A stretch of DNA of 47,956 nt from Flavobacteriaceae bacterium (lineage in GTDB: Bacteria; Bacteroidota; Bacteroidia; Flavobacteriales; Flavobacteriaceae). This document shows, piece after piece, positions 1 to 47,956 of this stretch (positions are counted from its first letter, which is position 1; each line of letters opens with the position of its first letter). Under the pieces are notes generated by a model. That model saw nothing but the letters and a program-made list of their open reading frames with translations, had not been told where the DNA came from and made no database searches. Position numbers and translations under genes: made by a program. The stretch covers positions 1 to 47,956 of the forward strand of contig JALRBW010000007.1 of NCBI GenBank assembly GCA_023257625.1, given 5' to 3'.

Positions 1-741
1 GACGGAAAATTTCCACATAATCCTGAACCCTTAAAAGAACATCTAACAGATTTATGCCAGGCAGTGGTAATACATAAGGCTGACTTTGGCATAGCTGTTG
101 ACCCTGACGTTGATCGGCTGGTTTTTGTCGATGAAGAAGGCGAATTATTTGGAGAAGAATATACCCTTGTGGCTTGTGCAGATTATATTTTGAGTAAAAC
201 ACCCGGCAATACTGTTTCAAATCTCTCTTCTACTAGAGCTTTAGCCGATATTACTCAAAAATTTGGAGGTGTTTATACGGCTAGTGCAGTTGGTGAGGTA
301 AATGTTGTAAAACAAATGAAAGCTACTAATGCAGTAATCGGAGGCGAAGGAAATGGAGGGGTCATTTATCCTGACCTACACTATGGTCGTGATGCCCTGG
401 TCGGTGTTGCACTTTTTCTTTCCTTACTAGCTGAAAGACAATGTACCGTTTCTTCGCTACGTTCAAAATATCCAAGTTATTTTATGAGTAAAAATAAAAT
501 CACTCTGACTGAAGGATTGGATGTTGATGGCATTTTAAAAACACTTGAAAAAAAGTATTCAAAAGAACAAATTAGCACTGTGGATGGTTTGAAAATCGAT
601 TTTGAAACTCAATGGGTACATTTGAGAAAATCAAATACCGAGCCCATTATTCGAATTTATACCGAAGCAACATCACAAAAAGACGCTGAAATTTTAGCTT
701 CTCGCTTTGTCAAAGAAATACAGATTCTTATTGCTTCCTAG
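1..741 (+). CDS. glmM: phosphohexomutase (phosphoglucosamine/phosphomannomutase), 3' part
   Basis: This is the C-terminal 246 residues of an alpha-D-phosphohexomutase; the gene starts before the window and the frame is open from base 1. Visible landmarks are a sugar-binding-like DGKFPHNPEP stretch at the first codons, the metal-binding loop DPDVDRL, the sugar-specificity loop GEGNGG, and the C-terminal phosphate-binding motif RKSNTEPIIRIYTEA. These define the family. The choice between GlmM (GlcN-6-P to GlcN-1-P, the UDP-GlcNAc route) and ManB rests on general knowledge that Flavobacteria usually annotate this form as GlmM, because the N-terminal phosphoserine loop lies outside the window. 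The 3' end overlaps the convergent acyltransferase gene by 14 bp. Confidence 0.85.
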   Translation, partial: DGKFPHNPEPLKEHLTDLCQAVVIHKADFGIAVDPDVDRLVFVDEEGELFGEEYTLVACADYILSKTPGNTVSNLSSTRALADITQKFGGVYTASAVGEVNVVKQMKATNAVIGGEGNGGVIYPDLHYGRDALVGVALFLSLLAERQCTVSSLRSKYPSYFMSKNKITLTEGLDVDGILKTLEKKYSKEQISTVDGLKIDFETQWVHLRKSNTEPIIRIYTEATSQKDAEILASRFVKEIQILIAS

Positions 742-1603
742 CGTATTTAAACCGCTTATGTGTCCATAAATATTGGGATGGATCAGCAGTAATTTGTTCC
801 TCTAACCAAGTAGTAAATGTATCTGTTATAAAATATTCTTTTGTGGATGCAGATTGATCTGAAATGACTTTAAACTCAACTTCATAAAACCCGCGTTTAA
901 CTCGGTTAATTTTTCCAAAAAGAACAGGAATATTGAGTGATCGAGCTAAACGTTCTGCACCAGTATATACAGGAACTTCAATACCCATAAAAGTGCGCCA
1001 ATAAGATAAAGGTTTTGGTCTTGGAGATTGATCACTTGCAAAACCATAAACTCCTCTTTCGTTGTTTTGTTCTTTTGCTGTAATAATTGAAATTGCAGTT
1101 TGAATAGGAATCATATAAGCATTGTGTTTACTGCGTATTTTTTTTATTAATTTATCAAAATAGGGATTTCCTATAGGCTTATAAAGTCCATAACCAACGT
1201 GCTTCATGTTATATCCTAAAGACATCATCCATTCCCAGCTAGCATAATGTCCACAAATAATAAATGCAGATCTATTTTGTTTTTCAAATTGCGTAAGTAC
1301 TTCGATATTTTTGATTTGAAACCGTTTCAACATTTCCTTTTTTGACATCCCCATAGATTTAATAATTTCTAAAAACAAATCACAAAAATGACGCTGAAAA
1401 CTTTTTTTAATAGTATTTCTTTCTTTATCAGTTAAATGGGGTAGTGCTAATTTTAAATTATTTATGATAACCTGTTTTCGATACCCTAAAAAATTAAATA
1501 CTAAAATACGTACAGCATCTGACAGTAAATAAAGAGAACGAAAGGGTAGTTTAGAAATTAAATATAAAAACGGATATGAAATGATGTAAATAAATGCGTT
1601 CAT
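728..1603 (-). CDS. lysophospholipid/lipid A acyltransferase (LpxL/HtrB family)
   Basis: The 291-residue protein belongs to the LpxL/HtrB acyltransferases, which add a secondary acyl chain to Kdo-lipid A at the inner membrane. It has an N-terminal hydrophobic segment (about residues 4-18) and the catalytic HX4(D/E) motif as H119-YASW-E124, preceded by the usual FIICGHY strand. Further family blocks are ASDQSPRP and a P-V-G-like stretch at IPVLFGKINR. The length fits the family (about 290-310). It could instead acylate an ornithine-type or other lipid, since Bacteroidota carry several paralogues. Lipid A genes lpxA, lpxC and lpxD lie elsewhere in the same window. A perfect -7 box lies 17 bp upstream of the ATG. 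Confidence 0.85.
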   Translation of the reverse strand: MNAFIYIISYPFLYLISKLPFRSLYLLSDAVRILVFNFLGYRKQVIINNLKLALPHLTDKERNTIKKSFQRHFCDLFLEIIKSMGMSKKEMLKRFQIKNIEVLTQFEKQNRSAFIICGHYASWEWMMSLGYNMKHVGYGLYKPIGNPYFDKLIKKIRSKHNAYMIPIQTAISIITAKEQNNERGVYGFASDQSPRPKPLSYWRTFMGIEVPVYTGAERLARSLNIPVLFGKINRVKRGFYEVEFKVISDQSASTKEYFITDTFTTWLEEQITADPSQYLWTHKRFKYARKQ

Positions 1604-1620
1604 TTAAATATTTATTCAAA

Positions 1621-1628
1621 CAAAGTTA
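1621..1628 (-). promoter_or_regulatory. -7 promoter box TAACTTTG for the LpxL-like gene
   Basis: On the minus strand the eight bases read TAACTTTG, matching the Bacteroidota -7 consensus TAnnTTTG, 17 bp before the ATG of the acyltransferase. The nearest TTG upstream is only 15 bp away instead of the usual 19-20, so the -33 element is weak or absent. Confidence 0.45.
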
Positions 1629-1712
1629 TCTTTTCATTCGGTGCAATGTGTTGAAAACTTTTCTTTTTTCATGGCTTGATCATTAGTAGATAATCTAAAA
1701 ATAATTTTATTT

Positions 1713-1728
1713 TGTTATATATATAACA
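1713..1728. repeat. 16-bp perfect palindrome upstream of lysine-catabolism genes
   Basis: TGTTATATATATAACA is its own reverse complement. It ends 22 bp before the ATG of the saccharopine dehydrogenase gene and follows a T-rich, -7-like TATTTTG. The 5-6-5 geometry (TGTTA, six bases, TAACA) resembles sites of CRP/FNR-type dimers, and a simple operator for another dimeric regulator is equally possible. The core is an alternating AT run, so chance occurrence in an AT-rich genome must be kept in mind. Confidence 0.4.
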
Positions 1729-1750
1729 TTTTAAATAACTATTGTTAGAA

Positions 1751-2812
1751 ATGAAAAATATTTTAGTTCTTGGAATGGGAAAAGTAGGCAGCTTAGTAGG
1801 TGTTTTATTAAGTAAAAATTTTGAAGTTCGTGCTATTGATCATCAAATTCCTCATTATGATTACAAATTACCCTTCGATTGTATTCAAGGGGATGTTAAA
1901 GATATTGAATTTTTAAAAAATGAAATGAAGAGTGTTGATGCAGTAGTTTCATGTTTACCATATTTCTTAAATAAGGCTATTGCACAAACCGCATTTGATT
2001 TACAAATTCATTATTTTGATTTAACAGAAGATGTGCCAACAACAAAATTCATACAAACACTAAGTGCAAAAGCAAGTAGTGTTTTTGCTCCACAATGTGG
2101 ATTAGCTCCAGGATTAATAGGTATAATAGGTAAGCACCTTACCCTTTCTTTTGATGATTTACGTGATATTGAATTAAGGGTAGGAGCATTGCCTCGATAT
2201 CCAAACGGACAAATGGCCTATTCTTTTACATGGTCACCCCATGGAGTAATAAATGAATATTTAAATGATGCTGAAGCAATTCATAACGGTCAAAAAAAGT
2301 GGGTTCCTTCACTTGAAGGTTTTGAATACATAAATATTGAAGGTCAAGAATTTGAAGCATTTACTACCTCTGGAGGTTTGGGAACTTTATGTGATACCTT
2401 TGAAGGTAAAGTAGATACCTTAAATTATAAAACCATTCGATATCCAGGACATGGTAAATTAATGCGTTTTTTAATGTATGAACTAATTTTAAAAGATGAT
2501 AAAGACCTTTTGGAGCGTATTTTAAGTAATGCAAAACCTCCGGTTGAAGAAGATGTTGTTTATGTCTATGCTGTAGTAGAAGGGTGGCAAAATAAAACAT
2601 TATCTCGTAAAGAATATTATAAAGCCTTTTATCCAATAGAGTTTGCAGGTAAAAAATGGAGAGCAATTTCATGGACTACAGCCGCTTCTTTAGTAGCCGT
2701 AATTGAAATGGTTTCGGCGGGTAAACTAATTCAAAAAGGATTTTTAAAACAAGAAGATATTCCCTTTGAAAAATTCTTAAAAACTCCAACAGGTGCCTTA
2801 TTTTTATCGTAA
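1751..2812 (+). CDS. saccharopine dehydrogenase family protein
   Basis: The 353-residue protein has an N-terminal Rossmann fold with G8-M-G10-K-V-G13, then SCLPYFLN, the DLTED strand and PQCGLAPGLIG, all typical of saccharopine dehydrogenases (Lys9/LYS1-C-type). The family oxidises L-saccharopine to glutamate plus alpha-aminoadipate semialdehyde with NAD(P)+. I chose ATG at 1751 because it puts the Rossmann strand at residues 3-8; an in-frame TTG nine bases earlier is less likely. It is followed after 13 bp by a DUF1338/HglS gene and then an ALDH7-type gene, which strongly suggests lysine catabolism. The partner lysine-ketoglutarate reductase is not in the window. The substrate is inferred from family and context. 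Confidence 0.85.
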   Translation: MKNILVLGMGKVGSLVGVLLSKNFEVRAIDHQIPHYDYKLPFDCIQGDVKDIEFLKNEMKSVDAVVSCLPYFLNKAIAQTAFDLQIHYFDLTEDVPTTKFIQTLSAKASSVFAPQCGLAPGLIGIIGKHLTLSFDDLRDIELRVGALPRYPNGQMAYSFTWSPHGVINEYLNDAEAIHNGQKKWVPSLEGFEYINIEGQEFEAFTTSGGLGTLCDTFEGKVDTLNYKTIRYPGHGKLMRFLMYELILKDDKDLLERILSNAKPPVEEDVVYVYAVVEGWQNKTLSRKEYYKAFYPIEFAGKKWRAISWTTAASLVAVIEMVSAGKLIQKGFLKQEDIPFEKFLKTPTGALFLS

Positions 2813-2825
2813 TAAATAGCATACT

Positions 2826-3737
2826 ATGAAATTTGCAAATCAAACCATAATGACAAAGATCTTAGATGCTTTGTTCGAAGTTTATGCCGAAAGAGTTCCT
2901 GATGTAAAAAAAATTACCCAAGCCATGGTAGAAAGGGGATTGGTGGGAAGTCAAGAAGATATTATTAATGATCATATCGCTTTTCGTACTATGGGGGTTA
3001 AGAATTTAGGAATTTCTTCTTTTGAAAAAATATTTTTAGCCCATGGGTATAAAAAAAGGGACTCTTTTTATTTTGAAGCTAAAAAATTAGATGCAAATTG
3101 GTATTCTCCTCCTGCACCAGATTTGCCCAGAGTTTTCATTAGTGAGCTTAAAGTAGATCAATTATCCATTAAAACTCAGGAAATAATTTATAAATACACA
3201 AATACTGTTAAAAGTGATCCCGTAGATCAATTAAATTTAAATAATGCCAAAGAAGTAGCAACTTATTTCCAAACTCCTTTGTGGGATTTACCTTCTCTTG
3301 AAGATTATGAACATTTATTAAATGAAAGTGAATACGCAGCTTGGGTTATCTACAATCGCTACTACTTAAACCATTACACCATAAGTGTTCACGATTTACC
3401 TTTAGACTATAACACACTTGAACCTTTTAATATCTTTTTAAAATCTATCGGAATTCAGTTAAATACTTCTGGAGGTGAGATAAAAACAAGTGGTGATGGC
3501 CTTTTACGTCAATCAAGTTCGGTCGCCAATCAGGTTCTCGCAACATTTAAAAACGGTGTATCAAAATCGATTGCAGGAAGTTATGTAGAATTTGCAGAAC
3601 GTAAACCACTGCCTGAATTCAATCATTTAAATAAAAAAGACCTCCAACGAGAGCATCGTCGTGAGGGTTTTGAAACTGCAAATGCTGATCGCATTTTTGA
3701 AAGTACATTTACTACGCAAATAAATAAAAAAGAATGA
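2826..3737 (+). CDS. DUF1338 protein, probable 2-oxoadipate dioxygenase/decarboxylase (HglS-like)
   Basis: The 303-residue protein carries the DUF1338 signature DHIAFRTMG at residues 49-57. Characterised members (HglS of Pseudomonas putida) are Fe(II) vicinal-oxygen-chelate-fold enzymes that convert 2-oxoadipate to D-2-hydroxyglutarate with O2 and loss of CO2. Candidate metal ligands here are H50, H183 (in NHYTISVH) and E255 (in YVEFAER), with R54 as the candidate carboxylate binder; these assignments are by motif only. It is shorter than the Pseudomonas enzyme, like other Bacteroidota versions. It lies 13 bp after the saccharopine dehydrogenase, and its last four bases (ATGA) overlap the start of the aminoadipate-semialdehyde dehydrogenase gene, so translation is probably coupled. 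Confidence 0.82.
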   Translation: MKFANQTIMTKILDALFEVYAERVPDVKKITQAMVERGLVGSQEDIINDHIAFRTMGVKNLGISSFEKIFLAHGYKKRDSFYFEAKKLDANWYSPPAPDLPRVFISELKVDQLSIKTQEIIYKYTNTVKSDPVDQLNLNNAKEVATYFQTPLWDLPSLEDYEHLLNESEYAAWVIYNRYYLNHYTISVHDLPLDYNTLEPFNIFLKSIGIQLNTSGGEIKTSGDGLLRQSSSVANQVLATFKNGVSKSIAGSYVEFAERKPLPEFNHLNKKDLQREHRREGFETANADRIFESTFTTQINKKE

Positions 3738-5269
3738 TAGACATTAAAGGTTTGCTTGAAGAATTAGGAATACAAAAAAATCAAAAAGGTTGCACTGATG
3801 GTAAAATTTGGACAGGTTCTGGACCAGAGATTATTTCTTATAGCCCTATAAACGATAAAGAAATAGGTAGGGTGCAAGGGGCAAGTCCTCAAGACTATGA
3901 AAATATAATTGAAAGTGCCGAAGAAGCTTTTAAAACGTTTCGTAAATGGCCTGCACCCAAACGAGGTGAAATTGTACGTCAATTAGGTAATAAACTTAGA
4001 GAAAAAAAACAAGCATTAGGACAATTGATCTCTTGGGAAATGGGAAAATCGTTACAAGAAGGATTGGGTGAGGTTCAAGAAATGATTGACATTTGTGATT
4101 TTGCAGTGGGATTATCTCGTCAGTTATACGGTTTTACTATGACCTCTGAACGTACTTCTCATAGACTTTTTGAACAATACCACCCCCTAGGAATTGTGGG
4201 TATTATTTCAGCTTTTAATTTTCCTGTAGCAGTATGGAGTTGGAACACTGCTATTGCATGGGTGTGCGGAAATGTTTGTGTATGGAAGCCAAGTGAAAAA
4301 ACTCCATTATGTAGTATAGCTTGTCAAAATATTGTTGCAGATGTACTTTTTGAAAACAATTTACCTAAAGGCATTTCCTCTGTAGTAAACGGTGAGTCAT
4401 CAGCAGGAAAGTGGTTAGCCGAAGATCATCGTGTAGCTTTAGTGTCTGCTACGGGTTCAACTCGAATGGGAAAAGATGTTGCTCAACGCGTTGCTGCCCG
4501 TTTAGGAAAGTCACTTCTTGAACTGGGAGGGAATAATGCCATTATCATTACGCCAAATGCTGATTTAGATCTAGCTATTCGAGCCGCGGTATTTGGAGCA
4601 GTAGGGACATGTGGTCAGCGCTGTACTTCAACACGCCGTCTAATTGTTCATCAATCTATTTTAGATACTTTTACTATGGCTTTAAAAAAGGCATATGATC
4701 AATTGAGAATAGGAAATCCTCTAGATGAAAAAAACCACATAGGACCTCTAATTGATTTTCAAGCTGTAAAATTATATGAAGAGGCTTGTAAGAAAGTTGA
4801 AAATCAGGGAGGAAAATGGATTGTTAAGGGAGCTGCACTTGATTCTAAAACCTATGGGAGTGAATGCTATGTTAAACCAGCGGTAGTTTTAATAGATTCA
4901 AATGCTGAAGTAATACAAGAGGAAACATTCGCTCCATTACTTTATGTTATTTCTTATAAAGGAACAGTTGAAGACGCTTTAACAATTCAAAACGATGTAA
5001 AACAAGGGCTTTCTTCTTCTATTATGTCATTAAATGTTAGAGAAACCGAAACTTTTTTGTCTCATTGGGGTAGTGATTGTGGAATTGCCAATGTCAATAT
5101 TGGTACATCTGGCGCTGAAATAGGTGGGGCCTTTGGTGGTGAAAAAGAAACAGGAGGAGGCAGAGAAAGCGGGTCAGATGCATGGAAAGCCTACATGAGA
5201 AGACAAACCAATACGGTTAACTTTTCAACAGAAATTCCTCTGGCTCAAGGAATAAAATTTGATTTGTAG
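3734..5269 (+). CDS. aldehyde dehydrogenase, ALDH7/AmaB type (L-aminoadipate-semialdehyde dehydrogenase)
   Basis: This 511-residue NAD-dependent aldehyde dehydrogenase has catalytic C297 in CGQRCTSTRR, general-base E263 in LELGGNNA, and the NAD-binding stretch ISAFNFPVAVWSWN. The ELGGNNA and CGQRCT(S/T)xRR motifs are characteristic of ALDH7 (antiquitin/AmaB), which oxidises alpha-aminoadipate semialdehyde (or piperideine-6-carboxylate) to alpha-aminoadipate. The length matches ALDH7 (about 500-510). It overlaps the DUF1338 gene by ATGA and follows the saccharopine dehydrogenase, which supports the lysine-degradation role. The rhomboid gene begins four bases after its stop codon, so it may ride on the same transcript without a functional link. 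Confidence 0.88.
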   Translation: MIDIKGLLEELGIQKNQKGCTDGKIWTGSGPEIISYSPINDKEIGRVQGASPQDYENIIESAEEAFKTFRKWPAPKRGEIVRQLGNKLREKKQALGQLISWEMGKSLQEGLGEVQEMIDICDFAVGLSRQLYGFTMTSERTSHRLFEQYHPLGIVGIISAFNFPVAVWSWNTAIAWVCGNVCVWKPSEKTPLCSIACQNIVADVLFENNLPKGISSVVNGESSAGKWLAEDHRVALVSATGSTRMGKDVAQRVAARLGKSLLELGGNNAIIITPNADLDLAIRAAVFGAVGTCGQRCTSTRRLIVHQSILDTFTMALKKAYDQLRIGNPLDEKNHIGPLIDFQAVKLYEEACKKVENQGGKWIVKGAALDSKTYGSECYVKPAVVLIDSNAEVIQEETFAPLLYVISYKGTVEDALTIQNDVKQGLSSSIMSLNVRETETFLSHWGSDCGIANVNIGTSGAEIGGAFGGEKETGGGRESGSDAWKAYMRRQTNTVNFSTEIPLAQGIKFDL

Positions 5270-5273
5270 TTAT

Positions 5274-5939
5274 ATGATTCAAAATCTTCCCTTTGTAGGA
5301 ATAATCATTATTGGTATTACAGCTTTAATAAGTTTCAAAGGATTTAAGGACGACGGTTTTTTTAATTCCTATAGTTTTAAAATTGATAAAATTCGTTCTG
5401 GTTCTTATTTGCGACTTTTAAGTTCCGGCTTTTTACATGTTGGTATATCGCATTTACTATTCAACATGATTACCCTTTATTTTTTCATTGGCATTGTAGT
5501 TTATGCTTTAGGGACACCTTCTTTTTTGGTTTTATATTTTGTAAGTTTAATAGCCGGAAATCTTTTTGGCTATGGCTATCATTACAATGATCAATATTAT
5601 ACTGCTGTTGGCGCAAGTGGGGCTGTTACTGGTGTTCTTTTTAGTGCTTTACTTTTGTATCCTCAAATAGAATTATACCTTTTTTTTATTCCTATTCCTA
5701 TTCCTGGATATTTATTTGGTATAGGATACATTCTTTATACATTATATGGAATGAAATCACAAAATGATTCTATAGGCCATACGGCACACTTTGGAGGAGC
5801 TATTGGTGGAATTTTTATTACCTTATTACTTAAACCAACAGTGCTTGAGGATACAACTTTAATGCTTTCAGTATTGAGTGTAGCTACCGTTGCAGCAGGA
5901 ATAATGCTATATCGACAGCAGCTAAAGAAAAAAAATTAA
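5274..5939 (+). CDS. rhomboid-family intramembrane serine protease
   Basis: The 221-residue polytopic membrane protein has the rhomboid core: HLLFN (N64) in the first conserved helix, the nucleophile S115 in GASG, and H172 in HTAHFGG as catalytic partner. Six or so hydrophobic helices are visible. The family cleaves transmembrane segments within the bilayer; the substrate is unknown here. I chose ATG at 5274; an in-frame TTG at 5259 would overlap the ALDH gene. It starts four bases after the lysine-catabolism block. Its end overlaps the convergent TlpA-like gene by four bases. Confidence 0.9.
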   Translation: MIQNLPFVGIIIIGITALISFKGFKDDGFFNSYSFKIDKIRSGSYLRLLSSGFLHVGISHLLFNMITLYFFIGIVVYALGTPSFLVLYFVSLIAGNLFGYGYHYNDQYYTAVGASGAVTGVLFSALLLYPQIELYLFFIPIPIPGYLFGIGYILYTLYGMKSQNDSIGHTAHFGGAIGGIFITLLLKPTVLEDTTLMLSVLSVATVAAGIMLYRQQLKKKN

Positions 5940-7048
5940 AGTTTCCCAAGAAGTTCTTGAACTTTGCGTTCAAGTTGAATACCTCTTAAATCACGAGACA
6001 CAATAATACCGTTTTCATCAACAATAAAGGTTGCCGGTATGGCACTAACATCATACAATCTGGCGATAGGATCATTCCAAAACTCAAGATTTGAAACATG
6101 TTCCCATATCAATCCATCATCTGCAATAGCTTGAATCCATTTGGGTTTTGTTTTATCTAAAGAAACTCCTACAATTCGAAGGCCATCATTTTTGTGCTCA
6201 TTATACAACCGAACCAAATTAGGATTTTCAACACGACAAGGACGACACCAACTTGCCCAAAAGTCGATTATAGTCACTTTACCAAGCGATTCTTTTAGAG
6301 CCAATATTTTACCTTTAGGATCAGGTCCTTCAAATAATGGCGCTGCTTGTCCAACTTCCGCCTTTTCAGGAACATTTAGAGCTGCATTAATACTTCTGCC
6401 AGACTCTGTATTCTTTATGCGTACAGTTAGACTTTCAAACAATTCCTTTGCTTCTTCAATTGGCAAAGTTTTATTCGCTACAAATCGTTCTAAAATCAAC
6501 ACTGAAATAAAAGAATCAGGTGCAGTCCGAATAAAATCCAATTCATATTCTTGAATTTGTAATCGAACTTCTTGATACTGGTCTTGTAAATCTTGGGCAG
6601 CTAAAGTGTCTTTAAGAATTAATGCTTGTTGAAGATCATTTCCAATAGCATTAAGCGATGAGATATAAACCTTAGTTTCTGTTTTATACCGCATAAAATC
6701 ATCGTTTGAAATTGTCCCTGAAGCTCTAGAAGCAACCAAACTGTCTTTAAAAATTTCGACCTCAAGTATACCCCCTTCTACCACAAAAGGAAAAGAGCCT
6801 TGAGAGCCATCAACTTGTAAAAAATGGACATTAGGCTCCATTACTTCATATGTAAATTCAAATTTTCCTTCATAAACTGTCAAGGTATCTATTACTTGAG
6901 GTTGGTTATTTGCGTCAGCTTTGATATGGAATATTTTACTACCATTATCTAAATCTGAAGTTCCCTTTATTTTTAAGGAATTTATGCCATTTTGACAAGC
7001 TATAATTGATACAAAAACAAAAAGGAGTAAAGTAATATTACGAATCAT
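5936..7048 (-). CDS. TlpA/ResA-like thioredoxin lipoprotein with DUF4369-type N-terminal domain
   Basis: The 370-residue protein starts with a lipoprotein signal ending in SIIAC (C18), so it is probably lipid-anchored in the periplasmic or outer envelope. Residues about 25-130 resemble the DUF4369 domain that Bacteroidota fuse to thioredoxins. Then comes a helical linker and an AhpC/TSA-thioredoxin fold with the redox motif W267-C-R-P-C271 (FWASWCRPC) and the conserved cis-proline stretch SAIPATFIVD. The expected role is thiol-disulfide exchange in the envelope, for example cytochrome c or secreted-protein maturation. No specific partner is evident. It is transcribed away from the YdiJ-like gene, with 87 bp between the two starts. 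Confidence 0.88.
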   Translation of the reverse strand: MIRNITLLLFVFVSIIACQNGINSLKIKGTSDLDNGSKIFHIKADANNQPQVIDTLTVYEGKFEFTYEVMEPNVHFLQVDGSQGSFPFVVEGGILEVEIFKDSLVASRASGTISNDDFMRYKTETKVYISSLNAIGNDLQQALILKDTLAAQDLQDQYQEVRLQIQEYELDFIRTAPDSFISVLILERFVANKTLPIEEAKELFESLTVRIKNTESGRSINAALNVPEKAEVGQAAPLFEGPDPKGKILALKESLGKVTIIDFWASWCRPCRVENPNLVRLYNEHKNDGLRIVGVSLDKTKPKWIQAIADDGLIWEHVSNLEFWNDPIARLYDVSAIPATFIVDENGIIVSRDLRGIQLERKVQELLGKL

Positions 7049-7135
7049 AATAAAAAAATATACGCTAAAGTAATGAAATGAAAGGAAATGAAAAACTTGT
7101 CTTAAATTTAGGGCGTCTATTGAAATTACAAATCA

Positions 7136-10054
7136 TTGCCCGTTCATCCATTACATTCTGAATTTAAAGCATTAGAGGCTAAACTTGAAGGAACAATTAA
7201 ATGGGATAGAATACATCAGTATCTTTATGCCACAGATGCATCTGTTTACAAGCGAAACCCTTTAGCCGTTACATTTCCTAAAAACACTAAAGATTTAAAA
7301 GAAATAATTGCTTTTGCTCAGCAAAATAAAGTAGGTCTTATTCCAAGAACTGCAGGGACATCTTTAGCGGGTCAATGTGTAGGTGATGGTATTATAGTTG
7401 ATGTTTCAAAACATTTTACTAAAATTTTACATATTGATCCTATTCAAAAAACGGTCACCGTTGAACCCGGAGTTAATCGTGATGCATTAAATCAGGTACT
7501 TTCTCCATTAGGTCTTTTTTTTGGTCCTAATACGTCAACCTCTCAATATTGTTTAATGGGAGGTATGCTGGGCAATAATTCTTCTGGAACAACTTCAATT
7601 CGCTATGGGGTAACGCGTGATAAAGTAATATCAGTGAAAGCTTTATTAAGCGACGGATCAGAAGTGATTTTTAAATCATGTTCAGATTCTGAAATAAAAG
7701 AAAAGTTTAAATTATCCAATCTAGAAGGTAAAATTTACAGGGATATTGTAGAAATACTATCTGATCTGAAAGTACAAGAAGAAATAAGAAATGAATTTCC
7801 AGAAGCTAGTATCCATAGAAGAAATACTGGATATGCTCTTGATGCTTTAATTGACCAAAGCCCCTTTACTGAAAATGGCCCTTCCTTTAATATTGCTAAA
7901 CTACTTGCGGGTAGTGAAGGAACTTTAGCTATTACTACAGAAATAACATTTTCTTTAGAGGTTCTTCCTCCTAAATATAGTGTTATGCTTGCTTTACATT
8001 TTAAAAGTATTCATGATGCGATGAGAGCAGTTGTTCCTGTGATGAATCATCATTTGTATACCTGTGAATTAATTGACAAAACAATTTTAGATTGTACAAA
8101 AGGACACCCCGGTTTTAAAGAAAATCGATTTTTCATTGTAGGAGACCCAAAAGCCATTTTGCTCCTTGAATTAAGAGATAACAGTAAAGAGGTTTTAGCA
8201 ACTGAGTTAAAAAAATTAGAAACTACAGTAACTACTTCAGGCTTGAGTTATGCAGCTGTACCCTTATGGGAAGAAGCCATTGATAAAGCAAATGCTTTGC
8301 GCCATGCAGGTTTAGGTTTATTAGGAAATATGATAGGGGATCAAAAAGCAGTTGCTTGTATAGAAGATACTGCTGTACCCTTACAAAAATTAGCAGATTA
8401 TATTGATGATTTTGAGCATCTGATGCTTTCTTTTAATCAGAATGTCGTGTACTATGCCCATGCTGGAGCTGGTGAATTACATTTACGTCCCATTCTCAAC
8501 CTTAAAACAAAAGAGGGTGTTCAGGAATTCAGAGCAATTACAGAAGCAGTTGCTCGATTAGTAAAGAAGTATAATGGCTCTTTAAGTGGTGAACATGGAG
8601 ACGGTATTGTGCGTTCTGAATTTATTCCAATTGTTGTTGGAGATAAAAACTATAAACTATTTAAACAAATCAAAAACTTATTTGATTCCAATAGAATTTT
8701 TAATCCAGGGAAAATTGTAAATCCATATCCAATGGATGAAAAATTGAGAACTTCAATTGAAATTACTCCAGAATTTAATACTGCGTTTGATTTTAGTACA
8801 GATCAAGGAATATATCGTGCCTCAGAAAAATGCAATGGTGCTGGTGCATGTCGTTCAACACTTCCAAAGGGAACGCTTTGCCCAAGTTATCGTGCAACCC
8901 AAGATGAAAAGCATAACACTAGAGGTAGAGCAAATGTATTACGTGAGGTGCTTGCAAATAATAAAAGTCCAAATGCATTTAATGATTCCGATTTAAAAGA
9001 AGTTTTTGATCTTTGCTTGAGTTGTAAAGCCTGTGCAACTGAATGTCCAAGTAGTGTTGATATAGCCACATATAAAGCTGAATTTTTATTTCAATATCAT
9101 AAATCAAATCCTCCTTCTTTAAGGGACAGGTTATTTGCTTTTTCTGGAAAATTGAGTAAACGGAATCAATCAATTCGGGGTCTACATAATTTTATGCTAA
9201 ACCAACCCTTACTCTCTTTTTTAATTAAAAAGGGAATTGGAATTGCTTCAAAAAGAACCCTTCCCAAATTAGATAAATCATTATATCATTCGATCTCCCA
9301 AAAAGAGTTGCATGGTTTTCATAAAGAGGTATATTTATTTTTGGATGAGTTCACCAATTATCATGAAACTGAAATAGGAAAAGAGGCAATACTTCTTCTT
9401 GAAGGATTAGGATATAAAGTAAATTTACTTCCACCATCAGAAAGCGGAAGAACCTATATATCAAAAGGGTTTTTAAATGATGCAAAAAAATGTGCTGACA
9501 ACAATATTTTAGATTATCATCCCTTACTTTCTGAAAATACACCTCTTATTGGTATTGAACCTTCTGCTATATATACATTTACAGATGAATACATCAAATT
9601 ATCAAGTTATCCAGAAAAGGCAAAAGGAGTTGCAAAACATTGTTATTTAATTGAAGCATTTTTAGCCAAAGAAATTGATAGTGGTGCTCTTAAACCAGAA
9701 CACTTTCATTTAGATCAAAAAGAAATTAAAATTCATGCTCACTGTTATCAAAAAGCATTAGGGAATACTGCAGATACATTTAAGATTTTATCACTCCCTA
9801 AGAATTATACAGTTCGAATAATGAATACGGGTTGTTGTGGCATGGCAGGATCTTTTGGTTTTGAAAAAGAACATTATGAAATTAGTCAGTTAGTGGGTGA
9901 AGAACGCCTTTTCCCTGCGGTCCGAAGAACAAATAAACAAGTTATCATTGCGGCTAATGGCACCAGTTGTAGACATCAAATTTATGAAGGAACTGGGCGT
10001 AAAAGCCTACATCCAGTTCAAATACTCTATCAAGCTTTGCAGAAAAAAACTTAA
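7136..10054 (+). CDS. FAD-linked oxidoreductase with Fe-S/CCG C-terminus, YdiJ-type (probable D-2-hydroxyglutarate dehydrogenase)
   Basis: The 972-residue flavoprotein has an N-terminal FAD-binding PCMH domain (PRTAGTSLAGQCVGDGIIVD, about residues 70-90), an FAD-oxidase C-terminal domain with GELHLRPIL and SLSGEHGDGIVR, and then a GlpC-like Fe-S section. The latter has C566 in CNGAGACR, TLCPSYRAT, C627-x2-C630-x2-C633-x3-C637-P, and a CCG domain with HCYQKALG and GCCGMAGSFG (C900, C901). This architecture and the CPSYRAT plus RGRAN blocks match YdiJ, reported as a D-2-hydroxyglutarate dehydrogenase; D-lactate or glycolate oxidation is the alternative. The start is TTG at 7136: an in-frame stop at 7121 and the absence of any nearby ATG force this. 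It would consume the product of the HglS-like enzyme encoded upstream. Confidence 0.85.
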   Translation: MPVHPLHSEFKALEAKLEGTIKWDRIHQYLYATDASVYKRNPLAVTFPKNTKDLKEIIAFAQQNKVGLIPRTAGTSLAGQCVGDGIIVDVSKHFTKILHIDPIQKTVTVEPGVNRDALNQVLSPLGLFFGPNTSTSQYCLMGGMLGNNSSGTTSIRYGVTRDKVISVKALLSDGSEVIFKSCSDSEIKEKFKLSNLEGKIYRDIVEILSDLKVQEEIRNEFPEASIHRRNTGYALDALIDQSPFTENGPSFNIAKLLAGSEGTLAITTEITFSLEVLPPKYSVMLALHFKSIHDAMRAVVPVMNHHLYTCELIDKTILDCTKGHPGFKENRFFIVGDPKAILLLELRDNSKEVLATELKKLETTVTTSGLSYAAVPLWEEAIDKANALRHAGLGLLGNMIGDQKAVACIEDTAVPLQKLADYIDDFEHLMLSFNQNVVYYAHAGAGELHLRPILNLKTKEGVQEFRAITEAVARLVKKYNGSLSGEHGDGIVRSEFIPIVVGDKNYKLFKQIKNLFDSNRIFNPGKIVNPYPMDEKLRTSIEITPEFNTAFDFSTDQGIYRASEKCNGAGACRSTLPKGTLCPSYRATQDEKHNTRGRANVLREVLANNKSPNAFNDSDLKEVFDLCLSCKACATECPSSVDIATYKAEFLFQYHKSNPPSLRDRLFAFSGKLSKRNQSIRGLHNFMLNQPLLSFLIKKGIGIASKRTLPKLDKSLYHSISQKELHGFHKEVYLFLDEFTNYHETEIGKEAILLLEGLGYKVNLLPPSESGRTYISKGFLNDAKKCADNNILDYHPLLSENTPLIGIEPSAIYTFTDEYIKLSSYPEKAKGVAKHCYLIEAFLAKEIDSGALKPEHFHLDQKEIKIHAHCYQKALGNTADTFKILSLPKNYTVRIMNTGCCGMAGSFGFEKEHYEISQLVGEERLFPAVRRTNKQVIIAANGTSCRHQIYEGTGRKSLHPVQILYQALQKKT

Positions 10055-10083
10055 GTAGCAAAGCCTATCCCAAACTTATCCTT

Positions 10084-10091
10084 TATATTTG
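10084..10091 (+). promoter_or_regulatory. -7 promoter box TATATTTG for aroC
   Basis: TATATTTG matches TAnnTTTG exactly, 16 bp before the aroC ATG in the 53-bp gap after the YdiJ-like gene. No TTG is present at the expected -33 distance. Confidence 0.5.
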
Positions 10092-10107
10092 AGTTCAAAA
10101 TTTTAAA

Positions 10108-11172
10108 ATGGCATCAAACTCATTTGGTATCTTATATAGGCTAACCACTTTCGGTGAATCTCATGGCCCTGCTATTGGAGGAATAATTGATGGATGTCCT
10201 GCTGGAATTTCTGTAAATTTCGATGCTATACAAAGAGATTTAGATCGACGTAAGCCCGGACAGTCTTCTATCGTTACCCAAAGAAAAGAACCTGATGAAG
10301 TTGAATTTTTATCAGGAATTTTTGAAGGAAAAACAACTGGTACTCCTATTGGATTTAGTATTCGAAATACCAATCAAAAATCCCAAGATTATAGTCATAT
10401 TAAAGCTCAATATCGTCCCTCACATGCAGATTACGTTTATGATGAAAAGTACGGAATTAGGGATTATAGAGGAGGAGGAAGAAGTTCTGCCAGAGAAACA
10501 GCAAGTAGAGTAGTAGCTGGTGCCATTGCAAAACAATTTCTTCATCCAATTTCCATTCAAGCATATGTTTCTGCTGTAGGTAGTATTCAATTAGAAAAAG
10601 GGCCAGAACAATTAGATTTAACTTTAGCAGAAAAAAATTTAGTTCGTTGTCCTGACCCCCAACTAGCTGCAAAAATGGAAGATTATATCAAACAAGTGCG
10701 TAAAGAAGGGGACACTGTAGGTGGAGTTGTAAGCTGTGTAATCAAAAATGTATCTAAAGGTTTAGGAGCACCTGTTTTTGATAAACTTCATGCAGTTTTG
10801 GGGCATGCGATGTTATCTATCAATGCAGTTAAAGGTTTTGAATATGGTAGTGGATTTAATGGTGTTAAAATGAAAGGCAGTGAACATAATGATCTTTACC
10901 ATGAAGACGGTACAACTTTAACCAACCGTTCAGGTGGGGTACAAGGTGGAATTTCAAATGGAATGGATATCTATTTTAATGTAGCATTCAAACCCGTAGC
11001 CACAATTATGCAAAAACAAGATGCCCTTACCAAAGAAGGTAAGATAGTAGAAATGCAAGGTAAAGGACGTCATGATCCCTGTGTTGTCCCTAGAGCTGTG
11101 CCTATCGTTGAAGCAATGGCTGCATTAGTATTAGCTGATTTTACCCTACTTAAAAGAGCAGATAAAATTTAA
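10108..11172 (+). CDS. aroC: chorismate synthase
   Basis: The 354-residue enzyme converts EPSP to chorismate with reduced FMN, the last step of the shikimate pathway. Signatures are [18 protein letters not shown] near the N-terminus (residues about 12-30), RRKPGQS, the block [20 protein letters not shown], and the C-terminal [17 protein letters not shown]. Length and all key motifs are complete, so it should be functional. It has its own candidate -7 box and is followed after 17 bp by a dicarboxylate symporter, with which it may be co-transcribed without an obvious metabolic reason. Confidence 0.97.
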
Positions 11173-11189
11173 ATTACCCATAATCAAAC

Positions 11190-12467
11190 ATGAAAAAATT
11201 GGCATTACACTGGAAAATATTAATTGGAATGGCTCTAGGAGTTTTATTTGGAATAATATTATCCTTTTTCCCTTTTGGTCCTGAATTCATCAAAGATTAT
11301 ATAAAACCCTTTGGTTCACTCTTTATTAATTTATTAAAACTCATTGCAGTTCCGCTTATATTAGCATCATTGATAAAAGGAGTATCTGATCTAAAAGATA
11401 TTTCTAAACTTTCTCAAATGGGAGGGCGAACTATTGTTATCTATTTAATCACAACCCTCACAGCTGTCTCAATAGGTTTAGTATTGGTAAATTTAATTCA
11501 ACCTGGAAAATCAATTAGTGTCGAAACTCGACAAGAACTTGTAGAAGCCTATGCCTCAGATACTAAAGAAAAACAGGAAGCTGCTGCTAAACAGAGAGAA
11601 GCAGGTCCACTTCAACCTTTAGTTGATGTAGTACCATCGAATATAATTAGTGCAGCTTCAGATAACCGTAATATGCTTCAAGTTATCTTTTTTGCATTGT
11701 TTTTTGGTATAGGAATGATTTTACTACATGAAAAGACAGTGCACCCGGTTAAAGATTTTTTTGACTCTTTAAATGCAATTATTTTAAAGTTAATTGACCT
11801 CATTATGTTGTCAGCACCCTTTGGTGTGTTTGCCTTACTTGCTGCATTGGTTGTTGAAGCTCCTAGTCTGGAACTTTTCCAAGCATTAGCATTGTATGCT
11901 ATTACATTACTTATAGGGTTGGCTTGTATGATTTTAGTTTACGTTATAATTGTCAAAATATTTACACAACGAAGCCCTTCATTCTTTATGAAGGGAATTG
12001 CTCCTGCTCAGCTTTTAGCTTTTTCTACAAGTTCAAGCGCTGCAACTTTACCAGCAACTATGGAATGTGTAGAAGATAATTTAGGTGTAGACGAGGAAGT
12101 GTCAAGTTTTGTTCTTCCTATTGGTGCTACAATTAATATGGATGGTACATCTGTTTATCAAGGGGTAGCTGCAGTGTTTATTGCACAGGCATTTGGACTC
12201 GATTTAAGTTTTACAGCGCAATTAGGCATTGTATTTACTGCCACGTTAGCATCTATTGGAACCGCTGCAGTTCCAAGCGCAGGTATTGTTATGTTATTAA
12301 TTGTTTTAGCTCAAGCTGGAATTCCAGAGGCAGGATTGGCATTAATATTTGCTATTGATAGACCTTTAGATATGTGTCGAACTATTGTAAATGTTACTGG
12401 CGATGCAGCTGTTTCCATGTTAGTAGGTAAATCTCTCGGGAAATTAAAAGAAGCACAAAAAGCGTGA
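11190..12467 (+). CDS. dicarboxylate/amino acid:cation symporter (DAACS, GltP/DctA family)
   Basis: The 425-residue inner-membrane protein belongs to the Na+/H+-dependent glutamate/C4-dicarboxylate symporters. It shows the serine-rich re-entrant loop FSTSSSAATLP, the NMDGTSVYQG motif of TM7, and the C-terminal RPLDMCRTIVNVTGD substrate-binding helix. Eight hydrophobic helices and two hairpins can be traced. An unusually charged loop (about residues 120-140, with KEKQEAAAKQREA) sits between TM3 and TM4. The substrate (glutamate, aspartate, succinate or a neutral amino acid) cannot be settled by eye. A conserved arginine near the C-terminus (in RPLDMCRT) favours acidic substrates. Confidence 0.9.
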   Translation: MKKLALHWKILIGMALGVLFGIILSFFPFGPEFIKDYIKPFGSLFINLLKLIAVPLILASLIKGVSDLKDISKLSQMGGRTIVIYLITTLTAVSIGLVLVNLIQPGKSISVETRQELVEAYASDTKEKQEAAAKQREAGPLQPLVDVVPSNIISAASDNRNMLQVIFFALFFGIGMILLHEKTVHPVKDFFDSLNAIILKLIDLIMLSAPFGVFALLAALVVEAPSLELFQALALYAITLLIGLACMILVYVIIVKIFTQRSPSFFMKGIAPAQLLAFSTSSSAATLPATMECVEDNLGVDEEVSSFVLPIGATINMDGTSVYQGVAAVFIAQAFGLDLSFTAQLGIVFTATLASIGTAAVPSAGIVMLLIVLAQAGIPEAGLALIFAIDRPLDMCRTIVNVTGDAAVSMLVGKSLGKLKEAQKA

Positions 12468-12543
12468 GTATCTTTTTTATTATAAATTTGAATTTTGACT
12501 TAGTTTATTATCTACTTTTTCTTTAGTCAAAAGTTCATTTTAA

Positions 12544-12939
12544 TTACAAAAATTTGTGTTGATATTTTTTATTAGGTAAGGGGCACTCAGAAAATTTCCC
12601 AAACCATTGGTATCGGATTTTTGCAATAAATTGATAAGCTTTTTTTGTCCATTTAGTAGGTAATAATGATAGCAATAAAAATATTTTCCATCCACCTCCT
12701 AATGCATTTATAATTGTAAATATAGCTCTGTCTTCAGTTAGAATCTTATTTTCTTTAATTGCTAATATAGAATCATATTTTAAAAGGGAATGGTTGTTTT
12801 TTAATTCCCATTTTTTAGCCCATTCTCCATTTAAGGATGAAAACTGAAGACGATTATTTCTATCTAAACGGCATAAAAATCGTACCCAAAAATGACAGAA
12901 TACACAAATTCCGTCAAAAAGAATAATTATTTTGGTCAT
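12544..12939 (-). CDS. DCC1-like thiol-disulfide oxidoreductase family protein (DUF393)
   Basis: The 131-residue protein begins with a beta strand and the diagnostic DGICVFC motif (D9, C12, C15), the DxxCxxC signature of the DCC/DUF393 family. A thioredoxin-like fold and redox role are predicted for the family, but substrates are mostly unknown. A GGWKIFLLLSLLP stretch and a WFGKFSEC-like C-terminus are also typical. Its ATG overlaps the stop of mutS2 by four bases (ATGA), so it is expressed as the second gene of that transcript. A functional tie to MutS2 is not implied by the sequence. Confidence 0.82.
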   Translation of the reverse strand: MTKIIILFDGICVFCHFWVRFLCRLDRNNRLQFSSLNGEWAKKWELKNNHSLLKYDSILAIKENKILTEDRAIFTIINALGGGWKIFLLLSLLPTKWTKKAYQFIAKIRYQWFGKFSECPLPNKKYQHKFL

Positions 12940-15119
12940 CGTTTCTTTTTTTCTGAAGCAACAAATATCAATTGTTCTATATTGACTTGTGTAGTAAATT
13001 GACCATAGTTTACAATTGCTAGATTTTTTTTAAAAGATTCTATGGTTCCAATAGATCGACCGTCCTCTAGACGAACACGATCACCAACCCTTAATTCAAT
13101 TTTTGAAATTAGGGATAACTCATGTTTTTCAATACGCTTTTCTTTTTTCTTTTCTTTACGTACCTGATTTAAAGTTTTTTGTAATTCAACCTCTTGCTTT
13201 TTCTTTACATCTCTTTCTTTTTTAGCAATTGTACCTGATTTTCTTTTACGTTTTGAATTTTCAGTTTCTATAAGCTGAAGTAATGATGCAATTAAAGGGC
13301 GTTTTTTATTAGTTTCAAAAAAACGTTCGGCAATACGATTTACTTTATCTCCTAATTGTATCATACGTTGATGATGGTCATAAAGCTCTTGATAACTGTA
13401 TAATTTAGCTTTTAGTTTTGCATTTATTGTTTCCAATTCCTCACTTTCTTTAGCCGCTTTTTGCTCTTGAGATTTTAAGGACTGTTCAGTTTTTTGAAGT
13501 GATGTTCTTTCTTTTTGAAGTTTTGCAATGGTAGCATCAAAGCGTACTTTACCTTTTTCAATTTTCTTTTTTGCCCGATTGATTAGGCTGTAGGGCAATC
13601 CATTTTTTTGAGCTACTTCAAATGTAAATGAACTACCAGCTTCCCCCATAACTAATTTAAATACTGGTTCTAGGGTTTTGTTATCAAATTGCATATTGGC
13701 ATTAATCATGCATCGCTTTTCGTCGGCTAAGGCTTTTAAATTTGCGTAATGAGTTGTAATGAGACCATAAGCATTACGGTCATAAAAATCTTCTAAAATA
13801 GCCTCTGCTAGTGCACCCCCCAATTCTGGGTCTGAACCCGTTCCGAATTCATCAATTAAAAAAAGAGTAGAGGCTGAACATTTTTTTAAAAAATATTTCA
13901 TGTTATTAAGCCTGTATGAATAGGTGCTTAAATGATTTTCAATAGATTGATTATCACCAATATCTGTTAAAATTCTATCAAAAAAACAAGCTTTGCTACG
14001 CTCATGAACTGGAATTAATAAACCACTTTGCAACATAAGTTGAAGTAAACCGATAGTTTTTAGTGTAATACTTTTTCCACCAGCATTTGGACCAGAAATT
14101 ACTACAATACGTTGTTCATGGTGTAAAGTAATGTCTTGCGGAAAAGTGGGTTTGTTTTCTCTTTGATGCGTACTATAAAGTAAAGGATGAAATGCATCTT
14201 TATAATCAAGAATGATTTTTTCTGTATTGATTTCGGGTAATATACCATTAATCTCTCTTGCATAACAAGCTTTTGCATATACACAATCCATTTTAAGTAA
14301 AAACTCATGCTGGGTTTTTAAATATGCTGAAAAAGGTCTTATAAAATCCGTGAGATTTTGAAGAATTTTATTGATTTCTTCTGTTTCTTCAAATTTTAGG
14401 TTGTTTAATTCACGTGATAAAGCGTGAGTAGTTTCAGGCTCTATAAATACAATGCTTCCTGTTTTTGAACTTCCAAGTACAGCCCCCTTTACTTTTCTAC
14501 GGTACATTGCTTTAACAGCAAGCACTCTTCGATTTTCTTGAACAGATTCTCGAATATCATCTAAATAATCTGCTTGAGCATATAGTCGAAGTGCTTTATT
14601 AAAACTTGTTCCTATTTTAGATCGTAGAAAATTTATTTCCTTTCGAATTCGATATAATTCTTCAGATGCTCGATCACGTACCTCACCAAATCGATCTATT
14701 ACATTGTCAACAGCCGCTTTAATTTCCTTTTCTTCATAAATCGATGTTGAATAATTAAATAGAGTAGGATAGTAGGATTTGAATTTAATTAAAAACTTGA
14801 GTAATGTGTTTGATGAATCAGTGTTTGATGCAATATTCCTAAATGTTTCAATATCAAGTATACTATTTTCAATTCTGAGTAAGGAAATGGCTGCAGAGCA
14901 ATCTTCAAATCCGTGGTTTGGAATTCTATTTTCATTGTCAAATGATGCTCTAAACTCTGAGGTGGCTTGAAGCATATCCATTAACACTACTTTGTCATTC
15001 CCAGGAATTAAATTGTTTATATTCTCTTTTCCTAAAGGGGTAATGGCGTGTAAAGCACATTGACGAAGTACCTCTCTATATTCAAGATCTTCCAACGTTT
15101 TTAATGGAATTTTAGCCAT
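12936..15119 (-). CDS. mutS2: MutS2-family DNA-binding ATPase without Smr domain
   Basis: The 727-residue protein has the MutS core and ATPase domains. Walker A is GPNAGGKS (K349), Walker B is TLFLIDEFGTGSDP, and the ST(Y)SYRL and ITTHYANLKALA signature segments follow. After the ATPase comes a long coiled coil rich in K, E and Q (about residues 500-660). The protein ends with a short KOW/SH3-like segment (RVGDRVRLEDGRSIGTIESF) and then stops. The Smr endonuclease domain usual in Firmicutes MutS2 is absent, as I would expect for many Flavobacteria. The ATG at 15119 is preferred over one at 15158, since the perfect -7 box lies between the two. Roles suggested for the family are anti-recombination and ribosome rescue. 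Confidence 0.92.
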   Translation of the reverse strand: MAKIPLKTLEDLEYREVLRQCALHAITPLGKENINNLIPGNDKVVLMDMLQATSEFRASFDNENRIPNHGFEDCSAAISLLRIENSILDIETFRNIASNTDSSNTLLKFLIKFKSYYPTLFNYSTSIYEEKEIKAAVDNVIDRFGEVRDRASEELYRIRKEINFLRSKIGTSFNKALRLYAQADYLDDIRESVQENRRVLAVKAMYRRKVKGAVLGSSKTGSIVFIEPETTHALSRELNNLKFEETEEINKILQNLTDFIRPFSAYLKTQHEFLLKMDCVYAKACYAREINGILPEINTEKIILDYKDAFHPLLYSTHQRENKPTFPQDITLHHEQRIVVISGPNAGGKSITLKTIGLLQLMLQSGLLIPVHERSKACFFDRILTDIGDNQSIENHLSTYSYRLNNMKYFLKKCSASTLFLIDEFGTGSDPELGGALAEAILEDFYDRNAYGLITTHYANLKALADEKRCMINANMQFDNKTLEPVFKLVMGEAGSSFTFEVAQKNGLPYSLINRAKKKIEKGKVRFDATIAKLQKERTSLQKTEQSLKSQEQKAAKESEELETINAKLKAKLYSYQELYDHHQRMIQLGDKVNRIAERFFETNKKRPLIASLLQLIETENSKRKRKSGTIAKKERDVKKKQEVELQKTLNQVRKEKKKEKRIEKHELSLISKIELRVGDRVRLEDGRSIGTIESFKKNLAIVNYGQFTTQVNIEQLIFVASEKKKR

Positions 15120-15140
15120 GTGTTTTATTACCTTAGCCTG

Positions 15141-15148
15141 CAAAAGTA
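15141..15148 (-). promoter_or_regulatory. -7 promoter box TACTTTTG for mutS2
   Basis: The minus strand reads TACTTTTG, a perfect TAnnTTTG, 21 bp before the preferred mutS2 ATG. It lies in the 37 bp shared with the divergent ung gene. Its position excludes the upstream alternative mutS2 start at 15158 for transcripts from this promoter. Confidence 0.5.
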
Positions 15149-15156
15149 ATAAATTC

Positions 15157-15822
15157 ATGAAGGTTCAGATACATCCCAGTTGGGAATTCGCCCTTAGAAA
15201 GGAGTTTGAATCGACCTATTTTCATGAGCTCACCACCTTCGTCAAGAAAGAATACAAAGAAACTATTTGTTATCCTAAAGGACCATTAATTTTTTCTGCA
15301 TTTAATCGTTGTCCAATTGAAAAAGTTAAGGTGGTTTTACTTGGCCAAGATCCTTATCATGGAGAAGGTCAAGCTGAAGGGTTGTGTTTTTCTGTTCCAG
15401 AGGGAATTTCTCATCCACCTTCCTTAATTAATATCTTTAAAGAAATTAAGAATGATTTAAATCTTCCTTATCCTAAAAATGGTAATTTAAATCGCTGGGC
15501 TAGTCAAGGAGTTTTGCTGCTTAACGCTACACTTACCGTTCGAGCGCATCAACCGGGTAGTCATCAAAATAAAGGCTGGGAACAATTTACAGATAGTGTG
15601 ATACGTTATTTGTCTGATCAACAAACACATTTAGTTTTTATGCTATGGGGTGGTTATGCCAAACAGAAAAGTAAATTTATTAACGCTTCTAAACACCTTG
15701 TTTTAACTACTGGACATCCCTCCCCTTTAAGTGCAAATAGAGGATACTGGTTTGGAAACAAACACTTTAGTAAGTGTAATGCCTATTTAGAAAGTCATGG
15801 GAAAATAGGTATTCAATGGTAG
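15157..15822 (+). CDS. ung: uracil-DNA glycosylase, family 1
   Basis: The 221-residue enzyme removes uracil from DNA in base-excision repair. It has the water-activating motif GQDPYHG (catalytic D65), the LNATLTVR uracil-recognition segment, the FMLWGGYAK stretch and the DNA-intercalating HPSPLSA loop with H187. It is complete and of normal length. ATG at 15157 gives the usual start just before the WEF segment; an upstream in-frame ATG at 15118 would begin inside the divergent mutS2 gene. Ung and mutS2 start 37 bp apart on opposite strands. Confidence 0.97.
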   Translation: MKVQIHPSWEFALRKEFESTYFHELTTFVKKEYKETICYPKGPLIFSAFNRCPIEKVKVVLLGQDPYHGEGQAEGLCFSVPEGISHPPSLINIFKEIKNDLNLPYPKNGNLNRWASQGVLLLNATLTVRAHQPGSHQNKGWEQFTDSVIRYLSDQQTHLVFMLWGGYAKQKSKFINASKHLVLTTGHPSPLSANRGYWFGNKHFSKCNAYLESHGKIGIQW

Positions 15823-15831
15823 TTTTATGAA

Positions 15832-16173
15832 TTATCCACCAACACGTTTGACCTTATGTCCCATGCTGATCAAAAGAGTGATTATTTGATCTCGATAATT
15901 TCCTTGAATAATTATATCTCCATTTTTTTCAGTGCCTCCTACACCAATTGCTTTTTTTAAGGATTTGGTCAGTTCCTTAATTTCAGCTGTAGTCCCTTCA
16001 AAACCTTTAATTACTGTTACTGTTTTACCTCCACGTCCTTTATTGCTGAAATGCGCATCTAAATACTGTATTTTTCGAGTTTCTTCAAAAATTTTTTCTG
16101 GTTCAGGATCAGGTTCAAGATTCGTAAAATGAATTTTCGAAAGCTCTTCAAAACTGCTAAATTTCTTTGTCAT
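15832..16173 (-). CDS. SUI1/eIF1-like translation factor (YciH family)
   Basis: The 113-residue protein has an extended acidic N-terminus (DPEPEKIFEETRK) followed by a complete SUI1 domain: GGKTVTVIKGFEG, the KELTKSLKKAIGVGGTEKNG block, IIIQGNYRDQI and the end HKVKRVGG. In eukaryotes and archaea the domain monitors start-codon selection. Bacterial YciH homologues may act in initiation fidelity under stress, but the role in Bacteroidota is not established. It is convergent with ung (9 bp apart) and divergent from the DinB-like gene. Confidence 0.92.
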   Translation of the reverse strand: MTKKFSSFEELSKIHFTNLEPDPEPEKIFEETRKIQYLDAHFSNKGRGGKTVTVIKGFEGTTAEIKELTKSLKKAIGVGGTEKNGDIIIQGNYRDQIITLLISMGHKVKRVGG

Positions 16174-16192
16174 TTAAAAAAACTAATTCACG

Positions 16193-16209
16193 CTAAAATA
16201 GTATTTTAG
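16193..16209. promoter_or_regulatory. 17-bp inverted repeat in divergent SUI1/DinB promoter region
   Basis: CTAAAATA-G-TATTTTAG is a perfect 8+1+8 inverted repeat inside the 48 bp between two divergent genes. Each arm reads TATTTTAG outward, one base off the TAnnTTTG -7 box, lying 12 bp before the DinB-like ATG and 19 bp before the SUI1 ATG. It may be a symmetric pair of weak promoters or a shared operator. Confidence 0.3.
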
Positions 16210-16221
16210 AAAAAAAGTAGC

Positions 16222-16794
16222 ATGAATTTTAGAATTCTTATTTTTCTAATCAGTTTGACTAGTATGGCACAAGATCTTCCTTTTTCAACACTTCCTTCTG
16301 CTCCAGAGACCCTAAATGTATCCTCTTCATTAAATCGTATGATTCAAGGCTTAGGTTTTCGTTTTTATTGGGCAACTGAGGGACTAAGGACTGAAGACTT
16401 AGCCTATCAGCCTTCTGAAAATGCTCAAAATACTTTGGAAACGATTGCCCATATTTACGGGCTATCAGACGTTATTTTAAAAACAGTGCAAGGTAAAGTT
16501 GCTGAACGCCCTCCAAGACAAACACCTACAGAATTTGTTTCTTTAAGAAAAGAAACACTTAAGTTACTCGAACAGGCTTCATATATAGTGTCTCAACTTA
16601 AAGATGAGGAAATCGAAAAATTAAAAATTCAATTTTTAAGGGGGGAGCAAACAACTAGTTTTCCAATATGGAATTTATACAATGGTCCTCTTTCTGATGC
16701 GCTTTATCATACTGGTCAGGTAGTGAGTTTTCGCCGATCTTCGGGAAATCCAATAGCTAATGGGGTAAATGTCTTTTTAGGAATAAAACAATAA
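16222..16794 (+). CDS. secreted DinB-like protein
   Basis: The 190-residue protein opens with a short signal peptide ending around SMAQ (residues 1-17), so it is probably exported. The rest reads as a DinB-type four-helix bundle: LNRMIQGLGFRFYWATEGLRTEDL, IAHIYGLSD with a candidate metal histidine, and a final YHTGQVVSFRRSSGNP, the usual HxGQ end helix. DinB-fold proteins bind divalent metal and are often thiol transferases or hydrolases, but the activity here is unknown. It is a separate gene, not part of the neighbouring minus-strand cluster. Confidence 0.75.
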   Translation: MNFRILIFLISLTSMAQDLPFSTLPSAPETLNVSSSLNRMIQGLGFRFYWATEGLRTEDLAYQPSENAQNTLETIAHIYGLSDVILKTVQGKVAERPPRQTPTEFVSLRKETLKLLEQASYIVSQLKDEEIEKLKIQFLRGEQTTSFPIWNLYNGPLSDALYHTGQVVSFRRSSGNPIANGVNVFLGIKQ

Positions 16795-16806
16795 TTATTG
16801 TTCGAC

Positions 16807-16911
16807 TTAATTGTCACGATTTTCAAAGTTTTCTTTATCCTTTTCAATAGCCCGATTTACAATCAGATAAATCAATATTCCTCCTCCGAGGATATACATA
16901 AAGAAATCCAT
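16807..16911 (-). CDS. 34-residue single-span membrane peptide downstream of ybjQ
   Basis: An ATG immediately follows the ybjQ stop codon (TAA-ATG with no spacer) and opens a 35-codon frame ending in TAA at 16807. The peptide begins MDFFMYILGGGILIYLIV, a single hydrophobic helix of about 17 residues. A strongly charged tail follows (R, E, K, D, K, E, N, E, N, R, D, N), giving a likely N-out/C-in bitopic topology. No family is recognised. Perfect junction with ybjQ, a clear transmembrane-plus-charged-tail design and no better explanation for the gap support a real gene; its small size keeps the confidence moderate. Confidence 0.62.
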   Translation of the reverse strand: MDFFMYILGGGILIYLIVNRAIEKDKENFENRDN

Positions 16912-17226
16912 TTATTCAACGATCACGGCAGTGCCGTAGGCTAAAATTTCTGAACAACCTTGCATCACCATAGATGTTGTTAACCTAACATTAACTATTG
17001 CATTTGCTCCCATGCTTTCTGCATCTTTTATCAAACGTTGTAAGGCTTGTTCTCTAGAATCTGCTTGCAATTTTGTGTATTCGGATATTTCACCTCCAAC
17101 AATATTTTTTAATCCAGCAAAAATATCTCTTCCAATATTTCTAGCTCTTACAGTACTGCCTCTTGCAATACCCAAAGTTTCTTTTATTTTTTTATTAGGA
17201 AGGGTAGGGGTGTTAACTAAAATCAT
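16912..17226 (-). CDS. YbjQ family protein (UPF0145, heavy-metal-binding-like domain)
   Basis: The 104-residue protein is a full YbjQ/DUF74 domain. It begins MILVNTPTLPNKKIKETLGIA, then RARNIGRDIFAGLKNIVGGEISEYTKL, a helix with REQALQRLIKDAESMGANAIVNVR, and ends in AYGTAVIVE. The family forms pentameric dodecin-like rings and is annotated as possibly metal binding, but its function is not established. Its ATG overlaps the amidohydrolase stop by four bases (ATGA), and the small membrane peptide starts directly at its stop. Confidence 0.9.
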   Translation of the reverse strand: MILVNTPTLPNKKIKETLGIARGSTVRARNIGRDIFAGLKNIVGGEISEYTKLQADSREQALQRLIKDAESMGANAIVNVRLTTSMVMQGCSEILAYGTAVIVE

Positions 17227-18359
17227 AATGAATCAAAAAGGGTTTTATCTATGTTTGGAAATAAAGATAGTGCGTTTTTATAATAAATTTTTTGAAGAAT
17301 GGAATCGGGTAGGGCTAAGCCGTATATTTTCCAATGCGCATGTCGTTTTCTGTAATAATCAAAATACTCATCATTGGTTTCTAAAACTCGGAAATAAGTG
17401 TAGTATTCAGAAACTGAATAGCTATCTTTTCCAAATAGTATTCTATCTTGGTATTCAATAAAAAATTGACGCGCCCGTTGGGGTTGTCGACCTAATTCAG
17501 CCAATACAGCTCCTATTTCAGTGTATACGTTAGGGTAGCGATCAAGGTGTCTGCTCAAACGATCTAAATCATTTCCCATCCATCCCAAGTGAGCATTGAT
17601 AAAAAGGGTGTTAGGATGATTTTCAAAAATTGCGTGTTGCTCTGCAAGCACTTCTTCAAAAGAGGGATTAGTAGCAGGATCTCGATACCGACCCGGTTTT
17701 TGACGTAGTTCCAACCAGCGTTCATTGAATTTGTCTTTTGGATCCCAAAATGATGAAGGTTCTCCAGAATGGATAAGTACGGGAATTCCATTTTTACCAC
17801 ATGCATCCCAAACAGGTGCTAAACGAGGATCGTTTATTGCAATTCGTTGACCCTTTGAATCACGATCTGTTAACCCAAGTGATTTATATACTTTTAAGCC
17901 TATAACACCTGCCTGAACAGCAGAATCGATGAGTTCCGTTTGAGTTTCAGCAAAATTATCATCGTCAATAGACTCAAAATCAATATTGAGAAATAATCCA
18001 AACCGATTAGGTGCATTTTTTTTTATATTATTCAAAGATTGTTGAAGATATAGGCCTCTAAAGCCACTTAAGTTAACCATAAAAGCCATGTTTAAACTGT
18101 CCATTTCCTGTATCAAATTGGATAGATTTTTAATGGGCATGTCAAATTGATGGTTGTGAACATCTACAAAAGGATATTTTGATCGAGTTAAACGAGTTTG
18201 CTTAACTTTTAAAGTTGATTTAGGACTGTATTCCTCAACATCCATGAGATTATTCTTTTCTTGAATCTTATCAATCATATAATAGGTAAGTCCACCAATA
18301 AAAACAAGGACAAAAGCGATCTTGAGGAGAATTCCTAAACCTTTAAAAATACGGTACAT
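17223..18359 (-). CDS. membrane-anchored amidohydrolase-family protein
   Basis: The 378-residue protein has an N-terminal transmembrane anchor (ILLKIAFVLVFIGGLTYYMI, about residues 8-27). A TIM-barrel metal hydrolase of the amidohydrolase-2 type follows: FVDVHNHQFDM gives the first HxH metal site, IGLKVYKSLG the conserved lysine strand, VLIHSGEP the next histidine, and FINAHLGWMG plus ILFGKDSY the last strands. The GKD replaces the more common GTD/GSD. Its substrate is unknown, and the anchor places the catalytic domain in the periplasm. ATG at 18359 overlaps the DUF2911 stop by one base (TAATG), so coupling is likely. Confidence 0.8.
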   Translation of the reverse strand: MYRIFKGLGILLKIAFVLVFIGGLTYYMIDKIQEKNNLMDVEEYSPKSTLKVKQTRLTRSKYPFVDVHNHQFDMPIKNLSNLIQEMDSLNMAFMVNLSGFRGLYLQQSLNNIKKNAPNRFGLFLNIDFESIDDDNFAETQTELIDSAVQAGVIGLKVYKSLGLTDRDSKGQRIAINDPRLAPVWDACGKNGIPVLIHSGEPSSFWDPKDKFNERWLELRQKPGRYRDPATNPSFEEVLAEQHAIFENHPNTLFINAHLGWMGNDLDRLSRHLDRYPNVYTEIGAVLAELGRQPQRARQFFIEYQDRILFGKDSYSVSEYYTYFRVLETNDEYFDYYRKRHAHWKIYGLALPDSILQKIYYKNALSLFPNIDKTLFDSL

Positions 18360-18892
18360 TAGTCTATAGATAAAACAACTTGTGAAGTATCCCATCGCAT
18401 CCTTAGCAGATTATCAACAAAATCAATTGTGAATTGCTCTACAGAGTCATCTAAAGATTGAACAGGTACATTGATTTTCATTATTATCCCAGCGGGGTCA
18501 GGTTCTGAAGCGCTTAACCCAGAGGCATTTTCATGGATAACTAACACCCAATTTTCTGCATATGGATAGGTATACATGCCATAGGTACCGGCATTTATTT
18601 GACGTCCTGCTAAGGAAATACTTTCTTTTGTTGAAAGGGTCGTAATAAAATTGGCCCCTAAACGCCAATATTCTCCATAGGGAACAAGGGCTCCATTTGC
18701 TTTTTCACCAAAAATGAGTCTATTTTTTTTGTAAGGACGGTAATATTCAATTTCAACTGTATTGTTTTGAGCATTGTAAACTGAATTACCATAAGGACTT
18801 TTAGGATTTATATAAAGTGAGTAGATGAAATAACCTCCTATAACTATAACTAGTGCAAGAAGAGAAAGAAGTATAATTTTAATTTTTTTCAT
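18359..18892 (-). CDS. DUF2911 domain protein, membrane anchored
   Basis: The 177-residue protein has an N-terminal hydrophobic anchor (IKIILLSLLALVIVIGGYFI, residues about 4-23) and then the DUF2911 pattern. This includes VEIEYYRPYKKNRLIFG, LVPYGEYWRLGANFITT, AGTYGMYTYP and NWVLVIHENA. DUF2911 is common in Bacteroidota, often extracytoplasmic, with no assigned activity. It is the first gene of a four-gene minus-strand cluster with an amidohydrolase, YbjQ and a small membrane peptide. Upstream lies a 181-bp AT-rich divergent region with only an imperfect -7 match. Confidence 0.85.
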   Translation of the reverse strand: MKKIKIILLSLLALVIVIGGYFIYSLYINPKSPYGNSVYNAQNNTVEIEYYRPYKKNRLIFGEKANGALVPYGEYWRLGANFITTLSTKESISLAGRQINAGTYGMYTYPYAENWVLVIHENASGLSASEPDPAGIIMKINVPVQSLDDSVEQFTIDFVDNLLRMRWDTSQVVLSID

Positions 18893-19073
18893 AACGAGAA
18901 GTGGGTTAGTTTTATGTTGCGAAATTACAATAATATATCTTTTATCAATTTTACATAATATAAATTATCGTTACAATTTAATTAAGTAAAAAATGATACA
19001 AAAACAAATCGTTTTTAGATATTGATAAATATTCGTTAAAAATTGTAGTTTTAAAAAATTAGAATAATAACGT
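18893..19073. other. AT-rich divergent intergenic region (DUF2911/sulfatase)
   Basis: This 181-bp gap is one of the two longest in the window and is very AT-rich. It must hold the promoters of the minus-strand DUF2911 operon and the plus-strand sulfatase. I see only near matches to TAnnTTTG (TAATTTCG on the minus strand, TAGTTTTA on the plus strand) and no open frame or stable hairpin. Confidence 0.5.
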
Positions 19074-20546
19074 ATGTTAATTCGTATCTCACTCTTATGT
19101 TATTTGTTAATAATTTCCTGTCAAAATAAGACAACACAAGATATTAAGCGACCAAATATACTTTTTGTTTTTGCTGACGATCAACGTGCAGATGCATTAG
19201 GTTTAGGAGAAAATCCATATATAAAAACTCCCACCATAGATGCTTTAGCCCAAAATGGTATTCGATTTGATAATTGCTATGTTATGGGTGGACATCACGG
19301 AGCAATATGTGCCCCTAGCAGAGCAATGCTTATGAGTGGAAAAAATTTATTTAATGTATATGATCGTCTAGACGGAGTGTTAACTTTGCCCAAATATTTG
19401 AGTCAATTTGGTTATAGAACTTTTGGAACAGGAAAATGGCATAATGGAGCAGCTAGTTTTGAAGCTACTTTTCAAGAGGGTAAAAATATTTTTTTAGGTG
19501 GCATGAGTGACCATTTTAATGTACCCTGCCAAGATATTCAAGCTGACGGCACCTTGGGTAAAATTACCTACAAACAATTTTCAACAGATTTATTTGCTGA
19601 GGCAGCAAATGAATTTTTAAAAAAAACACATACTCAACCGTTCTTTTGTTATGTGGCATTCACTGCTCCACACGACCCACGTTCACCTGCCATTCAATAT
19701 CAAATTTTAGCTGAAGAAAAGTCAATTCCACTTCCTCAAAATTTCATGCCCCTTCACCCCTTTATATTTGATGATTTTAATGTGCGTGATGAAACCCTTG
19801 CCCCATGGCCACGCTCACCAGAACTAATTCAATCCTCTTTAGCTGAGTATTATTTATTAATTGAGCATATTGATAATCGTGTTGCGGATCTCATTGAAAC
19901 TTTAAAAAATAAAGGGGTATACGACAATACCATTATCATTTATGCAGCAGATAATGGTTTAGCTCTGGGGAGTCATGGTTTATTGGGAAAACAAAACCTT
20001 TATGAACACAGTACAAAAGTTCCTTTAATTATAAGCGGTCCAGGGATTCCTAAAAATGAAGTAAAAGAGGCATTAGTGTATTTGTATGACCTATTTCCAA
20101 CCTTGACAGACCTATTACACATTCCTCTACCTGAAGATATTGATGGAAAAAGCATACTCCCCATAATCAAAGGTGAAAATACTACGGTACGAGAAACACT
20201 CTATACTGCGTATAGAAATACTGTTCGAGCGGTTCGTGATAAAGACTGGAAATTAATTCGTTATCCACAGATTGATTTTACTCAACTTTATAATTTAAAT
20301 AACGATCCAAACGAAATTGAAAATCTAGCCAATTTCCCCGAACATCAAACACAATTGGACAAAATGATGCAAATACTAGTTCTTGAGCATCAAAAAAATA
20401 AAGATACTATGAATTTATATCCAACTCAAATTCAAGAAAAAGACTATGACTATCGTCTATTAAAACAAACGCCAGATCGACATCAACCTCATTATATTCT
20501 TGAAAAATATTTCTATCCATATCAAAAAGTCAAAGCTAATCCCTGA
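19074..20546 (+). CDS. sulfatase, lipoprotein (S1 family, formylglycine type)
   Basis: The 490-residue enzyme has a lipoprotein signal with C16 (LIISCQN). The alkaline-phosphatase-like sulfatase fold includes metal residues D35-D36 (FVFADDQRAD) and the formylglycine motif C79-A-P-S-R83 in GAICAPSRAMLMSG. The GTGKWHNG stretch and YAADNGLALGSHGLLGKQN supply the other active-site residues. It would hydrolyse sulfate esters, with polysaccharide or glycan substrates typical for marine Flavobacteria. No SusC/SusD pair or glycoside hydrolase is next to it, so no specific substrate is indicated. A maturation enzyme for the cysteine must be encoded elsewhere. Confidence 0.93.
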   Translation: MLIRISLLCYLLIISCQNKTTQDIKRPNILFVFADDQRADALGLGENPYIKTPTIDALAQNGIRFDNCYVMGGHHGAICAPSRAMLMSGKNLFNVYDRLDGVLTLPKYLSQFGYRTFGTGKWHNGAASFEATFQEGKNIFLGGMSDHFNVPCQDIQADGTLGKITYKQFSTDLFAEAANEFLKKTHTQPFFCYVAFTAPHDPRSPAIQYQILAEEKSIPLPQNFMPLHPFIFDDFNVRDETLAPWPRSPELIQSSLAEYYLLIEHIDNRVADLIETLKNKGVYDNTIIIYAADNGLALGSHGLLGKQNLYEHSTKVPLIISGPGIPKNEVKEALVYLYDLFPTLTDLLHIPLPEDIDGKSILPIIKGENTTVRETLYTAYRNTVRAVRDKDWKLIRYPQIDFTQLYNLNNDPNEIENLANFPEHQTQLDKMMQILVLEHQKNKDTMNLYPTQIQEKDYDYRLLKQTPDRHQPHYILEKYFYPYQKVKANP

Positions 20547-20560
20547 ACATAAACAATTTA

Positions 20561-22453
20561 TCAATTAAACATCCAAGAATTGCGCAAGTCTTTAGCAGCT
20601 TGTGGAGCATCAGGGTTTTCTACTAGTCCCTGAACGATAGCACTTGGTTCACCTACCGTTCCGCTTAAGGTAAGTTCTTGTCCATCACGTTGAAGGATTA
20701 CACTAAATTCTTTATTAGCTCCCCACATGAAAGTTGGAGTAAAAATTGCATTAATAGCATCTCCATTTTCAGGTTTTATTTCAGGAAAACGTTGATCGTT
20801 TAACCCTAGAAATAAATCTCCCAATTGAACTCCTAATGACTCTAGTGTTGAATTAAGACCCGTTACAACATATTGCACAACACCATCTGAATTGGCTTGA
20901 GGACGAAAAAAAGGCATTTGTTTGTTTTGAAATAAAATACCTGGAAGTGGAGAATTCACCTCCCCCTCCATCAAGCCCACCTTAGCAAAATAGGTAGTAT
21001 AATCAATTGGGGTATTTCCGATTACATGCATATTGAAAAACGAACCCACCTCTGGATAGGTCATTTCTACAATTTCATTAATTAAATCAATGTCTTTAAA
21101 TGGTTTTTCTGTTCCGTATTTCTTTGCTAAATTTTGCATTACCCATAAAATTCCTTTTTCACCGCTACTTTTTTCCCTGATAATAAGGTCCAGGCACATA
21201 TTAATTAAAGCTCCTTTCTGATATACATTAGCATAATTTGAAGCATAGGGTTCGTCTACAATTCCAGCACTCATTTCAGTAAAAGAAAGTGCGTCATCGT
21301 AGCGGCTTGAAAATTGAACTTTTTCAAGTATCCTGCCATAAAAATCTTGAGCGTCAATTAAGCCTTGATTAATTTGGAATAGATTTGCAAAATATTCGGT
21401 TGTCCCCTCATACATCCACAAATGTTGTGACATTAAGGCTTTATTGTATTCAAAATCATGAATCTCTTCCGAATGAATATTCAAGGGTGTTAGCGTGTGA
21501 AAAAACTCATGTGAAACAACATCCACAAGACTTTGAGTTAATTCTTCTGATTGCATATCGTCTACAAAAACAACGGTTGTTGAAGTGTGGTGTTCTAGTG
21601 CTCCCATCATTCCTCCAAAATATTGAAGGTCATTCATGTCCATCAAATGAAGAAGAATATCATAACTTTTAGTATTATTTGCTTGACCAAGGAATTTTTT
21701 TTGAGCGACCATCATTTCTTGAATAGCTGATTGATAATTTTCAGCTTTATGCTTTCCAGAAGGAGAATAAATGGCTAATCCAACCTTTATATTATCTAAA
21801 TCAAAACTAACAGCATTAGGAGCACTATATAAAATAGGATTATCAATAATATGAAAATAGCGTTGTGCTAAAAACACATCATTTTTTTCACTAGAAGAAA
21901 AAACAGGTAATGAAGTGAAGGGTTTTAATGTTTCTGGTGAAAGAACTTCTAATCGATAAGGAATGTCTTTTAGGCCATCAAAATAACCTATCATACTATG
22001 TAAATTAAGTAAATAGGTACTGTCCTTTTCAAAATTTGTTCCTCCCATAGGATAAATTTGCGCTCCATCAGGCCCATCAAAAGTATCATTAGCCCAATAG
22101 GTAATTTTACTTAATTTTTTGGCTCCGCTAATTTTCCAACTATTTTCATCTATTGAAGTTACTTCTAAAGCCTTTCCTTTATTATCTAAAGCCTGAAGTC
22201 GATTAATAAACCTACCAAAGTTTGAATATTCATATGTTCCGGGAACAATTTGAGGAATATAAAATACAATTTCCGTATTATTTAACTTAGGTGGCGTTAT
22301 CTCAATAAATACTTGATCCTCTTGAACATTGATTAAATCAATTTTTGCTTGAATTTCAGAGGGTATATTTATGTTTTTTAATGATGAACAGCCCACAAAG
22401 GCTACAGTGATTGAAAAAGTTAAAAAATAGTTTAAAACTGAGGTTAAAGTCAT
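20561..22453 (-). CDS. M61-family peptidase (glycyl aminopeptidase-like) with PDZ domain, lipoprotein
   Basis: The 630-residue protein has a lipoprotein signal (VAFVGCSSL) and an N-terminal beta-rich M61 domain. A gluzincin core follows with the zinc motif HEFFH in VVSHEFFHTLTPLNIHS and a downstream YEGTTEYFANL glutamate. The C-terminal part (about residues 510-610) looks like a PDZ domain (LESLGVQLGDLFLGLNDQR). It is predicted to be an envelope metallopeptidase; the substrate is unknown. It is the last gene of a DUF885, DUF2461, M61 series with 14- and 10-bp gaps, so co-transcription is likely. Confidence 0.9.
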   Translation of the reverse strand: MTLTSVLNYFLTFSITVAFVGCSSLKNINIPSEIQAKIDLINVQEDQVFIEITPPKLNNTEIVFYIPQIVPGTYEYSNFGRFINRLQALDNKGKALEVTSIDENSWKISGAKKLSKITYWANDTFDGPDGAQIYPMGGTNFEKDSTYLLNLHSMIGYFDGLKDIPYRLEVLSPETLKPFTSLPVFSSSEKNDVFLAQRYFHIIDNPILYSAPNAVSFDLDNIKVGLAIYSPSGKHKAENYQSAIQEMMVAQKKFLGQANNTKSYDILLHLMDMNDLQYFGGMMGALEHHTSTTVVFVDDMQSEELTQSLVDVVSHEFFHTLTPLNIHSEEIHDFEYNKALMSQHLWMYEGTTEYFANLFQINQGLIDAQDFYGRILEKVQFSSRYDDALSFTEMSAGIVDEPYASNYANVYQKGALINMCLDLIIREKSSGEKGILWVMQNLAKKYGTEKPFKDIDLINEIVEMTYPEVGSFFNMHVIGNTPIDYTTYFAKVGLMEGEVNSPLPGILFQNKQMPFFRPQANSDGVVQYVVTGLNSTLESLGVQLGDLFLGLNDQRFPEIKPENGDAINAIFTPTFMWGANKEFSVILQRDGQELTLSGTVGEPSAIVQGLVENPDAPQAAKDLRNSWMFN

Positions 22454-22467
22454 GATAATAAATTGAA

Positions 22468-23139
22468 TTAAATTATGGATTCACCGTTAAGATCGGTGGT
22501 AAGGAGTTCTGACATGTAATCGAAAAAAGGACGTACAGCCCAAAAATGTTCTACAATTGTTTGTTGAAAGGAGGATTCCACTACTTCCTTATTTGTAAAG
22601 GATTTTGTGAAAATAAATTGTTTTTTCTTAATAAGAGAAATGTAAGGATGTTCTTTTGAAAACCCTTTAGGGGCCGTTTTTACTTCATCCCCTTTTATTT
22701 CACCCCAAAAAGAAGTAATTGTTTTTTGTTGAAGTACAGATTGCATTTCCTTTCCGTCTTGTTCAATTTCTTTTCGAATTCGAAGTAAATCTTCATTAGA
22801 AGGATCCCAAAATCCACAAGCAATAAAACTATCTCCTGGACTGATATGAATGTAATATCCTCCTCTTAACAATGGTTTTTTTCTATGAAAAGCGATACTT
22901 AAATGAGTTTTGTATGGGGTCTTGTCTTTAGAAAACCGAACATCTCTGTAAATTCTAAAAACTTTTATTTCATCCACTTCATCTTTAGCATTTAAAGCAA
23001 TTTGAATTTCATTTCCAAATGACTTCATAGTATTTTGATGTTGAACATACTCATTTTTATGTTCCTCAAACCAATCACGTTGATTATTCTCTTTGAGTTG
23101 GTTTAAAAAATCAAAAATAGCAAGAGAAAGACTTTTCAT
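22468..23139 (-). CDS. DUF2461 (TIGR02453) family protein
   Basis: The 223-residue cytoplasmic protein shows the DUF2461 N-terminus LNQLKENNQRDWFEEHKNEY, then VFRIYRDVRFSKDKTPYKTHLS, GGYYIHISPGDSFIACGFW and RIRKEIEQDG. These are all conserved blocks of this family. No biochemical function is established. It lies 10 bp after the DUF885 gene and 14 bp before the M61 peptidase gene on the same strand, so it is probably expressed with these envelope hydrolases, although it lacks a signal peptide itself. Confidence 0.9.
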   Translation of the reverse strand: MKSLSLAIFDFLNQLKENNQRDWFEEHKNEYVQHQNTMKSFGNEIQIALNAKDEVDEIKVFRIYRDVRFSKDKTPYKTHLSIAFHRKKPLLRGGYYIHISPGDSFIACGFWDPSNEDLLRIRKEIEQDGKEMQSVLQQKTITSFWGEIKGDEVKTAPKGFSKEHPYISLIKKKQFIFTKSFTNKEVVESSFQQTIVEHFWAVRPFFDYMSELLTTDLNGESII

Positions 23140-23149
23140 GATTGAAATT

Positions 23150-24919
23150 TTAAAGTGTTGGTGTTTCGGTATGTACCCATTTTTTAATCTTATCTTCTAA
23201 ATATGACAAAGGTATACATCCTGATTCAAGCACAATGCGATGGAAATGCTTGATGTTAAAATCTGAGCCTAATGCAGTTTCTGCATAAGCTCTTAATTCT
23301 TTAATTTTTAGCTGTCCTACTTTGTAAGATAAAGCCTGCCCAGGGTTCGCCATATATCGTTCTACCTCTGAAATAATACTAGCTTCAGATTCTGCTTCAT
23401 TTTCTATAGAATACTGTATAGCTTTCTCACGTGTCCATCCTTTTGCATGCAATCCGGTATCTACAACCAAACGAATTGCTCTGTGAATTTCGGCTCCCAA
23501 CATACCGAAATATTGATACGGATCTTTATACAATCCCAATTCTTTTCCTAGGGACTCTGTATACAAGGCCCATCCTTCACCATAAGCACTATACCATAAA
23601 TCTTTTCGAAAGGAAGGTAAATTTTCATTTTCCTGTTGTAAGGATATTTGAAAATGATGTCCTGGAATAGCTTCATGTAAAAAAAGATCTTCATCTGATA
23701 AAATATTGTATTCTGTCACATTGGGTATCGGAACATAAAAAATGCCTGGACGCGTACCATCAAGGGATCCTTGATTGTATTCTGCACTTGCTGAGGCTTC
23801 TCTAAATGCTTCTGTTCTACGCACTTCAAAAGCCGTTTTAGGCTGCAATTCAAATAAGCGATTCACTTGGGGCAACATGAGTTCTTTTATGCTGTAAAAA
23901 TGATCTATTACTTGTTGTGCATCTGTAAAGGGCATTAATTCTTTTCGTGTTCTTACATGATCAAAAAACGCTTTTAAATCGCCCTTAAATCCGACTTGAT
24001 CTTTAATTTTCTCCATTTCACTTTGGATACGCGCTACTTCATTCAAACCTAATGTATGGATTTCCTCTGCTGTCATATCTGTAGTTGTGTACAGGCGAAT
24101 AGCATATTGATAATACGCATCACCCTCGGGTAAAGCGTTAAAGCCACTTGTTTCTCTCGAGGCTTCAAAGTATTCACCATTCATAAATTCAACTAAATCA
24201 GAGTATGCGGGAATAATTTTATTCTGAACCATTGCAGCATAGGCTTCTGAAAGTCGGCTTCGGTCTTCTTCAGAAAAGTCTTCGGGAAGGTTTCGAATGG
24301 GTGAATAAAACAAATGCTCATCCCATTGTGTTGTACTCATTACTTCCAATTGAGGTATTACTTTTTGTACTAAAGAAGTAGGCAAAACCCATCCTAAAGC
24401 AATACCCTCCTTCATATTCTCTTTCGCGCTTTTTAGCCAGCTTAGGTACCCTTCAATACGAATCAACCAATTGTCATAATCCTGAGGGGTTTTGAAGGGT
24501 TGAGCTCCCTTTCCACTCGCCAATTGCCCCATGGTGAGCTGGAAACTCCACATTTGATCAATTGGCATAAGGTCTTTGGGAAATTTATCTGCTTGTAAAT
24601 ACATTTCACATTCCCAAATCAAAACTTTTTTACTCAGCTGTTGCTCTTCTGATAATGCTGAATCTGAAAAGTTAACTGCCTCGCTTAAGTACGATTGAAA
24701 AAATGCTTTTTCTTTTGTTTTAAATGTAGAGGAAAGAAAGTTTGGCAAAGTATCATTATACCTGGTATCTCCTTGTAATGTTGCATTTATTCGGTATAGC
24801 TTGATATTATCTTGATAATAATTTTCTAAAAATTCATCAAAAGCCACCGAACTTATAGATTTATCATTTTGACAGGCCAAAAAGACGACACCGAAACAAA
24901 CTATTAGGTATTTTTTCAT
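23150..24919 (-). CDS. DUF885 family lipoprotein (putative metallopeptidase)
   Basis: The 589-residue protein starts MKKYLIVCFGVVFLACQN, a lipoprotein signal with the acceptor cysteine at residue 16. The largely helical DUF885 domain follows and contains the zinc-peptidase-like motif HEAIPGHHFQ, with a downstream EGWALYTESLGKELG glutamate. The family is related to M32-like carboxypeptidases and is often annotated as a peptidase, without much biochemistry. The start is taken at ATG 24919; a TTG six bases upstream adds nothing. It lies 64 bp after the his operon and has its own perfect -7 box, so it heads a separate transcript with DUF2461 and M61. Confidence 0.88.
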   Translation of the reverse strand: MKKYLIVCFGVVFLACQNDKSISSVAFDEFLENYYQDNIKLYRINATLQGDTRYNDTLPNFLSSTFKTKEKAFFQSYLSEAVNFSDSALSEEQQLSKKVLIWECEMYLQADKFPKDLMPIDQMWSFQLTMGQLASGKGAQPFKTPQDYDNWLIRIEGYLSWLKSAKENMKEGIALGWVLPTSLVQKVIPQLEVMSTTQWDEHLFYSPIRNLPEDFSEEDRSRLSEAYAAMVQNKIIPAYSDLVEFMNGEYFEASRETSGFNALPEGDAYYQYAIRLYTTTDMTAEEIHTLGLNEVARIQSEMEKIKDQVGFKGDLKAFFDHVRTRKELMPFTDAQQVIDHFYSIKELMLPQVNRLFELQPKTAFEVRRTEAFREASASAEYNQGSLDGTRPGIFYVPIPNVTEYNILSDEDLFLHEAIPGHHFQISLQQENENLPSFRKDLWYSAYGEGWALYTESLGKELGLYKDPYQYFGMLGAEIHRAIRLVVDTGLHAKGWTREKAIQYSIENEAESEASIISEVERYMANPGQALSYKVGQLKIKELRAYAETALGSDFNIKHFHRIVLESGCIPLSYLEDKIKKWVHTETPTL

Positions 24920-24945
24920 ATACAATATGATTTTTTGGGCAAGCT

Positions 24946-24953
24946 CAAAAGTA
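24946..24953 (-). promoter_or_regulatory. -7 promoter box TACTTTTG for the DUF885 operon
   Basis: The minus strand reads TACTTTTG (exact TAnnTTTG) 26 bp before the ATG of the DUF885 gene, in the gap behind hisIE. It suggests transcription independent of the his operon. Confidence 0.45.
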
Positions 24954-24983
24954 CATTTTTTTAAATACTCTACTTAATGGGAG

Positions 24984-25580
24984 CTATTTTTTTCTTTTTT
25001 CTAATATTTTAACAATATCCTCTAAACGGTACCCTTTAGCTTGAAGTAAAATCAATAAATGGAAAAGTAAATCAGCACTTTCGTTTAAGAACAAATCCGA
25101 GTTGTTATCTTTTGATTCAATTACTGTTTCTACAGCTTCTTCCCCAACCTTTTGGGCAATTTTATTAATTCCTTTTCTGAATAAAGATGCAATATAACTA
25201 TCGTCTTGATCGTTATGTTTTCGATCGTTTATGGTTTCTTCAAGCTCAGATAAAAACCCGAAGGAGGTTGTGTTTTTTTCGTTCCAACACGTATCTGCAC
25301 CCGTGTGGCATGTAGGGCCCTTAGGGTTGGCTTGAATCAAAAGAGTATCGTTATCACAATCGATGCGAATGTCAACCAGTTCAAGAAAATGACCGCTCTC
25401 CTCCCCTTTGGTCCAAAGTCGCTTTTTGCTTCTACTGAAAAAAGTAACCCGCTGAGTGAGTTGGGTTTGTTGTAATGCTTCGGCATTCATATAGCCCAGC
25501 ATTAATACTTTAGCTGTAGTAGCATCTTGAATAATAGCAGGAACAAGTCCTTCTTTTGATTTAGTAAAGTCTATGTTCAT
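24984..25580 (-). CDS. hisIE: bifunctional phosphoribosyl-AMP cyclohydrolase / phosphoribosyl-ATP pyrophosphatase
   Basis: The 198-residue fusion catalyses steps two and three of histidine synthesis. The N-terminal HisI half shows VLMLGYMNAEALQQT, SRSKKRLWTKGEESGH, the metal-binding DCDNDTLL and GPTCHTGADTCW. The C-terminal HisE half (from about residue 115) has SYIASLFRKGINKIAQKVGEEAVETVIE. Both halves are complete. It is the last gene of the his operon, six bases after hisF. No convincing terminator hairpin is visible behind it. Confidence 0.97.
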   Translation of the reverse strand: MNIDFTKSKEGLVPAIIQDATTAKVLMLGYMNAEALQQTQLTQRVTFFSRSKKRLWTKGEESGHFLELVDIRIDCDNDTLLIQANPKGPTCHTGADTCWNEKNTTSFGFLSELEETINDRKHNDQDDSYIASLFRKGINKIAQKVGEEAVETVIESKDNNSDLFLNESADLLFHLLILLQAKGYRLEDIVKILEKRKK

Positions 25581-25586
25581 AACATG

Positions 25587-26342
25587 TTAAAGTCTAACGG
25601 GAATTTTTTGTTTTTGCAATTCGCTTTTTAGTTCTGGAATGGAGATTTCACCAAAGTGAAATACACTTGCCGCTAAAGCGGCGTCCGCTTTGCCTTCAGT
25701 AAAGGTAGCACTAAAATGAGATATGTTTCCAGCGCCACCAGAAGCAATAATCGGAATATTTACGATTTGTGAAAGTTCGGCTAATGCTTCATTGGCAAAC
25801 CCCTTCTTCGTTCCATCATGATCCATAGAGGTAAACAAAAGCTCACCGGCACCCCGTTGTTCTACTTCTTTTGCCCAATCAAATAAATTTAAAGTTGTGG
25901 GTACTTTTCCGCCTACTAAATGAACTTTCCACTTCCCCTCTATCTGTTTGGCATCAATAGCAACTACGATACACTGACTGCCAAATTGGTAGGCCATTTC
26001 ATCTATCAAATTTGGAGTTTTCACTGCTGCTGAGTTTATGGATACTTTATCCGCGCCATTTTTTAAAAGAATTTCTACATCTTCAAGATCGCCAATTCCC
26101 CCTCCAACAGTGAACGGTATGTCAATGGCTGATGCCACTTTAAGTACTAAAGCTGCAAGTGTTTTTCGTTTTTGCTCTGTAGCGGAGATATCTAAAAAAA
26201 CTAATTCATCAGCATTTTCTGATGCGTACTTAGAAGCCAATTCAACTGGGTCTCCAGCGTCACGTAAATTGATAAAATTGATTCCTTTTACCGTGCGACC
26301 GTTTTTTATATCCAAACAAGGAATTATTCTTTTGGTCAGCAT
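25587..26342 (-). CDS. hisF: imidazole glycerol phosphate synthase subunit HisF
   Basis: The 251-residue (beta-alpha)8 barrel is the cyclase subunit that uses ammonia from HisH to make IGP and AICAR. It starts [20 protein letters not shown] with catalytic D11. [14 protein letters not shown] and SINSAAV follow, then VVAIDAKQ with the second catalytic aspartate, and [13 protein letters not shown] as the C-terminal phosphate loop. It is complete. The start is one base after the stop of the DinB-like gene that sits between hisA and hisF. Confidence 0.98.
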
Positions 26343-26343
26343 A

Positions 26344-26853
26344 TTAAGAATTTGATTGGTTTAAATCCACATTTTTATAAAACCCAAGGTCTTGATTTGT
26401 AAGTTGCTTGATCCAAAAGGCAATTTGACCTACATGATAGGAAAAATGCTCTACGGCATGAAGTACAACTCCTAATCCGGAAAGTGTAAACCCTTGTACT
26501 TTTCTGTATGTAGTATATTCTTTAGCCTCGGTTTTTTGAATTACTTCTACAGCCTGATGTATTGTTCTCTCTAAATGTTCCAATAATTCTTTTTTACTCA
26601 TTCCCCCTTGAATTGAAAATTCTAGGTCACGTTTCCGTACATCGTATTGGCATCCTAGTGAAGAAATAATGTATTGTCTCATGTTTCCACAAATATGTAC
26701 TATTTGATTTCCTAAGGCTAACCCATTTTTTTGAGGATAAAGCCAAAGTTGTTCCTCATCTATACTGCTAAAAGCCAACAGAATCATACGTTGTCCTTCT
26801 CTTAATCTGAAGATGGAATTGTTTTTAAATTCATCAAGTATAAGATTCTTCAT
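26344..26853 (-). CDS. DinB-fold protein embedded in the his operon
   Basis: The 169-residue protein is a DinB-type four-helix bundle with a likely metal triad H53 (in NQIVHICGN), H136 and H140 (in [16 protein letters not shown]). The H-x3-H-x-GQ end is diagnostic for the superfamily (YfiT/DinB, mycothiol-type transferases). It has no signal peptide. Its ATG overlaps the hisA stop by one base (TGATG) and its stop is one base from the hisF ATG, so it is fully built into the operon. DinB-fold proteins have no known role in histidine synthesis. A thiol-dependent detoxification or an unassigned accessory role is conceivable but unproven. Confidence 0.82.
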
Positions 26854-27581
26854 CAGGCTTGATTTAAAATAAATTGTGAAAGTTGTTTCAAAGAAATCCG
26901 GTTTTCATAGATCGCTTTTCCTATGATGGTTCCTTCACATCCCAAATCACGTAATTGAGGTAGTTCTTCAAATCTAGAAATCCCCCCTGAAGCAATTAAA
27001 CGCAATTGGGTTTTCGATAAAATTTGTTGGTATAAATCAAAAGAAGGTCCCATTAACATTCCGTCTTTACTAATGTCTGTACAAATGGAATACACAACCC
27101 CTTGTGCTTGGTATTGGGTTAAAAAATCAAATAATTTTAGTTTGGAGGTTTTTAGCCAGCCATTAGTAGCAATAAATTCACCCTTAACATCTGCACCCAA
27201 AATAATCTTTTTAGGTCCATAAGTAACTAACCACTGTAAAAAAACATCGGGTTGTTTTATGGCTATACTTCCCGCAGTTACTTGATTTGCTCCAGATTCA
27301 AAAGCGATTTTTACATCCTGGTTTGTCTTAAGTCCTCCTCCAAAATCAATTGATAATTGCGTTTGCGTTGCAATTGTTTCAAGGACTTTATGATTGACAA
27401 TATGTTTTGATTTAGCACCATCTAGATCAACTAAATGAAGGTATTTTATTCCATGGTCTTCAAAAGCTTTGGCTACTTCAAGTGGATTTTCATTGTAGAT
27501 TTTTTGAGTTTGGAAATCCCCTTTGGTTAACCGAACACATTTCCCTTCAATGATATCAATAGCAGGTATTATTCTCATCAC
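26853..27581 (-). CDS. hisA: phosphoribosylformimino-5-aminoimidazole carboxamide ribotide isomerase
   Basis: The 242-residue (beta-alpha)8 barrel isomerises ProFAR to PRFAR. It has [21 protein letters not shown] with the catalytic aspartate (D9 counted from the first ATG), [22 protein letters not shown], a [13 protein letters not shown] segment with the second aspartate, and [13 protein letters not shown]. Two consecutive ATG codons open the gene, and either could be used. It overlaps the end of hisH by four bases and the DinB-like gene by one base. Confidence 0.97.
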
Positions 27582-28162
27582 GTTAAGTTCAGAAAATTTT
27601 GTAATACAACCTGACCAGCTTTACTGCTTTTTTCTGGATGAAATTGAACGCCATAAAAGTTTCCTTTTTGAACGGCAACACTATATAAACCATCATAATT
27701 ACTTTGAGCAATAGTTTCAGGTATCACAGGAACAAAATAGGAATGGACTAAATACATATATGTACCTGATGAAAGATGTTCAAAAAGGGAAGACTGTAAA
27801 GATTGAATTGAATTCCAACCCATTTGGGGCACTTTGACCTGAGAAGAAAATCTTTTTACTGTAGCCGATAATATGCCTAGTCCTTTTACATTACCCTCTT
27901 CGGTTTTTTCACATAAGAGTTGCATTCCTAAACAAATTCCTAAAACAGGTTGAGTTAATCGAGGTAAAAGCAAATCTAATTTGTTTTGTTTTAGTTTTAC
28001 CATTGCACTTTGTGCTGCACCTTGCCCTGGAAAAATTACCTTATCAGCTTGCTGAATGGTATTAGCATCGGAGGTTAGAATACTGGTAACCCCTAGCCGC
28101 TCTATAGCAAATTGTAAACTTTTTGTATTTCCTGCACCGTAATCTATGATAGCAATATTCAT
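27578..28162 (-). CDS. hisH: imidazole glycerol phosphate synthase subunit HisH
   Basis: The 194-residue class I glutamine amidotransferase supplies ammonia to HisF. The nucleophile is C77 in [12 protein letters not shown], with H175 and E177 in QFHPEKSS completing the triad. IIDYGAGN at the start and FPGQGAA are family blocks; FPGQGAA replaces the more usual FPGVGAF, but this lies outside the catalytic residues. It starts one base after hisB and overlaps hisA by four bases. Confidence 0.97.
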
Positions 28163-28163
28163 T

Positions 28164-29291
28164 TTATAATACTCCTTTTGTTGAAGGCAAAATCATTCTA
28201 TCTGGGTCTCTTTGTATTGCCATTTTTATTGCTTTTGCAAAGGCCTTGAAAATAGCTTCTATTTTATGATGTTCATTAGTGCCTTCTGCTTTTATATTTA
28301 GATTTGCTTTAGCACCATCAGAAAAAGATTTGAAAAAATGAAAAAACATTTCTGTAGGCATATCTCCAATTTTTTCACGTTTAAAATCAGCATCCCATAC
28401 AATCCAATTTCGCCCTCCAAAATCAATTACAACTTGCGCTAAACAATCATCCATTGGTAAGCAAAATCCGTAACGTTCCATACCTAACTTATCCCCTAAG
28501 ACTTGGTAAAATGCTTCCCCTAATGCAATTGCAGTATCTTCAATAGTGTGGTGTTCATCAACATGTAAATCACCTTTAACATGTATTGTCAAATCCATTC
28601 CGCCATGCCGTGCCAATTGATCTAACATGTGATCAAAAAAAGGTAATCCGGTATCTATTTTGCTTTTACCAGTTCCCTCTAGAGAAATCTCTATACTGAT
28701 TTGGGTTTCATTTGTTTTGCGTTGATATGAAGTTTTTCGGGGCTGTAATTTTAAATAAGTGTAGATTTCTTTCCAAGCTGTTGTACTAAAAACCACAGCC
28801 TTTTGTGCCTCAGTGTTACTTTCTTCAGCTCCTAAAGTGGGGTCGTTAGCGATGAAAATTCCTTGACAACCTAAGTTATTTGCCAATTCCATGTCGGTAA
28901 TACGATCACCTATTACAAAAGAATTTTTAAGATCAAAAATATTAGTGTTCATGTAGTGTGTAAGCATACCCGTTCGTGGTTTTCGTGTTGGCGCATTGTC
29001 TATAGGGAAACTTTTATCAATAAAAACTTCATCAAAAACTACTCCTTCATTTTTAAAACTTTGAATTATAAAATTATGAATTGGCCAAAAGGTTTCTTCA
29101 GGAAAAGAGGGAGTACCTAAACCATCTTGATTAGTTACCATTACAAGACTATATTCTAATTCTTTTGCAATTTTTCCCAAATAAGTAAATACCTCAGGGT
29201 AAAACTCCAGTTTTTCAAAAGCATCGAGTTGGTACCCTTTTGGTTCAATTGCTAAGGTTCCGTCACGGTCTATAAAAAGTACTTTTCTCAT
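28164..29291 (-). CDS. hisB: bifunctional histidinol-phosphatase / imidazoleglycerol-phosphate dehydratase
   Basis: The 375-residue fusion carries steps six and eight of the pathway. The N-terminal HAD phosphatase starts [17 protein letters not shown] (nucleophile D in DRDGT) with [17 protein letters not shown] and [14 protein letters not shown]. The C-terminal IGP dehydratase (from about residue 190) has [35 protein letters not shown] and the [19 protein letters not shown] metal site. I chose ATG at 29291 so the HAD strand follows at once; this start lies 29 bases inside the hisC 3' end. A longer frame exists upstream but would add 18 non-family residues. Confidence 0.97.
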
Positions 29292-30339
29292 GGTATTCTT
29301 CCATATTTTTAAGTGCGTTGAGAAGCGCTTTGTTTTCTTCTGCAAGCCCTACTGTAATTCTCAGTGTATTAGCGCAGCCCCTATTTTTTGATGGATTTCG
29401 AACTACTATTCCACGCTCAATTAATTGATTATAGCGAAGTTTACTGTTATCTACTTTTACCAATATAAAATTTGCATCGGAAGGATAACATTGTTCAATA
29501 AATGAAATTTTAGGGAGTTCAATTTCTAATATATTTCTCTCATTAAGAATATATTTTACTTGTGATTGGACTTTATCTTGTTCATTTAAACGCTGCAAAG
29601 CTGTTCCTATAGTTAAAGAATTTATATTATAGGGAGCCTTAATCCGATTTAAAAAAAGAATTAATTCAGGATGGGCAAATGCCATTCCTAAACGTGCTCC
29701 GGCTAAACCTTGTGCTTTTGAAAATGTTTGACAAACTACAAGATTTGGATAACGTTCCAATTGAAGCACAAAAGACTTTTCTTTTGAAAATTCAACATAA
29801 GCTTCATCTATCACAACCAAACCGGTAAATGAACTGAGAATCTTGTGTAATGTCTCATTATCAAAACTATTAGCCGTAGGATTATTGGGTGTAGGTATAA
29901 AAATTATTTTCACCTTAGGCGTCAATACACTTTTGATTTTTTCAAAATCTATTTGAAAATCACTTGTTAAAGGAGCTTCTACTACACCAACATTATGGGT
30001 TTTAGCCGCTACTTGATACATTCCAAATGTAGGGGGTAAAATTAAAATGGAATCTCTATCAGGCTCACAACAACACATAATGAGCTGTGAAATAAATTCA
30101 TCACTACCATTACTTAAATATAATTTCTGAAGTGCCACCCTTTTCCATTTTGCAATACGCTCTTTTAATTCAACTTGAAGAGGATCTGGATATCTATTTG
30201 AATTTGTTTCAAATGGATTCTCATTTGCATCAAGTAATATCATTTTTCGTCCATGATTTACAAATTCCTCACGTGCAGATTGATATGGCTGTAGGGAAAG
30301 CAAAGAGGAACGTACAAAGGAATTCAAATTAAAGTCCAT
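29263..30339 (-). CDS. hisC: histidinol-phosphate aminotransferase
   Basis: The 358-residue PLP enzyme converts imidazole-acetol phosphate to histidinol phosphate. It has [20 protein letters not shown], the [10 protein letters not shown] strand, [10 protein letters not shown], and the Schiff-base lysine K208 in [18 protein letters not shown], followed by the phosphate-binding arginine. It is complete. Its ATG lies 11 bases inside the end of hisD, and it overlaps hisB by 29 bases, which is unusually long for this otherwise nearly seamless operon. Confidence 0.97.
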
Positions 30340-31621
30340 CAGAAATTTTTTTTAATCGTATTGAAACAGCATTTTTATGCGCTTGTAACCCCTCTGCTGA
30401 AGCCATATGCATTATGGTTTCACCTAGGCCTTTAATTCCCTTTTCACTAATTTTTTGAAATGTAATTGATTTAGTAAAACTATCTAAATTTACCCCACTA
30501 TATTGTTTTGAATAACCATTAGTTGGTAATGTATGATTTGTACCAGAAGCATAATCTCCAGCGCTCTCAGGTGTGTATTTTCCAATAAAAACTGAGCCTG
30601 CATTATGAAGGTTTAAAAGGTATTCACTTTCGTCCTCAACACATAATATATAGTGTTCAGGACCATAAGCATTGATAAAATTTTGTGCTAATTCAGCAGT
30701 TGGCAAACAAATTAATTTAGAATGCTCCAATGCCTTTTCTGCTATAGAACGTCTTGGTAAAGTCATTAATTGATCTTCAATAGCATTTTGAACTTTATCT
30801 AATAAACTTGGTTCAGTAGTAACAAAAATAACTTGACTATCTGGACCATGCTCTGCTTGTGAGAGTAAATCTGCAGCAATAAAATCAACATCGGCCGACT
30901 TATCAGCCATTACTAAAAGTTCACTCGGTCCAGCAGGCATATCTATACTAACATGGTATCTTGTGGCCCATTGTTTTGCTAGAGTAACGTATTGATTACC
31001 CGGACCAAAAATTTTATACACTGAAGGAATCGATTCCGTGCCAAATGTCATTGCAGCAATGGATTGTATGCCACCTACTTTAAAAATTTTTTGAATTCCA
31101 CATAGTGAGGCAGTATATCTAATAACTGCGGGTATTATTCCTGAAGAATTAGGGGGTGTACACAAAATTATCTCACGACAACCTGCAATTTGAGCAGGTA
31201 TAGCTAACATGAGCAGCGTTGAAAATAATGGAGCTGAACCTCCAGGTACATAAAGACCAACTTTTTCAATAGGTCTTTTTTCTTGCCAACACAGAACACC
31301 AGGCTGAGTTTCTACTTGTACTTTTGATGTCTTTTGGGCTTTATGAAAAGCTTCTATATTTCGCTTTGCGCTTTGGATGGAGCGTTGTAAATCAGGAGAA
31401 ATTTCATTCTGTGCTTGTTTGAGTTCAGCTTGATTTACCTCAAGTGAAGAAATTTGAACTTTATCAAATTTTTCAGTGTATTTTTTAACTGCTAAGTCTC
31501 CTTTTTTACGAACTGCACTAAAAACTTCTGCAACCAGAGGTTCTATTTCTGTAAGATTCGCAGTAGGACGTTTAAGTAATCGTTCCCATTGGTCTACTGG
31601 TGGATGAAAAAATCTTTGCAT
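30329..31621 (-). CDS. hisD: histidinol dehydrogenase
   Basis: The 430-residue enzyme oxidises histidinol to histidine in two NAD-dependent steps using zinc. It has KVGLYVPGGSAPLFSTLLMLAIPA, FKVGGIQSIAAMTFGTES, IDMPAGPSELLVMAD, DLLSQAEHGPDSQ (zinc ligands Q and H), the catalytic EHYI region, and GDYASGTNHTLPTNG. The length fits the family. The ATG overlaps the hisG stop by one base. Confidence 0.98.
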   Translation of the reverse strand: MQRFFHPPVDQWERLLKRPTANLTEIEPLVAEVFSAVRKKGDLAVKKYTEKFDKVQISSLEVNQAELKQAQNEISPDLQRSIQSAKRNIEAFHKAQKTSKVQVETQPGVLCWQEKRPIEKVGLYVPGGSAPLFSTLLMLAIPAQIAGCREIILCTPPNSSGIIPAVIRYTASLCGIQKIFKVGGIQSIAAMTFGTESIPSVYKIFGPGNQYVTLAKQWATRYHVSIDMPAGPSELLVMADKSADVDFIAADLLSQAEHGPDSQVIFVTTEPSLLDKVQNAIEDQLMTLPRRSIAEKALEHSKLICLPTAELAQNFINAYGPEHYILCVEDESEYLLNLHNAGSVFIGKYTPESAGDYASGTNHTLPTNGYSKQYSGVNLDSFTKSITFQKISEKGIKGLGETIMHMASAEGLQAHKNAVSIRLKKISDGL

Positions 31622-32472
31622 TATAGAACTATTTTTTCAATTGGACATACTAAAATATCTTCCGCTCCAGCATCTTTTAATTGATCAATTACTTCCCAAA
31701 AATCACCTTCGTTAATTACTGAATGCAGTGAACTCCAGCCTTTCTGTGCAAGGGGTAATACTGTAGGGCTCTTTAATACAGGTAAAATTGAACTAATTGC
31801 TTCTACAGTATTGTTTGGACAGTTCAATAAAATATATTTAGATTTTTTTGCTCTTAATACTGCCTGAATACGAAATTGAAATGTTTTTAATATTGCTTTT
31901 CGTTCTTCACTTATTTTTGGTGATTCAACCAATACGGCTTGAGATTTAGCTATACTTACCACTTCTTTAAGATTATTTTTAAACAAGGTACTACCGCTAG
32001 ATACAATGTCACAAATGGCGTCTGCTAAGCCAATATTAGGAGCAATTTCTACAGAACCACTAATAATATGTAAATCAGCTTTAATCTTGTTTTTTTCTAA
32101 AAATTCATAAACTGTGTTAGGATATGAAGTTGCAATTTTTTTGCCATTTAAGTCTGATAGAGAATTGTATTTAAAACCTTTTGGTACTGCAATTGAAACT
32201 CTACACTTAGAAAATCCAAGGGGTTCAATTATATTTAGATCAGTTCCTTTTTCTGCTAAAAGATTTTCCCCTAAAATGGCAACATCAACTACACCGTCGC
32301 GTAAATATTGAGGAATATCCCCATTTCGTAAGAAAAATACTTCCATGGGGAAATTTCTTGAGGAAGCCTTTAATTGATCTTTACCATTTTCTATAAAAAT
32401 ACCACAGTCTTTTAAAAGTTTTAAGGAATCTTCATTGAGTCGTCCTGATTTTTGTATTGCTAATCGTATCAT
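31621..32472 (-). CDS. hisG: ATP phosphoribosyltransferase, long form
   Basis: The 283-residue enzyme starts the pathway by joining ATP and PRPP. It begins MIRLAIQKSGRLNEDSLKLL and has DVAILGENLL, IATSYPNTVYEFLEK, and the phosphate-binding DAICDIVSSGSTLFKNNL. The extra C-terminal segment (about residues 210-283, SSLHSVINEGDFWEVIDQLKDAGAEDILVCPIE) is the ACT-like regulatory domain of the long HisG, so feedback inhibition by histidine is expected without HisZ. It is the first gene of the operon and is preceded directly by the attenuator terminator. Confidence 0.98.
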   Translation of the reverse strand: MIRLAIQKSGRLNEDSLKLLKDCGIFIENGKDQLKASSRNFPMEVFFLRNGDIPQYLRDGVVDVAILGENLLAEKGTDLNIIEPLGFSKCRVSIAVPKGFKYNSLSDLNGKKIATSYPNTVYEFLEKNKIKADLHIISGSVEIAPNIGLADAICDIVSSGSTLFKNNLKEVVSIAKSQAVLVESPKISEERKAILKTFQFRIQAVLRAKKSKYILLNCPNNTVEAISSILPVLKSPTVLPLAQKGWSSLHSVINEGDFWEVIDQLKDAGAEDILVCPIEKIVL

Positions 32473-32477
32473 AGGTT

Positions 32478-32509
32478 AAAAAAAAACCCGTTTGATTATT
32501 CAAACGGGT
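32478..32509 (-). terminator. attenuator terminator directly before hisG
   Basis: On the minus strand CCCGTTTGA (32508-32500), loop ATAA, TCAAACGGG (32495-32487) form a perfect nine-pair stem, extended to ten by the A-U pair 32509/32486. A run of nine U follows (32486-32478). The U-tract ends five bases before the hisG ATG. This is a textbook intrinsic terminator placed inside the leader of its own operon, hence an attenuator rather than an end-of-gene signal. Confidence 0.9.
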
Positions 32510-32535
32510 GTATAATAGTGAACAAAAACATCCTA

Positions 32536-32592
32536 TTACAACTCGTTTGAGTCGCTGTAAAAATGATGTTGATGTGTTGTTTTAAATTTCAT
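32536..32592 (-). CDS. hisL: his operon leader peptide (attenuator)
   Basis: An ATG frame of 18 codons on the minus strand encodes MKFKTTHQHHFYSDSNEL and stops with TAA at 32536. Three of four consecutive codons (7, 9 and 10) are histidine (CAT), a composition far from chance at this location. It lies between a perfect TAnnTTTG promoter box (six bases upstream) and the attenuator terminator, and is followed 64 bases downstream by the hisG start. The role is to sense charged tRNA-His through ribosome progress. The symbol is given by analogy with enteric hisL; the peptide sequence itself is unrelated to the E. coli seven-His peptide. Confidence 0.87.
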   Translation of the reverse strand: MKFKTTHQHHFYSDSNEL

Positions 32593-32598
32593 CGCGTG

Positions 32599-32630
32599 CA
32601 AATATATTTAATAATTTGTTAAGCAACAAA
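32599..32630 (-). promoter_or_regulatory. his operon promoter (TTTG / TATATTTG)
   Basis: The minus strand has the -7 box TATATTTG (32606-32599) and TTTG at 32630-32627, 20 bases upstream, matching the Bacteroidota -33/-7 pair. Only CACGCG lies between the -7 box and the leader-peptide ATG, so transcription should begin at or within a few bases of that ATG, making the leader transcript leaderless or almost so. Confidence 0.72.
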
Positions 32631-32681
32631 AGAATTTTATTCTCGAACGTATAATTTTATCCTTGTTAAGTAATATACATA

Positions 32682-33500
32682 TTATTGATTTCCTAAGATA
32701 ATGGGCAAACCATCTTTACCATTTCCAATAACGATTATTTTTGCATTGGGTGATTCAGAAAGTTTAAGCGTCGCTTCAATCCCTTTTTCCTGAAGGATTT
32801 TATCTGTTAGAGATGCACTTAAAATTCGGTTAGCCGTTGCTTTTCCCTCAGCATCAATACGTTGACGTTCTGCTTCTTGCTTTGCTTTTTCCAAACGGAA
32901 CTCATATTCTAAAGATTCTTGTTCTTGGCCTAACTTACGCTCAATAGCTTCTTTAATTGCAATTGGTAAAGTTACATCGCGTACCAAAACCGCATTCAAT
33001 TGAATATGCTGGCTATCTACATTTTTTCGAGTTTCTTCAAATATTTCATTTTGAATTGCATCTCTTTTAGTTGAATACAATTGCTCTGGAGTATATCTTC
33101 CAACAACAGAACGTGCGACAGCTCTAATTTGAGGAATTAAAACTATGTTTACATAATTTTCCCCTTTGGTTTGATGTAACAATCCTAATTCTTCGTATTT
33201 AGGTTGATAGAGTACGGAAACATCTAAAGAAATTTCTAGACCATTTGAAGATAAAACTTGCATATTTCCTTCAAAAAACTCTTGTTGTTTAACATTGTAT
33301 ACATACACTTTGTTCCAAGGTGCAATGACATGGAAACCTTCACCTAGAGGAGGATTATCAGTTACTACACCTCCCCCAAATGTTTTGAACAATACACCGG
33401 CTTCACCATACCCGATGTTTATTGAAGATTTTGATATAAAAATTAAGAGTACTACAGCCAGTAATATCACTGGCAATCCGATTTTAGGTAATTTTTGCAT
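32682..33500 (-). CDS. prohibitin/SPFH (Band 7) family membrane protein
   Basis: The 272-residue protein has an N-terminal transmembrane segment (LPVILLAVVLLIFI, residues about 8-21) followed by a Band 7 domain. Blocks include GVVTDNPPLGEGFHVIAPWNKVYVYNVKQQEF, LSSNGLEISLDVSVLYQP, VRAVARSVVGRYTPEQLYSTKRDAIQ and VLVRDVTLPIAIKEAIERKLGQEQE. A helical coiled coil with EKAKQEAERQRIDAEGKA follows. The pattern is closest to prohibitins, which form large membrane rings that scaffold proteases or lipids. It is the last gene of the fabG, sucD, efp, lpx series, 11 bp after fabG, with a 209-bp gap to the his operon. Confidence 0.92.
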   Translation of the reverse strand: MQKLPKIGLPVILLAVVLLIFISKSSINIGYGEAGVLFKTFGGGVVTDNPPLGEGFHVIAPWNKVYVYNVKQQEFFEGNMQVLSSNGLEISLDVSVLYQPKYEELGLLHQTKGENYVNIVLIPQIRAVARSVVGRYTPEQLYSTKRDAIQNEIFEETRKNVDSQHIQLNAVLVRDVTLPIAIKEAIERKLGQEQESLEYEFRLEKAKQEAERQRIDAEGKATANRILSASLTDKILQEKGIEATLKLSESPNAKIIVIGNGKDGLPIILGNQ

Positions 33501-33511
33501 GATAAAAAAGT

Positions 33512-34258
33512 TTAGGTTAACATTCCTCCATCAACATGGAGCACTTGTCCAGTAATATAACTGGATAAATCAGAAGCCAAAAAAACACAAGCATTGGCTA
33601 CATCTTCAGGTTGTCCCCCTCTTTTTAAGGGAATTCCTTCTCTCCATCCTTTCACTATTTCTTCTGAAAGTTGGGTAGTCATTTCTGTCTCTATAAATCC
33701 TGGAGCAATTACATTTGAACGAATATTACGAGATCCTAATTCTAGCGCAATTGATTTAGAAAAGCCAATAATTCCTGCCTTTGAAGCCGCATAATTGGAT
33801 TGACCTGCATTTCCTTTCACTCCCACTACTGAACTCATATGTATGAGCGATCCGTGGCGTTGTTTTAAAAAAGTTCGTTGAACGGCTTTAGTCATATTAA
33901 AGATGGACTTCAAATTCACTTCAATAACTTGATCAAAGTCTTCTTCACTCATACGCATTAAAAGGTTGTCTTTGGTAATTCCTGCATTATTGACTAAAAT
34001 ATCTAAAGCCCCAAAGTCTTCAATCACTTGATCGACCAACTTTTGAGCAGCTTCATAATTTGCAGCATTACTTTGATATCCTTTGATTTGAACACCATAT
34101 GAAGTAAGCTCTATTTCTAGCTGGTCTGCTGCATTTTTATTGTTGCTGTAAGTAAAGGCTACTGCACATCCATGCGAGGCAAAAGTAATGGCAATGCCTC
34201 TACCAATTCCTCGGCTTGCTCCGGTAATCAATGCTGTTTTTCCTGATAACAATTTCAC
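33512..34258 (-). CDS. fabG: 3-oxoacyl-[acyl-carrier-protein] reductase
   Basis: The 248-residue SDR enzyme reduces 3-oxoacyl-ACP with NADPH in fatty acid elongation. It has the TGASRGIG cofactor motif, NNAGIT, the catalytic S143, Y156 and K160 (in SSVVGVKGNAGQSNYAASKAG), and the usual VNVIAPGFIETEM and ITGQVLHVDGGM end. The start is GTG at 34258; no ATG exists in the right place. It lies 15 bp after sucD. The lipid A acyl-transfer steps and FabZ in the same cluster use the same acyl-ACP pool. Confidence 0.95.
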   Translation of the reverse strand: MKLLSGKTALITGASRGIGRGIAITFASHGCAVAFTYSNNKNAADQLEIELTSYGVQIKGYQSNAANYEAAQKLVDQVIEDFGALDILVNNAGITKDNLLMRMSEEDFDQVIEVNLKSIFNMTKAVQRTFLKQRHGSLIHMSSVVGVKGNAGQSNYAASKAGIIGFSKSIALELGSRNIRSNVIAPGFIETEMTTQLSEEIVKGWREGIPLKRGGQPEDVANACVFLASDLSSYITGQVLHVDGGMLT

Positions 34259-34273
34259 GTTACTAATTTTATT

Positions 34274-35146
34274 TTAAGCTAAAACTTCAGCTACTTTCGC
34301 TCCAATCTGTGCTGGAGAATCAACTACGTGGATTCCACATTCACGCATAATTTTTTTCTTTGCGGCCGCTGTATCATCACTACCTCCAACAATAGCACCT
34401 GCATGTCCCATAGTTCTTCCTTTTGGTGCAGTTTCTCCTGCTATAAAGCCTACTACGGGTTTTTTATTACCATTAGCTCTTATCCATTTTGCTGCATCTG
34501 CTTCTAATTGTCCACCAATTTCACCAATCATCACAATACATTCTGTATCAGGATCGTCCATAAAAAGTGCAATAGCGTCTTTAGTTGTCGTTCCGATGAT
34601 AGGATCTCCACCAATACCAATTGCGGTAGATATCCCTAACCCCTCACGCACAACCTGGTCTGATGCTTCGTAAGTTAATGTTCCAGATTTTGATACTATA
34701 CCTACTTTTCCTTTTTTAAATACAAAGCCCGGCATAATACCAACCTTAGCTTCTTCAGGAGTGATTACTCCTGGGCAGTTAGGACCAATAAGAATAGCAC
34801 CTTTTTGTTTTACATATTGAAATGCTTTGGTCATATCATTTACAGGAATACCCTCTGTTATGGCTATAATAACTTTAATACCAGCTTCTGCTGCCTCCAT
34901 AATAGCATCAGCCGCAAAGGCTGGTGGTACAAAAATAATTGAAGTATCTGCTCCTGCTTTTGAAACAGCTTCAGCTACACTATTAAAAACAGGACGATCT
35001 AAGTGAGTTTGCCCTCCTTTTCCAGGAGTAACACCACCAACTAAATTTGTTCCATATTCTATCATTTGTGAAGCATGAAAAGTTCCTTCACTTCCTGTAA
35101 AACCTTGTACGATTATTTTAGAATCCTTGTTGACAAGTACACTCAT
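34274..35146 (-). CDS. sucD: succinate-CoA ligase alpha subunit
   Basis: The 290-residue subunit binds CoA and carries the phosphohistidine of the TCA-cycle enzyme. Motifs are [61 protein letters not shown], and phospho-acceptor H248 in [10 protein letters not shown]. It is complete. The beta subunit (sucC) is not in the window, which is common in Flavobacteria where sucD sits apart in the lpx-efp cluster. It lies 21 bp after efp. Confidence 0.97.
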
Positions 35147-35167
35147 ATTTTTTTAGTTCTATAAAAA

Positions 35168-35734
35168 TTATTCTTTAACGCGTTCAATGTAGCTCCCTTT
35201 TTCAGTATCTACTTTAATCTTATCTCCTTCATTAATAAATAATGGGACATTTATACTAGCCCCTGTTTCTAGAGTGGCAGGTTTGGTAGCATTAGTTGCA
35301 GTATTACCTTTAACTCCAGGTTCAGTATGTATAATTTCTAATATCACACTAGCGGGCATTTCAGCAGACAAAGGAATACCATCTTCTGTATTTATTGAAA
35401 TGGTAACCAGTTCACCCTCCTTCAATAATTCAGGCGCATCTAAAATGGCTTTATCTACACTAATTTGATTGTAATCATCTGTATTCATGAAATGATACAA
35501 ATTGTTTTCGTTGTACAAAAACTGATATTTTTGAGTTTCTACTCGAATATCATCAATTTTATGACCCGCGGAAAAGGTATTATCAATTACCTTACCATTG
35601 GTAACACTCTTAAGTTTTGTACGAACAAATGCAGGGCCTTTTCCTGGTTTAACGTGTAAAAATTCAATTATTTTATAAATATCGTTGTTGTATTTTATAC
35701 AAAGACCTTTTCTAATATCTGAAGTTGATGCCAT
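35168..35734 (-). CDS. efp: translation elongation factor P
   Basis: The 188-residue factor relieves ribosome stalling at polyproline. The N-terminal KOW-like domain has the tip loop KPGKGPAF with K32 at the position modified in E. coli. Later blocks are YQFLYNENNLYHFMNTDDYNQI and the C-terminal GASINVPLFINEGDKIKVDTEKG, the standard EF-P signature. The glutamine usually found after PGKG is replaced by proline (PGKGPA), a feature shared by Bacteroidota. It is followed by sucD and preceded by lpxA. It has its own perfect -7 box only eight bases before the ATG. Confidence 0.97.
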   Translation of the reverse strand: MASTSDIRKGLCIKYNNDIYKIIEFLHVKPGKGPAFVRTKLKSVTNGKVIDNTFSAGHKIDDIRVETQKYQFLYNENNLYHFMNTDDYNQISVDKAILDAPELLKEGELVTISINTEDGIPLSAEMPASVILEIIHTEPGVKGNTATNATKPATLETGASINVPLFINEGDKIKVDTEKGSYIERVKE

Positions 35735-35742
35735 AATGAGTG

Positions 35743-35750
35743 CAAATTTA
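35743..35750 (-). promoter_or_regulatory. -7 promoter box TAAATTTG for efp
   Basis: The minus strand reads TAAATTTG (exact TAnnTTTG) eight bases before the efp ATG, in the 22-bp gap behind lpxA. It suggests efp-sucD-fabG can be transcribed apart from the lpx genes, with a very short 5' leader. Confidence 0.45.
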
Positions 35751-35756
35751 CATGTT

Positions 35757-36530
35757 TTAAAAATATCCTTTCATTAAACCTCGTTTGGATTGTTTAATGA
35801 ATTGTAAAATTAAATCGCGTTCTGGAGAATCGAATTGTTTTGCCTCAATTAAACGCAATGCATTTGTTGTATTTAAATTATTTTGAAAAAGTATCCGGTA
35901 AATCGATTGTATTTCTTCAATTTTTTCAGCTGAAAAACCCTTTCTTCGTAATCCTACCGAATTAACACCAGCGTAAGATATTGGTTCCCTTGCTGCTTTC
36001 ACATAAGGGGGAATATCTTTCCTAACTTTTGACCCACCACCTACAAAAGCATAATCACCAATGGAGCAAAATTGATGAATGGCCACTAATCCGGCAAGGA
36101 TAACATGATTCCCAATTTTTATATGTCCTGCTAAAGTGCTATTATTAGAAAACACACAATGACTTCCTACTATACAATCATGTGCAATATGAGAATAAGC
36201 CATAATCAAATTATCTGTTCCAATAAAAGTTTTTCCAGTTTCTTTAGTTCCTCGATTTATTGTAACACATTCCCTAATAGTGGTGAAATCTCCAATTATT
36301 GCAAATGATTCTTCACCAGAAAATTTTAAATCCTGTGGAATGGCACCAATTACAGCACCAGGAAATACTTTACAGTTTTTTCCAATTCGTGTCCCTGACA
36401 TTAAAGTTACATTAGGGCCAATCCAAGTTCCTTCCCCAATTTCTACATTGTTTTCAATTGTGGTAAAAGAACCTACTTCAACGTTTTTTCCAAGAATAGC
36501 TTTTGGATGAATATTACAGTATGTATTCAT
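35757..36530 (-). CDS. lpxA: UDP-N-acetylglucosamine acyltransferase
   Basis: The 257-residue protein is a left-handed beta-helix acyltransferase that transfers a 3-hydroxyacyl chain from ACP to UDP-GlcNAc, the first lipid A step. Hexapeptide repeats fill residues 4-185. Key blocks are IHPKAILGKNVEVG, GAVIGAIPQDLKF, TIRECVTINRGT, and the catalytic histidine in YSHIAHDCIVG. The C-terminal helical domain has NSVGLRRKGFSAEKIEEIQSIYR. It is complete. It follows lpxC-fabZ by 15 bp and precedes efp by 22 bp. Confidence 0.97.
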   Translation of the reverse strand: MNTYCNIHPKAILGKNVEVGSFTTIENNVEIGEGTWIGPNVTLMSGTRIGKNCKVFPGAVIGAIPQDLKFSGEESFAIIGDFTTIRECVTINRGTKETGKTFIGTDNLIMAYSHIAHDCIVGSHCVFSNNSTLAGHIKIGNHVILAGLVAIHQFCSIGDYAFVGGGSKVRKDIPPYVKAAREPISYAGVNSVGLRRKGFSAEKIEEIQSIYRILFQNNLNTTNALRLIEAKQFDSPERDLILQFIKQSKRGLMKGYF

Positions 36531-36545
36531 GATAAAATTTAGGAT

Positions 36546-37958
36546 TTATTCTTTTGCATCATTGCGCCTAGAAATTTGAGCCATTAATTCACCTTCACTT
36601 ACTTGTTGGCCATTGACAAAGGCATATCCTTTCATGTTGCATATTCCTCTTCGAATTGGGGTTAATAATTCTAACTTAAAAATTAACGTATCTCCAGGAT
36701 AAACAGGTTTTTTAAATTTAACATTATCAATTTTCATAAAAAATGTAAGGTAATTCTCAGGATCAGGAACGGTACTTAGTACTAATACACCCCCCGCTTG
36801 AGCCATAGCTTCTATCTGTAAAACTCCCGGCATTACTGGCGCACCAGGAAAATGACCTTGAAAAAAAGATTCATTCATTGTCACATTTTTTAATCCTACC
36901 ACATGAGTCTCTGTAAGCTCTAAAATTCGATCAACTAATAAAAATGGTGGTCGATGAGGTAACATTGCCATAATTTGATTAATATCCATAACAGGAGGTA
37001 CCTCTAAATTGACTTTGGGAACGTTTAACTTTCTTTCGTTTTTTATTAAAGTCAATATTTTTTTAGCAAAATCGGTATTTATTTTATGACCAGGTTTTGT
37101 AGCAATAATTTGTCCTTGAATTGGTATTCCAACAAGAGATAAATCACCCATTACATCAAGTAATTTATGACGTGCAGCTTCATTAGGAAAGTATAGTGAA
37201 GTATTATCTAAAATTCCATTCCGCTTAACCGTAATTGATTCTTTACCAAAGGCTTTTTTCAGGATTTCTAAAGTAGCATCGTCCAATGTTTTATCTACAT
37301 AAATAATAGCATTATTCAAATCACCTCCTTTAATTAAACCTTTGTCTAACAAAGGTTTTAATTCATGAAGAAAACTAAATGTTCGAGCTGGAGCTATTTC
37401 ATTTTCAAATTCACTCAATTGCTCTAAACTAGCAAATTGTGATCCTAATACTTGAGTATGATAATCAATCATCACTTTATAGGATGTCCTATCAGCTGGA
37501 ATTAGAATAAATTCACTCCCGTTTTCTTCATCTATGTGTCGAATAATTTCTTGAACAACAAATACTTCCTGAAGTGCCTCTTGGGCTACAATTCCTGATT
37601 CTTTAATTTTTTTAAAAAATTCTAATGCCGATCCATCAAGAATAGGAACTTCTTCACCTGATAATCCTATAAAGCAATTGGTGACTTTAGCACCACTCAA
37701 AGCAGCTAAAAGATGTTCAGGTGTTTTTACTTCTACTTCATTTAAAACTAATGTTGTGCCACGTGTAGTTTGACTAACAAAATTAGCTAATGCAGGAATT
37801 TCTACTTGAGGATCTAAATCCAAACGTTTAAAAACTATTCCAGTATTTTCAGGCGCAGGAGAAAGTTTAACTGTAATTATATTTCCTGAATGCAATCCTA
37901 TTCCTTGGAATGAAATTTCTTTTTTGATTGTGGTTTGAGCAGTAGAGGATGTAATCAT
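36546..37958 (-). CDS. lpxC-fabZ: bifunctional LpxC deacetylase / FabZ dehydratase fusion
   Basis: The 470-residue fusion joins UDP-3-O-acyl-GlcNAc deacetylase (residues about 1-310) to 3-hydroxyacyl-ACP dehydratase FabZ (about 320-470). The LpxC half starts [18 protein letters not shown] and has zinc-ligand blocks [12 protein letters not shown] and [14 protein letters not shown]. FabZ is recognised by [14 protein letters not shown], with catalytic H, and [20 protein letters not shown], with catalytic E. The fusion is a known hallmark of Bacteroidota and couples lipid A commitment to fatty acid elongation. Its ATG overlaps the lpxD stop by four bases. Confidence 0.97.
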
Positions 37959-38977
37959 AACTTCATATTTTTTTCTACGCGTTCAACTTTATTTTTTAAT
38001 TCAGGTAAGTTTTTAAAAACAGTATAAGATTTATAAAAGGATCGAAAATCAAATCCAGGAGTTCCTTGAATAGTAGATCCTGAAGGTACATTATTTATAA
38101 CTCCAGTTTGTCCTTGTATTTTAATATTATCACCAAGTTTTAAGTGACCAATAATACCTACCTGTCCTCCAATCACGCAGTCAGATCCTATTTTTGTGGA
38201 ACCTGCAATACCCGATTGAGCGGCAATGAGAGTACGTGGGCCAATTTCTACATTATGTGCAATTTGAACAAGGTTATCTAGTTTAACTCCATCATGAAGT
38301 ATTGTATTCCCTAAAGTTGCCCTATCAATGGTTGAATTGGCACCAATTTCTACTTTATCACCTAGTATTACATTACCTACTTGAGGTATTTTAATTGCAG
38401 TATCTTTTCCTTGAGCTACAAAACCAAATCCATCTGATCCAATTACAACTCCACTATGTAAAATACATTCATTTCCAATTTGGGTGCCTTTTAAAAGTGT
38501 TACCCTTTGATGAATTACGGATCCTTTTCCAATGTGCACATCGTTTCCTAAGTAAGAATAGGCTCCAATTGAGACGTTTTCATGAATTTTACAGTTTTCC
38601 CCAATATATACAAAGGGCCCAACATAAACATTTCCCTCAATTTTGGCAGAATCATCAATAATTGCAGTTCTATGAATTCCTGATTGAATTTCTTTATTTT
38701 GATTAGCCCATTCTATTAATAATTGACAAAAAACTTTATATGGATCTTCAACTTCAATTAAAGTTGTATTCGATGAAAATTGTTTTTGTTTTTGATTTAC
38801 TAAAACAATACTGGCTTGAGTAGTTTTTAAAAAGGGCTCATACTTAGAATTTGCCAAAAATGTTAAAGATCCTTTAGGTGCCGATTCTATTTTAGCAAGT
38901 TGATTAATTACGACTGAAGGGGAACCAACCACCTTACCGTTGTATTTTTTGCCAATTTCTTGAGCAGTCAATTTCAT
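37955..38977 (-). CDS. lpxD: UDP-3-O-(3-hydroxyacyl)glucosamine N-acyltransferase
   Basis: The 340-residue enzyme adds the second 3-hydroxyacyl chain in lipid A synthesis. The N-terminal uridine-binding domain (about residues 1-100) is followed by a left-handed beta-helix of hexapeptide repeats with [31 protein letters not shown] and the catalytic histidine in [12 protein letters not shown]. It ends in a short helix with [13 protein letters not shown] at 38977 is preferred, giving [14 protein letters not shown] as in homologues; an ATG 18 bases upstream is in frame but would lie upstream of the likely transcription start. Confidence 0.96.
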
Positions 38978-38982
38978 GACCG

Positions 38983-38990
38983 CAAAATTA
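38983..38990 (-). promoter_or_regulatory. -7 promoter box TAATTTTG for lpxD
   Basis: The minus strand reads TAATTTTG (exact TAnnTTTG), ending five bases before the preferred lpxD ATG, in the 21-bp gap behind the HD gene. If used, the lpxD mRNA would be essentially leaderless. Confidence 0.42.
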
Positions 38991-38998
38991 CGCATTAA

Positions 38999-40222
38999 TT
39001 AAGAATTATTTTGTTTTGGATAGCACAAATAATGCTTGACGTTGGGGCTTGAAAACGTATTAGAATCCAAATAAGAAACATATTTTGCCATTGGTTCAAC
39101 TTTCCCAGATTTTTCCTTGATTAATATCTGTACTTGGTCAGTAAAATAGGTCTGATTTGAAATTGAACCATGAAATACAAAAAAATCAATTTCTTCTTCT
39201 TGCATTTCAAGTCCTTTTAACCGTTTCTTCTTAGAAATTATTTCATTTGCTGTAAAAGGTTCTTCTTGAATTTTAATCTTAGGAAGGTTTCTATTGATAA
39301 GTTGTTGTGACAATTGTTTTAAAATAGGGTCAGTATGAGAACACCATTGCTTGAGTAATGATAAAATATCTGAATCATCTAATAAAAGATAATGTGCTAA
39401 AATTGCTTCTGAAATGGGTTCATTTTCATTTTGGTTCAATAGGGGCTTTAAAATATGGGCTTCTGATAATTTTTCTTTGTCCATTTCAACCAAATAACGA
39501 AAACGCTGAAGCGTTTTAACTAGTAATAATTCCGCTACTAAACTAGTTTTGTGAAGATAAACTTGCCAATACATTAATCGTCTAGCCAATAGAAATTTTT
39601 CAAGTGAATGAACACCCTTATATTCAAACACAAGTTGTTCCCCTTCAACGTTCATCATTGCAAGAATACGGTCTGTATTGATATTTCCCTCGGTAACACC
39701 AGTATAAAAACTATCTCTCTTTAAATAATCAAGTCGATCAACATCAACTTGCCCAGAAATTAGCTGGTGCATAAACTTTCTAGAATAATTATTGGTAAAA
39801 ATTTGAATAGCTAAATCTAATTTTCCATTAAATGAAACATTCAACAAATGAAAAACTCTCAAAGATATCGTCTCGTGGTGAACTCCTTTAAAAAGTGCCT
39901 TTTCTGTTGCATGGGAAAAAGGGCCATGACCAATGTCGTGAAGTAAAATTGCAATTTGCATGGCTTCACTTTCTTTAAAACTTACCGATATTCCTTTTGA
40001 AACTAAAACAGCTATTGCTCGTTGCATAATATGCATAGAACCTAAGGCGTGGCCAAAACGAGTATGATTTGCACCAGGATAAACAAATGATGACAATCCC
40101 ATTTGTGAAATACGTCTTAGCCGTTGAAAAAAGGGATGATTAATAAGTTTAAGTATCAATTCTGATTCAATGGTAATAAATCCATAAATTGGATCGTTAA
40201 AAAAAGTGTTTTTTTGATACAC
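38999..40222 (-). CDS. HD-domain phosphohydrolase (dGTPase-like/SAMHD1-like)
   Basis: The 407-residue protein starts with FFNDPIYGFITIESELI and has RLRRISQMGLSSFVYPGANHTRFGHALG (H58), the metal-binding H95-D96 in LLHDIGHGPFSHATE, and DVDRLDYLKRDSFYTGV. These are the HD-superfamily motifs of the SAMHD1/dGTPase-like group; the nucleotide substrate is not known. The start is GTG at 40222, forced by an in-frame stop six bases upstream (40226). It lies next to porX on the opposite strand and precedes lpxD by 21 bp. This arrangement recurs in Flavobacteria as far as I recall. Confidence 0.9.
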   Translation of the reverse strand: MYQKNTFFNDPIYGFITIESELILKLINHPFFQRLRRISQMGLSSFVYPGANHTRFGHALGSMHIMQRAIAVLVSKGISVSFKESEAMQIAILLHDIGHGPFSHATEKALFKGVHHETISLRVFHLLNVSFNGKLDLAIQIFTNNYSRKFMHQLISGQVDVDRLDYLKRDSFYTGVTEGNINTDRILAMMNVEGEQLVFEYKGVHSLEKFLLARRLMYWQVYLHKTSLVAELLLVKTLQRFRYLVEMDKEKLSEAHILKPLLNQNENEPISEAILAHYLLLDDSDILSLLKQWCSHTDPILKQLSQQLINRNLPKIKIQEEPFTANEIISKKKRLKGLEMQEEEIDFFVFHGSISNQTYFTDQVQILIKEKSGKVEPMAKYVSYLDSNTFSSPNVKHYLCYPKQNNS

Positions 40223-40241
40223 GCTTTATTCAGAATTTTAA

Positions 40242-40249
40242 CAAAGATA
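40242..40249 (-). promoter_or_regulatory. -7 promoter box TATCTTTG for the HD-lpx operon
   Basis: The minus strand reads TATCTTTG (exact TAnnTTTG) 19 bases before the GTG start of the HD gene, within the 31 bp shared with the divergent porX gene. The nearest upstream TTG lies 15 bases away and falls inside porX. Confidence 0.48.
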
Positions 40250-40253
40250 ACAA

Positions 40254-41798
40254 ATGAAACGGATCAAGATTTTATGGGTAGATGATGAAATTGACCTATT
40301 AAAATCACATATTATTTTCCTCGAAACAAAAGGTTATGACTCCTCTCCCTGTAATAACGGGCGTGATGCTATTGATCGTGTCAGAGAAGAATATTTTGAT
40401 GTTGTTCTTTTAGATGAAAATATGCCAGGATTAACGGGTATTGAAACGTTAGCTGCCATAAAAAATCGTAGGCCCAGTCTTCCAGTTATAATGATTACTA
40501 AAAACGAGGAGGAACAGATTATGGATGAAGCAATAGGAACTAAAATTTCAGATTACTTAATTAAACCTATAAATCCATACCAAATCCTGTCTTCGCTTAA
40601 AAAAATCCTTAATCATAAAAGTTTAATAGCTGAAAAAACTACCCAAAATTATCGTGAAGAGTTTTCATCACTTTCTCATCGCCTTCTTGATTTAAATTCT
40701 CCAAAAGATTGGGCTCAATATTATAAAGATTTGGTTTTTTGGGAATTAGAGCTAGAATCACTTGAAGATCAAGAATGGCATAATATGTTTGAAGGACAAT
40801 GGAAAGAAGCGAATATTCAATTTTCAAAATATATTGAATTACATTATCAAGATTGGATTCAGAAAGATAGCGGTCCGATTTTATCACATAATGCTTTTCA
40901 GCGGTTGGTTTATCCACATCTATCAGCTTCTACTCCCACCCTTTTAATTGTTATTGATAATTTACGGTTAGATCAATGGCAAACTTTATTGCCTTCAATT
41001 GAACAAATTGCAACTTTACTTGATGAAAAAACGTATTATAGCTTGCTACCTACAACAACTCAATATGCTCGTAACTCATTTTTTGCAGGCCTTACTCCAC
41101 TTCAAATTCAAACCCAATTTCCAACATGGTGGGTAACTGAATCAAATGAAATTGGAAAAAATCTATATGAGGAAGAATTACTAAAAGCCAATTGTATTCG
41201 TTTAGGATATCGACGTCCCATTAGTTATCATAAGGTCATTCAATCTTCACAGGGACATCATTTAGTAAATACAATACAAAATCATACACATGAAGGTCTC
41301 ACAACCGTTGTTTATAATTTTGTGGACATGATATCACATGCAAAAACCGATATGAACGTAATTAAAGAACTAACTTCAGACAATAAAGCTTATCGATCAT
41401 TAACTCATAGTTGGTTTAAAAATAGTAGCTTGATAGAACTTATTAAAAAAGCACTTTCCTTAGAGTATAAAGTGATTCTGACCACAGATCATGGCACAAT
41501 AAATGTTGATCTGCCTAGCAGTATAATTGGAGATAAAGAAACTAATCTAAACTTACGTTACAAAACAGGGAAAAGTTTGACTTACAATAAAAAAGATGTC
41601 TATACCTGTCAAGATCCCAAAAAATTAGAATTGCCAACTTACCATATCAATAGTCCTTTTATTTTTGCCAAGGCCAACCGATACTTCGTTTATAAAAACA
41701 ATTATAATCACTTTGTACAACATTTTAAAAACACTTATCAACATGGGGGTATTTCAATGGAAGAAATGATACTCCCTTTTGTTGTTTTACGTAAATGA
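40254..41798 (+). CDS. porX: PorX-type response regulator with PglZ domain
   Basis: The 514-residue protein has an N-terminal receiver domain (residues 1-120) with the acidic pocket D10-D11, phospho-acceptor D54 in VVLLDENMPG and the K-containing MITKNEE. It lacks a DNA-binding output domain. Residues about 220-514 form a PglZ (alkaline-phosphatase-like) domain, with TTTQYARN (267-274), D358 and H362 in NFVDMISHAK, D412-H413 in TTDHGT and a final HGGISMEEMILP. PorX is known in Porphyromonas and Flavobacterium as a regulator of the type IX secretion system and gliding; its PglZ part hydrolyses oligonucleotides. It starts 31 bp from the HD gene and is followed by tsaE. Confidence 0.93.
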   Translation: MKRIKILWVDDEIDLLKSHIIFLETKGYDSSPCNNGRDAIDRVREEYFDVVLLDENMPGLTGIETLAAIKNRRPSLPVIMITKNEEEQIMDEAIGTKISDYLIKPINPYQILSSLKKILNHKSLIAEKTTQNYREEFSSLSHRLLDLNSPKDWAQYYKDLVFWELELESLEDQEWHNMFEGQWKEANIQFSKYIELHYQDWIQKDSGPILSHNAFQRLVYPHLSASTPTLLIVIDNLRLDQWQTLLPSIEQIATLLDEKTYYSLLPTTTQYARNSFFAGLTPLQIQTQFPTWWVTESNEIGKNLYEEELLKANCIRLGYRRPISYHKVIQSSQGHHLVNTIQNHTHEGLTTVVYNFVDMISHAKTDMNVIKELTSDNKAYRSLTHSWFKNSSLIELIKKALSLEYKVILTTDHGTINVDLPSSIIGDKETNLNLRYKTGKSLTYNKKDVYTCQDPKKLELPTYHINSPFIFAKANRYFVYKNNYNHFVQHFKNTYQHGGISMEEMILPFVVLRK

Positions 41799-41816
41799 GC
41801 ACTGTACATTTGTCTT

Positions 41817-42242
41817 ATGGAAATTATATTTTCATTAGACCAACTTTCTGAAGTTGCCAAAGCGGTTATAAACCATGCTAATCATCGTGTGCTAAGCATA
41901 GAGGGGCCTATGGGCGCGGGAAAGACCACTTTAATTTCAGCAATATGCAAAGCACTTTCTGTTGCTGAGGAAGTAAACAGTCCAACTTTTGCCATGGTCA
42001 ATACCTATCAAGCTCAACACGATTTAATTTATCATTTCGACTTTTATCGGTTAGAACATCCTGACGAAGCATTAGATTTTGGGGTTGAAGAATATTTTGA
42101 GTCAGGAGCCTATTGTTTTTTAGAATGGGCAGAAAAAATAACACCTCATTTACCTTTTCAATACAACCGATATCAAATCACCTTTTTGAATACTCAAAAA
42201 AGAAAATTAACAGCCCTACCTATCAACACGCATTTTATATGA
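41817..42242 (+). CDS. tsaE: tRNA t6A biosynthesis ATPase TsaE
   Basis: The 141-residue P-loop protein powers turnover of the TsaB-TsaD complex for threonylcarbamoylation of tRNA A37. It has Walker A in EGPMGAGKTTLISAICKAL, SPTFAMVNTY, IYHFDFYRLEHPDE and FLEWAEK, all diagnostic. It is complete. It begins 18 bp after porX, and its stop codon overlaps the ATG of the next small membrane protein (ATGA). The Sua5/YrdC enzyme of the same pathway is encoded near the end of the window. Confidence 0.95.
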   Translation: MEIIFSLDQLSEVAKAVINHANHRVLSIEGPMGAGKTTLISAICKALSVAEEVNSPTFAMVNTYQAQHDLIYHFDFYRLEHPDEALDFGVEEYFESGAYCFLEWAEKITPHLPFQYNRYQITFLNTQKRKLTALPINTHFI

Positions 42243-42601
42243 AATTACTACATAGAATAGGGTATTATTTGGGGGGATTTTCAATTGGACTTATTTTATT
42301 AGCATTTATTTTTAATGGTAAAAAGACAAGTTGCAATTATTCCCCCTCAGCAAGAGTTAAAAATGATTTGCTTCAAAAAAAAATTCAAATTGATTCCATA
42401 GTGCTAGAGAATAATCCTAATATTTCAGTTGAAAAGGTAAAAGATTGGATTAATTCTGGGAATGTTAATTTCTCAAAAAGTGAAACTAAAAGAGATTCTT
42501 GTCGCCTTTATCATATTGATCTTTTTGAAAAAAAAAACCAATATATACGGATTGAAAACTGTTTAAAAACAATTCATCTGGTTGAAATTAAAACACCTTA
42601 A
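42239..42601 (+). CDS. small membrane-anchored protein (DUF4258-like)
   Basis: ATG at 42239 overlaps the tsaE stop (ATGA) and opens a 120-residue frame beginning MKLLHRIGYYLGGFSIGLILL. One transmembrane helix (about residues 8-25) is followed by GKKTSCNYSPSARV, then SVEKVKDWINSGNVNFSKSETKRDSCRLYHIDLFE, with cysteines at the edges of the folded part. This matches my memory of DUF4258-type proteins that follow tsaE in Flavobacteria; the function is unknown. A longer frame beginning at 42113 is an artefact that runs inside tsaE. The end overlaps the convergent proline dehydrogenase gene by 14 bp. Confidence 0.72.
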   Translation: MKLLHRIGYYLGGFSIGLILLAFIFNGKKTSCNYSPSARVKNDLLQKKIQIDSIVLENNPNISVEKVKDWINSGNVNFSKSETKRDSCRLYHIDLFEKKNQYIRIENCLKTIHLVEIKTP

Positions 42602-43766
42602 TTTTTCTCCTTTTCAATTCTTTTCTCAATAAATCTAACTCTCTTGGTGTTTGTCCACTAACAGACGTATTTTCGTCAGCTCTACGGATTAAATAAGGAA
42701 TTACTTTTCGAACTGGCCCATAGGGTACATATTTTATTACCTGATATCCACCATCTGCTAGGTTAAATGTGATATGATCAGCCATACCAAACAATTGGGA
42801 AAACCAAATACGCTGATCTGAAGGAGAAATATTGTTAGTTTTCATGAAATCTACTACCTGACTTACACTTTTTTCATTATGACTTCCAAGAAAAAGATGA
42901 CATCGATTAATGCGAGGTAAAATAAAGTGTAATGCTTGATTAAATTCTTCATCTGTTTTAACTTTTGATTCGCAAATTGGAGATGGGTATCCTTTTGCTT
43001 CAGCTCTATCATTTTCTTTTTCAATGTAAGCTCCTCGAACTAACTTAACTCCCAAATAAAAGTTTCCTTTTTCTGCTTTTTCATATAGGCCTTTCAAATA
43101 TCCCATTCGATCTTTACGATACATTTGAAGGGTTGTATAAATATTTGGAGATTTAGAATTATAAGTTAGCATAAGTTGCTCAGCAACTTCATCAATTGCT
43201 CCTTGAATCCATGTCTCTTCTGCATCAATTAACACCTGCACTTTGAGTTCAATAGCTTTTGCGCAAAAAAGTTCAATCCTTTTTAACATTCTTTCCCACG
43301 CTTTTTCTTCTAGTGGAGTAAAGGGTACTTTAGCGGTTTTCTTTTTAAATAAAGCTAAAGAACCTAAACCTGTGGGTTTAAAAACAGTAAATGGGATATC
43401 TGTATTTCCTTTAGAAAAAGCAAGAGTATCTAATGACTTTTGAAGATGATCTTCCATACCTTCTTCTGACCATTCTGCTTCTGCGGCAAAATGCATGTAG
43501 GATTTAACATGCTGAGAAGCAAGTAAATTGACTATTTTCATTGAATCTTCACGCTGTTCACCTGCGCAAAATTGTTTATAAATAGTTTTTTTAAAGACAA
43601 AAAGCAAGGGTAATCTTAATTTTAAAATCAGCCAAGCAATTTGTGTGCTAAAAGCAACTAAATATTTATTAGCAATAAGTTTGTATAATAAATAAGATTT
43701 ATATAAATCTGAATTAGACTTAAGACAGTAAGCTTTTTCGGTATTATCAAATTGAACCGTATTCAT
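42588..43766 (-). CDS. proline dehydrogenase (single domain)
   Basis: The 392-residue flavoprotein oxidises proline to pyrroline-5-carboxylate at the membrane. The FAD-binding barrel is recognised by VLIDAEETWIQGAID, GVKLVRGAYIEKENDRA, FLGSHNEKSV, QLFGMADHITFNLA and YVPYGPVRKVIPYLIRRADENTSV. It is the monofunctional type, without the P5C dehydrogenase domain of PutA, and length fits that group in Bacteroidota. The N-terminal 60 residues are helical and hydrophobic. It lies 27 bp after pcm on the same strand. Confidence 0.95.
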   Translation of the reverse strand: MNTVQFDNTEKAYCLKSNSDLYKSYLLYKLIANKYLVAFSTQIAWLILKLRLPLLFVFKKTIYKQFCAGEQREDSMKIVNLLASQHVKSYMHFAAEAEWSEEGMEDHLQKSLDTLAFSKGNTDIPFTVFKPTGLGSLALFKKKTAKVPFTPLEEKAWERMLKRIELFCAKAIELKVQVLIDAEETWIQGAIDEVAEQLMLTYNSKSPNIYTTLQMYRKDRMGYLKGLYEKAEKGNFYLGVKLVRGAYIEKENDRAEAKGYPSPICESKVKTDEEFNQALHFILPRINRCHLFLGSHNEKSVSQVVDFMKTNNISPSDQRIWFSQLFGMADHITFNLADGGYQVIKYVPYGPVRKVIPYLIRRADENTSVSGQTPRELDLLRKELKRRKIKVF

Positions 43767-43793
43767 AATCTCTAAATTCTTAATTTATTTTTT

Positions 43794-44444
43794 TCAAATA
43801 GATCCTGTTTTATTTTCAAGTAGAGGAACAAAACGAAATTCCCCAAACTTTTCTTTATCAAATGAAGTTTTACTTGTTCTTGTAAATCGAAGCATTTGTT
43901 GCTTTTTTTCACCAACGGGTATAACCAATTTTCCTCCAATTTTTAATTGATTTAATAATGATTTTGGAACTTCGGGCGCCCCAGCAGTGACAATTATCCT
44001 ATCAAAAGGCTCTTCAGTAGGCATCCCTAGATACCCATCCCCAAAAATCATTTTTTTTGGTCTTAGTCCCATGTCAGAAAATAACCGTTGTGTTTTTTTA
44101 AATAAAATTTGCTGACGTTCAATTGTATACACCTGAACTCCTAGTCCTAATAAAATAGAAGTTTGATAACCGGATCCCGTTCCAATTTCCAAAACCTTTT
44201 GACCATTTTGAACATCTAACAATTCGGTTTGGAAAGCTACCGTGTAAGGTTGGGAAATCGTTTGATTAGCTGCTATGGGATACGCTTGGTCTTGATACGC
44301 GAAATTAACTAATCCGGGGTCCATAAAAAAATGTCTTGGTATGTGCTCCATAACTTTTAAAACAGGCTCACTTTGAATCCCTTTTTCACGTAATAACTGA
44401 ATAAGTTGGCGTCGTAGACCTTTGTGTTTTAAAGTGTCATTCAT
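43794..44444 (-). CDS. pcm: protein-L-isoaspartate O-methyltransferase
   Basis: The 216-residue SAM-dependent enzyme initiates repair of isoaspartyl residues in aged proteins. It has PRHFFMDPG, AYQDQAYPIAANQTISQPYTVAFQTELL, the SAM motif VLEIGTGSGYQTSILLGLG, and FDRIIVTAGAPEVPKSLLNQLKIGGKLVIPVG. The start is ATG at 44444; a TTG nine bases upstream overlaps the promoter box. It precedes the proline dehydrogenase gene by 27 bp. Confidence 0.95.
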   Translation of the reverse strand: MNDTLKHKGLRRQLIQLLREKGIQSEPVLKVMEHIPRHFFMDPGLVNFAYQDQAYPIAANQTISQPYTVAFQTELLDVQNGQKVLEIGTGSGYQTSILLGLGVQVYTIERQQILFKKTQRLFSDMGLRPKKMIFGDGYLGMPTEEPFDRIIVTAGAPEVPKSLLNQLKIGGKLVIPVGEKKQQMLRFTRTSKTSFDKEKFGEFRFVPLLENKTGSI

Positions 44445-44450
44445 GGAGTA

Positions 44451-44458
44451 CAAAAATA
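44451..44458 (-). promoter_or_regulatory. -7 promoter box TATTTTTG for pcm
   Basis: The minus strand reads TATTTTTG (exact TAnnTTTG) ending six bases before the pcm ATG, the same spacing as the his leader-peptide promoter. Transcription would start at or near the ATG. Confidence 0.4.
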
Positions 44459-44491
44459 GAAGACTTTACAATTAAAATTGATAATAAGATG

Positions 44492-44499
44492 TACTTTTG
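44492..44499 (+). promoter_or_regulatory. -7 promoter box TACTTTTG for the Gfo/Idh gene
   Basis: TACTTTTG matches TAnnTTTG exactly, 16 bases before the ATG of the Gfo/Idh/MocA gene, in the 71 bp shared with divergent pcm. No TTG sits at the expected -33 distance. Confidence 0.42.
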
Positions 44500-44515
44500 A
44501 ATAAAGTGTAAAAAC

Positions 44516-45481
44516 ATGTTGAAAATCGGTGTTTTAGGGGCTGGGCACTTAGGAAAAATTCATCTTCGGATGGCAAAAGCCTCTAAAGAATTAAAATTGG
44601 TGGGTTTTTATGACCCTAACCCTGAAGTTTCTGAAAAGGTAAAAAATGAACATAAATACAATTCTTTTGAAACACCGCAAGCTTTAATTGAAGCCTCAGA
44701 TATAGTAGCCATAGTTACCCCTACGTTATCACATTTCGAATTGGCACAACAAGCAATTTCATTTAAAAAACATGTTTTTATTGAAAAGCCAATTGCTACT
44801 ACAGTTGACGAAGCAAAAAAAATTGAACTTTTAGCCGCAAAAAATGGAGTGATTGGTCAAGTTGGTCATGTAGAACGTTTCAACCCAGCCTTTGAATCTG
44901 TAATGGAATCACTAACCTCTCCCCGTTTTATTGAAGCACATCGACTTTCAGAATTTAATCCAAGAGGTACAGACGTCTCAGTTGTTCTTGATTTAATGAT
45001 TCATGATTTAGACATTGTCCTAAGCTTGATCAATTCGCCTGTAAGACGCATAGATGCTTCAGGAGTTGCTGTTATTAGTGAAACTCCTGATATTTGTAAT
45101 GCTAGAATTGAATTTGAAAATGGCAGTGTTGCCAATTTCACTGCTAGTAGAATTTCTCTCAAAAAAATGCGTAAAACTCGTTTTTTTCAGAAAAATGCCT
45201 ACATCGCAGTTGACTATTTAACCAAAAAAGTAGAAGTAGTTAAAATTAAAGAGTTTACCGATACGACAGATGATATGGCCTTATTATTGACCAATGCCGA
45301 AGGAATCAAAAAGCAATTGTATTTTGAAAATCCTAATATTGAAGAATCAAACGCAATTCAAAAGGAACTCGAACACTTTGCCTTTTGTATACAAAACAAT
45401 AAATCCCCACGTGTTTCACTCCAAGATGGAATTAAGGCTCTTGATTTAGCATATCAAATCATTGAAAAAATGAAACAATGA
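44516..45481 (+). CDS. Gfo/Idh/MocA family NAD(P)-dependent oxidoreductase
   Basis: The 321-residue protein has an N-terminal Rossmann fold with GVLGAGHLGKIHL, then VAIVTPTLSHFELA, the EKPIATT signature with the conserved lysine, and QVGHVERFNPAFE. VVLDLMIHDLDIVLSLI brings the family's D-x3-H-D-type active-site segment. The C-terminal beta-sheet domain is complete. The family oxidises or reduces sugars and related compounds, and substrate cannot be predicted here. Some homologues in Flavobacteria resemble biliverdin reductase or UDP-GlcNAc-3-dehydrogenase (GnnA/LpxO-type) enzymes, but nothing here decides between them. Confidence 0.9.
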   Translation: MLKIGVLGAGHLGKIHLRMAKASKELKLVGFYDPNPEVSEKVKNEHKYNSFETPQALIEASDIVAIVTPTLSHFELAQQAISFKKHVFIEKPIATTVDEAKKIELLAAKNGVIGQVGHVERFNPAFESVMESLTSPRFIEAHRLSEFNPRGTDVSVVLDLMIHDLDIVLSLINSPVRRIDASGVAVISETPDICNARIEFENGSVANFTASRISLKKMRKTRFFQKNAYIAVDYLTKKVEVVKIKEFTDTTDDMALLLTNAEGIKKQLYFENPNIEESNAIQKELEHFAFCIQNNKSPRVSLQDGIKALDLAYQIIEKMKQ

Positions 45482-45499
45482 ATTTGAATACTCTCTAAT

Positions 45500-46117
45500 T
45501 TAAAATGGACTTTCACCAGCACCTTCACGTAAAATAATGAACTCAGATTGAGTTAAATCGATGACAGTAGAAGGTATATTGCTTCCATATCCATCAGATA
45601 TCATCATTTCAATTTTGGATTCCCAGCGTTCAAAAAGCAGTTCAGGATCAGTTGTATAATCAATTATTTCATCGGGATCATGAAGCGAAGTAGTAACTAA
45701 TGGGGCATCCAAAAGTGGAAGTAAAGCTTTCAAAAAAGGGTGATTTGAAATTCTAACACCAATTGTTTTACGTTTTTGAAAGGGTTTAGGAAGTTTTGCA
45801 GATGCTTCCATTATCAAAGCATATGGTCCGGGAAGTAATCTTTTTACCATTTTGAAAATTGGTGTATTCATTGGAGCCACATAGTTCGCCATTGACCGAA
45901 TATCTGAAAACAAAAAGCTCAGAGGGGCTTGTTCTAGTTTTACTCCTTTTATTTTTGCAAGCCTTTGTAAAGGCTCATTTTGAGTACTTAAACACCCTAA
46001 ACCATAAACTGTATCTGTAGGAAAAATGACTAGGCCTCCTTTAGATAAAACTGAGACAGTTTGTTTTAATAAATTAGGATTCGGTTGTTCAGAATAACTT
46101 TCCTGGTATATTGCCAT
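45500..46117 (-). CDS. Sua5/YciO/YrdC family L-threonylcarbamoyladenylate synthase
   Basis: The 205-residue protein has the YrdC fold: GGLVIFPTDTVYGLGC, RLAKIKGVKLEQAPLSFLFSD, LLPGPYALIMEA, KTIGVRISNHPFLKAL and the end SEFIILREGAG. It makes threonylcarbamoyl-AMP for tRNA t6A, the step before TsaE-TsaB-TsaD. The K-x-R-x3-K pattern of TsaC is partly altered (KIKGVKLEQAPL), which places it nearer the YciO subgroup, so the t6A role is likely but not certain. It lies three bases after the UvrD/PcrA-like gene on the same strand. Confidence 0.85.
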   Translation of the reverse strand: MAIYQESYSEQPNPNLLKQTVSVLSKGGLVIFPTDTVYGLGCLSTQNEPLQRLAKIKGVKLEQAPLSFLFSDIRSMANYVAPMNTPIFKMVKRLLPGPYALIMEASAKLPKPFQKRKTIGVRISNHPFLKALLPLLDAPLVTTSLHDPDEIIDYTTDPELLFERWESKIEMMISDGYGSNIPSTVIDLTQSEFIILREGAGESPF

Positions 46118-46120
46118 CGC

Positions 46121-47956
46121 TTATTTTATTTTTAGCTTGGCAAAACGTAATAATAAATTCTTTTCACCAAAACCTTTAAAATCAATTACTGCTTTTTGAT
46201 CATTCCCTTTTCCCTCAATAACCATTACTCTACCCGATCCGAAACGGGCATGCTCTACCTCCATCCCTATTTCTAATACAAGGGTTTCTCTTTGTTGTTG
46301 GGTTGCAGATATTTGGTCAATTTTTTTTAACCTTTGTAATTGTGTTGGAGTTGGTTTAGTAATGCTTGATTCCCCAATTTCAGGTGTCTTTTTAATTATT
46401 TGAGTAGAAACTGGTTCACCAAAAATAGAGTGATCTATTAAAGGTTTGAAAATATATGATTCTTGAGGAAGAATAGATTCCAAATATGCCGCATCAATCT
46501 CTTCAATAAATCGACTTGGTTCAGCGTCAATTAATTTGCCCCAACGATACCTAGATAAAGTATAAGATAAAAACACTCTTTCTTCAGCACGTGTCAAAGC
46601 CACATAAAACAATCTACGCTCTTCTTCTAATTCAGCTCTTGAATTTAAACTTAATGCCGATGGAAATAAATCTTCTTCCATCCCTACTATAAAAACATAG
46701 CGAAATTCCAATCCTTTTGCCAAATGAATAGTCATTAAGGCTACACGATCAACGTCTGTGGAATCATTTTGATCCAAATCTGTAGCCAAAGCTACATCTT
46801 CTAAAAATTCGGTAAGACTCCCCGTAACATCAGCAAGCTCTTGTTGCCCTTCAACAAAATCACGTACACCATTTAATAATTCCTCTACATTTTCAATTCG
46901 GGCAATTCCCTCTGGTGTTGCTTCTTTCTTCAATTCTTGAACTAATCCAATTTTTTTAGTAACAAGATCTGTGATTTCAAATGCATCTAACGTTTCATTT
47001 TCAATTTGAAATCGCTGAATTAAATGAGCAAAGTCATTTAATTTCCCTAAGGTTCCTGCATTAATTTCCACCTCCAATTCTTTTGCTTTGCAAAGGGTTT
47101 CAAACAGGGGCAAGTTGTGCTTTTTGGAGGCGACAACAAGCTTATCGACTGTAGTTTGTCCTATTCCTCGGGGGGGGTAGTTAATGATCCTCTTTAGGCT
47201 TTCCTCATCTTTAGGATTGACGATTAAACGCAGATACGCCAAAACGTCCTTTATTTCTTTTCGTTGATAAAACGAAAGTCCTCCATAAATGCGATAAGGA
47301 ATATCCCGCTTACGCAACGCATCCTCCATGGCTCTAGACTGAGCATTTGTTCGGTACAATATGGCAAAATCTGAATTTTTTCGTTGCTCTTGCATTTTGT
47401 ATTCAAATATGCTAGAGGCAACATGTCTTCCTTCTTCTGCATCAGTGGCTAGTCGATTCACTCGAATTTTATGTCCCTCTGTATTGGCGGTCCACACTAC
47501 CTTATCAATTTTACTTTTGTTGTGGTTTATAATCGAATTGGCAGCATTTACAATTGTTTTGGTGGATCTGTAGTTTTGTTCTAATCGATACAAACTTACG
47601 TCTTGGTAATCCTTTTGAAAATTTAGAATATTGTTGATGTTCGCTCCGCGGAAAGCATAAATACTTTGGGCATCATCTCCTACGACACAAATGTTTTGAT
47701 ACCGATCAGACAAGGCTCTTACAATAAGGTATTGCGAATGATTTGTATCTTGATACTCATCAACCAACAGGTAGCGGAATCGGTCTTGATATTTTGCCAA
47801 TACCTCTGGAAAACGATTTAGCAATTCATTTGTTCGCAATAATAAATCATCAAAATCCATGGCCCCGGCCTTAAAGCAGCGCTCTACATATTCATTGTAT
47901 ATGGCCCCCATTTGAGGACGTCGAGCAGCGGCATCAGCTTCTTGCAAATCAGGATC
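46121..47956 (-). CDS. UvrD/PcrA-type DNA helicase, 3' part
   Basis: The visible 611 residues are the C-terminal part of a superfamily 1 helicase; the N-terminus with the Walker A motif lies beyond the window. The frame is open to the last base. Motifs are LLVDEYQDTNHSQ (Walker B), VGDDAQSIYAFRGA (III), LEQNYRST (IV), TIHLAKGLEFRYVFIVGMEEDLFP (V) and EERRLFYVALTRAEERV (VI). The end, GMEVEHARFGSGRVMVIEGKG, is the PcrA/UvrD tudor-like tail that contacts RNA polymerase. It unwinds DNA in repair and replication-fork clearance. Its stop is three bases before the Sua5/YrdC ATG. Confidence 0.94.
   Translation of the reverse strand, partial: DPDLQEADAAARRPQMGAIYNEYVERCFKAGAMDFDDLLLRTNELLNRFPEVLAKYQDRFRYLLVDEYQDTNHSQYLIVRALSDRYQNICVVGDDAQSIYAFRGANINNILNFQKDYQDVSLYRLEQNYRSTKTIVNAANSIINHNKSKIDKVVWTANTEGHKIRVNRLATDAEEGRHVASSIFEYKMQEQRKNSDFAILYRTNAQSRAMEDALRKRDIPYRIYGGLSFYQRKEIKDVLAYLRLIVNPKDEESLKRIINYPPRGIGQTTVDKLVVASKKHNLPLFETLCKAKELEVEINAGTLGKLNDFAHLIQRFQIENETLDAFEITDLVTKKIGLVQELKKEATPEGIARIENVEELLNGVRDFVEGQQELADVTGSLTEFLEDVALATDLDQNDSTDVDRVALMTIHLAKGLEFRYVFIVGMEEDLFPSALSLNSRAELEEERRLFYVALTRAEERVFLSYTLSRYRWGKLIDAEPSRFIEEIDAAYLESILPQESYIFKPLIDHSIFGEPVSTQIIKKTPEIGESSITKPTPTQLQRLKKIDQISATQQQRETLVLEIGMEVEHARFGSGRVMVIEGKGNDQKAVIDFKGFGEKNLLLRFAKLKIK

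Follow-up and report, generated by a model that had tools for sequence, protein, structure and literature searches.

The window (the whole stretch of 47,956 nt that was analysed) carries a his operon on its reverse strand, and directly ahead of the first structural gene, hisG, lie a short ORF with clustered histidine codons, several mutually overlapping putative stems and an intrinsic terminator (Table 1). A profile search of the ORFs in the window placed hisD, hisC, hisB, hisH, hisA and hisF, like hisG, above the NCBIfam cut-offs, and the gene order after the putative attenuator is hisG-D-C-B-H-A-F, followed by a last ORF which we, judging by its translation, take to be hisIE. Between hisA and hisF an ORF of 169 aa (26344-26853) gave no NCBIfam match; it presumably resembles DinB-like proteins. 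The ORF at 32682-33500, on the far side of the leader from hisG, showed a weak match to HflK, far below the cut-off. As listed, the ORFs of hisC and hisB overlap (29263-29345), and hisB, listed with a TTG start, probably begins further downstream, its family match not starting until residue 19.

Table 1. Features of the probable his attenuator region and the operon downstream, in order of transcription (window coordinates)
Feature	Position	Strand	Basis
TTTG, possible upstream (-33) promoter element	32627..32630	-	sequence
-7 promoter box TATATTTG, perfect match to TAnnTTTG	32599..32606	-	sequence
Predicted 2-nt 5' UTR, near-leaderless leader transcript	32593..32594	-	inferred from box position
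his leader peptide gene MKFKTTHQHHFYSDSNEL and stop, 18 codons	32536..32592	-	sequence; His leader in 129/130 family loci
His-Gln-His-His codons, predicted stall site	32563..32574	-	best conserved part of the leader peptides
Hairpin 1:2 (protector/pause hairpin), encloses region 2	32539..32554	-	
Region 2, TCAAACGAG, antiterminator 5' arm, 7 continuous pairs (TCAAACG)	32542..32550	-	
AU-rich hairpin, leader stop to terminator	32512..32539	-	RNA fold
Region 3, ACCCGTTTGA, terminator 5' arm and antiterminator 3' arm	32500..32509	-	
Region 4, TCAAACGGGT, terminator 3' arm	32486..32495	-	
T run of the terminator (nine T, the first of which also closes the stem)	32478..32486	-	
hisG, first structural gene, ATP phosphoribosyltransferase	31621..32472	-	TIGR00070 and TIGR03455 above cut-off
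Rest of the his operon: hisD, hisC, bifunctional hisB, hisH, hisA, unassigned ORF, hisF, hisIE-like ORF	24984..31621	-	

The leader ORF begins with an ATG at 32592 and its stop codon ends at 32536, with histidine at codons 7, 9 and 10. The original prediction of an 18-codon leader with three His codons in four was borne out, and the other elements that it named were recovered as well: a six-pair pause hairpin at 32554-32539, which reads CGACTC-AAAC-GAGTTG and in which one of the six pairs is a G-U; a terminator of nine to ten pairs with nine U at 32509-32478, which consists of ACCCGTTTGA-ATAA-TCAAACGGGT (32509-32486) with 10 pairs and a 4-nt loop, followed by nine T to 32478; and a seven-base alternative pairing, TCAAACG at 32550-32544 being complementary to CGTTTGA at 32506-32500. 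The AU-rich hairpin between the leader stop and the terminator was absent from that description.

Folding of the RNA from 32594 to 32478 gave -29.3 kcal/mol, compared with -14.8 kcal/mol (sd 2.8) for shuffled sequences (z -5.2), and none of 200 shuffles was as good. In a consensus scan of positions 25000-36000, 11 terminator-like sites were found where 6.6 (sd 2.1) were expected, the attenuator terminator being the sole one with 10 pairs and the sole one with an unbroken T run directly after the stem. A short His-rich ORF is by itself not beyond chance, as a mean of 1.25 is found in Markov-resampled windows (20 resamplings), and it was rejected as evidence when taken alone; the significance of the locus comes from the combination of elements and from their conservation.

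Upstream of the leader, a -7 box of the TAnnTTTG type was identified. Promoters of this type have a -33 element, for which a TTTG further upstream is a possible candidate. In the promoter map of F. psychrophilum, as given in the part of that paper used here, the TAnnTTTG box occupies -12 to -5 (PMC9723704), and by this rule 32594 is the predicted transcript start, which leaves 2 nt ahead of the leader AUG. Perfect -7 boxes at most 50 nt from the leader were seen at 45 of 129 family loci compared with 5 of 129 in a control stretch, while a relaxed box (at most one mismatch) is found near the leader in 129 of 129 loci but also in 65 of 129 control stretches and is thus a weak signal. With one mismatch allowed, the predicted 5' UTR measures -2 to 4 nt at 45 of the 129 loci, 5-9 nt at 7, 10-22 nt at 72 and more at 5; since relaxed boxes are that frequent in the control stretches, a short UTR is for most loci a prediction only. 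A scan for sigma-70 promoters was uninformative, with 40 found and 39.6 expected. Leaderless mRNAs make up 5.5% in F. psychrophilum according to the same portion of PMC9723704.

Conservation of the leader and of the competing stems

In the family of the source genome hisG was identified in 166 of 199 genomes, and the upstream DNA of 130 of these, the window included, was used, 36 of the 166 being left out. When scanning for ORFs that start with ATG and have at least 2 His in 6 codons, a leader was found at 126 of the 130 hisG loci, again including the window, and three further loci carry a leader with a GTG start, giving 129 of 130; the contig breaks off within the remaining locus. A stricter scan (ATG start, 3 His in 6 codons, 300 nt upstream) retrieved 122 of the 130 family loci and 47 of 60 loci drawn from the class. 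Applied to the reverse strand, the scan gave hits at 1 of 130 family and 0 of 60 class loci, and in the DNA 300-600 nt upstream at 1 of 129 family and 0 of 60 class loci. It was run as a codon-run scan over 18 amino acids (D and E left out), and the next amino acid on the forward strand was Leu, with 14 of 130 family and 10 of 60 class loci. The His enrichment is accordingly in frame and strand-specific. The cluster mostly consists of 3-4 His together in the family, in the window of 3 out of 4 codons, and outside the His run the leader peptide is variable among the relatives.

The terminator is present at all 129 family loci with a leader. In alignment A1, which comprises 76 of these loci (53 were left out to limit redundancy), 99.9% of the cells of the terminator stem are paired, and 6 of its 10 pairs show changes on both sides, with 17 such cells compared with 1.6 in shuffles (0 of 500 shuffles reaching this). 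RNAalifold applied to A1 recovered the terminator alone, and the other stems were therefore tested by other means.

For the antiterminator, 85.5% of the cells in A1 are paired, compared with 16.7-47.8% when the arms are slid by 1-3 columns, and in 73 of the 76 sequences one pair of columns (A-C) does not pair. Its covariation is modest, which within the family is explained by both arms being nearly invariant: both-side changes occur in 2 of 10 pairs, a number reached by 201 of 500 shuffles, and cells changed on both sides number 6 compared with 1.8 expected (0 of 500 shuffles). A comparison with recodings that preserve the peptide, using the codon usage of those among 30 hisG genes that read open, gave a mean duplex energy across the 129 loci of -12.7 kcal/mol versus -7.4 kcal/mol for the recoded leaders, with 102 of 129 loci at p<=0.05. 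The antiterminator of the window is a weak one (-8.8 kcal/mol, 7 pairs), and a fraction of 0.095 of its synonymous recodings do as well, or 0.29 with slightly different segment limits.

Several features of the leader end point to selection on the RNA. The Ala codon following Gln is GCG in 102 of 106 leaders, compared with 77 of 584 Ala codons in the 30 hisG genes. Region 2 is translated in a different frame in the window and at four other loci (L002, L004, L015 and L077), where it yields SNEL, SSEC or SSEL and not QAR, and at three loci (L006, L008 and L067) the ORF ends before region 2, which persists behind the stop. In these comparisons it is the RNA of the leader end that is conserved and not the peptide. 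A search string used to measure the spacing fitted 113 of the 129 loci and missed 16. At 100 of the 113, 8 or 14 nt separate the last His codon from region 2, and at 102 the stop codon follows region 2 by 2 nt; the corresponding distances in the window are 12 and 4 nt. At one locus (L123) the terminator is replaced by a quite different sequence and no matching region 2 was seen in the leader; here the antiterminator may have decayed or been rebuilt.

The hairpin at the leader end beats synonymous recodings at p<=0.05 at 79 of the 129 loci. It is not uniform, 69.4% of the cells being paired in the model tried, and a single five-pair model of hairpin 1:2 was rejected as too rigid. The AU-rich hairpin has a z of -1.8 (p 0.065) in the window and a mean z of -1.58 across the family, with p<=0.05 at only 53 of 129 loci.

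Related elements in the class and before other genes

In a class-wide draw hisG was found in 77 of 168 genomes, and 60 upstream regions, all from other families, were used (17 of the 77 left out). A leader within 400 nt, starting with ATG, GTG or TTG and having three or more His in 6 codons, was present at 51 of the 60 loci and missing from 9, and the terminator was detected by script at 43 of the 60, with 17 lacking it. Many of these terminators are of another type, GGCTTACC...GGTAAGCC, and their leaders contain a matching region 2. The arms occur as matching pairs, CCCGTTTGA with TCAAGCGAG in one family and GGCTTACC with GGTAGGC-like segments in others. A permutation test was performed on the 40 class loci with both leader and terminator, the other 20 of the 60 lacking one or the other by script: the pairing of a leader with its own terminator averages -11.2 kcal/mol versus -9.0 kcal/mol (sd 0.36) for permuted partners, a value reached by 0 of 10,000 permutations in a test that ignores shared ancestry within clades. 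The own terminator ranked in the better half at 34 of the 40 loci and in the worse half at 6. Support from comparison extends to the leader with its His codons, to the terminator and the alternative pairing, and to the way in which these change together from clade to clade.

Tentatively, and with slightly less than an even chance of being right in our judgement, these data may reflect a single ancestral his attenuator throughout the class (presumably Bacteroidia, the original prediction and the TAnnTTTG promoter type pointing to Bacteroidota), the arms of which have been replaced in concert, and which in part of the family is near-leaderless or leaderless so that attenuation would be set by leaderless initiation. 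If true, the persistence of the ancestral attenuator would mean that transcription and translation are tightly coupled throughout the class, and attenuation by leaderless initiation would mean a leader AUG at, or a few nt from, the transcript start in a phylum naturally lacking Shine-Dalgarno sites. That the phylum is without Shine-Dalgarno sequences is stated in the part of PMC6847099 used here.

A search model, R1, built from the 76 family loci gave matches in 169 of 198 family genomes at E<=0.001; matches near E 1e-4 were not trusted. In one genome (L200; genome G138, contig C126) a second copy, near identical to the one at hisG, is situated on another contig, and no hisG was found in the ~400 nt behind it before the contig ends. 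Another genome (L208; genome G027, contig C11) gave no match to hisG and retains the his leader and terminator ahead of a short hisG remnant. Among the ten remaining second or weak matches, a short ORF with 2 His in 6 codons is missing from seven, and two, L224 and L226, look like gene ends. A weak match at L215:1507-1600 (genome G186, contig C189) has the ORF MTDAEHHHFSR and a terminator, and no his gene was recognised near this ORF.

The locus could alternatively hold a translated small protein gene with an ordinary terminator of its own, unrelated to his control. An ORF conserved at 129 of 130 family loci and followed by a good terminator is what such a gene would give, but the peptide is variable outside the His run, its end follows the RNA (the GCG codon, the other reading frame, the early stops) and the complementarity between terminator arm and leader is specific to the clade. 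The element also stands directly before hisG at 129 loci, which were chosen by hisG, and outside hisG one copy without the gene (L200) and one before a broken gene (L208) were seen, 12 further loci having been inspected. We regard a small protein gene as very improbable and the attenuator as the reading to be preferred.

Other amino-acid genes of the source genome were scanned with four Pfam families. Directly upstream of pheA (PF00800; L197:1353-1470, contig C39) a Phe/Tyr-rich leader, MNTTFFYYTNFYYFYTEAGRTL, is followed by a terminator, and directly upstream of a chorismate-binding gene which is cut by the contig end (L196, contig C47) and is probably trpE, a short ORF with a Phe-Trp-Trp run, MNRTVIFLNFWWNTENF, was found together with a terminator at 861-883 of the reverse complement (reverse strand). 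These are probable Phe/Tyr and trp attenuators, as read from the DNA of the source genome alone. No leader with terminator was found at two ILVD_EDD loci and a further chorismate-binding locus (L194), at L195, a fragment without the gene start, or at a homoserine dehydrogenase locus where the DNA may miss the gene start. Given the leaders of pheA and the trpE-like gene, attenuation probably serves several amino-acid pathways in the source genome.

Proposed mechanism and relation to known systems

The element is very probably a ribosome-mediated (leader-peptide) transcription attenuator of the his operon. Of the features of this class, the following were found: a His-rich leader ORF, the his operon downstream, an intrinsic terminator in between and an antiterminator that excludes the terminator and sits where a ribosome could control it. 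The classical ribosome-stalling mode of action proposed in the original prediction is supported by the conserved His leader, the terminator and the alternative pairing, and its expectation that the His frame and the mutually exclusive stems would be conserved in relatives agrees with the leader counts, the paired fractions of the terminator and antiterminator in A1 and the preference of leaders for their own terminator.

In the proposed mechanism the polymerase would transcribe the leader ORF with a ribosome following. With ample His-tRNA the ribosome would pass the His codons to the stop and cover region 2, whereupon region 3 would pair with region 4 and transcription would end at ~32478. With scarce His-tRNA it is expected to stall at codons 7-10 and to disrupt the 5' side of hairpin 1:2; region 2, thus freed, would pair with region 3 as soon as this is made, the terminator 3:4 would come too late and the polymerase would enter hisG. 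If no ribosome is loaded, hairpin 1:2 would hide region 2 and the terminator would form. The probable role of the AU-rich hairpin is to bring region 2 close to region 3 or to slow the polymerase. Since the terminator of the window (-13.9 kcal/mol) is more stable than its antiterminator, the choice between them would have to be kinetic. The response to histidine is one that we infer.

Even less probable than a small protein gene is a T-box or metabolite riboswitch that senses uncharged tRNA-His or histidine and has an incidental His ORF, although a terminator/antiterminator architecture is common to T-boxes. No Rfam 15 family, T-box and His_leader included, matched the window at the gathering score; the best weak match in the region reached 25.4 bits versus the 54 required, and none of the 12 weak matches there is a T-box or riboswitch. 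The T-box covariance model gave no match at E<=5 in 32440-32700. The element is moreover only ~115 nt long, conservation outside the terminator is confined to the His run and region 2, and an incidental ORF sits badly with a His enrichment that is bound to one frame and one strand. Equally remote is a leader peptide that raises hisG translation by coupling or reinitiation, or acts by Rho, with the hairpin secondary: in the window 5 nt separate the T run from hisG, and reinitiation-boosting short leader ORFs have been proposed in several phyla including Bacteroidetes (PMC4833913, in the part used here), but the gap from leader stop to hisG, which is 63 nt in the window and ranges from 63 to 194 nt among relatives, exceeds the 10-16 nt peaks of that proposal, and Rho is unnecessary because the intrinsic terminator is near-perfect and covarying.

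As a ribosome-mediated attenuator, the element defines an RNA family that is absent from Rfam 15 and for which there are enough sequences for a model (R1), and its distribution suggests that classical his attenuation is old and widespread in the class. Classical attenuation depends on a lead ribosome that keeps pace with the polymerase, and the element is for this reason indirect evidence for transcription-translation coupling in a phylum without Shine-Dalgarno sequences.

Amino-acid attenuators have reportedly been predicted by comparison in Vitreschak et al. 2004 (FEMS Microbiol Lett 234:357), the abstract of which is said to mention Bacteroidetes/Chlorobi, and reportedly also in Lopatovskaya et al. 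2010. A search of the open-access literature on attenuation in Bacteroidetes, Flavobacteri and B. thetaiotaomicron, of partial coverage, returned no fuller account of the his case. For F. psychrophilum (2021), clues to leader-peptide attenuation before amino-acid operons have been presented, together with 5' elements upstream of hisG, pheA and others that have no Rfam hit and occur in other genera of Flavobacteriaceae (PMC9723704, in the part used here). The hisG element of F. psychrophilum has the same gene position as the attenuator in the window, whereas a His leader, an antiterminator and a spread beyond the family are not described in the portion of the main text of PMC9723704 considered here. 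Bacteroid-trp RNA (RF01692), listed in a table of PMC2864571 and likened to trp attenuation in a passage of PMC6414381, is likewise a cis-regulatory RNA before an amino-acid operon in Bacteroidetes, but it belongs with another operon and other codons, and the window has no match to RF01692. Excerpts of two further papers deal with His leader peptides in bacilli, none being known to the authors outside Proteobacteria and Actinobacteria (PMC2965389), and with short ORFs of B. thetaiotaomicron reminiscent of leader peptides (PMC7366714).

The idea is thus already in print in outline and the mechanism is classical; new here are the AU-rich hairpin, the predicted start 2 nt before the AUG, the class-wide spread and the probable Phe/Tyr and Trp attenuators. 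In the enteric his attenuator (hisL; Rfam His_leader) a His-rich leader ORF and a terminator before hisG are combined with an alternative pairing that is set by the ribosome, and the same three elements are found in the window. The two differ in that the window has no Rfam match and a transcript start that is predicted to be near-leaderless, and in that its set of stems is simpler; enteric hisL has seven His in a row compared with three of four codons in the window, where region 2 is placed inside the last codons of the leader.
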